The translations under genes were made by a program, and so were the position numbers. A stretch of DNA of 54,017 bases from an uncultured Clostridia bacterium (lineage in GTDB: Bacteria > Bacillota > Clostridia > Christensenellales > Aristaeellaceae): positions 1-54,017 of the forward strand of contig CAMVFE010000012.1 of NCBI GenBank assembly GCA_947166705.1, read 5' to 3'. Below the pieces are notes generated by a model, which ran no database searches, was not told the DNA's origin, and was given only the letters and a program-made list of their open reading frames with translations. This document shows, one piece after another, positions 1-54,017 of this stretch; position 1 is the stretch's first letter, and each line of letters begins with the position of its first letter.

Positions 1-571
<571 letters not shown>

Positions 572-669
572 TTATCCGTTTATTTGGAAAATAACCTTTT
601 TATCCGGCCTTGCGGCCTTCCCTCAAGCCCCTGCGGGCTGTGTCGGCTCTCTCATTCCACCGGTCCGCC

Positions 670-1266
670 TTATTCCGGAACCACCTTGACCATCGCGTGG
701 CGCAGCACGCGGTCGCCCATCATGTAGCCCTTCTGGAGCACCTGGCAGACCGTTCCGGGTTCGCCTTCATCCGCGGTTCCCTGGAGGATGGCGTTCTCCA
801 GATTCGGGTCGAACTGTTCGCCCTGTCGGTCGATGGCGGTAACGTTCAGCTTCCTGTAAACCTCGTTCATCTGCTTCAGCACCAGCCCGACCCCGTTTTT
901 CAGCGCCTCATCCGCGGAATTTTCCGCAGCCTCCGCCGCCCTTTCCAGGTTGTCCAAAACCGGCAGCATCGCGGCGGCGACGTCCCGCTTCCCTTCGGCA
1001 AAGCTGTCCGCCCGTACGCTCTCGTTCCGCCGGCGGAAGTTTTCAAAGTCCGCCTGTACGCGCTGGGCCATCGCCAGGTATTCCGCGGCCTTCTCCTCCG
1101 CCAGCTCCAGGGGCGTTTTTTCGGGCGCCTGCTGTTCCTCCGGCGTTTCCTCCGCGGCCTGCGGTTCGTTGTCCGCTTCCGGCTTCAGGTTCTCCTCCTC
1201 CGGAGCCGTGTCCTGAGGCTTTTCTTTCGGGTCCATTCCGTTCTTCCCTCTTCCCTTTCTACTCAT
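670..1266 (-). CDS. grpE: Nucleotide exchange factor GrpE
   Basis: Releases ADP from DnaK. The 198-aa protein has the usual architecture: a charged, Glu-rich disordered N-terminus (residues ~11-60), a long coiled-coil helix (AEEKAAEYLAMAQRVQADFENFRRRNE region) and the C-terminal beta domain ending in GYMMGDRVLRHAMVKVVPE, a family signature. The ATG at 1266 lies 8 bp inside the end of hrcA with a GGGGAGG site 9 nt before it. An alternative ATG at 1236 (MDPKEKPQ) also has an AGAGGG site and would remove an atypical basic decapeptide, so the exact start is open. Middle gene of the heat-shock operon. Confidence 0.96.
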   Translation of the reverse strand: MSRKGRGKNGMDPKEKPQDTAPEEENLKPEADNEPQAAEETPEEQQAPEKTPLELAEEKAAEYLAMAQRVQADFENFRRRNESVRADSFAEGKRDVAAAMLPVLDNLERAAEAAENSADEALKNGVGLVLKQMNEVYRKLNVTAIDRQGEQFDPNLENAILQGTADEGEPGTVCQVLQKGYMMGDRVLRHAMVKVVPE

Positions 1267-2296
1267 TGTCCTTTTCCTCCCCGCTGAAGAGATCCGTCAG
1301 CTGCCGCCCCATCGTATTCAGGATGGAGAGCACCTGCGAATACCGCATCCGCGTAGGCCCGATCACGCCGATCGTCCCCTGCTGGCCGTCTCCCGCGGAA
1401 TAGGACGCCGTCACGATGGAGCAGTCCGCCATCTCCGGCACGCCGGTTTCCGGCCCGATCCGGACCGTGAAGGCCATCTCGCCGTTCCCGGCGATGATGC
1501 TGGCCAGCTTGTCCCGCGTTTCCATCAGGCTCAGGAAGTTCCGGGCCTTTTCCATGTCGCTGTATTCCGGATAGCTCAGCATGTTGCTGGTTCCGCCGAC
1601 CGCGACGTGCGGGCGCCGGGGCTGTTCCTTCCGCTCCGTCAGGAAGCCGTAAAGCCCGCGCAGCAGCTCCTCGTTCTCCTGCATCGTGCGGATGATATCC
1701 GGCAGGCAGTCGCAGGCTTCGGAAAGCGTGCGTCCGCGCAGCTGCTCCGTCAGCGCCCGGGAAACGGCGTACAGCGTATCGCTGTCCATCTCGCCGGGAA
1801 GGCGGATCGTGCTGTCCCGGACGATGCCCGTGTCCGTCACGATGACCACCAGCGCCGCGTCCCGCGACACCGGAACCAGCTGCACCGTCTGCATCCTGGG
1901 CTGCTTCCCCTTCGGAGGCAGCACCACGGCGGTATACCGGGTCAGCGCCGAAATCACGCTCGCGGCGTGGTCGATCACGTCCTCCATCTGGTGCACCCGG
2001 CCGGTAAAATACCTTCCGATGCTTTCCAGGCTGTCGTCCCGGATCCGTCCCGTCCGGATCAGGCTGTCCACATAAAGCCGGTAGGCCTTTGCGCTGGGCA
2101 CCCGCCCCGCGGAAACGTGGGGCTGATCCAGATAGCCCAGCTCCTCCAGGTCGCTCATCTCATTCCGGATGGTGGCGGAGGACAGGCCTGTTTCGTACTT
2201 CCGGCTGATCGTCCGGGATCCGACCGGCACGCCCGTCAGGATGTAGTCATCGATGATGGCCTGCAGGATCCGGAGCTTTCTCTCATCCATCTCCAT
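1259..2296 (-). CDS. hrcA: Heat-inducible transcription repressor HrcA
   Basis: Repressor of class I heat-shock genes; binds CIRCE and needs GroEL for activity. 345 aa: an N-terminal winged helix (res 1-70, with LSSATIRNEMSDLEELGYL as recognition region and the family block HVSAGRVPSAKAYRLYVD) followed by a GAF-like dimerisation domain ending in IGVIGPTRMRYSQVLSILN. The start at 2296 is chosen because AAGGAGG lies 7 nt upstream. A longer reading from a TTG at 2362 would put the start codon inside the CIRCE operator, so it is rejected. First gene of hrcA-grpE-dnaK and therefore autoregulated. Confidence 0.97.
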   Translation of the reverse strand: MEMDERKLRILQAIIDDYILTGVPVGSRTISRKYETGLSSATIRNEMSDLEELGYLDQPHVSAGRVPSAKAYRLYVDSLIRTGRIRDDSLESIGRYFTGRVHQMEDVIDHAASVISALTRYTAVVLPPKGKQPRMQTVQLVPVSRDAALVVIVTDTGIVRDSTIRLPGEMDSDTLYAVSRALTEQLRGRTLSEACDCLPDIIRTMQENEELLRGLYGFLTERKEQPRRPHVAVGGTSNMLSYPEYSDMEKARNFLSLMETRDKLASIIAGNGEMAFTVRIGPETGVPEMADCSIVTASYSAGDGQQGTIGVIGPTRMRYSQVLSILNTMGRQLTDLFSGEEKDNE

Positions 2297-2351
2297 ACGC
2301 CCGCCTCCTTTTCTCGTTTCCTCCGGGCAGCTGTCCCGTCGGTTTTGGCTG

Positions 2352-2378
2352 TTAGCACTCAACCGGCACGAGTGCTAA
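2352..2378 (-). promoter_or_regulatory. CIRCE operator (HrcA binding site)
   Basis: Perfect match to the CIRCE consensus: TTAGCACTC at 2352-2360, a 9-bp spacer, GAGTGCTAA at 2370-2378. It lies about 11 bp downstream of the -10 box and 55 bp before the hrcA start, the classical position for HrcA repression. Confidence 0.98.
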
Positions 2379-2389
2379 CCGTCATGCAT

Positions 2390-2418
2390 AAGATAGCACT
2401 TCCTCCCCGCTTTGTCAA
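2390..2418 (-). promoter_or_regulatory. Sigma-A promoter of hrcA-grpE-dnaK
   Basis: On the minus strand TTGACA (2413-2418), a 17-bp spacer and TATCTT (2390-2395), directly upstream of CIRCE. A housekeeping promoter repressed by HrcA fits class I heat-shock control. Confidence 0.9.
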
Positions 2419-2454
2419 CACTTTTTCAGCTTTGTTTCAGAGAAAATCTGCGGT

Positions 2455-2492
2455 AAAAGCCGCGGTGCGGCGGGGATCCGGCGCACCGCGGC
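2455..2492 (-). terminator. Intrinsic terminator after tex
   Basis: An 11-bp perfect stem (GCCGCGGTGCG at 2459-2469 with its complement at 2482-2492, 12-nt loop) begins 8 nt past the tex stop and is followed on the minus strand by TTTT. It ends the long yqhQ-to-tex transcription unit and insulates it from hrcA. Confidence 0.85.
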
Positions 2493-2499
2493 TCCCGGT

Positions 2500-4683
2500 T
2501 CACTGCTTCCTTCCGCCGCCGCGGTTATCGGCGGCCTCCTGCTTTTCCCTGACCATCGTCAGCGCAATGCGCTTCTTCTTTTCATCCACGCTGACCACCC
2601 AGACGCGGACCACGTCCCCGACCTTCACCACCTCGCCGGGATGGCGGATAAAACGCTCCGACATCCGGGAGATATGCACCAGTCCGTCCTGATGCACGCC
2701 GATATCCACAAACGCGCCGAAATCGATCACGTTGCGCACCGTGCCGGTCAGCTCCATCCCGGGCTTCAGGTCCGCGATGTCCAGCACATCCGTACGCAGC
2801 ACGGGCTTCGGCAGTTCGTCGCGCGGATCCCGCCCCGGCTTCTGCAGCTCGGAGAGCATATCATTCAGCGTGGGCAGGCCGACGCCGATCTCCCGGGCCA
2901 GCCTTTCCTCGCCGTATGCGCCGGCCTTCCGGCCGATATCCGGCAGTCCTCCGCGGCCGAGGTCCTTCAGGCTGTACCCAAGGCGCTCCAGCAGGGACTT
3001 CGCGGCGTCATAGCTCTCCGGGTGCACGCCTGTCGCGTCCAGCGGGTTGCGGCTGTCCGCCACACGCAGGAAGCCCGCGCACTGCTCAAAGGCGCGGGGT
3101 CCCAGCTTGGGCACCTTTTTCAGCGCCGCCCGGGTGGGAAGGCCGTTTTCCTCCCTGTACGCCACGATGTTCCTGGCCAGCGCCGGGCCGATCCCCGCCA
3201 CATGGCTGAGCAGCTCGGCCGAGGCCGTGGACAGCTCTACGCCCACCTGATTCACGCACTGCTCCACCACGCCGTCCAGCGCGGCGGTCAGCTCGTTCTG
3301 CTTCAGATCGTGCTGATACTGTCCCACGCCGATGGCCTTCGGATCAATCTTGACCAGCTCCGCCAGGGGATCCTGCATCCGCCGCGCGATGGAGACGGCG
3401 CTCCGCTGGGTCACGTCAAAGTCCGGAAACTCCTGCGCAGCCAGCTTGCTGGCGGAATAGACGGAGGCTCCCGCCTCGCTGACGATCATATAGGAAACGC
3501 CCGGCAGCTCCGGCAGCAGGGACGCGATGAACTGCTCGCTCTCCCGGCTGGCGGTACCGTTGCCGATGGCCACGGCGGTCACCCCGTATTTCCGCACCAT
3601 ACCCTTAATCAGCTGCGCCGCGGCGGCGCGCCCCCGTTCGTTTCCGGGCAGGGTAAAGAATCCGACGCCGGTGTCCAGCACCCTTCCGTTCTCATCGATC
3701 ACCGCGAGCTTGCATCCGGTGCGGAACCCGGGATCAACCCCCAGGGTCACCTTTCCCTTGATGGGAGGCTGCATGAGCAGCTGGTGAAGGTTTTCCGAAA
3801 ACACCCGGATCGCCGAGACATTCGCCCGGTCCGTCAGGCTTCCGCGGATCTCCCGCTCCAGGGAGGGAAAGATCAGGCGGCTCCAGGCGTCGCCGCAGGC
3901 TTCCTCAACCTGCGCGGAAGCCGGGCTGCTCCCGCGGACATAGGCGCCGCGCACAAGCTGCAGCGCCTTTTCCTCCGGAATTTCCAGCGCAGCCTTCAGG
4001 AATCCCTCCCGCTCGCCCCGGTTGACGGCCAGGATCCGGTGGGAGGCGATGGTGCGGACCGGCTCGGAGAAGCCGTAGTACATGCTGTATACGCTGTCCT
4101 CCTCCACGGCCGCCTCCGAGCGGAGCGTGCCCTCCCGCATCATCAGCGCGCGCAGCTCTCCGCGAAGCGCCGCGTCGTCGCTGACGGATTCCGCCAGAAT
4201 GTCCCGGGCCCCTGCCAGCGCGGCCTGCGCGTCGGGAACTTCCTTTGATTCGTCGATGTATTTCGCGGCTTCCCGTTCCGGGTCGCCCGGCTTCTGCATC
4301 ATCAGCCACAGCGCCAGCGGCTCCAGGCCCCGCTCCCTGGCGATCATCGCCCGGGTCCGGCGTTTCGGCCGGAAGGGACGATACAGATCCTCCAGCTCGC
4401 TCTGGGTGCGGGCCGCGGCCAGCTGCGCCCTCAGCTCCTCCGTCAGAACCCCCTGCTCCTCCAGGCTCTTTTCGATCTCTCCGCGCCGTTTCTCCAGATT
4501 CCGCAGGTATTCCAGCCTATCCGCCATCTCCCGGAGCACCTGGTCGTCCAGCGACCCGGTGGCCTCCTTGCGGTAACGGGCGATAAAGGGAATCGTATTT
4601 CCTGCGTCCAGCAGCTCCACGGCCGCCTGCACCTGCTGCGGCCGAAGGTGGAATTCCCCGGCCAGCGCCGCGCTGTAATCCAT
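2500..4683 (-). CDS. tex: Tex-family S1 RNA-binding protein
   Basis: 727-aa member of the Tex/YhgF family, conserved nucleic-acid-binding proteins related to eukaryotic Spt6. Order: helical N-terminal region containing IPFIARYRKEATGSLDD and LEDLYRPFRPKRRTRA (res 1-110), a YqgF/RNase-H-like domain (GVDPGFRTGCKLAVID, ~res 318-335), tandem helix-hairpin-helix motifs (HVAGIGPALARNIVAYRE and VPKLGPRAFEQCAGFLRV, ~res 490-560) and a C-terminal S1 domain (GTVRNVIDFGAFVDIGVHQDGLVHIS, ~res 640-710). The tail is short and Gly/Arg-rich. Last gene of the yqhQ-prmC-prfA-ywlC operon, followed by a terminator. No promoter is seen in the 54-nt gap upstream. Molecular role in clostridia is not established. Confidence 0.95.
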   Translation of the reverse strand: MDYSAALAGEFHLRPQQVQAAVELLDAGNTIPFIARYRKEATGSLDDQVLREMADRLEYLRNLEKRRGEIEKSLEEQGVLTEELRAQLAAARTQSELEDLYRPFRPKRRTRAMIARERGLEPLALWLMMQKPGDPEREAAKYIDESKEVPDAQAALAGARDILAESVSDDAALRGELRALMMREGTLRSEAAVEEDSVYSMYYGFSEPVRTIASHRILAVNRGEREGFLKAALEIPEEKALQLVRGAYVRGSSPASAQVEEACGDAWSRLIFPSLEREIRGSLTDRANVSAIRVFSENLHQLLMQPPIKGKVTLGVDPGFRTGCKLAVIDENGRVLDTGVGFFTLPGNERGRAAAAQLIKGMVRKYGVTAVAIGNGTASRESEQFIASLLPELPGVSYMIVSEAGASVYSASKLAAQEFPDFDVTQRSAVSIARRMQDPLAELVKIDPKAIGVGQYQHDLKQNELTAALDGVVEQCVNQVGVELSTASAELLSHVAGIGPALARNIVAYREENGLPTRAALKKVPKLGPRAFEQCAGFLRVADSRNPLDATGVHPESYDAAKSLLERLGYSLKDLGRGGLPDIGRKAGAYGEERLAREIGVGLPTLNDMLSELQKPGRDPRDELPKPVLRTDVLDIADLKPGMELTGTVRNVIDFGAFVDIGVHQDGLVHISRMSERFIRHPGEVVKVGDVVRVWVVSVDEKKKRIALTMVREKQEAADNRGGGRKQ

Positions 4684-4737
4684 GCTTTTTCCTCTTTCTT
4701 TTTCTGTCTTTTCCGGCTCATTCCCGCGCTTTCCGCG

Positions 4738-4995
4738 CTATCCCCGCCGCCGTTCCTTCCGGTCCCGCCGAAGGTCCAGGATCAGGGAAACCAGGAACAT
4801 CGGGATCCCGACCACGCCGGCCGGCAGCCAGATCTGCTCGCAGAGGTTCACGAAAAAATCCCGCGCCGTATCCTGCAGATAGCGGTTCTGAAACAGTCCC
4901 GGATTCCGTACGGAAGCCAGGCCGATGCCGAAGACGGCGGTCAGCAGCAGCCCCGTAAAAAGGGTCACCGCGGAGCCTCTCCGATCCTTTTTCAT
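4738..4995 (-). CDS. Small two-span membrane protein, unknown function
   Basis: 85-aa protein starting MKKDRRGS, with two hydrophobic segments (res ~8-27 and ~54-75) and a very basic C-terminal tail (RRDRKERRRG). The start at 4995 has AAGGA 8 nt upstream; an in-frame ATG at 5022 would add nine residues. It lies 36 nt after ywlC and 54 nt before tex on the same strand, so it is probably co-transcribed. I recognise no family. Confidence 0.7.
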   Translation of the reverse strand: MKKDRRGSAVTLFTGLLLTAVFGIGLASVRNPGLFQNRYLQDTARDFFVNLCEQIWLPAGVVGIPMFLVSLILDLRRDRKERRRG

Positions 4996-5031
4996 CTGTA
5001 TAATCCTTTCCTTACCGGGCATCGCAGCCGC

Positions 5032-6072
5032 TCAGACCCGGATTTTCCGGAACGCGGCCGCCCGGCCCAGCCGGTTCATCACCGCAAGGCCCACCCCCTC
5101 CGGGGGCAGCACCTCGCTGTAGACCGTCTCCATGCCCTCCTGATCCAGCTTCCGGAGGATATCGAACAGCCGGTGCGCCACCTGCGCGCCGTCCCCGCGG
5201 GATCCGATGTCGTGGGGATCGCAGTCCCGCAGCTCGCGCACATGCTCCGTAAAGCAGAGCACGCAGCTTCTCCGTCCTTCGCCGCGGTCCGCCAGACACC
5301 TTTCCCGGAGCGTCCGGACCACCGCGTCCTCCGGTCCCTCCACCAGGGTGACGTCCCCCTTCGGGGCATAGTGCCGGTACCGCATGCCCGGGGAAAGCGC
5401 TTTCTCGTCCGGCTGCAGAGGGCGAAGAATGCTCCCCGCCAGGGAAACCTTTCTGCCAAGCGCGTCTTCAATCATCTCCGGGGTCACCCCGCCGGGGCGC
5501 AGGACGGTCGGCTCCCCGCGGGTCAGATCCAGCACCGTCGACTCCAGGCCGACCTGGCACGGACCGCCGTCCAGGATCAGCGGGATTCGTCCGTCCATGT
5601 CCTCCAGCACGTGCGCCGCCGTCGTCGGCGAAGGCCTTCCCGACCTGTTTGCGCTCGGGGCGGCGACGGGCAGTCCGCAGGCCTTCAGCAGCTCCCGCGT
5701 GCAGGGCATGGAAGGCATCCGCACGGCGACCGTCGGAAGGCCCGCGGTCACCTCGTCCGGAATCCGTTCCGTCCGGGGAAAGAGCAGGGTCAGCGGCCCC
5801 GGCCAGAAGGCGTCCATCAGCTTCTCCGCGCCCTCCGGAATGCTGCACAGCCCTTCCAGCTGATCCCGGTTCCAGATATGCACGATCAGCGGATTGTCCG
5901 CCGGCCGTCCCTTGGCCGCAAAGATCGAAAGCACCGCCTCCCGGTCCAGCGCGTTGGCGCCCAGCCCGTACACCGTCTCCGTCGGAAAACCAACCAGCCC
6001 ACCCTGTGCCAGAATCTCCGCCGCCGTCCTGACGGCGTCCGGCGAGCCGGCGTCCAGTACCTGTGTCCGCAT
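5032..6072 (-). CDS. ywlC: L-threonylcarbamoyladenylate synthase (Sua5/YwlC type)
   Basis: Makes threonylcarbamoyl-AMP from Thr, bicarbonate and ATP, the first step of t6A37 modification of ANN-decoding tRNAs. Residues ~1-200 form the YrdC domain (GGLVGFPTETVYGLGANA, KGRPADNPLIVHI, the SANRSGRPSPTTAAHV block). The rest is the linker plus Sua5 domain (PGMRYRHYAPKG signature). The 346-aa length fits the long YwlC form, not short TsaC. The start at 6072 is preferred because GGAAGG lies 9 nt upstream; an in-frame ATG at 6096 overlaps the end of prfA but has no good site. Follows prfA in the operon. Confidence 0.95.
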   Translation of the reverse strand: MRTQVLDAGSPDAVRTAAEILAQGGLVGFPTETVYGLGANALDREAVLSIFAAKGRPADNPLIVHIWNRDQLEGLCSIPEGAEKLMDAFWPGPLTLLFPRTERIPDEVTAGLPTVAVRMPSMPCTRELLKACGLPVAAPSANRSGRPSPTTAAHVLEDMDGRIPLILDGGPCQVGLESTVLDLTRGEPTVLRPGGVTPEMIEDALGRKVSLAGSILRPLQPDEKALSPGMRYRHYAPKGDVTLVEGPEDAVVRTLRERCLADRGEGRRSCVLCFTEHVRELRDCDPHDIGSRGDGAQVAHRLFDILRKLDQEGMETVYSEVLPPEGVGLAVMNRLGRAAAFRKIRV

Positions 6073-6088
6073 AAGAAAAAACCTTCCT

Positions 6089-7150
6089 TCAGTCATGAAG
6101 AGACCGGAGCCGTTCCGTCTTCTCTGCCAGCCGCAGGGCGGAAATGAACGGATCCAGATCTCCGTTGATCGTATTCTGTACCCGGGGCACCGTCAGCCCC
6201 AGCCGGTGATCCACCACGTAGTCGTGGTTGAAATAATAGGTGCGGATCCGCTGGCTGCGGTCTCCGCCGCCCATCTGCCCCTTCCGGTCCGCGTCCTGCG
6301 CGGCGCGGGCTTCCTCCCGCTGCCGGTCCAGCAGGCGGCTCCGCAGCACGTTCAGCGCCTTCTCCTTGTTCTGAAACTGGCTGCGCTCATCCTGGCAGAC
6401 GACCACCAGCCCCGTGGGCAGGTGCGTCATGCGGACGGCGCTGTCCGTCGTATTGACGCCCTGGCCTCCGTGTCCGGAGGCATGGAACACGTCCGTCCGG
6501 ATGTCCTCCGGGCGGATCTGAATCTCATTTTCCTCCGCCTCGGGAAAGACGACCACGGAGGCGGTGGATGTATGAATGCGCCCGCCGCTCTCCGTCACGG
6601 GCACGCGCTTAACGCAGTGGACGCCGCTCTCGAATTTCATCCGCGCAAAAGCTTCCTCTCCGGAAATCCGGATCAGCGCCTCCGTCAGTCCGCCGAGTTC
6701 CGTATCGGCCAGGGACAGAATCTCCATCCGAAGCCCGCCCCGGTCGCAGTACCGCTGGTACATCCGAAGCAGATCCCCCGCGAACAGCGCGGCTTCCTCG
6801 CCGCCGACGCCCGCGCGGATTTCCATCATCACGCCGCGGGAGTCCATCGGGTCGGCAGGAACCAGCAGCAGCTTCAGCTCCTCCGTAAGCGCCTTCTCGC
6901 GCTCCCGGAGCTCCGCGCTTTCCGCCCGGGCTTCCTCCGCAAGCTCCGGATCGCTCATCAGTTCCCGTGCTTCCTCCAGATGCCGGCGAACCTCCAGATA
7001 CTCCCCGTACCGGGTGACGGTCTCCTCGAGTCCGGCCCTTTCCTTCAGGATCGCCTGGAGGCGCGAAAAATCAGCCGTGACCTCAGGCTGGGCCATGGCT
7101 TCCGTCAGTTCCTCGTATCTCTCCTTCAGAGACTGCAGCTTTTCAAACAT
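6089..7150 (-). CDS. prfA: Peptide chain release factor 1
   Basis: RF1, which reads UAA/UAG and triggers peptidyl-tRNA hydrolysis. 353 aa. The catalytic GGQ is in HASGHGGQGVNTTDSAVR (~res 220-240). The codon-recognition tripeptide is PVT in KRVPVTESGGRIHTS, a variant of the usual PxT. The N-terminal coiled coil precedes the first RF domain. Lies 12 nt downstream of prmC, whose product methylates the GGQ glutamine, so enzyme and substrate are co-expressed. Confidence 0.97.
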   Translation of the reverse strand: MFEKLQSLKERYEELTEAMAQPEVTADFSRLQAILKERAGLEETVTRYGEYLEVRRHLEEARELMSDPELAEEARAESAELREREKALTEELKLLLVPADPMDSRGVMMEIRAGVGGEEAALFAGDLLRMYQRYCDRGGLRMEILSLADTELGGLTEALIRISGEEAFARMKFESGVHCVKRVPVTESGGRIHTSTASVVVFPEAEENEIQIRPEDIRTDVFHASGHGGQGVNTTDSAVRMTHLPTGLVVVCQDERSQFQNKEKALNVLRSRLLDRQREEARAAQDADRKGQMGGGDRSQRIRTYYFNHDYVVDHRLGLTVPRVQNTINGDLDPFISALRLAEKTERLRSLHD

Positions 7151-7162
7151 CTTTCCTCTGCG

Positions 7163-7999
7163 TCAGGCGTATTCAGCCAGCACCATGCGCGCGATTCCGT
7201 TCAGGTCGCTGCGGATTTCCGTACGCGCGGCGCCGCCCTCTCTCATGATTCCGGCGGTGTCCTCCGCCTCTCCGAATCCGGTTTCCAGCAGAACGGCTCC
7301 GCCGGCCTTCAGATGCGCGGGGGCTTCGGCGGCGATCCTGCGGTAAAAGTCCAGGCCGTCCTTTCCCCCGTCCAGCGCCATCCTGGGCTCCCGCATCACT
7401 TCCTCCTGAAGGCATTCGCATGCCGCGGAGGGAATATAGGGCGGATTGCTCACGATGCAGTCGAACCGGCGCCCCGCCAGGGGGCCGAAAAGATCCCCCT
7501 GCAGGATTTCGCAGTCCGCTCCCAGGCGCTCCCTGTTCTTCCGGGCCAGCCGCACCGCTTCCCCGCTCAGATCGCTCAGGGCGACCCGGGCTCCGGGCAG
7601 CATCTTCAGGAGGCTGAGTCCCAGGCATCCGGTACCGCAGCACAGGTCCAGAATCTCCGGCTCCCTGCGGCCCGCCATCCGCTCCGCGGCCCATTCCGCC
7701 AGCAGCTCGGTCTCCGGCCTGGGAATCAGCACGCCGGGGGCGGTCAGAAGCTCCATCCCGCAGAAGGCTGCCGTTCCCAGAATATACTGCAGGGGTTCGC
7801 GCCGGAGGCGGCGCGCCATCATCCGGCGGAATTCCGCCTCCTCCGCCTCCGTCGGTCCCTGCTCCGTCTCCAGCCGGAGCGCCAGCGCAGGCCGTCCCAC
7901 GGCCTGGGCGAGCATCGCCGCGCTGTCATATTCGGGATCGGGCACCCCCGCCAGCCGCAGCTCCTCCGCGGCCCGCTTCAGGATTTCCCTGCTGTTCAT
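7163..7999 (-). CDS. prmC: Release-factor glutamine methyltransferase PrmC
   Basis: SAM-dependent N5-glutamine methyltransferase acting on the GGQ motif of release factors. 278 aa: N-terminal helical substrate-binding domain (res 1-85, LQYILG block), then a Rossmann SAM fold with LDLCCGTGCLGLSLL (motif I) and the catalytic NPPYIPS (motif IV). The start at 7999 shares an ATGA overlap with the end of yqhQ, indicating translational coupling; the longer open frame upstream is the shadow of yqhQ's Glu/Ala tail. Confidence 0.96.
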   Translation of the reverse strand: MNSREILKRAAEELRLAGVPDPEYDSAAMLAQAVGRPALALRLETEQGPTEAEEAEFRRMMARRLRREPLQYILGTAAFCGMELLTAPGVLIPRPETELLAEWAAERMAGRREPEILDLCCGTGCLGLSLLKMLPGARVALSDLSGEAVRLARKNRERLGADCEILQGDLFGPLAGRRFDCIVSNPPYIPSAACECLQEEVMREPRMALDGGKDGLDFYRRIAAEAPAHLKAGGAVLLETGFGEAEDTAGIMREGGAARTEIRSDLNGIARMVLAEYA

Positions 8000-9141
8000 G
8001 CGGAAGCCCTGTTTTCCGTTTCCTCCGGCGCTTTCCCGGAGGCTTCCGTTCCGTCCGTTTTTTCCGTTCCTTCCGCCGCTTCGGCCGGCTCCGCCGCGGG
8101 CTCCTCCTTCGCCGGAGGGACATAACCCTTCTCGGATTCGCGGTAATCGTGCAGGATGGCCCAGCCCTCCGGCGTCCTCTGCGCGTGTTCGGGAATGCCG
8201 TACTGCACGACGTTCACGGAAACTATGGCGCATTCAAGCATGGACAGGTCCGGCTCCCGCGTGGTCAGCCGCTGCATCTGAAGCCCCGGCCAGCGGAGGA
8301 TGCGCGCGGCCCTGCTGTCGCTGTGGGCCAGGCCCATCAGCACCTCGTAGCTGGTGCCCGCGACGATGGGCAGCATGGCCAGATGGAAGAGCACCCGCAG
8401 AAAATAGTTGTCGATCGGCACCAGAATGTTCAGCGCCAGGAACAGCAGGATGCTGATGCTGAAGACGATCAGCAGGAAGGCCGTTCCGCAGCGCGGATGC
8501 AGGCGGGAAAAGGTCCGGGCGTTTTCCGGCGTCAGCGGAAGGGCGGACTCGTAGCAGTGCACGGACTTATGCTCCGCCCCGTGATACTGAAAGGTCCGGC
8601 GCACGTCCGGAACCAGGGCGACGGCAGCCATATAGCCCATCAGAATCAGGATCTTCACCAGCCCGCCCAGCAGCGTATAGCCCACCGCGCTCATGTGCGC
8701 GGAGTTCAACAGGTTCTCCACCCAGGCAGGAATCGCAATGAACAGGCCGATGCTCAGCAGCACCGCCAGGACGATCGCCGTGCCCATGACCACCTTGTCG
8801 ATTCCCTTGCCCAGCTTCCGGGCCAGCCATTTTTCGAATTTCGTGGGCTCCTCGTCCAGCAGCCCCAGCATTTTGGTGGAATCCTCCAGCGTATTCATCC
8901 CGAAATACAGCATCGTGGCCATATTCACCACCCCGCGGATAAACGGCTTCCCCATCCACGGATGGCGGTCCTTCGGCGCCGTAAAGGGAGTCCGCTTGGT
9001 CACCAGGGTTCCGTCGGGGCGGCGGACCGTCACGGCCGTTGCCTTTCCGGAGCGCATCATCACGCCCTCCATCACTGCCTGGCCGCCCATATCCCGTACC
9101 CTGCAGGAGGCGCCGTTCAGATTATCCTTATGATCGCTCAT
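7996..9141 (-). CDS. yqhQ: YqhQ-like DUF1385 membrane protein
   Basis: 381-aa DUF1385 protein of unknown biochemical role, common in Bacillota. The N-terminal signature GGQAVMEGVMMRSG (~res 17-32) is followed by a polar domain with FIRGVVNMATMLYFGM, two hydrophobic spans (~res 120-180), the conserved block FQYHGAEHKSVHCYE, and further spans around FLLIVFSISILLFLALNI and VLFHLAMLPIVAG. A low-complexity Glu/Ala/Lys tail follows (~res 335-381). The start at 9141 is favoured by a GAGAGG site about 10 nt upstream. First gene of the operon leading to prmC, prfA, ywlC and tex, an arrangement repeated in other clostridia. Confidence 0.9.
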   Translation of the reverse strand: MSDHKDNLNGASCRVRDMGGQAVMEGVMMRSGKATAVTVRRPDGTLVTKRTPFTAPKDRHPWMGKPFIRGVVNMATMLYFGMNTLEDSTKMLGLLDEEPTKFEKWLARKLGKGIDKVVMGTAIVLAVLLSIGLFIAIPAWVENLLNSAHMSAVGYTLLGGLVKILILMGYMAAVALVPDVRRTFQYHGAEHKSVHCYESALPLTPENARTFSRLHPRCGTAFLLIVFSISILLFLALNILVPIDNYFLRVLFHLAMLPIVAGTSYEVLMGLAHSDSRAARILRWPGLQMQRLTTREPDLSMLECAIVSVNVVQYGIPEHAQRTPEGWAILHDYRESEKGYVPPAKEEPAAEPAEAAEGTEKTDGTEASGKAPEETENRASA

Positions 9142-9232
9142 GATCCGAAAACCTCTCTTTCCGGAGTGACCCAAATCACTCCAGATTAGATATTCTGCGA
9201 AGGATGGCCGGAATCCTGCCTGCTTTTCTTAT

Positions 9233-9261
9233 ATTTTATCAAATATATTTGGTCCTGAAAA
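9233..9261 (-). promoter_or_regulatory. Probable promoter of the yqhQ operon
   Basis: Minus-strand TTTTCA (9256-9261), 17-bp spacer, TAAAAT (9233-9238) about 92 bp before the yqhQ start. The -35 box overlaps the U-tract of the pgi terminator and is weak (4 of 6), so this is tentative. Confidence 0.45.
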
Positions 9262-9293
9262 AAGCGGCTCAGGCCTCTTAGCCGGAGCCGCTT
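9258..9293 (-). terminator. Intrinsic terminator of pgi
   Basis: 9-bp perfect stem (AAGCGGCTC, 9262-9270, with 9285-9293; 14-nt loop) followed on the minus strand by a run of T (9258-9261). It lies 14 nt after the pgi stop. Confidence 0.88.
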
Positions 9294-9306
9294 CGGATGC
9301 CTGTTC

Positions 9307-10890
9307 TCAGATATCCAGCAGATCGCTGAAAACCTTCAGCGCGCCGTCCGTATCGTGGGCCAGCACCTTTTTCGCCAGCACCTTTCCCAGCTGGACGCCC
9401 TCCTGGTCAAAGCTGTTCAGGTTCCACAGGAATCCCTGGAACATGACCTTGTTCTCGAAGTGTGCCAGCAGCGCGCCCAGCGCTTCGGGCGTCAGCTGAT
9501 CGCCGATAATGATGCTGCTGGGGCGGTTGCCCTCGAAGTTCTTGTTCCGGTTCGCGTCCTCCCGGCCGCAGGCGAAGGCCAGGATCTGGGCCGCCACGTT
9601 CGCGCCCAGCTTCTGCTGGCTGGTGCTTCCCTGAATGGTCACATCCATGCCCGCCTGGTTCCGGCGGAAGGCGATGAACTGCAGCGGAATGATGTCCGTT
9701 CCCTGGTGCAGCAGCTGGTAGAAGCTGTGCTGGCCGTTGGTGCCGGGCTCGCCGAAGATGACGGGGCCCGTCGGATAGTTCAGCCTCTCCCCGTCCCGGT
9801 TGACGCACTTGCCGTTGGATTCCATGTCCAGCTGCTGCAGGTGAGCCGGGAAGCGGCTCAGCGCCTGGCTGTAGGGAAGGACCGCCGTGGCCGGATAGCC
9901 GAGGATGTTGCGTTCGTAGACGCCGATCAGGGCGTCCAGCATGGCCGCGTTCTTCAGCGGATCCTTTTCCGCCGCCTTCCGGTCCTCCTCCGCGGCGCCC
10001 TGCAGGAACCGCGCGAAGATCTCCGGCCCGAAGGCGAGGCTCAGCACCGCGCCGCCAACCGCGGAGGTGGAGGAGTAGCGCCCGCCGATATAATCGTCCA
10101 TGAAGAAGGCCGCCAGATAATCGCTGCTTCCGGCCAGCGGGGAGGTTTCGCTGGTCACGGCGATCATATGCCTGGAGGCGTCCAGCCCCGCCTTCGTGAG
10201 CGCGTCCTTCACAAACGCCTCATTCGTCAGGGTTTCCAGCGTCGTTCCGCTCTTGCTCACCAGGATGAAGAGCGCGTGCGCCGCGTCCGTGCCCTTCAGC
10301 ACGGCCGCCGCGTCGTCCGGGTCCACGTTGGAAATGAACTTCGCTTCCATCCGGAAAGACCCGTTCTCCCGCGCCCAGTTCTCCATCGCCAGGTACATCG
10401 CCCGGGGACCGAGGTCGCTTCCGCCGATGCCGATCTGGACGACGGTGGTGAATTTCTCCCCCTGCTCGTTGACAATCACACCGCTGTGCACCTTCTCAGC
10501 GAATTCCGCGATGCGCCGCTGCTGCCCGGTGTAGAAGGCCCGTTTGTCCGTGCCGTCGGCCGTGACGGCGGCGCCCAGCTGGCCCCGGGTCAGGTGATGG
10601 AGCACGTGCCGCTTCTCCCCGGTATTGATCACAGCGCCTTCATAAAGCGCCCGGAACTTCTCGCTCAGCTGCGCCTCCCCGGCCAGCTCCGCCAGGCCCT
10701 GAAGGATCCCGTCGTTCACCTGCTTCGCGCCGTAATAATAGGTCAGGCCGCCGCCCATCTCCACCGCGTATTTCCGGACCCGCTCCGCGCCGGCTTCGCC
10801 CGCCAGTTCCTGCCGCAGATCCGCCTTATCCGCCTTCCGGGCCAGCGCCTGCCAGCTCTCCAGCGTATCCAGATTCTTCCAGCTGATCAT
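9307..10890 (-). CDS. pgi: Glucose-6-phosphate isomerase
   Basis: Interconverts glucose-6-P and fructose-6-P in the cytoplasm. 527 aa. Sugar-isomerase signatures are present: VVQIGIGGSDLGPRAMYLAM (~res 127-146), FILVSKSGTTLETLTNEA (phosphate-binding SKSGTT), GGRYSSTSAVG, and the catalytic block QLDMESNGKCVNRDG with Glu. The C-terminal GEPGTNGQHSFYQLLHQG holds the catalytic His. The start at 10890 (MISWKNLD) has GGAAGG 8 nt upstream; the longer frame to 10995 runs through the promoter. Divergent from the PPi-PFK gene, the next glycolytic step. Confidence 0.97.
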   Translation of the reverse strand: MISWKNLDTLESWQALARKADKADLRQELAGEAGAERVRKYAVEMGGGLTYYYGAKQVNDGILQGLAELAGEAQLSEKFRALYEGAVINTGEKRHVLHHLTRGQLGAAVTADGTDKRAFYTGQQRRIAEFAEKVHSGVIVNEQGEKFTTVVQIGIGGSDLGPRAMYLAMENWARENGSFRMEAKFISNVDPDDAAAVLKGTDAAHALFILVSKSGTTLETLTNEAFVKDALTKAGLDASRHMIAVTSETSPLAGSSDYLAAFFMDDYIGGRYSSTSAVGGAVLSLAFGPEIFARFLQGAAEEDRKAAEKDPLKNAAMLDALIGVYERNILGYPATAVLPYSQALSRFPAHLQQLDMESNGKCVNRDGERLNYPTGPVIFGEPGTNGQHSFYQLLHQGTDIIPLQFIAFRRNQAGMDVTIQGSTSQQKLGANVAAQILAFACGREDANRNKNFEGNRPSSIIIGDQLTPEALGALLAHFENKVMFQGFLWNLNSFDQEGVQLGKVLAKKVLAHDTDGALKVFSDLLDI

Positions 10891-10931
10891 TTTCGTTCCC
10901 TTCCTTTTATTCGTGATGGCTTTCCGCGCAG

Positions 10932-10961
10932 ATTTTATCATAACCCTTTCCGCTCCGTCAA
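10932..10961 (-). promoter_or_regulatory. Promoter of pgi
   Basis: Minus strand: TTGACG (10956-10961), 18-bp spacer, TAAAAT (10932-10937), about 42 bp before the pgi start. Confidence 0.65.
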
Positions 10962-11052
10962 TCCTCCGGCCTCCGGCGCTGCGGTTCTCGGTCATTGTTG
11001 CTGCTCACGGCGGCCGCCGTGCGGTATTTGCAGGGATTTCTGATCTTTTTCA

Positions 11053-11081
11053 TTGACAAAGCGCCTGTTTCGCGCTATAAG
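11053..11081 (+). promoter_or_regulatory. Promoter of the PPi-phosphofructokinase gene
   Basis: TTGACA (11053-11058), 17-bp spacer, TATAAG (11076-11081): a near-consensus sigma-A promoter, giving a leader of about 100 nt. Confidence 0.9.
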
Positions 11082-11130
11082 TACTCACAGTGGGTTTATG
11101 CGGCTTCCGCTGGTACGGAGCACCGCGCTC

Positions 11131-11153
11131 GGCGGCCGCCGGCCGGCGCCGCC
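11131..11153 (+). other. GC-only stem-loop in the leader of the PFK mRNA
   Basis: GGCGGC (11131-11136) pairs with GCCGCC (11148-11153) around an internally palindromic GGCCGG core. It lies between the promoter and the ribosome site, with no T-tract after it, so it is not a terminator. It may stabilise the mRNA or sequester the 5' end; no function is shown. Confidence 0.4.
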
Positions 11154-11188
11154 GGTCACAATACGAATGAAGAGGAGAAAGCGTCATC

Positions 11189-12451
11189 ATGAAAGGGAAT
11201 GTACTTGTAGGTCAGTCTGGCGGTCCGACCGCCGTCATCAACTCCAGCCTCGCGGGCGTCTTCAAGACCGCCATGGAGCGCGGTTTCAGCAAGGTCTACG
11301 GCATGCGCTACGGCATCCAGGGCTTTATGGACGGACAGTATGTGGATCTTTCCGACCATATCAAGAATGAGCTGGATCTGGAGCTGCTGAAGCGGACTCC
11401 CTCCGCCTTCCTGGGCACCTGCCGCTACAAGCTGCCCGAGATTCACGAGGACAAGGCGGTTTACGAGCGGATCTTCCAGCTGCTGGACGAGCTGGACATC
11501 GAAGTGTTCATCTACATCGGCGGCAACGATTCCATGGACACGATCCGCAAGCTCTTCGACTATTCCCTGCTGACCGGCGCGAAGCAGAAATTCGTCGGCT
11601 GCCCGAAGACCATTGACAACGACCTGGCCATCACCGACCACACCCCCGGTTTCGGCAGCGCCGCCAAGTACATTGCCACCTCCACCAAGGAAATCATCTG
11701 CGATGCCCTGGGCTTCAACTACAAGAAGAAGAACGTGAACATCGTTGAGATCATGGGCCGCAACGCCGGCTGGCTGACCGGTTCCGCCGCCCTGTCCCGC
11801 AGCGAGGACTGCGACGGGCCCGACCTGATCTACCTGCCCGAGGTTCCCTTTGACATCCAGGGCTTCGTCGCGAAGGTGAAGGATCTGCTGGAGAAGAAGG
11901 ACGTCGTCGTCGCGGTGGTGTCCGAGGGCATCAAGACCGCGGAGGGCAAGTACGTCTGCGAATATGCGTCGGATTCCACCACCAAGGATGCTTTCGGCCA
12001 TATTCAGATGACCGGCACCGCCGCCTATCTGGCCTCCGTCGTGAAGAACGAGCTGGGCTGCAAGACCCGCGCCGTGGAGCTCTCCACCCTGCAGCGCGCC
12101 GCGGCCCACCTGGCCAGCAAGATCGACGTGGACGAAGCCTTCAACGTGGGAGGCGCCACCGTCAAGGCCGCTGACGAAGGTTCCTCCGGCGTCATGGTCG
12201 TGATCGACCGCGTTTCCGACGATCCTTACCAGAGCGCGACCGGCGTCTATGACGTGCACCGCATCGCCAACGATGAGAAGGTGGTTCCGCGCAAGTGGAT
12301 CAACAAGGATGGCAACTACGTCACCGAGGAGTTCCTGGACTATGTCCGTCCCCTCATCCAGGGTCAGTACACGCCCATGATGGTCGAAGGCCTGCCGCGC
12401 CATCTGACCATGAATCTGAAGAATTATGACTGGAAGGTTCAGAAGCGCTGA
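11189..12451 (+). CDS. pfp: 6-phosphofructokinase, pyrophosphate-type by motif
   Basis: Phosphorylates fructose-6-phosphate. 420 aa, PFKA fold. Substrate motifs: GQSGGPTAVINSS (res 8-20), PKTIDND (~138-144) and MGRNAGWLTG (~190). The Lys in PKTIDND, where ATP-PFKs have Gly, is the mark of pyrophosphate users. The nucleotide/PPi loop reads GGND (~111-114) instead of the GGDG of ATP enzymes or GGDD of typical PPi enzymes: the blocking Asp is kept but the metal-binding Asp is Asn. A PPi enzyme would make this step reversible and save ATP. Start at 11189 follows GAGGAG. Terminator immediately downstream; monocistronic. Confidence 0.9.
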   Translation: MKGNVLVGQSGGPTAVINSSLAGVFKTAMERGFSKVYGMRYGIQGFMDGQYVDLSDHIKNELDLELLKRTPSAFLGTCRYKLPEIHEDKAVYERIFQLLDELDIEVFIYIGGNDSMDTIRKLFDYSLLTGAKQKFVGCPKTIDNDLAITDHTPGFGSAAKYIATSTKEIICDALGFNYKKKNVNIVEIMGRNAGWLTGSAALSRSEDCDGPDLIYLPEVPFDIQGFVAKVKDLLEKKDVVVAVVSEGIKTAEGKYVCEYASDSTTKDAFGHIQMTGTAAYLASVVKNELGCKTRAVELSTLQRAAAHLASKIDVDEAFNVGGATVKAADEGSSGVMVVIDRVSDDPYQSATGVYDVHRIANDEKVVPRKWINKDGNYVTEEFLDYVRPLIQGQYTPMMVEGLPRHLTMNLKNYDWKVQKR

Positions 12452-12473
12452 CCTTCTCTGTCCCGGCATTGAA

Positions 12474-12501
12474 GGGGGCTGCCTCATCGGCAGCCCCCTT
12501 T
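12474..12501 (+). terminator. Terminator of pfp, possibly bidirectional
   Basis: 10-bp perfect stem GGGGGCTGCC (12474-12483)/GGCAGCCCCC (12489-12498), 5-nt loop, followed by TTT. It lies between convergent genes (vanY stop at 12539) and could serve both, though its T-run is short on each side. Confidence 0.75.
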
Positions 12502-12538
12502 CCGCGTCCCCGGGAATCCTTCCGGCCGCCCTGGCCGG

Positions 12539-13564
12539 TCAGGTTCCGGGATGGTATTTCTCCAGGTATTCCTCCAGGCACAGCTCCTCGTCCCGCATGA
12601 TCAGGCTGTGCTCCGTGCCCACGTAGCGGATATGCCAGGCCTCCGGGGCGAACCCCGTGATCTTCTGCTTCCCTTCCTGGTACCGGACGATGAATCCGTA
12701 TTCCCAGCAGTGCGCATGCAGCCATTTGCACTGCTTCGTGGAGGCGAAGGAGCTGGCTCCCGGGACGTTGACGTCAAAGCTCAGCCCAAGATGATGCTCG
12801 CTCGCTCCCGGCTCGGCCACCGTGTTCAGCGCGGAGCGGCGGGCCCGCCCCCGGCTCCAGTCCGGATGGTTTTTCAGATTGGTCCGGACGCGGTTTTCCA
12901 GCATCCTTTCCTGATCCGCGTAGCTGCGGTATCCCGCGCTGACCTGCCACCGGGTCACTCCGTCGGCGCGCGCTCCCTCCAGCAGGCTGACCAGCGCCTC
13001 CACGGCCGTGCGGACGCCCTGCGTGGAATCATACTTGATTTTCACCAGCTCCGGGTCGCAGTATTCTGTCAGCGGCACCAGGTCCGCGGGCAGGAAGTCC
13101 TCCCCCACGGGGTGCGCCTGGTTGGTTAGGATCGGCCACTCCTCCGCCAGCACGTCCACGGGCTCCGCCGGGGGCGGCACCGGAAGCGCGTCCTCCGAAT
13201 ACATGCGCCCCTGGGTCTGCTTTCCCGCCGCCCCGTCCACGCTCAGCCCGTTCCGCTTCTGAAAGGCCCGGACCGCTTCCTTCGTAGCGGGGCCGTAGAT
13301 GCCGTCGGGTTCCTCCGCCAGGTAGCCCAGTTCCCGAAGGCGCGCCTGCAGCATCCGCACCTCCTCGCCCGAGGATCCGCTCTTCAGCAGGATGATCTTT
13401 TCTGGGCGCGCGGCCGGGGAAATCCCGTCCTCCGCCGGCAGGGTCTCCGCTGCGGCGCTTTCCTCCGGCCCGGCCTCCGCGTCCGGACCCGCGTCCTCCG
13501 AAGCGGCGGCCGAAAGCAGGAGAATCAGGCACAGTGCGAGCCCCAGGCAGATCTTTTTTCTCAT
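12539..13564 (-). CDS. Secreted D,D-carboxypeptidase (VanY/M15B) with peptidoglycan-binding domain
   Basis: 341 aa. N-terminal signal peptide (res 1-22, MRKKICLG then a hydrophobic core), an acidic Ala/Glu linker, a PG_binding_1 domain (res ~58-120: GSSGEEVRMLQARLRELGYL, DGIYGPATKEAVRAFQK), then a VanY-type zinc peptidase domain. Metal ligands are in SEHHLGLSFDVN (SxHxxGxxxD) and EAWHIRYVG (ExWHxR). Such enzymes trim the terminal D-Ala from peptidoglycan stem peptides outside the membrane. It has an ATGA overlap with the small gene upstream. No neighbouring vanR/vanS or ligase is present, so a wall-remodelling rather than a glycopeptide-resistance role is inferred. Confidence 0.9.
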   Translation of the reverse strand: MRKKICLGLALCLILLLSAAASEDAGPDAEAGPEESAAAETLPAEDGISPAARPEKIILLKSGSSGEEVRMLQARLRELGYLAEEPDGIYGPATKEAVRAFQKRNGLSVDGAAGKQTQGRMYSEDALPVPPPAEPVDVLAEEWPILTNQAHPVGEDFLPADLVPLTEYCDPELVKIKYDSTQGVRTAVEALVSLLEGARADGVTRWQVSAGYRSYADQERMLENRVRTNLKNHPDWSRGRARRSALNTVAEPGASEHHLGLSFDVNVPGASSFASTKQCKWLHAHCWEYGFIVRYQEGKQKITGFAPEAWHIRYVGTEHSLIMRDEELCLEEYLEKYHPGT

Positions 13565-13824
13565 TTTGTCTCCCCCGCTACCGTTTCCCCGTCCCGCGCC
13601 TCCAGCGCGCGCCGGATGACATCCGCCAGAATGGTGTTGTCCGTCAGCCTTCCCAGCATTTCAGCGTACCTGAGCAGAATCTGCCGGTCATCGGTTCCGG
13701 GTGTTTCCCGGTCCTGCCGGATCTCCTCCCGCAGCCGCGCCGCATTCTCCAGGTTCTCCCGGAAAACGGCGTACGCCTTCTCCCTGCTGAACGGATTCTG
13801 CAGCGCTTCCTGGTTTTCCGCCAT
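13561..13824 (-). CDS. Small soluble protein translationally coupled to the VanY-like gene
   Basis: 87-aa protein (MAENQEALQNPFSREKAY...) predicted to be almost wholly alpha-helical and charged, with no signal peptide or membrane span. The start at 13824 has GGGAGG about 6 nt upstream. Its stop overlaps the vanY start by ATGA, so the two are co-translated although one is cytoplasmic and the other exported. I do not recognise the family. Confidence 0.7.
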   Translation of the reverse strand: MAENQEALQNPFSREKAYAVFRENLENAARLREEIRQDRETPGTDDRQILLRYAEMLGRLTDNTILADVIRRALEARDGETVAGETK

Positions 13825-13843
13825 CTGAACCTCCCGCCTGTCG

Positions 13844-13878
13844 AAAAGCAAGCCCGTCAACACACGGTCAACGGGCTT
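13844..13878 (-). terminator. Possible terminator of apt
   Basis: 8-bp stem AAGCCCGT (13850-13857)/ACGGGCTT (13871-13878), then GCTTTTCG on the minus strand, 20 nt after the apt stop. The interrupted T-tract makes it moderate; read-through into the two genes downstream, which have no obvious promoter, is likely. Confidence 0.5.
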
Positions 13879-13897
13879 CGCAGGACTTGTCCTTCTC

Positions 13898-14422
13898 TTA
13901 TTTTCCTTCGTAGGTGATCAGGCTCTCCACCCGGTAATCCTTCAGGCGCTCGCGGCCCTTCAGCCCGGCCAGCTCCATCACAAAGAGCATTCCGGCCACC
14001 GTGCCTCCCAGATCCTCCACCAGCTTCGCCGCCGCTTCCGCGGAACCTCCGGTGGCGATCAGGTCGTCCACGATCAGCACTTTTTGCCCGGGCCGGACGG
14101 CATCCTCATGGATTTCCACCTCCGCCTGGCCGTACTCCAGGTCATACTTCCGGCTGATGGTTTTCCGGGGCAGCTTTCCCTTCTTCCGGACCGGCACAAA
14201 GCCCCTGCCCGTCAGATAGGCCACCGGCACGCCGAAGATAAATCCGCGGCTCTCCGGTCCGACCACCAGGTCATAATCAATCTCCGAGGCCTTTTTTACC
14301 AGCCCGTCGACGGACATCTTCAGGCCGTCCGGATCCTGAATCACGGAAGTGATATCCCGGAACATGATGCCGGGCTCCGGGAAATCAGGAATAGTCAGTA
14401 CATAATCCTCCAGCTTTTTCAT
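13898..14422 (-). CDS. apt: Adenine phosphoribosyltransferase
   Basis: Salvages adenine with PRPP to AMP in the cytoplasm. 174 aa, the usual length. Seen: IPDFPEPGIMFRDITSV near the N-terminus, GPESRGFIFG, and the PRPP-binding motif VLIVDDLIATGGSA (~res 115-128). Preceded by its own promoter; the leader between the promoter and start contains a GC-rich inverted repeat (CGGCGC/GCGCCG). Confidence 0.96.
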   Translation of the reverse strand: MKKLEDYVLTIPDFPEPGIMFRDITSVIQDPDGLKMSVDGLVKKASEIDYDLVVGPESRGFIFGVPVAYLTGRGFVPVRKKGKLPRKTISRKYDLEYGQAEVEIHEDAVRPGQKVLIVDDLIATGGSAEAAAKLVEDLGGTVAGMLFVMELAGLKGRERLKDYRVESLITYEGK

Positions 14423-14493
14423 GGCAAAAGACCTCCGTTCGATCTGTTTCGGGATCGGCGCCGGCCCCGCCGCGCGCCGGATGATTCCGGCTC

Positions 14494-14523
14494 ATTCTAT
14501 CACAGTCGGGGATCATTTCGCAA
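14494..14523 (-). promoter_or_regulatory. Promoter of apt (extended -10)
   Basis: Minus strand: TTGCGA (14518-14523), 18-bp spacer ending in TGA, TAGAAT (14494-14499). The TGn directly before the -10 box makes an extended -10 and compensates for the weak -35. Confidence 0.6.
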
Positions 14524-14582
14524 TCTCATTCTCATCTTTCGGAGACGGGAGGCAGGTCTCCTTTCCGGGGGCAGCGGACGGG

Positions 14583-15938
14583 TCACCTTTCCGCAAGCGG
14601 CAGATAGCGCCTGTGCTCCCCGACGTTCCGGTAGGACGGCCGGATAATCCTTCCGCCGTTGATCAGCTCCTCGATCCGGTGCGCCGACCAGCCTGAAATC
14701 CGGGCGATGGCGAAAAGCGGCGTAAACAGCTCCTCCGGGATGTCCAGCATCTGGTAGGCAAACCCGGAATAGAAGTCGACGTTCGCGCACACGCCCTTGT
14801 ACATTTTCCGCTCTCCGGCAATGAGCCGGGGCGCCAGGCGCTCCACCGCGGCGTACAGTCCGAACTCGTCCTGTCTTCCCTTCTCCCCGGCCAGCTCCTG
14901 CACGTAGGACTTGAAGATCACCGCCCGCGGATCGGATCTGGAGTAGATCGCGTGCCCGATGCCGTAAATCAGCCCGCTCCGGTCAAAAGCCTCCTTATGC
15001 AGGATCCTCTCCAGATACCGGGCGATCTCCTCCTCATCCCGCCAGTCCCGGACCTCCCGCTTGATCTCCTCGAACATATGGCAGACCTTGATATTGGCGC
15101 CGCCGTGCTTCGGGCCCTTCAGCGAGCCCAGCGCCGCCGCAACGGTGGCGTAGGTGTCCGTGCCGGAGGAGGTCACCACATGGGTGGTGAAGGTGGAATT
15201 GTTTCCGCCCCCGTGCTCCGCGTGAACGATCAGCGCTCGGTCGAGTGCCTTCGCCTCCGTTTCCGTGTATCGGCCGTCCTTCCGGAGCATGTACAGGATG
15301 TTCTCAGCTGTCGAAAGCTCCGGAACCGCGTCATGGAAAAAGAAGCTCGTGCTGTCGCTCAGGTAGTAGGCGTACGCCTGATAGCTGTAAACCGCCAGCT
15401 GCGGAAACATCGCGATCAGCTGAACGCACTGCCGCAGGATATTTTCGATGCCGGTATCCTCGGCCAGGGGATCGTAGCTGTAATAGGTCAGCACGGACCG
15501 GGCCATGGAATTCATCATATTGGCGCTGGGCGCCTTCATGATGATATCCCGGACAAAGCTGCTGGGCAGGGACCGGTAGCTCCCCAGCACGTTTTCGAAC
15601 TCCGCCAGCTCCATCCGATCCGGAAGCCTGCCCGTCAGCAGGAGATAAACCGTTTCCTCAAAGCCGAAGCGGTGATCCTCCACAGCTCCCCGGATCAGCT
15701 CCTGGATGGGATAGCCCCGGTAGTACAGTTCGCCCTCCATCGGCTCCCCGGCGGGGCCGGTTCCATTGACCTCGCTGATTTCCGTCAGCCCGGTCAGCAC
15801 GCCCTTCCCCTGCATGTCGCGCAGGCCCCGGTTCACCCGGTAGGTTTCATACAGTTCCCGGTCGATCAGATTGCTGCTGCACATTTCCGCATAGCGCCTG
15901 ATTTCGGGGGTAATTTCGGCATAGTTTCTTTTCGCCAT
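14583..15938 (-). CDS. gltA: Citrate synthase (citrate/2-methylcitrate synthase family)
   Basis: Condenses oxaloacetate and acetyl-CoA. 451 aa, longer than the ~370-aa Bacillus CitZ because of an N-terminal extension (res 1-60) typical of clostridial enzymes. Active-site blocks: LIVHAEHGGGNNSTFTTHVV (first catalytic His), GLIYGIGHAIYSRSDPRA (second His and Arg), and DFYSGFAYQMLDIP (catalytic Asp). GSLKGPKHGGAN is the family signature region. No aconitase or isocitrate dehydrogenase is adjacent; the likely use is a partial TCA cycle for glutamate synthesis. A methylcitrate function cannot be excluded. Start at 15938 follows GGAGGCAAATG. Confidence 0.93.
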   Translation of the reverse strand: MAKRNYAEITPEIRRYAEMCSSNLIDRELYETYRVNRGLRDMQGKGVLTGLTEISEVNGTGPAGEPMEGELYYRGYPIQELIRGAVEDHRFGFEETVYLLLTGRLPDRMELAEFENVLGSYRSLPSSFVRDIIMKAPSANMMNSMARSVLTYYSYDPLAEDTGIENILRQCVQLIAMFPQLAVYSYQAYAYYLSDSTSFFFHDAVPELSTAENILYMLRKDGRYTETEAKALDRALIVHAEHGGGNNSTFTTHVVTSSGTDTYATVAAALGSLKGPKHGGANIKVCHMFEEIKREVRDWRDEEEIARYLERILHKEAFDRSGLIYGIGHAIYSRSDPRAVIFKSYVQELAGEKGRQDEFGLYAAVERLAPRLIAGERKMYKGVCANVDFYSGFAYQMLDIPEELFTPLFAIARISGWSAHRIEELINGGRIIRPSYRNVGEHRRYLPLAER

Positions 15939-15996
15939 CCGTCATTTGCCTCCTTCCGCTTCCCGCGTCTGCAGCCGGTTCGCGGGTTCATGGCTG

Positions 15997-16005
15997 ATTA
16001 TATCA
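15997..16005 (-). promoter_or_regulatory. Extended -10 promoter of citrate synthase
   Basis: TATAAT (minus strand, 15997-16002) preceded by TGA (16003-16005), forming TGATATAAT. No convincing -35 at 16-18 bp. About 60 bp before the start codon. Confidence 0.6.
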
Positions 16006-16147
16006 TAAAAATGTCCGAAAGGGGAAATTTCGCGCCCTGTTCATGCAGTTTTCATCTTTCGTTCAGAAACCTTGCCTTCTTTTTCCCGTCTTTCCGCGCT
16101 TCCCGGTTTCATGCCGTTCGCGGCGTCCATTCAGGAAACAGCTCTAT

Positions 16148-16164
16148 TGTAACATTTATGAAAT
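16148..16164 (+). promoter_or_regulatory. WalR-like direct repeat upstream of a wall-protein promoter
   Basis: TGTAAC (16148-16153), 5-bp spacer, TGAAAT (16159-16164); the WalR (YycF) consensus is TGTWAH-N5-TGTWAH, so the first half is exact and the second differs at one base. It ends 6 bp before the -35 box. The target, a secreted peptidoglycan-binding protein, is the type of gene WalR controls. Tentative. Confidence 0.35.
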
Positions 16165-16170
16165 AAATTG

Positions 16171-16199
16171 TTTACAATTGTGTTTTTCCGTGTTATCCT
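16171..16199 (+). promoter_or_regulatory. Promoter of the peptidoglycan-binding protein gene
   Basis: TTTACA (16171-16176), 17-bp spacer, TATCCT (16194-16199). Confidence 0.7.
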
Positions 16200-16305
16200 T
16201 TAGTTACTTATCGACCGGTGCGCGGCAGTCGGAGGGCGAACCCGGTTCGTCCTTTTTTGCGCGCCCCCCACGGGCGAAGCGCCGGATCTGAAGGAGGCGG
16301 ACTTC

Positions 16306-17484
16306 ATGCGTTTCAGAAGAAGCGTATTCTGTTTTGCGGCGGCACTGGTCCTGGCCGTATCATCCTGCGCGCTGGCCTACAAAGCCGATACCCTGCGTTC
16401 CGGATCCAGGGGGGACGAGGTACAGGAGCTTCAGGCGGCCCTGATCAAGCTGGGCTATCTGGGCGGCACCCCGGACGGCATTTTCGGCAGAAATACGGAG
16501 AACGCCGTGCGGAAGTTTCAGAAGGCCTCCGGCCTGAAGGCCGACGGCCTGGCCGGAACCCAGACCCGCGAGCTGCTGAGCAAAAAGGCCGGCAAGGTCT
16601 CCGGCACGAAGACCGCCGCTGCCGATACCCAAAAGACGGCGGCTTCCGAAACCAAAAAAGCGGAACAGGCCGAAACCAAAAAGGCCTCCTCTCAGAGCAG
16701 CACGGCTGTTTCTCAGAACCTGTTCGGCGGAAACTATACGACGATCCGCATGGGCTATACGGGTTCCCGGGTCTCCGCGCTCCAGAAGGCGCTCATTTCC
16801 CTGGGATACCTGAAGGGCTCCGCGGACGGCAAATTCGGAAAGATGACCCAGGCCGCGGTCATCTCCTTCCAGAAGGCTTCCCGGCTGACGGCGGACGGCC
16901 TGGCCGGAAGGATGACCCTGACCGCGCTGGAAAGCAGCCTCTCCTCCGGCTCGAAAGCCGCCGCGGAGCCCGAACCCGCGCCCGCTGCTTCCGCCGCGAA
17001 GAGCGGCGATCCCTCTTCCGGCCGGACGGCCTCCGGGCCCTCCGGAAACCAGGTCAAACTGCTCCACTGGTACAACGACGTCAAGCCCACCCTGAAAAAC
17101 GGCCAGACCCTCGCCATCTATGACCCCTCCTCCGGGCAGAGCTGGAACCTCCGGATCGTCTCTTCCGGCCGGCACTGCGACGCGGAACCGCGCACGGCCG
17201 GGGACACCGCGAACATGCTGAAGGCCTTCGGCGGGGAGAACACCTGGAGCCAGAAGGCGGTCTATGTCAAGCTTCCGAACGGGTCCTGGACCATCGGCGC
17301 CACCCACAGCATGCCCCACCTGAACGGTTCGATCAAGGACAACAATTTCGACGGGCATCTGTGCGTGCATTTCCTGCGGACCATGAGCGAGGCCCAGGAG
17401 AATGACCCCAGCTACGGCGTCGCCAACCAGAACACGATCCGGAGCTTCTGGAAGTCCCTCACCGGGGAGACCATCGCCGAATAA
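16306..17484 (+). CDS. Secreted protein with two peptidoglycan-binding domains and a Cys/His C-terminal domain
   Basis: 392 aa. Signal peptide (res 1-24, ending CALA; a VSSC sequence at 18-21 could alternatively be a weak lipobox). Two PG_binding_1 domains, res ~30-92 (GSRGDEVQELQAALIKLGYL, DGIFGRNTENAVRKFQK) and ~145-207 (GSRVSALQKALISLGYL, DGKFGKMTQAAVISFQK), separated by a Lys/Ala/Thr-rich linker, then a Pro/Ala/Ser linker and a ~145-residue globular C-terminal domain. That domain contains GRHCDAEPRT, THSMPHLNGS and GHLCVHFLRT; the last two vaguely recall the His...Cys pair of L,D-transpeptidases. A wall-associated enzyme is inferred, but the domain is not identified. Its own promoter and terminator make it monocistronic. 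The start follows GAAGGAGG. Confidence 0.85.
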   Translation: MRFRRSVFCFAAALVLAVSSCALAYKADTLRSGSRGDEVQELQAALIKLGYLGGTPDGIFGRNTENAVRKFQKASGLKADGLAGTQTRELLSKKAGKVSGTKTAAADTQKTAASETKKAEQAETKKASSQSSTAVSQNLFGGNYTTIRMGYTGSRVSALQKALISLGYLKGSADGKFGKMTQAAVISFQKASRLTADGLAGRMTLTALESSLSSGSKAAAEPEPAPAASAAKSGDPSSGRTASGPSGNQVKLLHWYNDVKPTLKNGQTLAIYDPSSGQSWNLRIVSSGRHCDAEPRTAGDTANMLKAFGGENTWSQKAVYVKLPNGSWTIGATHSMPHLNGSIKDNNFDGHLCVHFLRTMSEAQENDPSYGVANQNTIRSFWKSLTGETIAE

Positions 17485-17504
17485 AGTTTTTCCTTCATAT
17501 TTCC

Positions 17505-17542
17505 GCCTGTCAGGGAGAAAGCCTTGACAGGCATCCTTTTTT
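17505..17542 (+). terminator. Terminator of the wall-protein gene
   Basis: GCCTGTCA (17505-17512) pairs with TGACAGGC (17525-17532), followed after ATCC by TTTTTT (17537-17542). The right arm contains the -35 box of the next promoter. Confidence 0.8.
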
Positions 17543-17551
17543 ATGTATAAT
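17524..17551 (+). promoter_or_regulatory. Promoter of the ylxM-ffh operon, embedded in a terminator
   Basis: TTGACA (17524-17529), 16-bp spacer, TATAAT (17546-17551): both hexamers are consensus. The -35 box lies in the descending arm of the upstream terminator hairpin and the spacer is the terminator's T-tract. Confidence 0.88.
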
Positions 17552-17649
17552 GTTGCTTCGTCAGGGTTTTTCCCCTGACAGACGGTTCAGCTTCGCCCTG
17601 CCTTCCGGCGGCTGCGCGGATGCTGTTCCGGCGAAGGGGGCGGCTTCCT

Positions 17650-18009
17650 TTGGCGCAGGAGGATCTTGAGAAAAAGGTGGATCTGGCCTTTCTGGCCGCT
17701 TTTTACGGGGGCCTTCTGACGGAGAATCAGCGCCGGATCCTCTCCCTCCACTGCGAGGAGGATCTTTCCCTGGCTGAGATCGCCGGCGAGGTCGGCATTT
17801 CCCGCCAGGCGGTTCACGAAAGTCTCTCCCGCGCATCCGCCAGGCTGGAGGATCTGGAGTCCGCCCTAGGGGTGGCCGCCCGTTTCCGCAGGATGGAAGC
17901 CGGGCTAGAGGAGGCGCTTGATGCCCTGCGGCGGCAGGATTATTCCCGGGCGGAGCGGGTTCTGGTGAGCCTGCTGGCCCTGGACCAGGAGGAAGAAAAT
18001 GGCCTTTGA
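17650..18009 (+). CDS. ylxM: YlxM family HTH protein (SRP-associated)
   Basis: 119-aa protein (from a TTG at 17650) with a sigma-70 region-4-like helix-turn-helix: LTENQRRILSLHCEEDLSLAEIAGEVGISRQAVHESLSRA. YlxM is regularly encoded just before ffh and has been linked to the signal-recognition particle. An ATG at 17620 in the same frame would add ten basic residues but lacks a ribosome site; the TTG has GAAGGGGG about 10 nt upstream and gives a length near other YlxM proteins. Overlaps the ffh start by 11 bp. Confidence 0.85.
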   Translation: MAQEDLEKKVDLAFLAAFYGGLLTENQRRILSLHCEEDLSLAEIAGEVGISRQAVHESLSRASARLEDLESALGVAARFRRMEAGLEEALDALRRQDYSRAERVLVSLLALDQEEENGL

Positions 18010-19330
18010 GGGCTTGAGCGAAAAGCTGCAGGGCGCCCTGCGGCGGATGACGGGAAAGGGCCGGCTGACGGAGCAGGCTGTGAAGGAAGGCATGCGCGAG
18101 GTCCGCATGGCGCTGCTGGAGGCGGACGTGAACTACGCCGTCGCCAAGGACTTCATCAGGAAGGTCACGGAGCGCTGCGTCGGGCAGGATGTGCTCTCCT
18201 CCCTGACCCCCGCCCAGCAGGTGATCAAGATTGTCCGCGAAGAGATGACTGACCTGATGGGCTCCACTAACGCCAGGCTGACCTGGTCGCCTTCCGTGCC
18301 GACGGTTTTCATGCTCTGCGGCCTGCAGGGCGCCGGCAAGACCACCATGTGCGCCAAGCTGGCGGGCTACCTGACCAAGCAGGGAAAAAAGCCCATGCTG
18401 GCCGCGTGCGATATCTACCGTCCCGCCGCCATCACGCAGCTGCAGGTGGTCGGTCAGCAGGTCGGCGTCCCGGTCTTCGAAAAGGGCACGCAGGATCCGG
18501 TGAAGACGGCGAAGGAAGCCGTAGAATCCGCGCGGTATTACGGCCGCGATGTCCTGATCATCGATACCGCCGGCCGCCTCCATATTGACGAGGCGCTGAT
18601 GGACGAGCTGGAGCGCATCCGCGACGCGGTGCATCCTTCCGAAATCCTGCTGACGGTTGACGCCATGACCGGTCAGGACGCGGTCAACGTCGCAAAAGCC
18701 TTCGATGAAAAGCTGAACGTGACCGGCGTGATCCTCACCAAGCTGGACGGCGACACCCGCGGCGGCGCGGCGCTGAGCATCAAGTCCGTCACCGGCAAGC
18801 CCATCAAGTTCAGCGGCATTGGGGAGAAGCTGAGCGATATCGAGCCCTTCCATCCGGACCGGATGGCCAGCCGCATCCTGGGAATGGGCGACGTCATGAC
18901 GCTGATCGACAAGGCCTCGGAAGCCTTCGACGGCCAGGAGGCGGAAAAGTTCGCCCGCAAGGGTCTGAGCAGCCGCCTGACGCTGGAGGATTTTCTCGAT
19001 CAGATGCAGAGCATGAAAAAGATGGGCGGCCTGAAGAGCATGATCAGCATGCTCCCGGGCATGAGCGGCAAGGATATCGACGTGGACGACAACGCCATGA
19101 AGAAGCCCGAGGCCATTATCCGCTCCATGACCCCCGCCGAGCGGCGGGATCCTTCCCTGCTGAACGCGTCCCGGAGGAAACGGATCGCCGCCGGTTCGGG
19201 CACCACCGTGCAGGATGTCAACCAGCTGATCCGCCAGTTCGAGCAGGCCCAGCAGATGATGAAGCAGATGATGAACATGAAGGGCAAGGGCCGCGGCCGC
19301 CTGGGCCGGATGAAATTCCCCGGGATGTGA
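17999..19330 (+). CDS. ffh: Signal recognition particle protein Ffh (SRP54)
   Basis: GTPase that binds signal sequences with 4.5S/scRNA and delivers ribosomes to FtsY. 443 aa: N domain (res 1-85), G domain with GLQGAGKTTMCAKLA (P-loop, ~res 104-118), DIYRPAAITQL, DTAGRLHIDE and TKLDGDTRGGAALS, and a Met-rich M domain from ~res 300 (MQSMKKMGGLKSMISMLPGM and a final QAQQMMKQMMNMKGKG helix). Coupled to ylxM by an 11-bp overlap. No intrinsic terminator follows; the 133-nt gap to rpsP contains an inverted repeat. Confidence 0.98.
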   Translation: MAFEGLSEKLQGALRRMTGKGRLTEQAVKEGMREVRMALLEADVNYAVAKDFIRKVTERCVGQDVLSSLTPAQQVIKIVREEMTDLMGSTNARLTWSPSVPTVFMLCGLQGAGKTTMCAKLAGYLTKQGKKPMLAACDIYRPAAITQLQVVGQQVGVPVFEKGTQDPVKTAKEAVESARYYGRDVLIIDTAGRLHIDEALMDELERIRDAVHPSEILLTVDAMTGQDAVNVAKAFDEKLNVTGVILTKLDGDTRGGAALSIKSVTGKPIKFSGIGEKLSDIEPFHPDRMASRILGMGDVMTLIDKASEAFDGQEAEKFARKGLSSRLTLEDFLDQMQSMKKMGGLKSMISMLPGMSGKDIDVDDNAMKKPEAIIRSMTPAERRDPSLLNASRRKRIAAGSGTTVQDVNQLIRQFEQAQQMMKQMMNMKGKGRGRLGRMKFPGM

Positions 19331-19383
19331 GCGCCGCCGGCCTGCCCGCTCCGGGTTTCGTCCCCGTTCCGTACGATTGGTCT

Positions 19384-19417
19384 CATATACTCGGTATTCC
19401 CAACTGCTTGGTATATG
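19384..19417 (+). repeat. Inverted repeat in the rpsP leader region
   Basis: CATATAC (19384-19390) and GTATATG (19411-19417), perfect 7-bp arms 20 bp apart, in the AT-rich part of the ffh-rpsP gap. It could be an operator or an mRNA stem upstream of the S16 gene. A clear promoter for rpsP was not found here. Confidence 0.4.
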
Positions 19418-19463
19418 ATTTCCATAAAATACTTATTTTTCACCTGAAGGAGGAACTGTACCA

Positions 19464-19715
19464 ATGTCTGTCAAAATTCGTCTGAAGAGAATGGGTATGA
19501 AGAAAAAGCCTTTCTACCGCGTTGTGGTCGCAGATATCCGCAGCCCCCGCGACGGCCGCTTTATTGAGGAGATCGGCTACTACAACCCCATGACCAAGCC
19601 GGCGGAAATCAAGGTGGATAACGACCGCGCGAAGTACTGGCTCGGCGTCGGCGCGCAGCCCACGGATACCGTTCGCATTCTGCTGAAGAAAGCCGGCGCG
19701 ATCGAAGAGAAATAA
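19464..19715 (+). CDS. rpsP: 30S ribosomal protein S16
   Basis: 83 aa, usual length. Opening [22 protein letters not shown] and [13 protein letters not shown] are the S16 signatures. Structural protein of the 30S body. Strong AAGGAGGA site. Stands at the head of the conserved rpsP-khpA-rimM-trmD order. Confidence 0.98.
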
Positions 19716-19753
19716 TCCTCTCCCGGTTAGCGTCCGACAGAAAGGATGTCTCC

Positions 19754-19981
19754 ATGATCGAATTGCTTACTTTTGTGGCGCAATCCCTCGTCGAGCACCC
19801 GGAACAGGTATCAGTCACCGAAACGGAAGGCCCGGAGGCCGTTATCCTCGAGCTGCACGTTGCGGAAGACGACATGGGAAAGGTCATCGGCAAGCAGGGG
19901 CGGATTGCCAGGGCGATCCGCACAGTAATCAAAGCGGCCACTGCGAAAAACGCCAAACCCGTTTTTGTGGAAATCCAGTAA
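19754..19981 (+). CDS. khpA: KH-domain RNA-binding protein KhpA (YlqC)
   Basis: 75-aa single KH domain. The RNA-binding GxxG loop is in MGKVIGKQGRIARAIRTVI (res ~40-58). KhpA-type proteins partner with KhpB (Jag/EloR) in Gram-positive bacteria and influence cell elongation and RNA metabolism. Lies 38 nt after rpsP with an AAAGGATG site, and is followed by a terminator-like hairpin before rimM. Confidence 0.93.
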   Translation: MIELLTFVAQSLVEHPEQVSVTETEGPEAVILELHVAEDDMGKVIGKQGRIARAIRTVIKAATAKNAKPVFVEIQ

Positions 19982-19985
19982 TCGC

Positions 19986-20030
19986 AAAAGCGGAATCCAC
20001 GGATCCCCGCGGGTTCCGCTTTTCGATTTT
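19986..20030 (+). terminator. Terminator or attenuator between khpA and rimM
   Basis: AAAAGCGGAA (19986-19995) pairs with TTCCGCTTTT (20014-20023), then CGATTTT. The 10-bp stem in the 67-nt gap probably ends a fraction of rpsP-khpA transcripts, giving less rimM-trmD message than S16 message. Confidence 0.65.
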
Positions 20031-20048
20031 CTGTTTTGAGGTTGATGG

Positions 20049-20567
20049 ATGACAGAATATCTGATGATCGGTGAGATTCTGAAGCCTCAGGGGCTTCGGG
20101 GAGAGTGCAAGATCAAACCCTTCGCCGCCGATCTTTCGCTTTTTGAAACCTGGAAAACGGTCTACCTGCGCGGAAAGGAAGGCTATACGCCCCTTCCCCT
20201 GGCCTTCCGCCGGATTCACGAGGGCTTTGTCTATGCCGTCCCGGGAAACTGCGGCTCCCAGGAGGACGCCGAGCGCCTGCGGGGGGAAAAGCTTTATATC
20301 GACAGGGCCCACGCCTCTCCCCTGCCGGAGGGCGCGGACTATATCGCGGATCTGATCGGCTGCCGGGCCGTGGACGAGGCGGGGCGCGATCTGGGCGAGC
20401 TGACCGACGTGCTGCAGCACGGTTCCGTCGATACCTGGGTCTTCTCCGGTTCCCGTCCGTTCATGGCTCCCGCCCTGCTCTCCGTGTTCCCGGAGGTGGA
20501 CGTGGCCCGCAGGCGGATCCTGGTCCGCTCCGATTCTCTGGAAGAGGTGGCCGTCTTTGAAGATTAA
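20049..20567 (+). CDS. rimM: Ribosome maturation factor RimM
   Basis: Assists assembly of the 30S head and binds S19. 172 aa: N-terminal RimM domain (MIGEILKPQGLRGECKIKPF, res 6-25) and C-terminal PRC-barrel (YIADLIGCRAVDEAGRDLGELTDVLQHG, then the AVFED end). Overlaps trmD by 11 bp. Confidence 0.96.
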   Translation: MTEYLMIGEILKPQGLRGECKIKPFAADLSLFETWKTVYLRGKEGYTPLPLAFRRIHEGFVYAVPGNCGSQEDAERLRGEKLYIDRAHASPLPEGADYIADLIGCRAVDEAGRDLGELTDVLQHGSVDTWVFSGSRPFMAPALLSVFPEVDVARRRILVRSDSLEEVAVFED

Positions 20568-21300
20568 GATCCTCACGCTCTTTCCCGCCATGTTTGACGG
20601 CGTCCTGTCCGCCAGCATCCTGGGACGCGCCCGGGAGCAGGGCCTGCTGGACGTTTCCGTCCTGGACATCCGTCCTTTTTCCGACCGGAAGCACAAGAAC
20701 ACGGACGATTATCCCTTCGGGGGCGGCGCGGGCATGGTCATGACCGCCCAGCCCATCCGGGACGCCGTCGTCGCCGCCATGGGGGATGATTTTCAGGGCC
20801 GGCGGATCTATCTGGGGCCCCGGGGCTCCCGCCTGACCTCGGAGAAGGCGCGGGAGCTTTCCCGGGAGCGGGAGCTGATTCTCCTCTGCGGCCACTACGA
20901 GGGCGTGGACCAGCGTGCGCTGGACACCTGCGTCGACGAGGAGATCAGCATCGGGGATTATATCCTGACCGGGGGCGAGCTGGCCGCCATGGTACTCACG
21001 GACTGCGTAGCCCGCTTCATTCCCGGCGTGCTGGGCAGCGCGGAAAGCCCGGAGGAGGAGTCCTTTTCGGACGGGCTGCTGGAGTATCCCCAGTACACCC
21101 GGCCCCGGGAATGGGAGGGCCTCTGCGTGCCGGACGTCCTGCTGAACGGGGACCACGCGAAGATCCGGGCCTGGCGGAGGCGGGAAAGCCTGAAGGCGAC
21201 CCTGCGCTTCCGGCCGGACCTGCTGGAGGGCGCCCCGCTGGATGAACGGGATCTGAAAATGCTGAAGGAGTTGAAGGAAGAATGTTCCTGCGAAAGCTGA
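20557..21300 (+). CDS. trmD: tRNA (guanine37-N1)-methyltransferase TrmD
   Basis: SAM-dependent m1G37 methylation that prevents +1 frameshifting. 247 aa. SPOUT trefoil-knot motifs: YPFGGGAGMVMTAQPI, LLCGHYEGVDQRALDTCVDEEISIGDYILTGGELA. The start is TTG at 20557 with GAGGTGG 6 nt upstream, inside the rimM end. The next membrane-protein gene overlaps its 3' end by 19 bp. Confidence 0.97.
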   Translation: MKIKILTLFPAMFDGVLSASILGRAREQGLLDVSVLDIRPFSDRKHKNTDDYPFGGGAGMVMTAQPIRDAVVAAMGDDFQGRRIYLGPRGSRLTSEKARELSRERELILLCGHYEGVDQRALDTCVDEEISIGDYILTGGELAAMVLTDCVARFIPGVLGSAESPEEESFSDGLLEYPQYTRPREWEGLCVPDVLLNGDHAKIRAWRRRESLKATLRFRPDLLEGAPLDERDLKMLKELKEECSCES

Positions 21301-21656
21301 CGGTTATCGCGCTCCCCCTGGGGCTGCTGCTGCTCATCTGCCTGCTGCTGCCGCTTTTCAGCGCGCTGGGGCCCTTTTTCGGCAGCCTGGTCCTGGGCCT
21401 GTTTCTGGGCGCGGAGCTGAGCCTTCTGCTTCCGCTGGCCGGCGCGACCCGTCTGCGCGAGCCCTTCGCGCATCTGCTGTGGATTCCGGCCGCCGCCGTC
21501 CTGGCTGTGCTGGTTTATCAGTACCTTGCCTCCACGGGGACGGATATTCCCCTCCTCCGGCTTTTCGCCACCCTGGACAGCCGGATCATCACGGTTGAAG
21601 GCGCTTTTGCCGCCTACATGATCGCCTTTTCAATCCGGACGGGACGGGGCGTCTGA
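21282..21656 (+). CDS. Small polytopic membrane protein, unknown function
   Basis: 124 aa with about four hydrophobic segments (res ~6-29, 30-54, 61-84 and 102-119), Leu-rich, short loops. Overlaps the trmD end by 19 bp, so it is translationally linked; AAGGAAGA precedes the ATG. No family recognised. Confidence 0.65.
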   Translation: MFLRKLTVIALPLGLLLLICLLLPLFSALGPFFGSLVLGLFLGAELSLLLPLAGATRLREPFAHLLWIPAAAVLAVLVYQYLASTGTDIPLLRLFATLDSRIITVEGAFAAYMIAFSIRTGRGV

Positions 21657-21702
21657 CACGCGCGCCCTTTCCCGGCATTTTTTCATCAAGGAGGTTTGAC
21701 CC

Positions 21703-21951
21703 ATGCAGACCATCTGTCTTTTCGGTTCGGATTACGCTTCCCCGGCGGAGCTTCACCAGGCCCTGAAGCGCCTGCTCGCCCTGCCGGATTATTACGGAAT
21801 GAACGCGGACGCCCTGAACGACTGTCTGGGCGAGCGCGCCGCCTGCCCCACCCTGTGGTACCGCTCCGGCGGCACGGAGGACGTTCAGTCCGCGCTGCAG
21901 CTGGCTGCCCGCGTCTTCCGGGACAACGGCGCTTCCGTAAAGGAGCTGTGA
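21703..21951 (+). CDS. Barstar-family RNase inhibitor homologue, no partner RNase seen
   Basis: 82 aa. Aligns with barstar over ELHQALKRLLALPDYYGMNADALNDCL (res ~17-43): the tyrosine pair and both acidic residues equivalent to barstar Asp35 and Asp39 (the barnase contact face) are kept, while the Trp between them is Asn. Barstar blocks secreted barnase-type RNases inside the cell. An ideal AAGGAGGT site precedes it, implying efficient translation. No ribonuclease (barnase/EndoU) gene lies nearby. It sits in the trmD-comEC-holA run, 4 nt before the MBL hydrolase gene. Could also be an antitoxin-like regulator of another protein. Confidence 0.85.
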   Translation: MQTICLFGSDYASPAELHQALKRLLALPDYYGMNADALNDCLGERAACPTLWYRSGGTEDVQSALQLAARVFRDNGASVKEL

Positions 21952-21955
21952 ATCC

Positions 21956-22672
21956 ATGCGCGTACATCTGCTGGGCGTATGCGGTCCCTATCCCGCCTCT
22001 CTGGGCGCAACCTCCGGCTATCTGCTGGAGGCGGAGGGCCGCGCCTTTCAGTTCGATCTGGGCTCCGGCGTGCTTTCCCGGCTGACCGCCGTCTTCCCGC
22101 CGGAGGACCTGGATGCGGTCTTCCTTTCCCACTGGCATTTCGACCATGCCTGCGATCTCCTGCCGCTGATCTACCGGCTGGAATCCCTGGGCGCCGTGCT
22201 GCGGGTCTACGCGCCGGAGGATCCCTCCTCCGCGCTGCGCGCCGTTGTCTCCGGGGCCTCGTGCTTTGATCTGCGCACCGTCGCGTCGGGGGATGAGCTG
22301 GATCTGGACGGCGTCCGCGTGAAGGTCCTTCCCGCCCGCCATCCGGTCCCGTGCGTCGGCTATCGGGTCGAAGCCGGGGGAAAAAGCTTCGGGTATACCG
22401 GCGATACCAACACGCTTCCCGGCCTGTCCGGCTGTTATCGGGGCTGCGGGCTTCTGCTGGCCGACGGGCTGTTCCCCTCTGACCTCTGGGAGGAAACAAA
22501 GCCCCATCTGTCCGCCGCGCTGGCGGCGCGGCTGGCCCGGGACGCCGGCGTGGAGCGGCTGGTTCTGACGCACCTGAACCCCTCGATTCCGCAGGCCCTG
22601 CTGCTGAAGGAGGCCCGGGAATTCTTTCCGGACGTCCGCCTGGCCTCCGCCGGCGCGGTGCTGGAGCTGTGA
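21956..22672 (+). CDS. MBL-fold metal-dependent hydrolase (RNase Z-like, YhfI type)
   Basis: 238-aa metallo-beta-lactamase-fold protein. Metal ligands in LSHWHFDHACDL (HxHxDH), a later His in PARHPVPCVGYRVEAGG, Asp in FGYTGDTNTL and His in VLTHLNPS. Opening MRVHLLGVCGPYP and ATSGYLLEAEG resemble the YhfI/RNase Z-like group. Substrate unknown (phosphodiester or RNA likely from the family). Its TGA overlaps the GTG start of comEC. Confidence 0.85.
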   Translation: MRVHLLGVCGPYPASLGATSGYLLEAEGRAFQFDLGSGVLSRLTAVFPPEDLDAVFLSHWHFDHACDLLPLIYRLESLGAVLRVYAPEDPSSALRAVVSGASCFDLRTVASGDELDLDGVRVKVLPARHPVPCVGYRVEAGGKSFGYTGDTNTLPGLSGCYRGCGLLLADGLFPSDLWEETKPHLSAALAARLARDAGVERLVLTHLNPSIPQALLLKEAREFFPDVRLASAGAVLEL

Positions 22673-24978
22673 GCTCCCGCCTGCGGGGATGGCTGCTTCC
22701 TCCCCTCGCCGCTTTCTTCGCCCTGGGGCTGCTGCTGGGCCGCGGCGCGGAGTCCTGGCTTTTCGGCGCGCTGGGCAGCCTTTTTGCCCTCGGCGCCGGC
22801 CTGCTGCTGCGGGAGCGCGCGCGCTTCTGCGCCCTGCTCGCCCTGGCCCTGGCGCTGGGCTGCCTTCGCGGATTCTTCGCCTGGCATCCCTCCCTTCCGC
22901 CGGAGGGGGAAGCTTTTTTCTCCGGGGTCGTTTCGGAAGAAGTGGAAATGCGCGGCGGGCGCCAGGTTCGTTCGGTGCTGACAGATGTTGCCCTGAACGG
23001 CAGGCCGGTCTCCGGCGGAGCTTACTGGAGCTTTTACGCGGACCGGATTCCCGAGGGTCTGGAACCCGGCGTCCGGGTCAGCTTCATGGCCAGGCTGTAT
23101 GTTCCTTCCGGCCCGTCCAACCCGGACGGCTATGATTTCCGTGAGGAGCTTCTTCGGCGGGGAATTCTTTTCGGCCTCTACGGCGCCGGCGAACTGACCC
23201 TTCTGCCCCCCGCCGGCTTTTCCCCTGCCGGATGGGCGGCTTCCCTGCGCCACCGTCTGATTTCCGCGCTGCCGGTCTCCCCGCTGGGCGAGGAGGCCGG
23301 AGGATACGCCGCCGCCATGCTGCTGGGCTCACGGAGCCTGCTTCCGCGGGAGGACCGGACCGCCTTTTCCCGCCTGGGCATTGCGCACATCCTTTCCGTC
23401 AGCGGCTTTCATGTCGGCCTGGTAATCGGTTTTCTCGCGCTGGTCTTCCGCCTGCTGCGGCTGCCCCAGGGGCTGCGTTTCGGCTTTTATGCGGTCGTGC
23501 TGGGGGCCTATGTGCTGCTCTGCGGAAGCGCCCAGCCCGTCCTCCGCGCCTCGCTCCTGCTGCTGCTGTTTCAGCGTGGGCGTATGCTGAACCGGCCCCG
23601 TTCGCTCCTGCATCTGCTCAGCGCCGCCTTCCTGCTGATGCTCCTGATCTCTCCGGTACAGCTGACCGGCCTTTCCTTTCAGCTCTCCTTCGGCGCCGTG
23701 GCCGGGATCGCGCTGATCTCCCCCTTTCTGGCCTCCCTGCTTCCCGACCGCCGCAGGGGCGTGCAGCGCCTTGTCAGCTCCCTCGCCGCCGGCATCGGGG
23801 CGCAGGCCGGCATTCTGCTCCCCCAGCTTCAGGCCTTTCAGGAGTTTCCCCTCCTGGCCCTGCTGCTGAATATCCCGATTCTGTTTTTTTCCTCTGTGCT
23901 GATCGGGCTTTACTGGGCCGTCCTGCTGACGCTGCCCCTTCCCGGGCTCTGCACGCTGCTGTGCGTTCCGGCCCGCCTGGCCACCTCCGCGCTTCTCGCC
24001 GCGGTCCGCTTTCTGGGCGGGTATCCGGGCATCACCCTCTGGACCCCGCAGCCCGGTCCGCTGACGGCGGCGGGCATTCTGCTGCTGGTCCTGGGCCTGT
24101 GCGCCTTTCTCCGGTGGAGGCCCCGCACGCGGGGAATCCTGTCCTCCGCCGGCCTTCTCCTGACAGTGCTCTCCCTGATTCCGCTCCCGCATACCTCCAC
24201 GGAATACCTTCAGTTCAGCGTCGGCAGCGCGGACGCCGCCCTGCTCTGGGACCGGGATCAGGCCTGGGTGATCGACACGGGCTATGAGGACGGCGTCCTC
24301 AGCGATTACCTCCACCGGCGCCGCCTGACGCCCGCCGGCGTCATTCTGACCCATCTGCACGCCGATCACGCCGCGGGGCTGAAGGCCCTCCGGGAGGACC
24401 GGATTCCGGTCCCCGTGCTGTATCTCCCGGACGGCGCCCTCAGCGCAGATATTCACCCGGACATGCTGCAGCTGATCGATCAGCTGCGCGCGGAGGGCAC
24501 CGAAATCCGTTTTCTCGCAGCGGGGGACGTTCTCCCCCTCCCCTCCGGCGAAATGCGGGTCATCTGGCCCGAACGGGGAAGGACGCGCTCCGGCCAGGAT
24601 GCCAATGAATCCTCCCTGGTTCTCCGGCTGACGCTGAGGGGCGCCTCCCTCCTGCAGACCGGAGACCTGGACGGGAGATACGAAATGTATGCCGCCGCGC
24701 CCTCGGATATCCTCAAGGCTGCCCACCATGGCTCCGTCCGTTCCTCCTCGGAGGCTTTTCTGGCTTCCGTGGATCCGGCCGCCGTCCTGCTCTCCTGCGG
24801 CGACGCGGAGCGGCACCGGGGCTTCAGGGAGCGGCTTCCGGAGAGCGCAGCGCTCTTTTCAACGGCAGTGGACGGCATGCTGACCGTCCGCTTTGAGGAC
24901 GGCGGTTATACCGTGGAAACCTTCCTGGCGCCCCGCCCGGAAGCCGTCCCCGGGCCTTCCGGGGAGAATCCTCCCTGA
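22669..24978 (+). CDS. comEC: DNA-uptake channel ComEC/Rec2
   Basis: 769-aa competence membrane channel that passes single-stranded DNA into the cell. N-terminal spans (res 1-60), DUF4131 domain (~60-190; GPSNPDGYDFREELLRRGI), Competence domain with multiple spans (~220-480; HILSVSGFHVGLVIGF is the family hallmark), and a C-terminal metallo-beta-lactamase domain (~500-740; ILTHLHADHAAGLKAL and KAAHHGSVRSSSEAFL). Start is GTG at 22669, GTGA overlap with the preceding gene. comEA is not adjacent. Whether the cell is naturally competent cannot be told. Confidence 0.95.
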   Translation: MSSRLRGWLLPPLAAFFALGLLLGRGAESWLFGALGSLFALGAGLLLRERARFCALLALALALGCLRGFFAWHPSLPPEGEAFFSGVVSEEVEMRGGRQVRSVLTDVALNGRPVSGGAYWSFYADRIPEGLEPGVRVSFMARLYVPSGPSNPDGYDFREELLRRGILFGLYGAGELTLLPPAGFSPAGWAASLRHRLISALPVSPLGEEAGGYAAAMLLGSRSLLPREDRTAFSRLGIAHILSVSGFHVGLVIGFLALVFRLLRLPQGLRFGFYAVVLGAYVLLCGSAQPVLRASLLLLLFQRGRMLNRPRSLLHLLSAAFLLMLLISPVQLTGLSFQLSFGAVAGIALISPFLASLLPDRRRGVQRLVSSLAAGIGAQAGILLPQLQAFQEFPLLALLLNIPILFFSSVLIGLYWAVLLTLPLPGLCTLLCVPARLATSALLAAVRFLGGYPGITLWTPQPGPLTAAGILLLVLGLCAFLRWRPRTRGILSSAGLLLTVLSLIPLPHTSTEYLQFSVGSADAALLWDRDQAWVIDTGYEDGVLSDYLHRRRLTPAGVILTHLHADHAAGLKALREDRIPVPVLYLPDGALSADIHPDMLQLIDQLRAEGTEIRFLAAGDVLPLPSGEMRVIWPERGRTRSGQDANESSLVLRLTLRGASLLQTGDLDGRYEMYAAAPSDILKAAHHGSVRSSSEAFLASVDPAAVLLSCGDAERHRGFRERLPESAALFSTAVDGMLTVRFEDGGYTVETFLAPRPEAVPGPSGENPP

Positions 24979-25009
24979 ACCTTTCGACAAGCGAGGTGAG
25001 CCCATTCCC

Positions 25010-26029
25010 GTGAATCATCAGGAATTTTCCCGCCTGCTGGAGCAGAAGAAGCTCCCCTCCGTCTTGTTTTTTGAGGGGGCGGAGGAGTATCTGAAGGAAA
25101 CCGCCCTGCGGAATCTGCGCAGCGCTCTCCTTCCCGCGGGCCTCGAGGACCTGAATGAAAGCCGGCTCGACGCGCCGGACGCGTCCGCGGTCATCGCGGC
25201 GGCGGAGACGCTCCCCTTCATGGCGGAGCGGCGGCTGGTTCTCCTGCGGGACCACCCGGCGGTCGTCGGCAGGGGCGAGGCCGATGAATCGCTCCTGGCC
25301 TATCTGCCCCATGTTCCGCCCACCGCCGTAGTGCTCTTTTACTGCGTCCTCCCGGTTAAGCAGAAAAAAATCCGGAATCTGGTGCAGAAGCAGGGCGGCC
25401 TCGTGACCTTCGAACCGCTGTCCGACCGCGAGCTCACCTCCTTCGTCACATCTGCATTTCACGACCTGGGCCGGGAGTGCGACGCGCGCACCGCGGACTT
25501 TCTGGTTTTTACCTCCGGCCGGGATCTGAACCTGCTGCTGAGGGAAATCGGCAAAATCGCCGCCTACCATCCGGAGGAGCCTTCCGTGCGTCCGGAGGAA
25601 ATCCGGGCGCTGGCCACGCCCTCCGCGGAAAGCCGGGTCTTCGATATGGTAAACGCGATTGTCGCGGGGGACGGCAAAAGGGCCTTTACCCTCCTCCGCA
25701 ACCTGCTGCAGAACGGGGAGAGGCGCATCATGATCCTCAGCCTGCTGCTCCGTCAGTTCCGCCTGATGCAGCAGATCAGGATCATGCAGTATGAGAAGCT
25801 CCGGCCCCAGGAAATCCAGTCCGCGCTGGGGATGAACTCCTGGGCCGCCCAGCAGCTTGCGCGGCAGGCCGGCGCCTTCACGGGGCGCCAGATCAGGGAC
25901 GCGGTGGCCCTCTGCCTGGAGGCCGATCTGAACACCAAGTCCGGCGTTCTCCGGGAGGAAGGCGCGCTGGAGGCGCTCATGTTCCGCCTGCTGCTGCTGA
26001 AGGAACCCGGGAATCGGAATCCCGGCTAA
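25010..26029 (+). CDS. holA: DNA polymerase III subunit delta
   Basis: Clamp-loader subunit that opens the beta sliding clamp. 339 aa from the GTG at 25010, which has GAGGTGAG 9 nt upstream. The longer open frame from 24893 runs back into comEC and is rejected. AAA+-like domain (YLKETALRNLRSALLPAG; MAERRLVLLRDHP), then the C-terminal collar domain (GERRIMILSLLLRQFRLMQQIRIMQ). comEC-holA order is typical of Bacillota. A short CCGGGA/TCCCGG hairpin overlaps the stop without a T-tract. Confidence 0.94.
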   Translation: MNHQEFSRLLEQKKLPSVLFFEGAEEYLKETALRNLRSALLPAGLEDLNESRLDAPDASAVIAAAETLPFMAERRLVLLRDHPAVVGRGEADESLLAYLPHVPPTAVVLFYCVLPVKQKKIRNLVQKQGGLVTFEPLSDRELTSFVTSAFHDLGRECDARTADFLVFTSGRDLNLLLREIGKIAAYHPEEPSVRPEEIRALATPSAESRVFDMVNAIVAGDGKRAFTLLRNLLQNGERRIMILSLLLRQFRLMQQIRIMQYEKLRPQEIQSALGMNSWAAQQLARQAGAFTGRQIRDAVALCLEADLNTKSGVLREEGALEALMFRLLLLKEPGNRNPG

Positions 26030-26045
26030 AAATATGAATTTTCTG

Positions 26046-26074
26046 TTGCGTTTGTTACATTGCTGTGATATTAT
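26046..26074 (+). promoter_or_regulatory. Promoter of the secreted Ig-like protein, with overlapping WalR-like repeat
   Basis: TTGCGT (26046-26051), 17-bp spacer, TATTAT (26069-26074) preceded by TGA (extended -10). A direct repeat TGTTAC-N5-TGTGAT (26053-26069) fills the spacer; it matches the WalR box in 11 of 12 positions and here would block, not aid, polymerase. Confidence 0.65.
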
Positions 26075-26104
26075 AGTGAAAGCTGTTATGGAGGAGGTTC
26101 TCTT

Positions 26105-27139
26105 ATGAAACGACTGCTTGCTTTTGTTCTGGTTCTGTGCCTTGCCGCGGGGCTGGTTTCCATCGCCTCTGCGGCAAAGATTACCATTACTTCCCAGCCC
26201 GAAACCCAGACGACGAAAATCGGCGGGACCCTGACCTTCAAGGTCAAGGCGAAGAACGCCGGGGATCAGCCGATCACCTGGTACTTCACCAATCCGGAAA
26301 CCGGCGAAACCACCACCGGCAAAAAGCTCTCAGGCGTGGTTCCCGGCGTGAAGGTCAGCAAGCCGAACAGTCTGGCCATTACGCTGAAGAAAATCCCCGA
26401 AGCGCTGCACGGCTGGACGCTGTACTGCCATATCGGCATGAAGGGCACCGGCGCGACCTCCAATCTTGCCATGATTCTGATCGAAGGCAAGGAAGTTCCT
26501 CCGATGCCAGTCCAGACCTACAACCAGCCCGCCGATTCCGATTCCTCGGCCAGCCAGCCCGTCGTCACACCCACCCCGGAACCGATCGTCATCAAGGCCG
26601 GCTCCAATGTGGATCTCTATGAGATGGACAGGAAGGGCAACATCCTGGGCGGCGCACAGTCCGAGCTCACTTTCGCCCAGGGTTCCGCGAACTTCATGAT
26701 GAAGCTGCAGGAGGGCGCGGAGTATCCGGTTCAGTACTTCTCCCTGGATAGTCTCCGCATCACCCCGGAGGGTGAAAACCTCTCCGGCCTGACCGGGCTG
26801 AGCATCCGCAACCTGGAGCACAGCGCCACCGCCAAGATCAAGCTCAACAAGCCCTCCACCGGCGGGGAAATCGTCCCGCGGGAAACGCAGGTGGAAGCCG
26901 CCGATCCTTCGACGCTGGTCACCGTCACCTGCACCTACTGCCGTTTCACCGGGTATAACAACACCTTTGCGGAAAGCGGCCAGGTGCCCGTCGGCACGAC
27001 CATCACCGTCATCGCCAGCGGCGGACGGATTTCGAAGGGCTATTCGATTAACGGCGCCAAGGCGGATTATAAGAATCAGGCATCCTTCCAGATGGTGGTC
27101 GAAGGCGATACGACCATCGTCATGGACAAGCAGAAATAA
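26105..27139 (+). CDS. Secreted Ig-like/InlB-type repeat protein, unknown function
   Basis: 344 aa. Signal peptide res 1-23 (ending ASA). Residues 24-130 look like a bacterial immunoglobulin domain (ITSQPETQTTKIGGTLTFKVKAKN ... TWYFTNPETGE ... YCHIGMKG). A Pro/Ser/Thr linker (~135-165, PVVTPTPEPIVIK) leads to a C-terminal beta-rich region containing TVTCTYCRFTGYNN and a final GYSINGAKADYKNQASFQMVVEGDTTIVM segment. No anchor or sortase motif, so probably released or wall-associated by charge. GGAGGAGG site; own promoter and strong terminator. Confidence 0.75.
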   Translation: MKRLLAFVLVLCLAAGLVSIASAAKITITSQPETQTTKIGGTLTFKVKAKNAGDQPITWYFTNPETGETTTGKKLSGVVPGVKVSKPNSLAITLKKIPEALHGWTLYCHIGMKGTGATSNLAMILIEGKEVPPMPVQTYNQPADSDSSASQPVVTPTPEPIVIKAGSNVDLYEMDRKGNILGGAQSELTFAQGSANFMMKLQEGAEYPVQYFSLDSLRITPEGENLSGLTGLSIRNLEHSATAKIKLNKPSTGGEIVPRETQVEAADPSTLVTVTCTYCRFTGYNNTFAESGQVPVGTTITVIASGGRISKGYSINGAKADYKNQASFQMVVEGDTTIVMDKQK

Positions 27140-27155
27140 TCCCGAAAGTGAACGG

Positions 27156-27191
27156 GAACGGGCGCGGCCAAAGCCGCGCCCGTTCTTTTTT
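27156..27191 (+). terminator. Strong intrinsic terminator
   Basis: 13-bp perfect stem GAACGGGCGCGGC (27156-27168)/27173-27185, 4-nt loop, T6 (27186-27191). It separates the secreted-protein gene from the convergent GH43 gene. Confidence 0.93.
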
Positions 27192-27199
27192 CATGCCGT

Positions 27200-28084
27200 T
27201 CATTCCGCTGCGGGGGCTCTCCGGATCTCCGGCAGGCCGTCGTTCCCGATGTCCAGCGGAATAAAAACCGGCCTTTCCTTCATCCGCCGGTTCGGGCTGT
27301 GAAGCGTCAGGAAGAGCTGTCCGTCCAGCCCGCGGAAGATCATCCCGTGTCCGCCGTCCTTCAGGAACAGCGGGTCCGCCTGCCGGAAACGCCCGTCAAT
27401 ATCGCCGTTGTCCGAAAGCGCCGCGCCCTGGGCATATCCCTCCTCCGAAAAGCCTGACCAGAGGCACAGCAGCCTTCCGTCCTCCAGCCGCCAGAGGAAC
27501 GGACCGTCCGTCACATACCCCGTCACGCCGCTCGAATGGCGCACGGGGCAGCTCCAGGGGGCTTCGGAAGCTCGGAACAGCAGCGAAGGTTCGCCCGCGG
27601 CCGCCTTCAGATCCTCCGTCAGCCGGACAGCCCGGATCTCGCCGTCTCCGGCCTGTACCCATTCGTGGCAGAAAACCATGTAGGGGATTCCCCGGGGAGA
27701 GAGGTAGAAGGTGCCGTCCAGGCATTCCCATTCCGCCGGCGTCACGGGCCCGTCGGACCAGGGGCGGAAGGGCCCCGCCGGGGATTCCGCCCGGAGAATG
27801 GCGGTTCCCCGCCTCCTGTGCTCGCTTTTGAAGCTCGCGAACAGGTAAAACGCCCCCTTCCAGGGGTGCACCTCCGGCGCCCAGTAGTTCCGGTCCGCCC
27901 AGAAGGTGCCGTCGTTCTGAAAACACACCGCGGGCCCTTCCCAGATCCGCAGGTCCTTTCCCGTATAGACGTCAAAGCCGTCCGCCGCGCCCCAGCAGGT
28001 GGGGCCGCGGGTTCCGTACAGATAGTAAGCGCCGTCGTGGACAAGCACGAAGGGGTCGCGGATATGGATCTCTTCCGTCTTCAT
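27200..28084 (-). CDS. Glycoside hydrolase family 43 enzyme (cytoplasmic)
   Basis: 294 aa, five-bladed beta-propeller expected. GH43 catalytic features: RDPFVL at res 9-14 (base Asp), WECLDGTFYL (pKa-setting Asp, ~123) and FCHEWVQ (acid Glu, ~141). Family activities are arabinan/xylan side-chain hydrolysis (alpha-L-arabinofuranosidase, arabinanase, beta-xylosidase). No signal peptide, so it would act on imported oligosaccharides. The start has an ATGA overlap with the AraC-type regulator and a GAGGAGG site, making it the last gene of the binding-lipoprotein/regulator/hydrolase cassette. Confidence 0.88.
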   Translation of the reverse strand: MKTEEIHIRDPFVLVHDGAYYLYGTRGPTCWGAADGFDVYTGKDLRIWEGPAVCFQNDGTFWADRNYWAPEVHPWKGAFYLFASFKSEHRRRGTAILRAESPAGPFRPWSDGPVTPAEWECLDGTFYLSPRGIPYMVFCHEWVQAGDGEIRAVRLTEDLKAAAGEPSLLFRASEAPWSCPVRHSSGVTGYVTDGPFLWRLEDGRLLCLWSGFSEEGYAQGAALSDNGDIDGRFRQADPLFLKDGGHGMIFRGLDGQLFLTLHSPNRRMKERPVFIPLDIGNDGLPEIRRAPAAE

Positions 28085-30324
28085 GATACGTCCTCCTCCC
28101 CCGTTTCCTTTTTGCCGTTCTCGTGCCCGCGCCGGTACTGCATCGGCGTCTCCCCCGTCACCTGTTTGAAACGGCGGATAAAGCTTCCCGCGTCATAGTA
28201 GCCCACCTGGACGCTGATATCCCGGATGGGCGTCTCCGTGCCGGCCAGCAGGTCCTTGGCCCGCTCCACGCGCAGCAGCGTCAGGTATTCCAGCGGAGGC
28301 ATGCCCTTTCTTTCCTTGAAGGACAGGCTGAAGCGGGTGGTGGACAGCTCAAAGGAGTCGGCGATGGCGGTCATGGAGATTTCCGGATCGCTGTAATGCT
28401 CCTCCATGTAGCGGACCGCCTGGTCGATCTCGTCCTCCTCCGCCGCGCTTCCCTCCGCCTTCTCTCCGCCGCTCAGCAGCAGGTCGCAAAGCTTCCGGAG
28501 CATCTCGTCCAGGTCGTCGATGGACTGGCAGGAGGACAGGGAAAAGATATCGTAGAAATCCCGGGTGCTCGCTCCGCTGGGCACGCCGGAAGCATGGGTG
28601 TGCAGGAGCATGTTGATCACGCTGTTGTAGATCATCCGGAATGCAAAGGGAGACATATGTGTATTCTTCAGAAAGTGCAGCAGGTCGTTGATCCGGGTAT
28701 CCAGCAGCTCCCTGCTTTCCAGGGCCAGCGCCTGGCTGATGGAAAGCGTCAGCTTCTGCGCCTGCGGCAGGATATCGGGCACACTGGAGGAGACATCCTG
28801 GTAGGCCAGCACCTGGTGGGTCCCCATGGCAAACCGGTTGTCATAGGCGGCGGCCGCCTCCAGATACGCGCCGGGGGCATCCTCGAAATCCGAATGAACC
28901 GCGGACACGGCCGTCACGCAGCGTCCGCCGCCTGCCTCGCCTTCCCGCAGCATGATTCCCGCCAGGGCCGGCAGCGTGCCGGGCTCATCCATGAAAACCA
29001 GATAAAGCTGCGCCCTGAGCGCCACCAGCTCCGTCCCCGCCCCGGAGTATCCCGTCAGGCTGTCGAAGGGCGGCCGGTTCAGCTCGAAGGGATGGTCGCT
29101 GCCCTCCGCTCCGCTGCACAGGATCACCGCGTAGCAGGCCCGGTCGATTTCCAGCCCCGCCAGTCTTCCGGCCGCCGCCGCCTCGCTCCGGGAGGCGTAG
29201 CGTCCCTTGATGAACCGAAAGATAAAGTCATGACGCTGCATGGGCAGCGCGCCTTCCAGCCGGGTCGTCAGCTCCCTGTTCCGGGTGGTCAGCTGCCGGA
29301 TTCCGGAGGAGATCCGGGTAATCTCATCCGTCCCGCCGCCCCTGCCGTCCGCCGGCAGCAGCCCGGTCAGCGCCTGGATGGGAACCGCGTGCCTGCGCGC
29401 CATCAGGAGCGCCAGCCCCAGGCACAGGATCACAAACACCGGCAGAATTGAAAGGTTGCTGAGGATTTCCTTCCCGACAGCCGCGCTGATGTCGGCGTTC
29501 CGAAGCACCGCGGCATAGGAAAGGCCCCAGTTCCGGTCCTTCAGGGAGACCAGGGTCCAGTCCTCCCCGCGGCGGCGGAACGTGCTGATTTCCCCCTCGT
29601 CCGGGGCGGGCAGCTCCTCCCAGGATATCGGCAGGTCCTCGCTTGATGCCAGCGCCTGCCCGTCCTGGAAGATATAGGTATTCGTGTTCTGATCGATGGC
29701 GTCGGAAAAAAGGCTCCGGTATACGCTGTCCTTGATGAGGAACAGCAGCGTTCCCTTCCCCGTTCCGGGACCGGCGCCCAGGGGCGTCAGGAAAGTCACG
29801 GCCCGGGAACCGTCCATCAGGCTGGACTCCACGCGCTGGGACGGCAGGATCGTCAGCCGGTCAGCGCCGCGTATGAGGGCGGAAAGCTGTTCAGGGCTGA
29901 CCAGCTCATAGGCCATCATCCGTGTGAACATGTCCAGGGTCATCGAAGCGGAGGAGGAATAGATCCGCTCATCCTCCGGGAAATACAGGTAGACCTGGTC
30001 GCAGAAGGTATTGGTGGACGTATAGGGAACCAGCTGCAGCTGCAGGTCATAGGCCTTCCAGGGCTCCAGGTCGTACCTGAAGGGTTCGATATGCGGGCTC
30101 AGTCCGATCTGCTCGGCCGTATTCAGCATGGCGGATATATAGCTTTCGTGCTGGCTGGCGATCCGGGTCAGCCGGTTGATCTGCCCGTCGATCAGGTTCC
30201 GCCGCGCGTGTTCGCCGGTGCGCACGTAAAGATACCCCGCGATGCTCAGGAACAGCGTCAGCACCACGGCGGTATAGGACAGCGCGTATCGGATGAATAC
30301 GGTGGTTTTTCCTGCCTGCTTCAC
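28081..30324 (-). CDS. Transmembrane AraC-family regulator with extracellular sensor domain
   Basis: 747 aa. TM1 res ~10-32, extracellular sensor (~33-285, Cache-like; SQHESYISAMLNTAEQIGL start), TM2 ~287-312, a cytoplasmic linker domain with DEITRISSGI (HAMP-like position) and a middle region like other YesN/YtdP-type regulators, then a C-terminal AraC double HTH (~635-735: ISMTAIADSFELSTTRFSLSFKERKG ... IRDISVQVGYYDAGSFIRRFKQVTGETPMQYRR). It binds DNA from the membrane in response to an outside ligand, presumably activating this glycan locus. Start is GTG at 30324, overlapping the stop of the binding-lipoprotein gene (GTGA). No histidine kinase is nearby or needed. Confidence 0.93.
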   Translation of the reverse strand: MKQAGKTTVFIRYALSYTAVVLTLFLSIAGYLYVRTGEHARRNLIDGQINRLTRIASQHESYISAMLNTAEQIGLSPHIEPFRYDLEPWKAYDLQLQLVPYTSTNTFCDQVYLYFPEDERIYSSSASMTLDMFTRMMAYELVSPEQLSALIRGADRLTILPSQRVESSLMDGSRAVTFLTPLGAGPGTGKGTLLFLIKDSVYRSLFSDAIDQNTNTYIFQDGQALASSEDLPISWEELPAPDEGEISTFRRRGEDWTLVSLKDRNWGLSYAAVLRNADISAAVGKEILSNLSILPVFVILCLGLALLMARRHAVPIQALTGLLPADGRGGGTDEITRISSGIRQLTTRNRELTTRLEGALPMQRHDFIFRFIKGRYASRSEAAAAGRLAGLEIDRACYAVILCSGAEGSDHPFELNRPPFDSLTGYSGAGTELVALRAQLYLVFMDEPGTLPALAGIMLREGEAGGGRCVTAVSAVHSDFEDAPGAYLEAAAAYDNRFAMGTHQVLAYQDVSSSVPDILPQAQKLTLSISQALALESRELLDTRINDLLHFLKNTHMSPFAFRMIYNSVINMLLHTHASGVPSGASTRDFYDIFSLSSCQSIDDLDEMLRKLCDLLLSGGEKAEGSAAEEDEIDQAVRYMEEHYSDPEISMTAIADSFELSTTRFSLSFKERKGMPPLEYLTLLRVERAKDLLAGTETPIRDISVQVGYYDAGSFIRRFKQVTGETPMQYRRGHENGKKETGEEDVS

Positions 30325-31880
30325 GGGTTCTTTTCGCCCCCCTGCCGACGGTCATAGATGCGCTGATAGATCTTCCTGTATTCCCCGCTCCCGGCTTCCT
30401 GAAGCCGCCGCAGGAAGGCGGCGCGGCCGTCCTCGGTCACGCCCCGGGTAACCATGCCCACGATTTCCGCGTCCACGATGGTTTTCAGCCTGGCCTTCAG
30501 CCTCGTCAGCCCGGCATCCTCCGCGGCGGTTTTGGGTGCCACCGCGGTCAGCAGCTTGAAGCAGGTATCCTCCAGCACCCCCGCTTCCTCATACCGGGCG
30601 CAGTATTCCGCCTTCTCCTGCCGGTGCGCGGCAGGAACATACACGGAGGCATAGTATTCCGCCGGCGCGAAGAACTGGCCGCAGATCACCGGCACTGTCC
30701 GGTACAGCTCGTTGTCCTTCGGCACATAGCTGACCTCGTAGCGCCCGTCCTCCCGCAGGATCAGGGTGTCCCCCAGCTCTCCGTTCTGGGACACCAGCAT
30801 GTTTTCCGTCTCGAACTGCGCGTCCAGCCACCGCAGGCTGCTCTCGATATCCCGGTTGTCGGTCGTCAGGGCGGCGCCGAATTCGATGGTGTCCATATTC
30901 CGCGGCAGCCTGGCCCGCGTTCCCTCCGCGTGCACGGGGATCATCAGCCGGTACGCCGCCGCGGTCTCCGGGCTCAGGGCCGTGTTCTGCAGCCGCCAGT
31001 AGCTGAAAAGCCCGATATTCCCTTCGTTCACCTTTTCGGCCCAGATGTTGCTGCCCTGGCTGATAAAATCAATATCCAGCAGGCCTTCCGCGTACATCCC
31101 GTGCAGCCATTCCAGCGCCGAGAAGAACGCGTCCTCCTCCGGCGCGAAGCATACCTGTCCCCGCCCGTCCAGATAGACATATTCCTCGTTCAGCGGCAGC
31201 CCAAAAAAGGAGAACAGGTTGTAGATGCCCGTGATATTGTCGTCAAAGGTGAATTCAAGCGGGATCTCGTCCTTCCGTCCGTTTCCGTTGGGATCGTCGT
31301 CCCGGAAATGCCGGAGGATCTCCGTCAGTTCCTCCACGGTTTCCGGCTCCTTCAGCCCCAGCCGCTCCAGCCAGGCTCCGTTGATAAAGAAGTGTCCGTT
31401 GGTGTTCACATCCTGGGAAATCAGAAAGCCCAGCTGGTACATATGTCCGTCCGAGGCCGTCAGCTGGTCGCGGAGGCCGCTCTTTTCCAGGCGTTCCGCG
31501 TAATGGGGCAGCATGCCCTTCCGGATGTATTCATCCAGCGGAACCAGCAGATGCCGGGTCACGCCGTATTCCTCCACGTCCAGGGAACCGCGCAGAATCA
31601 TGTCCGGCATTTTCCCCTTTGCGAAGGCGAGGCTGACGGAGCTGTTCCATTCCGAGTCCTTCACCTCGTCGAATACCACGCGGACGCCGGTCTGCTCTTC
31701 GATTTTCCGGAAGAACCACATGTCGCTGAAGTCCATGGCCACGTTCTCGATTTCATACTGGAGTGCGGTCAGGGAGACGGCGGGCCCGGCCGTCTCTCCG
31801 GCCGGCGGTTTTCCCGCGCAGCCGGTCAGCAGCAGCGCGCCCGCGAGCGCGAAACAAAGCCCGATGATCCTGCGGTTCAT
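30321..31880 (-). CDS. Sugar-binding lipoprotein coupled to the AraC-type regulator
   Basis: 519 aa, LplA-like extracellular solute-binding protein. Signal peptide with lipobox LLTGC (res 17-21), so lipid-anchored. It is a paralogue of the binding protein at 32090-33595: shared blocks include LTAxQYxxEN, WFF, KMPDMILR, DVEEYGVT, PLDEY and ASDGH, in the same order. It is not next to the permeases but is translationally coupled (GTGA) to a transmembrane AraC regulator, with its own promoter and leader hairpin. Either an alternative import receptor or a ligand-presenting sensor partner of the regulator; the second is my inference. Start at 31880 with AAGGAG 6 nt upstream. Confidence 0.9.
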   Translation of the reverse strand: MNRRIIGLCFALAGALLLTGCAGKPPAGETAGPAVSLTALQYEIENVAMDFSDMWFFRKIEEQTGVRVVFDEVKDSEWNSSVSLAFAKGKMPDMILRGSLDVEEYGVTRHLLVPLDEYIRKGMLPHYAERLEKSGLRDQLTASDGHMYQLGFLISQDVNTNGHFFINGAWLERLGLKEPETVEELTEILRHFRDDDPNGNGRKDEIPLEFTFDDNITGIYNLFSFFGLPLNEEYVYLDGRGQVCFAPEEDAFFSALEWLHGMYAEGLLDIDFISQGSNIWAEKVNEGNIGLFSYWRLQNTALSPETAAAYRLMIPVHAEGTRARLPRNMDTIEFGAALTTDNRDIESSLRWLDAQFETENMLVSQNGELGDTLILREDGRYEVSYVPKDNELYRTVPVICGQFFAPAEYYASVYVPAAHRQEKAEYCARYEEAGVLEDTCFKLLTAVAPKTAAEDAGLTRLKARLKTIVDAEIVGMVTRGVTEDGRAAFLRRLQEAGSGEYRKIYQRIYDRRQGGEKNP

Positions 31881-31904
31881 ATGTTCTCCTTCACAATACA
31901 GAAA

Positions 31905-31942
31905 GGGCACCGCCTTCTGAGTCTTCCTCAGGGGCGGTGCCC
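31905..31942 (-). terminator. Long two-part hairpin in the leader of the binding-lipoprotein gene
   Basis: Outer stem GGGCACCGCC (31905-31914)/GGCGGTGCCC (31933-31942), 10 bp perfect; inner stem CTGAG (31917-31921)/CTCAG (31927-31931). On the minus strand it is followed by TTTCTGT. It lies downstream of the promoter at 31960-31989 and 25 nt before the start codon. It can be the terminator of the permease/binding-protein operon coming from 32090, an attenuator of the new transcript, or both. Confidence 0.7.
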
Positions 31943-31959
31943 CGCGGTCCTGATGATGC

Positions 31960-31989
31960 ATTATAGCATGATTCAGCCGCGGCGGGCAA
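31960..31989 (-). promoter_or_regulatory. Internal promoter for lipoprotein-AraC-GH43
   Basis: Minus strand TTGCCC (31984-31989), 18-bp spacer, TATAAT (31960-31965). The consensus -10 and weak -35 suggest an activated promoter. Confidence 0.6.
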
Positions 31990-32089
31990 GCTTCAGCCCA
32001 GCCTTTCCGTGCTTATTCCGTTTCGTTGTTCCGGTTTTTTCGCGCTCCGGCTTTCCTGCTCTCGCGCCGTCTCCTTGCTTCGCCCGCTC

Positions 32090-33595
32090 TTATTTCGCCA
32101 GATAGGCGTCGTAGGCGTTCTGGTACAGCTCGATGTAGCGCTCCGATCCGATGGCCCGGGCCTGCTCCTGGAAGGCGTTCCAGCTCTCGTCGGTCACGCC
32201 GTTGCGTACGAAGTCGGAGAAGGACTCCTCCACCAGCTTCTGCAGTTCGGTGTAGATGTCGGAAGCTTCCGTCGCGTCCTCGTTGCTCATCTTGCTCAGG
32301 TCCCGCAGGTACTGGAAGCTCTTGTATTCCAGCACGTTCTCCTCGGCGTACCACTTGCTGTCCTCGTAGCGTTCCACGCGATGGGGCGCCATCTGGTAGA
32401 TGGAGGTGTAGTAATCTCCGGGAGCGAAGAACTGGCCCATGGTCACGGGCACAAACTGGTACAGTCCGTTGTCGGCGGGAATGTCGATCACTTCATATTT
32501 GCCTTCGTCATTCAGCACGATCTGCTCGCCGACCCTGCCGTTCAGGGATACCATCATGGTTTCCGTCTCCAGCTGGGCGTCGATCCACTTCAGCGCCGCC
32601 ACCGGGTCCTTGCAGTTCTTCGTCAGGTAGGCGCCGGCTTCCGGAACCTCCAGGATCTGGGATACGGCGGGCCTGAAGCCCTCTGCCGCGGGGGGCAGGA
32701 TGGACTTGAAATTGGGCACGTTCTCAGCCGCGATGGCGGTGTTGATCAGCCGCAGGTAGCAGAAGTAGCCGACCTCTCCGTTGTTTACCTTGTTCGCCCA
32801 GAGGTTGCTGTCCTGGGTCAGGGATTCCGGATCCATCAGCCCTTCCTCGTACAGGGAGTGCAGCCATTCAACGCAGGCGCGCCAGCCGTCCTGGGCGGCG
32901 GTAAACTGCACCTTGTCATTCTCGTCGATAAAGTAGTAGTAGGTGTTTTCCGGCACGCCGAAGGAAGCGAACTGGTTCCAGATCGTCTCCGGGCCGAACT
33001 GGGTGTAGGAGGCGGAGAAGGGCCAGGTGATTCCGTCCGCCTTCATGGCGCGCAGCATCGCGGTCACTTCCTCGATGGTCTTCGGCGCTTCCATGTTCAG
33101 CTTGTCCAGTTCCTTCTGGTTGACGTACCAGGTGCCGGTGTGGTTGACATTCTGAGCCATCAGGAATCCGATGAAGTAGGTATGGCCGTCGCTGGCCGGG
33201 ATGGAATCGCCCGCGTGGTTGATGTTCAGGCGGCTGACGTAGTTGGGCATGATCTCTTCCGTCAGATACTCATCCAGCGGAAGCAGCAGCCCCTGGGTCA
33301 CGCCGTATTCCTCCACGTCCACGGCGTGGCGCAGGATCATGTCGGGCATTTTGTCCGGCACGCCGAACATCAGGTTGGACTTCGTCGCCCAGTCCGCGTC
33401 CTTGACCATGTCGAAGGTCACGTGGGTGTTGGTCTTTTTCTCCAGTTCATCGAAGAACCAGAGGCCGTTGAAGTCGGTGTTCTGGTTTTCCAGCGCGTAC
33501 TGGAAGGCGGTCAGCTCCACCTTCTCCTCGGCGAGCGCCGCGCCGGCGCCCAGCAGCATGCATGCCGCCAGAAGCAGGGAAATGAGTTTCTTCAT
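32090..33595 (-). CDS. ABC sugar transporter, extracellular binding protein (LplA-like)
   Basis: 501 aa. Family-1-type solute-binding protein for a CUT1 importer, directly downstream of its two permeases. The signal peptide has two readings: signal peptidase I cleavage after ALA (res 20-22), or lipidation at Cys12 in LLAAC; the very short segment before Cys12 makes the first likelier, which would be odd for a Gram-positive binding protein. Homologues in Bacillus (YtcQ with YtcP/YteP) import rhamnogalacturonan fragments. Perfect AAGGAGGT site. No clear terminator before the promoter of the paralogous gene. Confidence 0.93.
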   Translation of the reverse strand: MKKLISLLLAACMLLGAGAALAEEKVELTAFQYALENQNTDFNGLWFFDELEKKTNTHVTFDMVKDADWATKSNLMFGVPDKMPDMILRHAVDVEEYGVTQGLLLPLDEYLTEEIMPNYVSRLNINHAGDSIPASDGHTYFIGFLMAQNVNHTGTWYVNQKELDKLNMEAPKTIEEVTAMLRAMKADGITWPFSASYTQFGPETIWNQFASFGVPENTYYYFIDENDKVQFTAAQDGWRACVEWLHSLYEEGLMDPESLTQDSNLWANKVNNGEVGYFCYLRLINTAIAAENVPNFKSILPPAAEGFRPAVSQILEVPEAGAYLTKNCKDPVAALKWIDAQLETETMMVSLNGRVGEQIVLNDEGKYEVIDIPADNGLYQFVPVTMGQFFAPGDYYTSIYQMAPHRVERYEDSKWYAEENVLEYKSFQYLRDLSKMSNEDATEASDIYTELQKLVEESFSDFVRNGVTDESWNAFQEQARAIGSERYIELYQNAYDAYLAK

Positions 33596-33641
33596 GGGGA
33601 TACCTCCTTTATTTTTCAGGGCCCCCGGCCCATATTTAACG

Positions 33642-34574
33642 TCAGCCCTTCAGCGAGCCGATCATCACGCCCTTCACGAAGTACTTCTGCATGAACACAT
33701 ACAGCAGCACGGCGGGGACGGTGGAAACCACGATGCAGCAGTACTTGGCAACCTCCGCCTTGCGCAGCGCCTCCTGAAGGCCGCCCAGGTTGTCCGCGTA
33801 GGCGGCGAAGAAGGTGTCGGAGGAACCGGTGGATGTGAGGGAAGCGAGGATTTCGCGCAGCACCAGCTGCAGCGGATACAGGTTCCGGTCCCGCAGCATC
33901 ACAAGCCCGGTAAAGTAGTCGTTCCACCGGGCCACGCCGTAGTAGACGGACAGCACGGCGATAATGGTGCCGGAAAGGGGCAGCACGCAGCGGAAGAAGT
34001 AGGTGAAGTGGCTGGCCCCGTCCATGACCGCCGCTTCGTACAGCTCGTTGGGGATGCTGGTCTGAATGTAGGTGCGCGCCACCATCAGGTTCCAGACGGA
34101 GACGAGGTTCATCAGGATCATGACGCTGCGGGTATTGTACAGGCCCAGGTCCCTCACATTCAGGAAGATGGGGATCAGGCCGCCGGAGAAGAACATGGTG
34201 AAGGTGATCGCCAGGTTCACGAGCTTTTTCCCCGCAAAGCGCCTGCTCAGCGCGTAGGCAGCCGCCAGGGTCACCACCACGCTCAGGGCGGATCCCGCCA
34301 GCGTGTAGAATACGGAATTGGCATAGCTTCCCCACAGCTCGGTATACTGGAAGACGGCTTCATACCCCATGAGGGAGAAGTCCACCGGCCAGAGGAGGAC
34401 CCGCGCCTGCAGCACCGCGTCCGGGTCGGACACGGAAGCGATCAGAATCAGCCACAGGGGGTAAAGGACGATCAGCAGGACCAGAGTCCAGAAAACCAGG
34501 TTCACGGCGTTGAAGATCCGGTCCCTGCGGGTTTCCCGGATCCGCGTCCCGCCTTTTGCCGCAGCGGAGATCAT
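33642..34574 (-). CDS. ABC sugar transporter permease (LplC/YtcP-like)
   Basis: 310 aa, MalG-type CUT1 permease with six predicted spans. The EAA loop contacting the ATPase is YEAAVMDGASHFTYFFRCVLPLS (res ~180-202). VLYPLWLILIASVSDP and the FVKGVMIGSLKG end are typical of the LplC subgroup. 19 nt after the partner permease, 46 nt before the binding protein. No ATPase gene is encoded here; these systems use a shared MsmX/UgpC-type ATPase from elsewhere. Confidence 0.95.
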   Translation of the reverse strand: MISAAAKGGTRIRETRRDRIFNAVNLVFWTLVLLIVLYPLWLILIASVSDPDAVLQARVLLWPVDFSLMGYEAVFQYTELWGSYANSVFYTLAGSALSVVVTLAAAYALSRRFAGKKLVNLAITFTMFFSGGLIPIFLNVRDLGLYNTRSVMILMNLVSVWNLMVARTYIQTSIPNELYEAAVMDGASHFTYFFRCVLPLSGTIIAVLSVYYGVARWNDYFTGLVMLRDRNLYPLQLVLREILASLTSTGSSDTFFAAYADNLGGLQEALRKAEVAKYCCIVVSTVPAVLLYVFMQKYFVKGVMIGSLKG

Positions 34575-34592
34575 GCCCGGCTCCCTCCTTTC

Positions 34593-35549
34593 TCAGAACA
34601 GGCTGATATCGCTCATCCTGCGGGAGATGGCATTGACCAGCAGGATAATGGCGAAGTTGATGACGTTGAGGCACAGGCCGATGGCGGAAGCGTAGGAATA
34701 CTGCGCTTTGGTTGCCGCGATTCCCACGCTGTACACGTACACCCCCAGAATGTCGGAGGTGGCCATGTTGCCGCTGGTCTGAAGCAGCAGGGCCTTGTCC
34801 GTGTTGGAGGACAGGAGCGACCCGCAGTTCAGGATCAGCATCATCACCGCGATGGGAATCAGGTGCGGAATGTCGATGTGCCGGATTTTTTCCCACCGGG
34901 TCGCCCCGTCGATCGTGGCGGCCTCGTACAGCTGGGGATCGATGCTGGTCAGCGTCGCGATGTACAGGATGGTGTTCCATCCGGCGTTCTGCCAGATTTC
35001 GGATCCGATGAACAGGGGCCGGAACCATCCCGGTTCCATGATAAAGTAGATGCTCCTGCCTCCCGCCGCGGTGATCAGGTGGTTCACGATGCCGTTGGTC
35101 GGCGAGAAGAACAGGTAAATCATTCCCGCCAGCACCACCGTGGAGATGAAATGGGGTACGTAGATCGCCGTCTGGGCAAAGCCCCTGAACCGTTTCCTGT
35201 TCAGCTGGTTGAGCATGATCGCCAGCAGGATGGGCACGGGAAACCCGAAGATGAGCCCGAACAGGTTCAGCAGGAAGGTGTTGGCAAACATCCTTCCGCA
35301 GTAATAGCTGCTGAAAAACTTTATAAAATACTTCAGCCCGACCCACTTGCTTCCCGTGATGCCGAAGGCCGCCTTATAGTCCCGGAAGGCAATCTGCACG
35401 CCGTACATCGGGAAGTAGCAGAACACGATGAAGAAAGCCAGCGCGGGCATCAGCAGCGCCCACAGCTGCCAGTCGCGCCGGACCTCAAGGGCCGCGCGGC
35501 GGCGGATGCCGCCTCCTCTTCCCTTTCCGGCTGCAGGGATTGCTCGCAT
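34593..35549 (-). CDS. ABC sugar transporter permease (LplB/YteP-like)
   Basis: 318 aa, MalF-type partner with six spans and a basic N-terminus (res 1-27). EAA loop: YEAATIDGATRWEKIRHIDIPHL (~res 207-229). FCYFPMYGVQIAFRDYK near the first span is characteristic of LplB. First gene of the leftward transport operon, strong GGAAGGAGGG site 9 nt before the ATG. Divergent from the MGH1-like hydrolase gene. Confidence 0.95.
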   Translation of the reverse strand: MRAIPAAGKGRGGGIRRRAALEVRRDWQLWALLMPALAFFIVFCYFPMYGVQIAFRDYKAAFGITGSKWVGLKYFIKFFSSYYCGRMFANTFLLNLFGLIFGFPVPILLAIMLNQLNRKRFRGFAQTAIYVPHFISTVVLAGMIYLFFSPTNGIVNHLITAAGGRSIYFIMEPGWFRPLFIGSEIWQNAGWNTILYIATLTSIDPQLYEAATIDGATRWEKIRHIDIPHLIPIAVMMLILNCGSLLSSNTDKALLLQTSGNMATSDILGVYVYSVGIAATKAQYSYASAIGLCLNVINFAIILLVNAISRRMSDISLF

Positions 35550-35642
35550 GTTCCGGAACCCTCCTTCCCATTTTCCAGGGGCCTGTGAATCTGGTTGCTT
35601 TTCACCCGGATTCTACCCCGTAGGGCAGGCGGAAAGGAAGAA

Positions 35643-35655
35643 GCGAAATTTTCGC
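35643..35655. promoter_or_regulatory. Palindrome in the divergent promoter region (operator candidate)
   Basis: GCGAAA-T-TTTCGC, a perfect 6+1+6 inverted repeat, 94 bp from the permease start and about 80 bp from the rightward -10 box. A second palindrome, GCATATGC, lies at 35693-35700. The position between divergent catabolic operons suits a local regulator; no protein can be assigned. Confidence 0.35.
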
Positions 35656-35734
35656 ACATTCCCCGTTTTTTCAGCCTTCCGGCCATTTTTCCGCATATGC
35701 AGAATTTTTGCGCCTGTGCGTTTCGGGGCGGATC

Positions 35735-35743
35735 TGGTAGAAT
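35735..35743 (+). promoter_or_regulatory. Extended -10 promoter for the hydrolase pair
   Basis: TGG-TAGAAT (TAGAAT at 35738-35743) without a good -35, as expected for an activator-dependent promoter. On the opposite strand a TAGAAT at 35610-35615 may serve the permease operon, also lacking a -35. Confidence 0.45.
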
Positions 35744-35836
35744 GGTATCCGTCAGAACAGGACCGTCAGCATATGAAATTGGACAGGATGAGCGGACTGA
35801 TAAACGGTCATCGGCAACGGACAGGAGGAAAGGGCC

Positions 35837-37273
35837 ATGCTGCCTGAAACCGGCGTTTCCTTTCATACGGAGGATCCCGTCCTCCGGCGGGTGTACGAGG
35901 CCGCGGAAAAGGGCTGCCTCGCCAATCTTCGCTCCTTCGGCGGCCGCACGGTGCTGGTGGAGGGCGGCGGCTATGAAAAGATCTGGCTGGAAACCCAGCC
36001 CATGGGCGGGGAAATGTACGCGCTCCGGAATCCTGAGGCAGCCCGGAACAATATTTCCCTCTTCATGGAACATCAGCGGGCGGACGGGCGGCTTCCCGGC
36101 TCCATCCGCTTCTCGGACGGCCGGGTGGAGCCCCAGTTTGACAAGTACCAGGGCTTCTGTTTTCCCTTCCCCGCGCTGAACCTGTATTATCTGCTCGGCC
36201 GGGACTCCGGCTGGCTCCTCCGCCTTCGGGACTGCCTGGTCCGGTTTGATGCCTGCCTGTGGAAAACCCGCAGCCTGGATGACAGCGGGCTCCTGTATTC
36301 CTTCTGCGTCTACGATACGGGCGAGGATCTCGCCCTGCGTTACGGGGACGCCCCCTGCTGGTGGGAAAGCGACGAACCGCCCCGGGGATATCAGGTCGTG
36401 CCGATGGCCTCCATGGACGTGACGAGCTGGAGCTGCGCCGCCCGGTATACCCTGGCCGAAATCAGCCGCCTGCTGGGGCGTCCGGAGGAGGCGGAGTCCT
36501 GGAACAGGAAGGGAGCGGCCGTGGCGGCCGCGCTGCGGCGCCGGCTGTGGGACTCCCGGCGCGGCGCGCTCTATGACCGGGATCACAGCGGAAAAACCGT
36601 CGATATCCTCTGCCACAACACCCTGCGCTGCATGTACTGGGGCAGCGTCTCCCGCGCCATGGCGGACCGCTTTGTCCGGGAGCATCTCCTGAATCCCGCG
36701 GAATTCTGGACGCCCTTCCCGCTGCCCAGCGTGGCCGCGAATGATCCGGCTTTCCGAAACGCGCCGGAGAATAACTGGAGCGGCCAGCCGGAGGGCCTCA
36801 CCTATCAGCGGGCCATCCTGGCCCTGGAAAATTACGGCTGGCACCGTCTGGTCACCCGTCTCGGGGAAAAGCTGATCGCTGCCGTTTCGGAAAACGGCCT
36901 GCGCTTCACCCAGCAGTTCGACCCCTTCACGGGGCGCCCGTCCCTGGTCCACGCCGTCACCCATACCCCCGTGGCCGCGGACAGCGGACAGCCGGTGCAG
37001 GACGCCTACGGGCCCACCCTGCTCGCCTGTCTGGAATACATCGCCCATCATTTCGGTATCCACCCGCATCTGGGCCGTATCTGGTTCAGCCTGGGCAGCG
37101 GCAGGGCCTACGAATATGAGGCGCTCTTTTCCGGCCTCCGGTGTACGATCCGCAGCGACGGCGTCCGGGCGGAGGCCGCTCTGGGCGGAAAGCCGCTCGG
37201 CGTCTTTGACTGTGGCCGGCGTCTGATTGTCTCAGAGGGCGGCGAAATCCTGCGCAGCGTCGCCATCGAATGA
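35837..37273 (+). CDS. MGH1/GH63-like glycoside hydrolase, (alpha/alpha)6 barrel
   Basis: 478 aa, no signal peptide. Six-hairpin glycosidase pattern: repeated amphipathic helix pairs and blocks such as SWSCAARYTLAEISRLLGR, ARYLWD-like LRRRLWDSRRGALYD, and NNWSGQPEGLTYQRAILALENYGW, which resemble the mannosylglycerate-hydrolase-like (MGH1)/GH63 and GH37 region. Exact substrate not deducible; intracellular processing of imported oligosaccharides is inferred from the locus. The ATG at 35837 is preceded by CAGGAGGAAAGG. Followed 16 nt later by the GH28-like gene. Confidence 0.8.
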   Translation: MLPETGVSFHTEDPVLRRVYEAAEKGCLANLRSFGGRTVLVEGGGYEKIWLETQPMGGEMYALRNPEAARNNISLFMEHQRADGRLPGSIRFSDGRVEPQFDKYQGFCFPFPALNLYYLLGRDSGWLLRLRDCLVRFDACLWKTRSLDDSGLLYSFCVYDTGEDLALRYGDAPCWWESDEPPRGYQVVPMASMDVTSWSCAARYTLAEISRLLGRPEEAESWNRKGAAVAAALRRRLWDSRRGALYDRDHSGKTVDILCHNTLRCMYWGSVSRAMADRFVREHLLNPAEFWTPFPLPSVAANDPAFRNAPENNWSGQPEGLTYQRAILALENYGWHRLVTRLGEKLIAAVSENGLRFTQQFDPFTGRPSLVHAVTHTPVAADSGQPVQDAYGPTLLACLEYIAHHFGIHPHLGRIWFSLGSGRAYEYEALFSGLRCTIRSDGVRAEAALGGKPLGVFDCGRRLIVSEGGEILRSVAIE

Positions 37274-37289
37274 AAAGGAGGCGGTATCG

Positions 37290-38702
37290 GTGAAAGGTCT
37301 TTATTCGGTTCCGGAAAACGGCGCCCTGCCCGCCTGGTGTTCTCCCCTTCAGGCCTCCCTGTCGGGCATGGCGGAGGAGCTGACGCGGCGTCTCCGCCCC
37401 TGGCAGGTCTCGGAGCGCGTCTTTCTCCCGGAGGACTACGGCTTTTCTCCGGGGCGGAAGGCCACCCCGGCGATCCAGCGGGCCATCGACCGGGCTTCCC
37501 TCTCCGGCGGCGTCGTGCGCCTGACCCGCGGGGATTACCTCAGCGGAACCCTGGTGCTTCGCTCGGGCGTCTGCCTGGAAATCTGCGCCGGCGCGCGGCT
37601 GCTGGGCAGCACGGACCTGGCGGATTATCCCGAGCATCATGCCGCGCGCCTGACCGTGCAGGACACGTCCATGGGCATGCATCAGTCCCTGATCTTCGCG
37701 GAAGGCTGCTCGGACATCGCGCTGCGGGGCGCGGGCGTGATTGACGGCCAGGGAAGCCCCCGGCATTTTCCGGGTGAGGAGACAGCCGCGGGAACGCCCG
37801 GGCGTCCCTTCCTTCTCCGCGTCATCGACTGCCGCCGGGTGCATGTCAGCGGCCTGACCCTGAAGGATGCCGCCTGCTGGATGCAGAACTACCTGAACTG
37901 CGAGGATCTCCTGATCGAGGATCTTACCGTCCGCAACCACGCGAATTTCAACAATGACGGCATGGATATTGACGGCTGCCGGAATGTGGTCGTCCGCGGG
38001 TGCCGCGTATCCAGCGGGGACGATGCGCTCTGCTTCAAGGGCGCTTCCCGGCGGGAGCTGTCCGGCGTCCTGGTGGAGGACTGCGATTTTTATTCCGCCT
38101 GCAATGCCGTCAAGGTGGGCACCGACACCCAGGGGGATTTCCGCCGCGTGCTGATCCGGAACTGCCGCGTCGGCGGCCTGGCGGAGGATCCCTCCGGTCT
38201 CAAGCATCCCTGCGCGGACAGCGGCGTTTCCCTGGAGATCGCGGACGGCGGTACGCTGGAGGATTTCTGGCTCTCCGGCCTGCGGATCACCCGGGCCTGG
38301 AGCCCCTTTTTCCTCCGTCTGGAGGACCGCGGCCGGGTCAGGCCGGGCGATCCCCGTCCCGGCGTCGGCCGGCTGCGTCGGGTGCTGTTCTCAGGCATAC
38401 GGGGTGATCACAATGGCCCCCGGGGATCCTATCTGATGGGTATCCCCGGGGGCACGATCGAAGATATTGTGTTTGATGAGATTGATCTGCGCCAGTATGC
38501 CTGGCAGGGCCCGGCGCCCGCGCCCGAATCATATTCCGATTTCCGGGGCTGCTATCCGGATGCCCACATGATCGATTCCGTCGGCCCTGCTCCGGCCTTC
38601 GCGCTGTGGACGCGCCATACCCGCGGCGTCTTCCTGCGGGATTACCGGATCCTGCCCGACGGGGCGGATCCCCGTCCCGCCCTTCTGGATGAAGGGGATT
38701 GA
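37290..38702 (+). CDS. GH28-like right-handed beta-helix enzyme (polygalacturonase-related)
   Basis: 470 aa from a GTG at 37290 with AAAAGGAGG about 9 nt upstream. N-terminal DYGFSPGRKATPAIQRAID is the typical polygalacturonase-like opening, then parallel beta-helix coils. NNDGMDIDGC and SGDDALCFKG match the first two GH28 motifs (NTD, DD), but the GHG position reads ACN and no RIK is evident; the following VGTDTQGDFRRVLIRNC block is family-like. It may be a GH28-related hydrolase with altered specificity. No signal peptide, so cytoplasmic. Fits degradation of pectin or rhamnogalacturonan fragments. Confidence 0.8.
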   Translation: MKGLYSVPENGALPAWCSPLQASLSGMAEELTRRLRPWQVSERVFLPEDYGFSPGRKATPAIQRAIDRASLSGGVVRLTRGDYLSGTLVLRSGVCLEICAGARLLGSTDLADYPEHHAARLTVQDTSMGMHQSLIFAEGCSDIALRGAGVIDGQGSPRHFPGEETAAGTPGRPFLLRVIDCRRVHVSGLTLKDAACWMQNYLNCEDLLIEDLTVRNHANFNNDGMDIDGCRNVVVRGCRVSSGDDALCFKGASRRELSGVLVEDCDFYSACNAVKVGTDTQGDFRRVLIRNCRVGGLAEDPSGLKHPCADSGVSLEIADGGTLEDFWLSGLRITRAWSPFFLRLEDRGRVRPGDPRPGVGRLRRVLFSGIRGDHNGPRGSYLMGIPGGTIEDIVFDEIDLRQYAWQGPAPAPESYSDFRGCYPDAHMIDSVGPAPAFALWTRHTRGVFLRDYRILPDGADPRPALLDEGD

Positions 38703-38769
38703 GGCCTCCCCGGCGCGCTGTTCCCTTACCCCGATGAGAAAACAGGATTTCGCCTTCCTGCGCCTTTGA

Positions 38770-39606
38770 TTATTTCATCTCCATAACCCAGGGCTTATCC
38801 GGCGAGCCGTCCCCCCCGGTGATCTGCAGCTTGCTGAGGTCCACCATCACGCCCGGGCGGACGCCCTTCTGCACGTCGCCCTGTCCGCCCCAGCTCAGGT
38901 GGCCGTTCCCGCCGACGATGCCCGTCTGCTTCGTATTGGGGCGCATCTTGGTCGTCCAGTAGGGGGATGATCCGCCGTATTCGGCAAACTGGAAGAGCTT
39001 GTTCCAGTTCTTGTTCCGCTCATTCTTCCAGTCCGGATACAGGATTTTCTTCTTTGCGTAGGGTGTACCGTATCCTTTGCGGTACTTGGCCGCAGCGACG
39101 GCCACCTCGCCCTCCTGCTCCACCGTGTTGCCGGATTTGGTATGCGGAAAACCGTAATCCGTATTCATCAGCTCAGCCCAGCTCATGATGTAGAACCGGT
39201 CTCCTTCATGGAGAACAATCGCCTCGCTGAAGTCCTGGTTCTTCAGGATAGTGTCGGCCATCTCGCTGTTGACCCAGGCATACAGGTCCGTCTCCGTGAA
39301 TTCCTGCTTCTTGGGGAATCTCTTCTTCTTGACCCCGTCCACATAATTGTCGACAAACATGACCTGCATGTTGTCGATAATGTCCTCTGTCATCAGGGTG
39401 ACAACGTCCCCCTCCCGGTACAGGATGCGCCATTTCAGCGGCGCTTCCGTCCCATCCTCCTTGTAGGGATAGGTGCCCAGCAGCAGATACTGGTACTCCT
39501 CCTTCTGCTCCTTGTCAAAGCCGCGGATTTCGGAGATATCCGCCGCCTGGGCAATTCCCGCCAGGCAGGCCAGCGCCACAAGAACCGACAGCAGCCTCTT
39601 CATCAT
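38770..39606 (-). CDS. Secreted DUF6273 protein
   Basis: 278 aa. Signal peptide (res 1-21, ending AQA). The rest is a DUF6273-type domain: LGTYPYKEDGTEAPLKWRILYREGDVVTLMTEDIID, then a W.NS-like AWVNSEMADTIL block, and a conserved end. Domains of this kind are frequent in exported clostridial proteins; function unknown. Two consecutive ATG codons; the first has AAGGA 9 nt upstream. Lies downstream of three membrane micro-protein genes, probably on the same transcript. Confidence 0.8.
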   Translation of the reverse strand: MMKRLLSVLVALACLAGIAQAADISEIRGFDKEQKEEYQYLLLGTYPYKEDGTEAPLKWRILYREGDVVTLMTEDIIDNMQVMFVDNYVDGVKKKRFPKKQEFTETDLYAWVNSEMADTILKNQDFSEAIVLHEGDRFYIMSWAELMNTDYGFPHTKSGNTVEQEGEVAVAAAKYRKGYGTPYAKKKILYPDWKNERNKNWNKLFQFAEYGGSSPYWTTKMRPNTKQTGIVGGNGHLSWGGQGDVQKGVRPGVMVDLSKLQITGGDGSPDKPWVMEMK

Positions 39607-39639
39607 CGTTTTCGTTCCTTTCTCCGGTTCCGGTTGATC

Positions 39640-39735
39640 TCAGGACAGCGTGGGAGAGGCAACCAGGAAGGCCATCGCCGCGGCCATAAGCGCCGCGAAA
39701 ACCCACAGTACGCTGATATTTCTTTTCTTTTTCAT
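39640..39735 (-). CDS. 31-aa single-span membrane micro-protein
   Basis: Reads MKKKRNISVLWVFAALMAAA then a short hydrophobic end: basic N-terminus, one membrane span (res ~8-27). AGGGA stands close to the ATG. 33 nt before the DUF6273 gene, 44 nt after the 58-aa gene. Too short for family assignment; supported by the repetition of the same design in the two genes upstream. Confidence 0.55.
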   Translation of the reverse strand: MKKKRNISVLWVFAALMAAAMAFLVASPTLS

Positions 39736-39779
39736 CGGATCCCTGTTCTTCCCTTTCTGTTTCCGTTCCCGCTTTCCTG

Positions 39780-39956
39780 TCACGGTCCCGCGGGCAGGGT
39801 TTCAGCAATTTCCTGCCTCCCGAGGCGGGACAGGTCAACCCTCTCTCCGCCGGAAAGGCGGAAAATCACAAAGAGGGAAGCGGCCAGGACAACCGCGGTA
39901 AATACGAGCATGAAAGCTGTCCCGAAAGTCATGCCTCTTCGTCCCTTGCCGGCCAT
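39780..39956 (-). CDS. 58-aa single-span membrane micro-protein
   Basis: MAGKGRRGMT followed by a span (res ~11-32, FGTAFMLVFTAVVLAASLFV) and a 25-residue outside tail with SGGERVDLSRLGRQE. Start at 39956 follows GGGGAGAGG by a few nt; an in-frame start at 39983 is possible but overlaps the gene before. Second of three consecutive micro-protein genes. Confidence 0.6.
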   Translation of the reverse strand: MAGKGRRGMTFGTAFMLVFTAVVLAASLFVIFRLSGGERVDLSRLGRQEIAETLPAGP

Positions 39957-39983
39957 CCGCCTCTCCCCTCTTTCTGAAAGCAA

Positions 39984-40100
39984 TTACCAGACCTGGCTCA
40001 GGATCGCCGCCGCGATGACGGAAAAAACCATCACGCCGGCGATCACCAGCGCGGCCATTCTCGTTGCGCGTCCCTTCGTTCCCTGCTTCTGCGCGCTCAT
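39984..40100 (-). CDS. 38-aa single-span membrane micro-protein (Prli42-like design)
   Basis: MSAQKQGTKGRATRMAALVI... : ten-residue basic head, one span (res ~15-34), ends ILSQVW. GGGAGG lies 9 nt before the ATG and a consensus promoter 30 nt further. Size and layout recall Prli42/DUF4044 peptides that tether stressosomes in Firmicutes, but sequence alone cannot establish this. Confidence 0.6.
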   Translation of the reverse strand: MSAQKQGTKGRATRMAALVIAGVMVFSVIAAAILSQVW

Positions 40101-40130
40101 TGCTTCACCCTCCCGATTCACGATGGGAGA

Positions 40131-40159
40131 ATTATATCACTTTGTTTCGCCCGGTGCAA
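40131..40159 (-). promoter_or_regulatory. Promoter of the micro-protein/DUF6273 operon
   Basis: Minus strand: TTGCAC (40154-40159), 17-bp spacer ending TGA, TATAAT (40131-40136). Same hexamers, spacing and extended -10 as the promoter at 53919-53947. Confidence 0.85.
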
Positions 40160-40265
40160 TTGATCCTTTCCCGCTTTTTGCGAGGAATCTCCGGCACCGG
40201 GCTGTCGTTCCCGGCAGGCGCCGCGCGGTCTTCGCGTCCCGGGATCTGAAACGGTCCGCACGGGC

Positions 40266-40299
40266 AAAAGGAAAGGAGAACCCTGCGGTTCTCCTTTCC
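40266..40299 (-). terminator. Terminator of the SH3/TEEP surface-protein gene
   Basis: 13-bp perfect stem (40270-40282 with 40287-40299), 4-nt loop, TTTT on the minus strand (40266-40269), 22 nt after the stop. Confidence 0.9.
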
Positions 40300-40320
40300 G
40301 GATTTCATGCCTTACTCATT

Positions 40321-43300
40321 TCAGAGTTCGACATCCTTGTGCAATTCATTTTCCTTCTGTTCCGCGCCGTCCCGTTCGGTCCTTCTGCGGCGCGAAGCTC
40401 CCGGCATGGTGTTCCCGGACGAGCCCTTCGGTCGGAAGGATGCTGAGTAGTCCGGCTCGTCCTCCCATTCGCTTCCGCTTTCCCGCCGGGCGTAGGGGTT
40501 GGCCTTCTGTCCCTGGTAGGAATTCGGCGCCTGGTAGGACGGATGCTGCGGCCGGGTAGGCGCGATTTCCGTCCGGCCGTTCTGGGCCGTGTAGTTACCG
40601 GTACGGTTCAGGGGCGTTCCTCCCGGAGTGCCGGCCGTCGGCCTGCGGTAGGGATCCGCCGCGCTGCCCGCCGTACTTCCCGGGGTACGGTTCGCGCCGG
40701 GCTGTCCGGCGCTTCCCGGGGTATTGCCCGCGGGGCGGTTCGCTCCCGGCTGTCCGCCCGCATTTCCAAAGGCGCTCCCCGCGGGGCGGGTTCCGCCGGG
40801 CGTCTGGGCGCGCTGCCTTGCCTGGGCGGCCTTCTTCCGGGCCGCGGCTTCCTCTTCCCGGCGCTTGTTCTTCACGGAAGTATACCAGACGTATCCGCCG
40901 CCGCCCAGTCCGATCAGCGCAGCCAGGCCGATGATCAGCCCCCACCAGGGGAATCCGTCCCCGGTCTCCTCGGTCGGCTGGGGTTCAACGGTGGCCAGCG
41001 GTTCCCCGGTCGGCTCGGGCGTATCCGTGGGTTCCTCCTCGCCCAGCTTCTCCTGGATATAGGTCAGGCCTTCCGCCACCCGGGTTTCCTGATCCGCCTC
41101 GCCCTGGTATCTGGCGTTCAGCAGCCCTTCCAGCTGCTCCCGGGTCACCGTACCGTCCTGCACTTCCTTCACCAGATTATCCAGGTATTCGGTGGGCGCT
41201 TCCGTCGCCAGGGGCGCCGGCGTCGCGAAGGGATCGAAGGGCTCGTAGCTCACCAGGATCCCGCTCTCCGGGTTGGTCCAGGTACTGACCTTCTGGTCCT
41301 CCGCGGAAACGACCGTGTTCTTGCTGCCGCCGCTGCTGTTTCCGCTGCTGTTTCCGCTGTTTCCGGAGCTGGTTCCGGCGTTGTTCCGCAGGCCCTCCAG
41401 ATAATTCGGGGAACCCAGGAAGCTTTCCCACTCCGAGATAGTCATCTGCTTGAAGTAGTCGCCCTTGATATATCCGGTTTTTCCGTCATAGCTGACGCGA
41501 TACCAGACGCCGTCGCTCGTCTCCGCGCTGCCCAGCACCAGGCACAGCGCGTATTTCTTCAGCTGGCGAATCCGGGCGGCTGTCATGCTGGCGCTTTCCC
41601 GGAAATTGACGGATGTCGTGGTGTATCCGTAGCTGCTCAGGCTGTTTCCGTCGTAGGGCTGAACGGTGATCACGGCCGTCGGTTCCGCCGTGGCGTTCCG
41701 CTCGTTCAGATAGGCGAGCACCTCGCTCTCTCCCATCATCCTCAGCATGTCGGCCCGGATGTATCCGTCGATCTGGTTGTACCGGACCTGATGCCACGCG
41801 ACGCCGTCGACGTAGATCTGCGCGTTGACAAAGACCACCTGATTTCCCGGCAGCTCGTCGATGATTACGCTGTCGGAGCTCGGCCAGTTGCGCACATACG
41901 CGCCGTCGCCGATGGTAATTCCGTATCCGCTGATCTGCGGGGGCTCCGCCGTATGCCTGGGCGCTTCCGTCGTCGGCGCGGGCGTGTCCGTCGCAGCCGC
42001 GGGTTCCTCCGTCGGGGCTTCCGTCGGCTTCTCGGTGGGCTCCTCGGTCGGTTTCTCCGTGGGCTCCTCAGTGGGTTTCTCCGTGGGCTCCTCAGTGGGC
42101 TTCTCCGTGGGTTCCTCCGTCGGTTCCTCGGTCGGCTTCTCCGTGGGTTCCTGCGTCGGTTCCTCGGTGGGTTTCTCCGTCGGTTCCTCGGTCGGTTCCG
42201 GCTCCTCAGTGGGCAGCGGCGTGGGCGTCTCGGTCACCTCGGGCGTTGCGGTTTCCTCCGGCTCCTCCGTGGGCGCGGGCGTCGGTTTCTCGGTCTCCTG
42301 CGGCTCCTCCGACGGCTCCTCAGAAGGTTCCTCCGTCGGCTCCGTCGGCTGGAGGCCCCGCGCGGCGTTCAGCTCGTCCAGCGTCATCGGCTGGATCGGC
42401 GTCGGTTCGAGCGCCATCAGGGCATCGCTCTCAGCCTGGGTCATCACGTCCAGGTAGCTGCTCACGACGTAACGGATGTTGCCCTTGTACAGCACCGCCA
42501 TCCAGTTGTTGTCATCGTTCCCCGTCTCTTCCCGCAGCGCGTAGAGAACTTCGCCCGCCTTCAGGTTTTTCTTGACGGTCGACTTCGTGCTCTTGTCTGT
42601 CCGGAGTCGGACGGATCCGTTGGTCCGGGCGAAACGGTTGATCATCTCGCCCATGGGGATGGGCGTTTCGGTCACGCCGGTGTTGAACTCCTGCGTTCCC
42701 TCCCCGCCGGGCTCATTCTGTCCGCCGTTTTCAGGTTCCGGCGGAAGATTCTCCCCGTTTTCGGGTGTCTCTTCTTCCCCGCCCGCTTCGCCGTTTTTCG
42801 CAATCAGTTCCGCGTCGGACGGGATCTCCGGTTCAGGCTCCGTTTCCGGAACCGGTGCCGGCGTCTGTCCCGGGGAAGCCAGCGCGTCCAGCTCGTTTTC
42901 CGTCATGGGCGGAATCGGTGTCAGCGCGGGATCCGCCATCACGATGTCGCTGTCCGCCTGGGACAGCACGTCCAGATACTGGCTCATCACGTATCCGAAC
43001 TCATTATTATAGAGAACCGCGATCCAGTCCTCGTTCTTGTCGCTGGTTTCCTCCCGCAGGGCGTAGACGTACTCCTTGGCCTTCAGATCCTTCTTGATCG
43101 CAGACTTGGTGCTCTTCTTTTCGCGGAAGCGCACGCTCTTGTTGGTCTGGGCAAAGCGGTTGATCATCGTCCCCTTCGGAATCGGGGTCTCGGCCGGAGG
43201 CTCCTCGGTCGGTTCTTCCGTAGGTTCCGGCGTAGGTTCCTCGGTCGGTTCCGGTGTCGGCTCTTCCGTCGGTTCCTCGGCGGGCTCCTCCGTCGGCTCT

Positions 43301-44106
43301 TCCTTCGGTTCCTCGGTGGGTTCCCCGACCGTCAGCGCAATCGTTTCCGGAGCCGGCTCTTCAGTGGGCTCCTCCGTCGGCTCCTCCGTGGGTTCTTCCG
43401 TCGGTTCCTTGGTTGGTTCCGGCCTCGTCTCCTTGGGCTCTTTCGTCGGTTCCTCGGTCGGTTCCGGCGTCGGCTCCTCCGTGGGCTCTTTCGTCGGTTT
43501 CGGCGTGGGTTCCGGCGTCGGCTCCTCCGTGGGCTCTTTCGTCGGTTTTGGCGTGGGCTCCGGCGTCGGCTCTTCCGTCGGTTCCGGTGTGGGCTCCGGC
43601 GTCGGCTCTTTCGTCGTTTCCGGCGTGGGCTCCGGTGTCGGCTCTTCCGTCGGTTCCTCGGTCGATTCCGGCGTAGGCTCCGGCGTAATGACGGGCTGCG
43701 GGGCCTGCGTGGAGATATAGAGCAGGACGGTCCGCTGCTCACCGGTCTCCGGATCCGTCAGCAGGATGGTGACGTACGGCCCGTCCAGCGACAGCCCGGC
43801 GTCGGCAACCCCGGTCAGGTATTCGCCGCTTCCGGGGGTAAACAGATAGGCGTGGTTCGGGTCGGAAACCATCAGCTGCAGGTTGTCCAGCTGATCCTCC
43901 GGCACATAAACCCACCAGGTATCCTCCTGGCCTTCCACGGGCGCCGCGTAGAAATCCGTCGGCATGGCTTCCTCGTCCAGCCGCTGCAGGTAGATCTGCA
44001 GGCTTTCCTCTTCAGGCGCTCCGCCCATCGCGGCAGGGAGCGCGGCGGCCATGACCCAAAGCGCGGCCAGCACGGCCAGGCCCTTTTTCAGCCATTTCTT
44101 CATCAT
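40321..44106 (-). CDS. Large surface protein: SH3-like domains, Thr-Glu-Pro repeats, single membrane anchor
   Basis: 1261 aa. Signal peptide (res ~1-29), N-terminal domain (30-135), TEEP/PTPEP tract 1 (~139-306), SH3-like domain 1 (~313-382), Pro/Glu linker, SH3-like 2 (~485-560), tract 2 of (TEKPTEEP)n (~590-705), SH3-like 3 (~728-790) and 4 (~822-895), Ser/Asn/Gly linker, one span (~1050-1075, WWGLIIGLAALIGLGGGGYVWY), then a ~185-residue cytoplasmic tail, first Ala/Arg/Lys-rich, then Gly/Asn/Pro-rich. Domains 1 and 2 are clear duplicates (MINRFA, STKS, YALREET). Bacterial SH3 domains usually bind peptidoglycan, and the Pro-rich tracts would act as wall-spanning rods. The long inside tail is unusual for a simple anchor. 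Monocistronic with a consensus promoter. Confidence 0.88.
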   Translation of the reverse strand: MMKKWLKKGLAVLAALWVMAAALPAAMGGAPEEESLQIYLQRLDEEAMPTDFYAAPVEGQEDTWWVYVPEDQLDNLQLMVSDPNHAYLFTPGSGEYLTGVADAGLSLDGPYVTILLTDPETGEQRTVLLYISTQAPQPVITPEPTPESTEEPTEEPTPEPTPETTKEPTPEPTPEPTEEPTPEPTPKPTKEPTEEPTPEPTPKPTKEPTEEPTPEPTEEPTKEPKETRPEPTKEPTEEPTEEPTEEPTEEPAPETIALTVGEPTEEPKEEPTEEPAEEPTEEPTPEPTEEPTPEPTEEPTEEPPAETPIPKGTMINRFAQTNKSVRFREKKSTKSAIKKDLKAKEYVYALREETSDKNEDWIAVLYNNEFGYVMSQYLDVLSQADSDIVMADPALTPIPPMTENELDALASPGQTPAPVPETEPEPEIPSDAELIAKNGEAGGEEETPENGENLPPEPENGGQNEPGGEGTQEFNTGVTETPIPMGEMINRFARTNGSVRLRTDKSTKSTVKKNLKAGEVLYALREETGNDDNNWMAVLYKGNIRYVVSSYLDVMTQAESDALMALEPTPIQPMTLDELNAARGLQPTEPTEEPSEEPSEEPQETEKPTPAPTEEPEETATPEVTETPTPLPTEEPEPTEEPTEKPTEEPTQEPTEKPTEEPTEEPTEKPTEEPTEKPTEEPTEKPTEEPTEKPTEAPTEEPAAATDTPAPTTEAPRHTAEPPQISGYGITIGDGAYVRNWPSSDSVIIDELPGNQVVFVNAQIYVDGVAWHQVRYNQIDGYIRADMLRMMGESEVLAYLNERNATAEPTAVITVQPYDGNSLSSYGYTTTSVNFRESASMTAARIRQLKKYALCLVLGSAETSDGVWYRVSYDGKTGYIKGDYFKQMTISEWESFLGSPNYLEGLRNNAGTSSGNSGNSSGNSSGGSKNTVVSAEDQKVSTWTNPESGILVSYEPFDPFATPAPLATEAPTEYLDNLVKEVQDGTVTREQLEGLLNARYQGEADQETRVAEGLTYIQEKLGEEEPTDTPEPTGEPLATVEPQPTEETGDGFPWWGLIIGLAALIGLGGGGYVWYTSVKNKRREEEAAARKKAAQARQRAQTPGGTRPAGSAFGNAGGQPGANRPAGNTPGSAGQPGANRTPGSTAGSAADPYRRPTAGTPGGTPLNRTGNYTAQNGRTEIAPTRPQHPSYQAPNSYQGQKANPYARRESGSEWEDEPDYSASFRPKGSSGNTMPGASRRRRTERDGAEQKENELHKDVEL
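41991..42213 (-). repeat. Second Thr-Glu-Pro coding repeat tract, ~24-bp unit
   Basis: Degenerate tandem units encoding TEKPTEEP/TEEPTEKP. Units differ mainly at third codon positions, so protein selection rather than recent expansion maintains much of the tract. Confidence 0.8.
43187..43690 (-). repeat. First Thr-Glu-Pro coding repeat tract with a 48-bp tandem duplication
   Basis: About 500 bp of 6/12/24-bp repeats encoding TEEP, TPEP and TKEP. Two adjacent 48-bp units (43464-43511 and 43512-43559) differ at only two positions, pointing to a recent slip duplication of a 16-residue block. Confidence 0.85.
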
Positions 44107-44157
44107 TGCTCCATCCTCCTGATCAGCATTTTCCCATAGGAATAAATGGATAAGCCT

Positions 44158-44186
44158 ATTGTACCCTTCTCCCCCGTTTTTGTCAA
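44158..44186 (-). promoter_or_regulatory. Promoter of the SH3/TEEP surface-protein gene
   Basis: Minus strand TTGACA (44181-44186), 17-bp spacer, TACAAT (44158-44163), 52 bp before the ATG. Confidence 0.9.
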
Positions 44187-44434
44187 ATTTATGAAATGCT
44201 CATCAATTCCTTTGTTTTCAACGCTTTTAAGCAATCGTTCCCATCATTCCGCTCGTTTTCCCGTCGCTTTTCGTGACTGAAATGTAACATTTAATTTTGT
44301 TTTTTTTAATTCTGTTCTTTTTCGGTATCCCCCGCGTCCTTCCGGCCGCTCCCGGGTCCTTCTCCCGTGCCCTTTTCCGGCCTCCCGGGCGTTTTCCCGC
44401 CTGTCTCCGGATCGTTCCCCGTCCTTTGTTTTCC

Positions 44435-44463
44435 TTGAAGTCTTCCCGTTTTTCGTGTAAAAT
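44435..44463 (+). promoter_or_regulatory. Promoter of the metallophosphoesterase gene
   Basis: TTGAAG (44435-44440), 17-bp spacer, TAAAAT (44458-44463). Probably also drives the ECF genes in part. Confidence 0.75.
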
Positions 44464-44526
44464 ATCACCTGTCCCGGCAGGCCGGGTTTTGTTTGTGTAT
44501 CAGTTTTGAGGAAGGGGGTGCTGTTG

Positions 44527-45465
44527 ATGAACGAGTATCGTGGGAAGCACGCGTCCTCCGTTCCCTGGACGGTCTCCTCCTCTGCCTCTTCCCGTTATCG
44601 TTCCCGGCATATGAAGCGGTCCCGCCGCAGGAGGAATACCTGGATCATTCTGGCTGTTCTCCTGGCGCTCCTGGCGGCTCTGCCCTTTCTGGACGCGATG
44701 TATATCCGGGTGGACCGCCATGCCCTGACCTCGGATAATCTCCCGTCGGACATCGGGCATCTGCGGATCGTCTATGTTTCCGATATTCACTACGGCTTTT
44801 TCTTCCCGGACAGCCGGGTTCAGGCCCTGGTCTCCACGATCAACGGCCTGAAGCCCGATCTGATCCTTTTCGGCGGGGATATCGGGGACTCGCCGGAGGA
44901 CGCGGCCGCCTTCTACCGCCGCCTGTCTTCCCTCCATGTGCGCTACGCGATGCTCGGCGTTCTCGGAGAGGCGGACCACGGGGTGGATGACCTGGCCCGC
45001 GCCGTCGTCACCGACGCCATGCGGGACGCCGGCGTGACGCCGCTGGTGAACGACGTCGTTCCCGTGCGGATCGGGACCAGCATGATTCAGGTTGCCGGCC
45101 TGGATGATGTCCAGACCGGGAAGCCGGCGCTGACCTCCCTGGCCGCGCGGACCTCCGTGGAGGACTATGTCATTTTCCTGTCCCACAATCCTTCCGTCAT
45201 TCCCTCCGCCCACCGTGCGGAGGACCGCAGCGGAAAGCTGGGCTGGTTCGATCTGGCGCTCTTCGGCCACACGCACGGCGGACAGATCTGGGGCTTCTCC
45301 GATCTGCTGAATATCGCCGGGGACGTGGAGGACCGCTATCTTCACGGCTGGATGGTGGAAAACCGCTCCGACCTGCTGATCTCCAACGGAGCGGGAACCT
45401 CTGTGATCCCCGCCCGGTTTCTCTGCCCGCCTCAGATTCACTGCATTGATGTTTCCCTGCCCTGA
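44527..45465 (+). CDS. Membrane-anchored metallophosphoesterase (YkuE/YaeI-like)
   Basis: 312 aa. Very basic N-terminus, one membrane span (res ~41-58), then a calcineurin-like domain outside. Metal motifs: VSDIHYG (~85), GGDIGDS (~118) and GHTHGGQIWG (~253). The central motif, normally GNH(D/E), reads GEADH (~147), replacing the metal/phosphate-contacting Asn. Relatives act on lipid or UDP-sugar phosphoesters at the membrane (YaeI/LpxH/YkuE group); the substrate here is unknown. Start at 44527 has GGAAGGGGGTG upstream; a TTG at 44506 is less likely. Confidence 0.85.
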   Translation: MNEYRGKHASSVPWTVSSSASSRYRSRHMKRSRRRRNTWIILAVLLALLAALPFLDAMYIRVDRHALTSDNLPSDIGHLRIVYVSDIHYGFFFPDSRVQALVSTINGLKPDLILFGGDIGDSPEDAAAFYRRLSSLHVRYAMLGVLGEADHGVDDLARAVVTDAMRDAGVTPLVNDVVPVRIGTSMIQVAGLDDVQTGKPALTSLAARTSVEDYVIFLSHNPSVIPSAHRAEDRSGKLGWFDLALFGHTHGGQIWGFSDLLNIAGDVEDRYLHGWMVENRSDLLISNGAGTSVIPARFLCPPQIHCIDVSLP

Positions 45466-45480
45466 CCGCGCAGGGTCCCC

Positions 45481-45518
45481 GGCCCGGTACGGCCCCTGGC
45501 CGTATCATGTACCCGGCC
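45481..45518 (+). other. Stem-loop between phosphoesterase and ecfA1
   Basis: Outer arms GGCCCGGTAC (45481-45490) and GTACCCGGCC (45509-45518) match with one mismatch; alternative inner stem ACGGCC-CCT-GGCCGT (45489-45503). No real T-tract, so at best a weak terminator or an mRNA processing/stability element in the 72-nt gap. Too short for a known riboswitch. Confidence 0.4.
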
Positions 45519-45537
45519 TTTGAAAGGGTTTATGTGT

Positions 45538-46395
45538 ATGGAAGAAAAACAGGTTCGGATTCAACTGGAAGATGCCGCCTATACCTATGAAGGCGCCTCC
45601 TCCCCGGCGCTCTCCGGAGCTTCCGCCATCGTCCGGGAGGGGGAATTTGTCGCAGTCCTCGGCCATAACGGGTCCGGAAAGTCCACCCTGGCCAAGCTGC
45701 TGAACGCGCTTTACCTGCCCTCGGAGGGCCGGGTGGTCGTCTGCGGCTACGATACCTCCCGGGAGGAATTCGTCTGGGAAATCCGCCGCCGCGCCGGCAT
45801 GATCTTCCAGAATCCGGACAATCAGATCGTCGCTACCGTCGTCAAGGAGGATGTCGCCTTCGGGCTGGAGAATCTGGGCGTCCCCGCGGAGGAAATGTAT
45901 CCCCGCGTGGAGTCTGCCCTGGCCTCCGTCCGCATGAGCCGGTACGCGGATTCCGCGCCCCATCAGCTTTCCGGCGGTCAGAAGCAGCGGGTCGCCGTCG
46001 CCGGGATTCTGGCGATGGAACCCTCGGTGCTGATCGCGGATGAGGCGACGGCCATGCTGGACCCCTCCGGCCGGCGCGATGTGCTGGAAACGATCCGCGA
46101 CCTGAACCGGAACAAGGGCATCACGGTCGTCTGGATCACCCATTTCATGGAGGAGGCGGCCCTTGCGGACCGGATCCTCGTCGTTTCCGACGGCCGCATT
46201 GTGAAGGAAGGAATACCCCGGGAGGTTTTCAGCGATGTGGAGGGGATGCGCGCGCTGCACCTGGATGTCCCGCGCATGACTTCCCTCGCGGCGGACCTTC
46301 GCCGGGAGGGCATGCCCCTGCGGGAAGGAATCCTGACCGTGGATGATCTGGTGAAGGAGGTGGAACGGCTTTGTCCATTGAAGTCCGCCATCTGA
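45538..46395 (+). CDS. ecfA1: ECF transporter ATPase EcfA1
   Basis: 285 aa. One of the two ATPases energising group-II ECF vitamin/metal importers. Walker A GHNGSGKSTLAKLLN (~res 42), Q-loop IFQNPDNQIV, signature LSGGQKQRVAVAG, Walker B ALIADEAT-like VLIADEATAMLDPSG, switch His in VWITHFMEE. The ATG at 45538 is chosen for its 9-nt spacing from AAAGGG; an ATG at 45532 is too close. Overlaps ecfA2 by 25 bp. Confidence 0.95.
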   Translation: MEEKQVRIQLEDAAYTYEGASSPALSGASAIVREGEFVAVLGHNGSGKSTLAKLLNALYLPSEGRVVVCGYDTSREEFVWEIRRRAGMIFQNPDNQIVATVVKEDVAFGLENLGVPAEEMYPRVESALASVRMSRYADSAPHQLSGGQKQRVAVAGILAMEPSVLIADEATAMLDPSGRRDVLETIRDLNRNKGITVVWITHFMEEAALADRILVVSDGRIVKEGIPREVFSDVEGMRALHLDVPRMTSLAADLRREGMPLREGILTVDDLVKEVERLCPLKSAI

Positions 46396-47234
46396 CCCAT
46401 GCCTACGCGAAGGGCACCGCCCTGCAGACGGTCGCGCTCGACGATATCTCCTTCACCGTCCGTGAGGGGGAATTCGTCGGAATCGTCGGCCACACGGGTT
46501 CCGGAAAGTCGACCCTCGTCCAGCATCTGAACGGGCTTCTGAAGCCCACCTCCGGCCAGGTGCTGGTTGACGGGGAGGACCTGAACGGGGAAAAGGTGGA
46601 CCGCCGCGCCCTGCGCCGGCGGATCGGCCTGGTTTTCCAGTATCCGGAGTATCAGCTTTTTGAGGAGACGGTCGCCCGGGACATCGCCTTCGGCCCGAAG
46701 AATATGGGCCTTCCTGCGGATGAAATCGACCGCCGGGTCCGCCGGGCGATGGAGAGCGTCCATCTGGACTACGCAAAGTACGCAGAAAGCAGCCCCTTCG
46801 AGCTCTCCGGCGGCCAGATGCGCCGGGTCGCCATCGCGGGTGTCCTGGCCATGGAGCCGGAGGTACTCATCCTGGATGAGCCGACGGCGGGGCTGGACCC
46901 CCGGGGCCGGGACCGGATCCTGACCATGCTGGAGGAGCTTCGCGCCCGGGATCACACGACGGTGCTGATGGTTTCCCACAGCATGGAGGATATGGCCCGC
47001 CTGGCGGACCGGCTGCTGGTCATGTCCGAGGGCCGGCTCGCGGCGGACGGAACCCCGCGGGAGATCTTCGGCCGGCCGGAGCTGATGCGTTCCGTGGGGC
47101 TGGACGTCCCGGAAGCCGCGCGGCTCTGCGCCGCGCTCCGGCAGCGGGGCTATGACCTGCCTCCGGATCTTTACCGGATGGAGGAGCTCCGCGGCTGCCT
47201 CCTGCGCCTGTGGAAGGAGGGGAACGCATGCTGA
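46371..47234 (+). CDS. ecfA2: ECF transporter ATPase EcfA2
   Basis: 287 aa, start TTG at 46371 with AAGGAGGTGG upstream inside ecfA1. Walker A GHTGSGKSTLVQHLNG, Q-loop VFQYPEYQLFEETV (Y-P-E-Y-Q-L-F is typical of EcfA2), signature LSGGQMRRVAIAG, Walker B VLILDEPTAGLDPRG. Partner of EcfA1 and EcfT; the seven bases at its end overlap ecfT. Confidence 0.95.
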   Translation: MSIEVRHLTHAYAKGTALQTVALDDISFTVREGEFVGIVGHTGSGKSTLVQHLNGLLKPTSGQVLVDGEDLNGEKVDRRALRRRIGLVFQYPEYQLFEETVARDIAFGPKNMGLPADEIDRRVRRAMESVHLDYAKYAESSPFELSGGQMRRVAIAGVLAMEPEVLILDEPTAGLDPRGRDRILTMLEELRARDHTTVLMVSHSMEDMARLADRLLVMSEGRLAADGTPREIFGRPELMRSVGLDVPEAARLCAALRQRGYDLPPDLYRMEELRGCLLRLWKEGNAC

Positions 47235-48034
47235 GCGACATCACCATGGGCCAGTATTTCCCGGTCGACAGTCCGATCCACCGGCTGGATCCCCGGGTGA
47301 AGCTGATCCTGACCCTCGCCTTCATCGTCGCGGTCTTCCTGGCGCATACGGCCGCGGGGTATGTCCTGCTTTTCGGCTTCATTTTCCTGGTCTCCCGCCT
47401 GGCGCGGATTCCCTTCGGAATGCTGCTGAAGGGGCTGCGCCCGCTGCGGCTGATTCTGATCCTGACCTTTCTTCTGAATCTGTTCTTTACCCCCGGGGAA
47501 ACGGTCCTGCTTCATTTCTGGGTGATCACCCTCACCCGGGAGGCGCTGCGCCAGGCGGCCTTCTACTCCCTGCGCCTCGTCTTCCTGGTCATGGGAACCT
47601 CCCTCCTGACGCTCACCACCTCCCCCGTCTCCCTGTCGGACGCGCTGGAGCTGCTCTTCAGTCCCCTGAAGAAGATTCATTTCCCCGCCCATGAGCTCGC
47701 GATGATGATGACCATCGCCCTTCGGTTCATTCCGACCCTTCTGGATGAGACGGATAAAATCATGAAGGCCCAGATGGCCCGCGGCGCGGACTTTGAGAGC
47801 GGCAATCTGGTCCGCCGGGCCCGCTCCATGGTGCCCCTGCTGGTGCCGCTCTTCGTTTCCGCCTTCCGCCGGGCCGGGGATCTGGCCATGGCCATGGAGA
47901 GCCGCTGCTATCACGGCGGCGAGGGGCGCACGCGTTTCCGCGTCCTCCGCCTGACCCGGGCGGACGGCCTGGCGTTGGCCGTCATGGCGGCGCTGATCGG
48001 TCTGATCGTTCTGGAGGGCATCTTTCTGACATGA
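47228..48034 (+). CDS. ecfT: ECF transporter transmembrane subunit EcfT
   Basis: 268 aa, CbiQ-like with about five spans. Coupling helices carry the characteristic Ala-Arg-Gly type motifs: KAQMARGADFES (~res 185) and ESRCYHGGEGRT (~res 225). Shared by different substrate-binding S components, none of which is encoded here. AGGAGGGGAAC site; ATGA overlap with truA. Confidence 0.95.
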   Translation: MLSDITMGQYFPVDSPIHRLDPRVKLILTLAFIVAVFLAHTAAGYVLLFGFIFLVSRLARIPFGMLLKGLRPLRLILILTFLLNLFFTPGETVLLHFWVITLTREALRQAAFYSLRLVFLVMGTSLLTLTTSPVSLSDALELLFSPLKKIHFPAHELAMMMTIALRFIPTLLDETDKIMKAQMARGADFESGNLVRRARSMVPLLVPLFVSAFRRAGDLAMAMESRCYHGGEGRTRFRVLRLTRADGLALAVMAALIGLIVLEGIFLT

Positions 48035-48810
48035 GAATTCTGCTGACGGTTGAATATGACGGAACCCGCTATGCCGGCTGGCAGAGGCAGCAGAACGGCC
48101 TCGCGGTCCAGCAGGTGCTGGAGGAGGCGCTGCAGCGGGCGGGAGCTTCCCCGTCCGGGGTCACCGGTTCCTCCCGTACGGACGCCGGCGTCCACGCGCT
48201 TGCCCAGCGGGTCCATTTTGATACGGACGTCTCCATCCCGCCGGAGAAATATCCCTTTGTGCTGAACAACCTTCTCCCGCCGGACGTCCGGGTCACCGCA
48301 GGCCGGGAAGTGCCCGAAGGCTTTCACGCGCGCTTTCTCGCATGCGGAAAGACCTATACCTACAGGATCTGGAACGCGCGCCACGGCACCGCCCTGTACC
48401 GCTGCCTCAGCTGGCATGTCCCGGTGCCCCTGGACGATCGGCGCATGCGCGCCTCCCTGGCCTGCCTGACCGGCACGCATGACTTCGCCGCCTTTCAGGC
48501 GGCGGGAGGAACGGCAAAGACGACGGTCCGCACTCTGGAGCGCGCGGAGCTCACCCGGGACGGAAGCTGGCTGATCCTCGTCGTCTCCGGCAACGCCTTT
48601 CTCTACAACATGGTGCGCATCATCGCCGGCACGGCGGTGGAGATCGGCCTGGGCCGCCTCCCGGAGGATGCCTTTTCCACGGCGCTTCGGACGGGCAGCC
48701 GCCTGGATCTGGGGATGACCGCGCCGCCGCAGGGGCTGGAGCTGACCGATGTCCGCTACCCGCCCCGCGCCTTCACCGATCCCCTTTCCCTGCGCTGGCA
48801 TCAGCCCTGA
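48031..48810 (+). CDS. truA: tRNA pseudouridine38-40 synthase TruA
   Basis: 259 aa. Catalytic Asp in SSRTDAGVHALAQ (~res 52); VEYDGTRYAGWQRQ at the N-terminus and VSGNAFLYNMVRIIAGT are signatures. Modifies the anticodon arm of several tRNAs. The ecfA1-ecfA2-ecfT-truA order is widespread in Bacillota, but the ribosomal-protein genes that usually precede it are absent here. Confidence 0.97.
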   Translation: MRILLTVEYDGTRYAGWQRQQNGLAVQQVLEEALQRAGASPSGVTGSSRTDAGVHALAQRVHFDTDVSIPPEKYPFVLNNLLPPDVRVTAGREVPEGFHARFLACGKTYTYRIWNARHGTALYRCLSWHVPVPLDDRRMRASLACLTGTHDFAAFQAAGGTAKTTVRTLERAELTRDGSWLILVVSGNAFLYNMVRIIAGTAVEIGLGRLPEDAFSTALRTGSRLDLGMTAPPQGLELTDVRYPPRAFTDPLSLRWHQP

Positions 48811-48840
48811 CCCCGCCCTGCCGTTTTCAAAGGAGTAAGC

Positions 48841-50445
48841 ATGCTGCGTCTTTCCAATCTGGCTGTCCCGCTGGATTATTCCGAGGCCTCCCTCCGGAGG
48901 CTGATTGAGCGGAAGCTTGGCCTGTCTCCGGGCCGGCTTCTTTCCTTTACCCTGGTCCGGCGCAGCGTGGATGCCCGGGACAAGTCCGATGTGCATTTCG
49001 TCCTCAGCCTGGACCTGGCCGTTTCCGATGAGGCCGCCCTGCTGCGGAGGCAACGGAATCTCGCGCCGGTCGTGTCCGCGCCGGCCGCGCCCCTGCCGCC
49101 TGCCCGCTTTTCTCGGCCGCCGCTGGTGGTCGGCGCGGGTCCCGCCGGGCTTTTCTGCGCCCTGACCCTGGCCCGTGCCGGAGCGAAGCCCCTGCTCATC
49201 GAGCGCGGCCGGCCGGTGGATCAGCGGGCGGCCGATGTCTCCCGCATGCGGCAGAGCGGCCTGCTGGACGAGGAATCGAACGTCCAGTTCGGCGAGGGCG
49301 GAGCCGGCGCTTTTTCCGACGGCAAGCTGACCTGCGGGGTCAAATCTCCGTGGCTTCGCGACGTCCTGGATACCTTTGTTTCCCACGGCGCCCCGGAGCA
49401 GATCCTGACCGATCCGAAGCCGCATATCGGCACGGATCGTCTCCGTCCCGTTGTTGCCTCCATCCGCCGCGAGATTCTCTCGCTGGGCGGAACAGTGCTC
49501 TTTGAGACGCGGCTGGAGGGTCTTATCCTCCGTCAGGGGCAGGTTGCGGGCGCCCGCGTCCGCAGCGACGGAGAGGAGCGGGAGATTCTCACGGACACGG
49601 TTTTCCTCTGCATCGGGCATTCCGCCCGCGACACCGTCCGCGGCCTCTTCGCCGACGGCGTACCCATGGAGCAGAAGCCCTTTGCCATCGGCCTGCGCAT
49701 CGAGCATCCCCGGGAGCTCATCGACCGAGGCCAGTACGGGTCCTTTGCGGGCCATCCCCGGCTCGGCGCCGCTTCCTATAAGCTGAACTGCCATACCCCG
49801 GACGGCCGGGGCGTCTATACCTTCTGCATGTGTCCCGGCGGCGAGGTGATCGCCGCGGCCTCCGAGCCCGGGGGCGTCGTTGTCAACGGCATGAGCCTCC
49901 ACGCCCGGGACGCGGAAAACAGCAATTCCGCCCTGCTGGTCGGCGTCCGCCCCGAGGATTTCGGGGACGCGCATCCCCTCGCGGGCTTCCTCCTCCAGCG
50001 GCGGATTGAGGAATCCGCCTTCCGCGCGGCGAACCCCGTCTCCGGCTCTCCCTCCTTCCTTGCGCCCGCCCAGCGCCTGGAGGATTTTCTCCTGAACCGC
50101 CCCTCCGTCGGCTTCGGCGCGGTCCGGCCGTCCTATCTGCCTGGCGTCGTTCCCTCGGACCTGCGGGCGGTGCTGCCGGATTATATCGTGCGGAACCTTC
50201 AGCTGGCCCTCCCGGCGCTGGACCGCCAGCTGCGCGGCTTCGCCCTTCCGGACGCGGTGCTGACAGCCCCGGAAACCCGTTCCTCCTCCCCCGTCCGCAT
50301 TCCCCGGGATGAAACCCGCCAGGCGGCGGGCGTCCCCGGGCTTTATCCCGTGGGCGAGGGCGCCGGTTTCGCCGGGGGAATCGTCTCCGCCGCGCTGGAC
50401 GGAATCTCCTCCGCCCGCGCCGCGCTGGAGCGCACGGGCGCCTGA
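48841..50445 (+). CDS. FAD-dependent oxidoreductase, uncharacterised
   Basis: 534 aa. A ~90-residue N-terminal domain (LSFTLVRRSVDARDKSDVHF motif) precedes a Rossmann FAD-binding segment VVGAGPAGLFCALTLARAG (~res 96-114). SNVQFGEGGAGAFSDGKLT is the signature of the 'FAD-dependent dehydrogenase' family found widely in bacteria; the C-terminal YPVGEGAGFAGGIVSAALDG binds FAD. Substrate unknown. AAAGGAG site, 30 nt after truA. Confidence 0.88.
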   Translation: MLRLSNLAVPLDYSEASLRRLIERKLGLSPGRLLSFTLVRRSVDARDKSDVHFVLSLDLAVSDEAALLRRQRNLAPVVSAPAAPLPPARFSRPPLVVGAGPAGLFCALTLARAGAKPLLIERGRPVDQRAADVSRMRQSGLLDEESNVQFGEGGAGAFSDGKLTCGVKSPWLRDVLDTFVSHGAPEQILTDPKPHIGTDRLRPVVASIRREILSLGGTVLFETRLEGLILRQGQVAGARVRSDGEEREILTDTVFLCIGHSARDTVRGLFADGVPMEQKPFAIGLRIEHPRELIDRGQYGSFAGHPRLGAASYKLNCHTPDGRGVYTFCMCPGGEVIAAASEPGGVVVNGMSLHARDAENSNSALLVGVRPEDFGDAHPLAGFLLQRRIEESAFRAANPVSGSPSFLAPAQRLEDFLLNRPSVGFGAVRPSYLPGVVPSDLRAVLPDYIVRNLQLALPALDRQLRGFALPDAVLTAPETRSSSPVRIPRDETRQAAGVPGLYPVGEGAGFAGGIVSAALDGISSARAALERTGA

Positions 50446-50474
50446 CCGCAGGATGAACCCCGCCCGCCGGGCAT

Positions 50475-50505
50475 GGAAAAGGCCGGCTCATTTCGAGCCG
50501 GCCTT
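50475..50505. terminator. Bidirectional terminator shared by the FAD gene and nth
   Basis: 11-bp perfect stem AAGGCCGGCTC (50479-50489)/GAGCCGGCCTT (50495-50505), 5-nt loop. On the minus strand it is followed by TTTT; on the plus strand by CTG after TT. The stop codon of nth sits in the loop region, so the hairpin includes its last sense codons. Confidence 0.85.
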
Positions 50506-51126
50506 CTGATATTCCCTGCACCATTCCTTCATCGGGCATTCCGCGCATTTGGGCTTCTGCGCGCTGCAGATTCTCCGTCCGTGCCAGATCAGCCAGTGGT
50601 GTGCCCTGCCCCACTTCTCCCGGGGAATCAGCCGGGTCATCTGCCTTTCCGTCTCCTCCACCGTGTCCGCCCTGCACAGCCCAAGCCGGTTGCTGACGCG
50701 GAAAACGTGGGTGTCGACGGCGAAGGCGGGGATGCCGAACGCGTTGGAGAGTACGACGTTCGCCGTTTTCCGCCCGACCCCGGGCAGCGCGGTCAGCTCC
50801 TCCATCGTCCGGGGAACCTGTCCCCCGTGCTCCCTGCTGATGATCCTGCAGGCCTCGATCATGTTCTTCGCCTTGGTTCTGAATCCGCAGCTCCGGACCA
50901 TCGGGAAAAGGTCATCGACCTCGGCCCGGGCCATGCTTTCGGCGTCCGGGTACCGCGCGAACACCGCCGGCGTCACTCGGTTCACCTGCCGGTCCGTGCA
51001 CTGGGCCGACAGGATGGTGGCCATCAGCGTTTCGTAGGGATTGGTAAAGTTCAGCTCCGGCCCCGCCTCGGGGTAGGTTTCCTCAAGCGCCTGAAGAATC
51101 CGCTGTTTCCGTTCCTTTTCCGTCAT
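50488..51126 (-). CDS. nth: Endonuclease III
   Basis: Base-excision DNA glycosylase/AP lyase for oxidised pyrimidines. 212 aa. Helix-hairpin-helix with catalytic Lys in LPGVGRKTANVVLS (~res 114-127), catalytic Asp in FAVDTHVFRVSNRLG, and the [4Fe-4S] cluster motif C-x6-C-x2-C-x5-C at res ~187-203. GAGGTG before the ATG. Follows the asd terminator, so it depends on read-through or an unseen promoter. Confidence 0.97.
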   Translation of the reverse strand: MTEKERKQRILQALEETYPEAGPELNFTNPYETLMATILSAQCTDRQVNRVTPAVFARYPDAESMARAEVDDLFPMVRSCGFRTKAKNMIEACRIISREHGGQVPRTMEELTALPGVGRKTANVVLSNAFGIPAFAVDTHVFRVSNRLGLCRADTVEETERQMTRLIPREKWGRAHHWLIWHGRRICSAQKPKCAECPMKEWCREYQKAGSK

Positions 51127-51138
51127 GCCGCACCTCTG

Positions 51139-51168
51139 AAAAAAAGGCCCTCTCCGCTGGAGAAGGCC
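51139..51168 (-). terminator. Terminator of asd
   Basis: Minus strand: 10-bp stem (51159-51168 with 51146-51155, one G-U type mismatch), 3-nt loop, then T7 (51139-51145), just after the asd stop. Confidence 0.9.
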
Positions 51169-51175
51169 GGATGGT

Positions 51176-52273
51176 TTATTTCCGGGATGTCAGGTAGCCC
51201 TTCCGGGTCAGCAGCTCCGCCGTCAGGATGCCGCCGCCCGCCGCGCCGCGGATGGTGTTGTGGCTCAGGCACACGAACCGCCAGTCGAAGATCCGGTCCT
51301 CCCGCAGCCGGCCGATGCTGACGCCGAATCCGTTCTGGAAATCCCGGTCCAGCCGGGTCTGCGGCCGGCTCGGATCCTCAAAGTACTGCAGGAAGGGCTT
51401 CGGCGCGCTGGGCAGCTCCAGCCGCTGGGCCTCCGTTTCGTAGTTCCGCCATCTCTCCAGGATCTGCTCCCGGCTCACCTTCTCGGCGAAACGGACGGAA
51501 ACCGCTGCCATATGCCCGTCGCTGGCGGCTACCCGCAGGCACTGGGCGCTGATCACGGGCGCCTCGGCGTTCACGATCACCGGGCCGTTCCCGCGGTCCT
51601 GCAGGGTGCCCCACAGCTTCAGGGGCTCCTGCTCGCTCTTCTCGTCCTCCCCGCCGATGTAGGGGATCACGTTGTCCACCATCTCGGGCCACGTCCGGAA
51701 GGTTTTTCCGGCGCCGCTGATCGCCTGGTAGGTGCAGACGGAGACCTCCGTCGGCCGGAAGTCCAGTAGCGGGGTCAGCGCGGGCACGTAGCTCTGGATG
51801 GAGCAGTTCGGCTTCACCGCGATGAAGCCGTGCGCGGTCCCCAGCCTTTTCCGCTGGGTGGGAATCACGCCCAGGTGCGCCGCGTTGATCTCCGGCACGA
51901 CCATCGGCACGTCCTCCAGCCCGCGGCAGGCGCTGTTGTTGCTGACCACGGGAATCTCGTGCTTCGCGTAGCTTTCCTCCAGCGCGCGGATCTCGTCCTT
52001 CTTCATGTCCACGGCGCAGAACACAAAGTCCACCTTTTCCGCCACCGCGTCGATGTCCGACGCGTCCAGCACCGTCATGCCGGAAGCCTTCTCCGGAATG
52101 GCCCACGGGAAAGCCCAGCGTTCCCCGACCGCCTCCGTGTATTTCTTGCCTGCGCTGCGGCCGGACGCCGCCAGGCAGCTGATCTCAAACCAGGGATGAT
52201 TCGCCAGCAGCGAGATGAATCTCTGCCCGACCATGCCGGTCGCGCCGATAATGCCCGCACGAAGCTTTTCCAT
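51176..52273 (-). CDS. asd: Aspartate-semialdehyde dehydrogenase
   Basis: Reduces aspartyl phosphate with NADPH, leading to Lys/DAP, Thr and Met. 365 aa. IGATGMVGQRFISLL (res 8-22, NADP fold), SNNSACRGLEDVP, catalytic Cys in VKPNCSIQSYVPAL, QAISGAGKTF and the His-bearing RVAASDGHMAAVSVRF. The length and sequence style match the archaeal/fungal-like ASADH branch. Start at 52273 follows GAGAGG by 7 nt. 64 nt downstream of the exported-protein gene without a promoter between, so co-transcription is likely. Confidence 0.95.
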   Translation of the reverse strand: MEKLRAGIIGATGMVGQRFISLLANHPWFEISCLAASGRSAGKKYTEAVGERWAFPWAIPEKASGMTVLDASDIDAVAEKVDFVFCAVDMKKDEIRALEESYAKHEIPVVSNNSACRGLEDVPMVVPEINAAHLGVIPTQRKRLGTAHGFIAVKPNCSIQSYVPALTPLLDFRPTEVSVCTYQAISGAGKTFRTWPEMVDNVIPYIGGEDEKSEQEPLKLWGTLQDRGNGPVIVNAEAPVISAQCLRVAASDGHMAAVSVRFAEKVSREQILERWRNYETEAQRLELPSAPKPFLQYFEDPSRPQTRLDRDFQNGFGVSIGRLREDRIFDWRFVCLSHNTIRGAAGGGILTAELLTRKGYLTSRK

Positions 52274-52337
52274 CTTTAATCCTCTCCGTTTCTGCGTCGT
52301 CTTTCTTCTCCGCGTCTTCTTTCCCCATTCAGGGGGC

Positions 52338-53882
52338 TCAGTCCCAGAACAGCAGCTCAAAGCTCGGAATCTGTTCCGTGCCCTCTTCGCTCTGGATCTC
52401 GTGGGTTCCGCTCAGCTTTCCGTAGAACGTCTGCTCGCTGCCCACCACAAACTGGGGCTCCTCGCCCGTGGTGATGGCGATCAGGTCCTTCATCGTCCCC
52501 TTCCGGGTCTTCGTCATGGCGGCGGTCACGATATATTCGTCCCCGACGTGCTGGATGTCCGTGATATAGACCTTGTAGCCCATGGTGCGCCCCATGTAGG
52601 ATTCCATCTTCCGCATCAGGGTCGTGTGCGCGGGCTTCACGGCTGAGGCCCGGGTCTGGTTCCGGATGTCGTTCTCGCTCAGCGTCCGGTTGGCCGTCCA
52701 GGTGAAGCGCCGGGTCTCGTAGTTCTTTTTCTGGAACACGAGGGTGATCTGGTATTCGCTCTGGGTGTCGGTGGGAATCCTGAAGGTAAATTTCCCGGTG
52801 TTGTTGGTCCGGGCGGATTTGTCGTAGTCCTTCGCCCCGCCGGTCACGATGCACTGGATGCTGACGCCTTTGGAAGTCTTTCCGGTCAGCACGAACTCGT
52901 CGTTCTCGAACTGCTCCGGCACGGGTTCCGTGAGGCTGACGGGCAGCAGCGTACGCTGGTATGTCGTCGGCTCGAAGACGTGCTCGGCGATGGTGTTCCC
53001 GTCCATTTCCGCCGTCAGCGTCAGCAGCCAGACGCCCTCGCCCTCCAGCTTGATGTTCAGCTTAAACTTCCCGGTCTTCTCGCTCGCGTCGGTCTCGATC
53101 CGCTTCGGCGTCGGGTTGGCGTATTTCATCACCACGCCGATCAGGTGGGCGCCGGGCGTCGTCGTCCCCTCGACGGTGAAGGTCCCGGTGTTGGTCTCCG
53201 TCGGCGGAACCTCGCTGAAGCTCAGCGTGCCCTTCGTCACGGAGGGCAGGTCCATCGTCTCCGTGAAGGCGACCGTGCGCGCGGCCTTCTTGACGCTGTT
53301 CAGGTCCTTGTCCCGCAGCCCGCGTCCGAAGACCTGGTAGTCCAGCACCAGGGTCCATCCGTTCTTGACGGTCTTCTCGGCATATCCCCAGGTGATCAGC
53401 CCGTTCACATCCCGTTTGTACTTCAGCTGCAGGTACCGGTCCCCGGCGGAGCTCTTCATCCACTCCGCCGATTTCACGTCGTACCCCCGGCTTCTGTATT
53501 TTTCAGCCTTCAGGTGGGAAGCCCGGTAATTGGCCCGGATCTGGGACCCCTGGGCGGAAATGTTGAAGTAGATCTCCGCGTCCTCGTCCCTGGCTGCGCG
53601 GATCTCGAGGCAGGCGTCCATGTCGGGCACCCATGCCTGGATCAGCACGCCGCGCTCCGCCCAGTCCGCGAGCACGGCCTCCTCCGTCGTGTTCCGGGAG
53701 GCGAGGAACTCCGGATGCCGGCTCAGGTTGTCCTGCGTCAGCACGATGTAGCTGTCGGCCAGCGAAATCTTTGCGTTCAGCGTCCCCAGGGAGTACTCCG
53801 TGGTCGGCGTTGCCGCCAGGGCTGTGCCGCAGCAGATGGCCGCCGCCAGCAGGCACAGCATCCAGAAAAACCGTTTTCGCAC
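52338..53882 (-). CDS. Secreted protein with Ig-like beta domains, unknown function
   Basis: 514 aa. Signal peptide (res 1-23, ending ALA). N-terminal alpha/beta region (~25-215) resembling a stress-type exported domain (ENISAQGSQ-like strand, YGYAEKTVKNGWTLVLDYQ), two repeated beta-sandwich modules (~220-320 and ~325-410; each with a TGKFKLNI / TGKFTFRI strand), then a ~90-residue C-terminal domain. No anchor motif. Start is GTG at 53882 with GGTGAG upstream. Function unknown. Confidence 0.75.
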   Translation of the reverse strand: MRKRFFWMLCLLAAAICCGTALAATPTTEYSLGTLNAKISLADSYIVLTQDNLSRHPEFLASRNTTEEAVLADWAERGVLIQAWVPDMDACLEIRAARDEDAEIYFNISAQGSQIRANYRASHLKAEKYRSRGYDVKSAEWMKSSAGDRYLQLKYKRDVNGLITWGYAEKTVKNGWTLVLDYQVFGRGLRDKDLNSVKKAARTVAFTETMDLPSVTKGTLSFSEVPPTETNTGTFTVEGTTTPGAHLIGVVMKYANPTPKRIETDASEKTGKFKLNIKLEGEGVWLLTLTAEMDGNTIAEHVFEPTTYQRTLLPVSLTEPVPEQFENDEFVLTGKTSKGVSIQCIVTGGAKDYDKSARTNNTGKFTFRIPTDTQSEYQITLVFQKKNYETRRFTWTANRTLSENDIRNQTRASAVKPAHTTLMRKMESYMGRTMGYKVYITDIQHVGDEYIVTAAMTKTRKGTMKDLIAITTGEEPQFVVGSEQTFYGKLSGTHEIQSEEGTEQIPSFELLFWD

Positions 53883-53918
53883 AGAAGCTCACCGGCCCTT
53901 TCCTGTGAAAATTAACTG

Positions 53919-53947
53919 ATTATATCAGAGAAACCCTGAAAGTGCAA
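53919..53947 (-). promoter_or_regulatory. Promoter of the secreted-protein gene and probably asd
   Basis: Minus strand: TTGCAC (53942-53947), 17-bp spacer ending TGA, TATAAT (53919-53924). The 70 bases beyond it to the window end show no gene. Confidence 0.88.
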
Positions 53948-54017
53948 ACCCCCTCCCTTGCGGGACCGTGTCAAGTTGTTACGGAGTTTTTGTCAGGAGA
54001 CCATATCCATCAGAGGA

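Follow-up and report, generated by a model that had tools for sequence, protein, structure and literature searches.

Does a sugar-binding lipoprotein that is encoded next to a membrane-bound transcription factor serve the import of sugars, or has it become the receptor of that factor? The question is raised by a stretch of 54,017 nucleotides from an uncultured Clostridia bacterium (contig CAMVFE010000012.1 of assembly GCA_947166705.1), hereafter the window, in which a binding lipoprotein (L), an AraC-type membrane regulator (R) and a GH43 enzyme are encoded one after the other (Table 1). An earlier note, made from the sequence alone, had described the three genes as an overlapping cassette with its own promoter, and had proposed that L is a duplicate of the neighbouring transport binding protein (T) that was recruited as the ligand receptor of R.

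Table 1. Features of the L-R locus (positions in the window).
Feature	Position	Strand	Remark
GH43 enzyme	27200..28084	-	optional passenger; Glyco_hydro_43 profile, E 9.9e-26
R, AraC-type membrane regulator, 747 aa	28081..30324	-	no kinase or receiver domain matched
R DNA-binding domain, AraC HTH_18, residues 654-732	28129..28365	-	PF12833, E 6.3e-21, above cut-off
R transmembrane segment 2, about residues 285-309	29398..29472	-	hydropathy
R extracytoplasmic domain, residues 44-268	29521..30195	-	dCache_1-like, below Pfam cut-off
R transmembrane segment 1, about residues 13-34	30223..30288	-	hydropathy
L, binding lipoprotein, 519 aa	30321..31880	-	SBP family 1; proposed dedicated sensor protein
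Cys21 of lipobox LTGC in L	31818..31820	-	a 16-residue tether separates it from the binding domain
Hairpin resembling a terminator, after the L promoter and ahead of the L gene	31904..31943	-	arm sequences differ among relatives
Own promoter of L-R, TTGCCC-18-TATAAT, TG before -10	31960..31989	-	promoter-like site
T, transport binding protein	32090..33595	-	A-x-A cleavage site
permC, ABC importer permease	33642..34574	-	PF00528
permB, ABC importer permease	34593..35549	-	PF00528
Operator-like site TGTGCGAAAATTTCGCTTCTTC facing permB	35637..35658	-	proposed R binding site
Second, weaker operator-like copy facing the divergent glycosidase genes	35696..35717	+	17.2 bits
MGH1-like glycoside hydrolase, divergent	35837..37273	+	PF22422, E 2.7e-29
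GH28	37227..38702	+	closest to curated models for rhamnogalacturonidase and polygalacturonase, without reaching their cut-offs

Results

Layout of the cassette

The three genes lie on the minus strand and overlap by four bases each, as had been described, with GTGA at 30321-30324 shared by L and R, and ATGA at 28081-28084 shared by R and GH43. The start of L was placed at 31880 because this position goes with a ribosome site and a signal peptide; the start given in the list of open reading frames, 31961, is too early. Among relatives the overlap of L and R is not exact: the gap ranges from -59 to +21 as called, mostly from -4 to +5, with one outlier of 182 at which the reading frames look broken. 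GH43, the gene after R, shares in the overlaps of the window, but is a variable member of the cassette, as it follows R in only 23 of 38 loci; the enzyme is without an evident signal peptide, and its nearest PDB entry is 5c0p, named endo-arabinase. The description of L as separated from the permeases was overstated. Both permease genes (permB, permC) immediately precede the T gene in the window, the T gene ends 209 bases before the start of L on the same strand, and in 30/38 loci L comes directly after T, in the same orientation.

L is a paralogue of T with a predicted lipid anchor

The proposed paralogy of L and T was confirmed (40% identity over 503 aligned columns, E 3e-132). The L sequences form a single clade of 38 (SH-aLRT 99), with one change of label as compared to 30.7 when labels were shuffled. 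In the alignment of L and T, 37 columns are at least 92% uniform yet different between the two (7 of them are gaps in T), while 126 columns with this level of uniformity carry the same residue in L and T. Relatives of L in the PDB, by sequence family, include 5g5y, AlgQ1 (1y3n) and AlgQ2 (4tqu), which are named or known as transporter binding proteins; they are not known to have a sensing role.

Using one uniform lipobox test, with thresholds that were chosen after the data had been seen, a lipid-anchor site was found in 38/38 full-length L but in only one of the 30 sister T that were assessed (33 in all); among other binding proteins, 7 of the 30 assessed were positive by the same test. The test demands a Cys at residue 15 or beyond, followed by a polar stretch, because matches of T to the loose rule xx[GSA]C (14 of 30, the T of the window among them) sit inside the hydrophobic run, mostly at residue 11 or 12. 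LAAC at residues 9-12 of the window's T was rejected as a lipobox on this ground. A simpler lipobox pattern matched 33/38 L and missed the true start of two T with overlong frames. An A-x-A cut was seen in 2/38 L versus 28/30 T, and the tether behind the Cys measures 12-17 residues among L sequences. Matches to the LGT family were obtained in all five genomes examined, and to Omp85 in none of these five. By its signal peptide with a lipobox Cys and the Lgt of its genome, L is predicted to be a bacterial lipoprotein.

Promoter and leader of L-R

That L and R have a promoter of their own was borne out across relatives: a site with at least 10 of 13 matching positions lies within 200 bases upstream of L in 32/38 loci, the window's included, while the number of promoter-like sites in a scan of 9.1 kb (1 versus 2.2 in shuffles) is not above chance. 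A hairpin, absent from the earlier note, is found downstream of the L promoter in 25/38 loci. It was considered as an RNA switch and rejected, with no Rfam family at gathering score in 26900-36000; its simplest reading is that of a T terminator inside the L leader. The -10 box of the L promoter lies, moreover, within an inverted repeat (p <= 0.05 with 100 shuffles in 11/38 loci, with quite different arms). As its arms share no sequence, it was dropped as a candidate operator of R; it may mark the 3' terminus of the T transcript.

L and R stay together across genomes

The pairing was evaluated in 308 genomes of one GTDB family of uncultured Clostridia, with L alone, and not R, as the query. This yielded 45 relatives of L at 55% identity or more, of which three (G303, G036, G166) are cut off by a contig edge. 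A regulator of one clade directly follows L in 41 of the 42 places that could be checked, so that the repeated lipoprotein-AraC pair expected by the earlier note is indeed found; the sole L without R, in G042, is a truncated remainder of the gene, in a locus that has decayed. The R partners belong to one regulator clade of 42 (SH-aLRT 100), and the four members of this clade that are without a full-length L are all contig-edge or fragment cases. In 396 genomes of the order, no match at E 1e-40 fell outside the family.

The same note had held an arrangement with the lipoprotein regularly beside permeases and the AraC gene elsewhere to be incompatible with its reading: L does regularly lie beside permeases, but the AraC gene does not lie elsewhere. 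The pair is also kept in loci with a divergent transporter (L087, L088, L097 and probably G167, in which the L-R contig starts at the divergent operator region) and in those with the transporter on another contig (G248, G251). In G263, the end of T is on the contig of L, an insertion lying ahead of L; another contig bears the permeases, together with the same operator and the divergent glycosidases. The notion of solitary L-R cassettes, without an importer in the vicinity, was partly withdrawn, and only G248, and G251 as far as the contigs show, look unlinked. Since L directly follows T in most loci, some of this linkage reflects no more than inheritance within an operon. In G174 and G175, T is present at 65-68% identity and no L is seen, and thus a T operon can exist without L; their relatives of the regulator are without an adjoining binding-protein gene.

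Such sister regulators, together with the upstream position of T, would be expected if L were a second transport binding protein for another sugar of the same importer, adjacent to R by happenstance, with R sensing sugar through its own Cache-like domain. L has also kept its binding-protein family and the columns identical with T. We nevertheless regard this reading as unlikely, given that L and R remain together in loci with a divergent transporter or with the transporter on a different contig, that, wherever the contig permits an assessment, the R clade shows no R without L (in G106, only fragments are seen), that L has its own promoter, and that the lipid-anchor site is present in L but not in T. 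Alternatively, L might do both, scavenging for the importer and modulating R in either direction, for example by holding R inactive until it is freed by ligand or by transport flux, in the manner of LysP and CadC, for which co-sensing by a transporter is described as established (PMC5936718). The close linkage of the importer in most loci would suit such a double role, but G248 and, to the extent that its contigs allow a view, G251 show no linkage of the transporter with L-R, and the L/T column differences point to specialised roles; we give it a slim chance.

With T and permB accounted for, the evolutionary rates of L still track those of R (partial r 0.53-0.67, 47 branches). For L and the sensor domain of R, with T, permB and the cytoplasmic and HTH parts held constant, r was 0.16 (p 0.27), whereas L and the cytoplasmic part, with the sensor held instead, gave r 0.35 (p 0.017); for T and the sensor domain, given permB and the cytoplasmic and HTH parts, r was 0.40 (p 0.005). 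We discarded rate covariation as a test of contact, as L covaries as strongly with the cytoplasmic part of R as with the sensor, and the measure informs on linkage rather than on the contact site. An ordinary sugar-utilisation operon tail, with nothing special in the L-R link, would account for the free exchange of GH43 and for the four-base overlaps, which are frequent in operons, but is very improbable given this covariation beyond T and permB and the fact that R follows L in nearly all assessable places while GH43 and the upstream neighbours vary.

An operator-like site accompanies the R clade

An operator-like site precedes the transporter operon in 24/31 loci of the R clade at 20 bits or more, scored with a matrix from which the site of the locus in question had been omitted. 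Outside the R clade, none of 30 loci had such a site at 15 bits or more, and the site has one match in its own genome.

R is a one-component membrane regulator in layout

R contains the double HTH of the AraC type (PF12833), which places it in the AraC/XylS family. Its outer domain and its HTH are part of one chain and are joined by membrane segments, as in membrane one-component regulators, and the outer domain would serve for input. The Cache-like domain ascribed to R is hinted at rather than established: an extracytoplasmic domain is present, but dCache_1 reached E 2.2e-4 and 21.3 bits as compared to a cut-off of 45, and matched 7/36 members at E 1. A structure model of the sensor domain, built from three sequences only, was too poor to use (pLDDT 52.8). 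No histidine kinase or response regulator domain was detected in R by Pfam at E 0.001, which gave HTH domains only; among the best 25 of 28 NCBIfam families, only AraC-type models matched, via the HTH part.

Discussion

Together, the duplication, the conserved L-R pairing, the difference in anchor, the own promoter and the clade-tied operator-like site, all read from sequence, make it probable that L is the dedicated sugar receptor of the membrane one-component AraC regulator R, which switches on the importer and the pectinases. According to this model, L would have arisen by one old duplication of T and would then have become lipid-anchored, and it would be made together with R from their own promoter. 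Outside the cell, L may bind an oligosaccharide, probably of pectin or of rhamnogalacturonan with arabinan side chains, and may contact the Cache-like extracytoplasmic domain of R. R, held in the membrane by two segments, would upon this ligand signal bind the repeated sites beside the permB promoter, turning on the importer and, in the opposite direction, the divergent glycosidases. The term one-protein-chain analogue, which had been applied to this arrangement, is not apt because L and R are two proteins.

AraC regulators of the YesN/YtdP/YesS type share with R the AraC HTH, the large size, the membrane segments (in one-component members) and the linkage to sugar importers; we know of no dedicated lipoprotein partner for any of them. 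The loci of the sister regulators, with no extra lipoprotein, correspond to this plainer layout. Two systems with a dedicated sensing protein are AraPST, in Geobacillus stearothermophilus, and XylFII-LytS-YesN, in Clostridium beijerinckii, and their binding proteins are from other families than L. Systems with two binding proteins are described for these two species (PMC10384115; for XylFII-LytS, PMC6321045); as we propose for our locus, a sugar-binding protein dedicated to sensing adjoins the transport one, but the relays are kinase-based, unlike L-R. In CuaDSR of Ruminiclostridium cellulolyticum, the sensing binding protein CuaD is described to bind the sensor (PMC10384115). By the same account, CuaD is a second, sensing-dedicated binding protein beside the transport one, as we propose for L from its sequence, and the sensing genes form an operon of their own that controls the importer operon, as L-R would do here; CuaS and CuaR, in contrast, are a two-component pair, and in our locus one membrane AraC protein with no kinase matched would replace both. 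A model for hemicellulose sensing in Clostridium cellulovorans likewise proposes that a solute-binding protein signals through the membrane to an AraC-type regulator, but places a membrane histidine kinase in between (PMC4441647). CadC/LysP resembles L-R, as proposed here, in being a membrane one-component regulator for which the ligand is read by a transport-related partner, and differs in that the partner is a permease, the HTH is winged and not of the AraC type, and lysine and low pH relieve an inhibition, as described in PMC5936718.

What the locus lacks, by the domain matches of R and with GH43 as the next gene, is a kinase/response-regulator relay. We are inclined to view L-R as a kinase-free two-protein receptor, in which a lipid-anchored binding protein directly gates a membrane-spanning AraC factor, and a single transmembrane contact would convert sugar outside the cell into transcription. 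A 2022 review names among the receptors driven by binding proteins chemoreceptors, sensor kinases, cyclic-di-GMP enzymes and Ser/Thr kinases (PMC9602780), and we found no description of a binding protein feeding a membrane-bound transcription factor in the open-licence literature. If the proposed reading is true, membrane transcription factors join the receptor types that are driven by binding proteins, in a minimal case with a single receptor protein, membrane transcription factor, operator region and promoter. The locus would also illustrate a route by which a duplicate of a transporter gene may have become a sensor, with the gain of a lipid anchor as a simple marker. The same layout could be sought in other gut Clostridia, and could be used as a compact sugar biosensor.

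Recurrence of the L-R pair across genomes

Relatives of R, a membrane AraC-type regulator with a putative extracytoplasmic sensor domain, were gathered by searching the 308 genomes of the same GTDB family with a profile of R minus its HTH at E 1e-5. Matches were obtained at 107 places in 85 of the 308 genomes, and 80 of these were annotated with our own profiles for binding proteins, permeases, AraC HTH, R and GH43. In an order-wide sample of 396 genomes, eight matched at E 1e-40, the source genome included, all eight within the GTDB family. The class of L, the binding lipoprotein, was defined as binding proteins of at least 350 residues directly 5' of an R relative and without a permease gene just upstream (n = 38; the member at locus L098 was put in by hand). 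A tree of 101 binding proteins placed all 38 L on one side of a single branch (SH-aLRT 99); their sister group comprises 33 proteins of transport type, of which 32 were classed as transport proteins, T, and one came from a single-protein locus. All 38 partner regulators lay inside one clade of 42 (SH-aLRT 100), whose four remaining members (in G303, G025, G251 and G106) are contig-edge or broken cases.

Because the 38-member class had been defined by adjacency to R, a search with L alone was added, which found 45 places in the 308 genomes at an identity of at least 55%. Three of these run off a contig end (genomes G036, G166 and G303; in the last, another contig ends in T and L). R follows L in 41 of the 42 assessable places, namely the 38 loci and genomes G008, G025 (contig ending in T, L and the first residues of R) and G251 (contig beginning with a cut L). 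The sole L without R, in genome G042 (locus L149), is truncated and followed by another gene, and permB and T, the importer permease and transport binding protein, are broken there too. A decayed locus in genome G106 (L107) holds fragments of both L and R with an operator-like site alongside.

The gap between L and R as called ranged from -59 to +21 bases, usually -4 to +5, except in L098 (182 bases), where the reading frames look broken; GH43 came directly after R in 23/38 loci. An earlier note had described L, R and GH43 as one overlapping cassette, had proposed that L is a duplicate recruited as the ligand receptor contacting the sensor domain of R, and had named recurrence of the pair as its own test; this came out favourably. 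Its separation of L from the permeases is true of a minority only, T lying directly upstream of L on the same strand in 30/38 loci. L087, L088 and L097 have a divergent importer. In G248 the importer occupies a 50-kb contig, with L-R midway in a separate 38-kb contig, and in G251 the importer contig is without L close to T. Overall, the observation of the note holds with corrections and its interpretation is supported in part, the main point better than its reader could know.

Gene layout, regulator and likely substrate

Features of the locus and its flanks (window positions)
Feature	Position	Strand	Remark
GH28 enzyme	37227-38702	+	divergent from permB
MGH1-like glycosidase	35837-37273	+	divergent from permB
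operator-like site TGTGCGAAAATTTCGCTTCTTC	35637-35658	-	upstream of permB
permB	35549-34593	-	importer permease
permC	34574-33642	-	importer permease
T	33595-32090	-	transport binding protein
L promoter	31989-31960	-	from promoter scoring
terminator-like hairpin	31943-31904	-	between promoter and L
L	31880-30321	-	lipoprotein; starts 209 bases past T
R	30324-28081	-	regulator
GH43 enzyme	28084-27200	-	

The source genome is a 2.2-Mb assembly with a completeness of 71%; two close relatives, one of which comes from sheep rumen, are MAGs labelled Clostridiales and Clostridia. The models nearest to GH28 among curated ones were rhamnogalacturonidase and polygalacturonase, both under cut-off, and the structure entry closest to GH43 was 5c0p (PDB, named endo-arabinase); these affinities suggest that the gene cluster most likely serves pectin side chains or rhamnogalacturonan. 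L and T share 40% identity, and L matches PDB chains including 5g5y and AlgQ1/AlgQ2. In several genomes of the same genus (loci L064, L066-L068 and L070), a small second AraC-type gene (about 300 aa) lies between permC and T.

The two hydrophobic segments of R lie around residues 13-34 and 285-309, and its AraC HTH spans residues 654-732. Its part outside the membrane gave a weak dCache_1 match (E 2.2e-4; 21.3 bits, cut-off 45); 7/36 R relatives also matched dCache_1 at E 1, the best at 7.6e-9. Neither Pfam nor the best 25 of 28 NCBIfam families gave a kinase or receiver domain match in R. An AlphaFold model built on three sequences averaged a pLDDT of 52.8 and was hence set aside.

Lipid anchor and divergence of L and T

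Every protein was scored for anchoring by one rule, which required a lipobox Cys no earlier than residue 15 with a polar stretch after it; under these thresholds, set once the data had been seen, an anchor site was present in 38/38 L, 1/30 assessed sister T (3/33 not assessable) and 7/30 assessed other locus binding proteins. An A-x-A cleavage site was found in 28/30 T versus 2/38 L. A loose xx[GSA]C rule matched 14/30 T, nearly always within the hydrophobic run, including the window's T (LAAC at residues 9-12). The tether after the lipobox Cys of L comprises 12-17 residues. LGT-family proteins were found in 5/5 genomes searched and Omp85 in 0/5, which makes the anchor plausible and, on this test, suggests single-membraned cells. 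We count the predicted lipid anchor as the strongest sign of L specialisation.

Most transport binding proteins of loci L022-L138, as the window's T, carry A-x-A and no lipobox by the test, though Omp85 is absent. LGT-family matches numbered 4-7 per genome (G003, G004, G009, G023 and G000), some of them weak; one copy per genome is expected. In the alignment, 37 columns were at least 92% uniform yet unlike between L and T (including 7 gaps in T), and 126 were identical in both. Residues 196-205 of L (31266-31295) retain DPNGNGxxDE, a stretch lost in T which we take to be a putative Ca-loop-like element.

Operator-like site before permB

With three mismatches allowed, the core of TGTGCGAAAATTTCGCTTCTTC was matched at this one place in the window (chance 0.00), and it was the single match found in its own genome; some of nine other genomes scanned had further, mostly weaker matches elsewhere. 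Regions around the start of the permB-like gene were then scored, leaving each locus's own site out of the matrix. At least 20 bits were reached in 24/31 R-clade loci having a permB-like gene, while 0/30 other loci reached 15 bits (best 12.0). L081 and L094, scored as misses, have sites of 34.0 and 24.9 bits lying 966 and 1045 bases from the called permB frame. Upstream of permB in genomes outside the matrix, scores were 38.5 (G263), 32.0 (G303) and 29.1 bits (G025); G248 and G251 gave 20.6 and 17.0 bits. Within the stretch upstream of L, a site occurred in 3/38 loci only, presumably the ones in which permB and L diverge. A second operator-like copy faces the divergent glycosidases. Since the site tracks the regulator clade phylogenetically, we infer that R binds these operator-like sites. 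In G023, a 26-bit copy at a distance from the locus (L140, C1:2416766-2416786) possibly marks a second target gene.

Promoter and leader of L

Up to 200 bases upstream of L were scored for TTGACA-16/18-TATAAT with TG before the -10 box (out of 13; 40 shuffles each). Scores of at least 10/13 were obtained in 32/38 loci, equalled by at most 5% of shuffles, and a terminator-like hairpin with a T run lay between promoter and L in 25/38. L and R thus likely get a low, separate supply, and the hairpin could attenuate sensor expression. The -10 box sits in the loop of an inverted repeat (31990-31940 in the window; also L060, L075, L077, L082, L083, L089 and L091). This repeat was rejected as an operator: its arms differ strongly among several relatives, and it looks more like an RNA hairpin ending the T transcript.

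Evolutionary rates

Rate covariation was computed over 25 taxa and 47 branches. Corrected for T and permB, partial r between L and R was 0.64 for the sensor, 0.67 for the cytoplasmic part and 0.53 for the HTH. When the remaining R parts were held constant as well, the link of L to the sensor was gone (r 0.16, p 0.27) and that to the cytoplasmic part remained (r 0.35, p 0.017); once permB and the rest of R were accounted for, T itself covaried with the sensor (r 0.40, p 0.005). These rates favour concerted evolution across the locus and between L and R; they do not locate a contact site, and the pattern counts against a simple contact-coevolution reading.

Likely history and relation to known systems

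L is also present in 40 of the 43 family genomes having a T at least 64% identical. G174 and G175 have T without L, and no binding protein accompanies their regulator relatives; G168, also with T and without L, is a fragment at the end of a contig. No close L or R was present in eight fetched operons whose T-like protein has 46-53% identity, and in 2/8 an AraC-type HTH gene of another kind was on the stretch. More distant regulators come after a single binding protein (e.g. loci L099, L103 and L104). A likely history is that permB-permC-binding protein-R came first and that the binding protein was then duplicated, one copy becoming anchored and tied to R.

Binding-protein-assisted sensing is well established for kinases and chemoreceptors. 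Among the receptor types named in a review are chemoreceptors, sensor kinases, cyclic-di-GMP enzymes and Ser/Thr kinases (PMC9602780), and CadC is described as a membrane one-component regulator reading its ligand via the transport protein LysP (PMC5936718). Searches of open-licence papers turned up no membrane AraC regulator that takes its input from a binding protein. The roles of L and R, and contact between them, are proposed from sequence. PMC10384115 describes systems that divide sensing and uptake between two binding proteins; there the sensing operon of CuaDSR of Ruminiclostridium cellulolyticum is separate and called constitutive, and L-R with its own promoter resembles it in this separation. 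Having no kinase and response regulator, L-R falls outside CuaDSR-type membership, and it would work like CuaDSR, yet without these two components.
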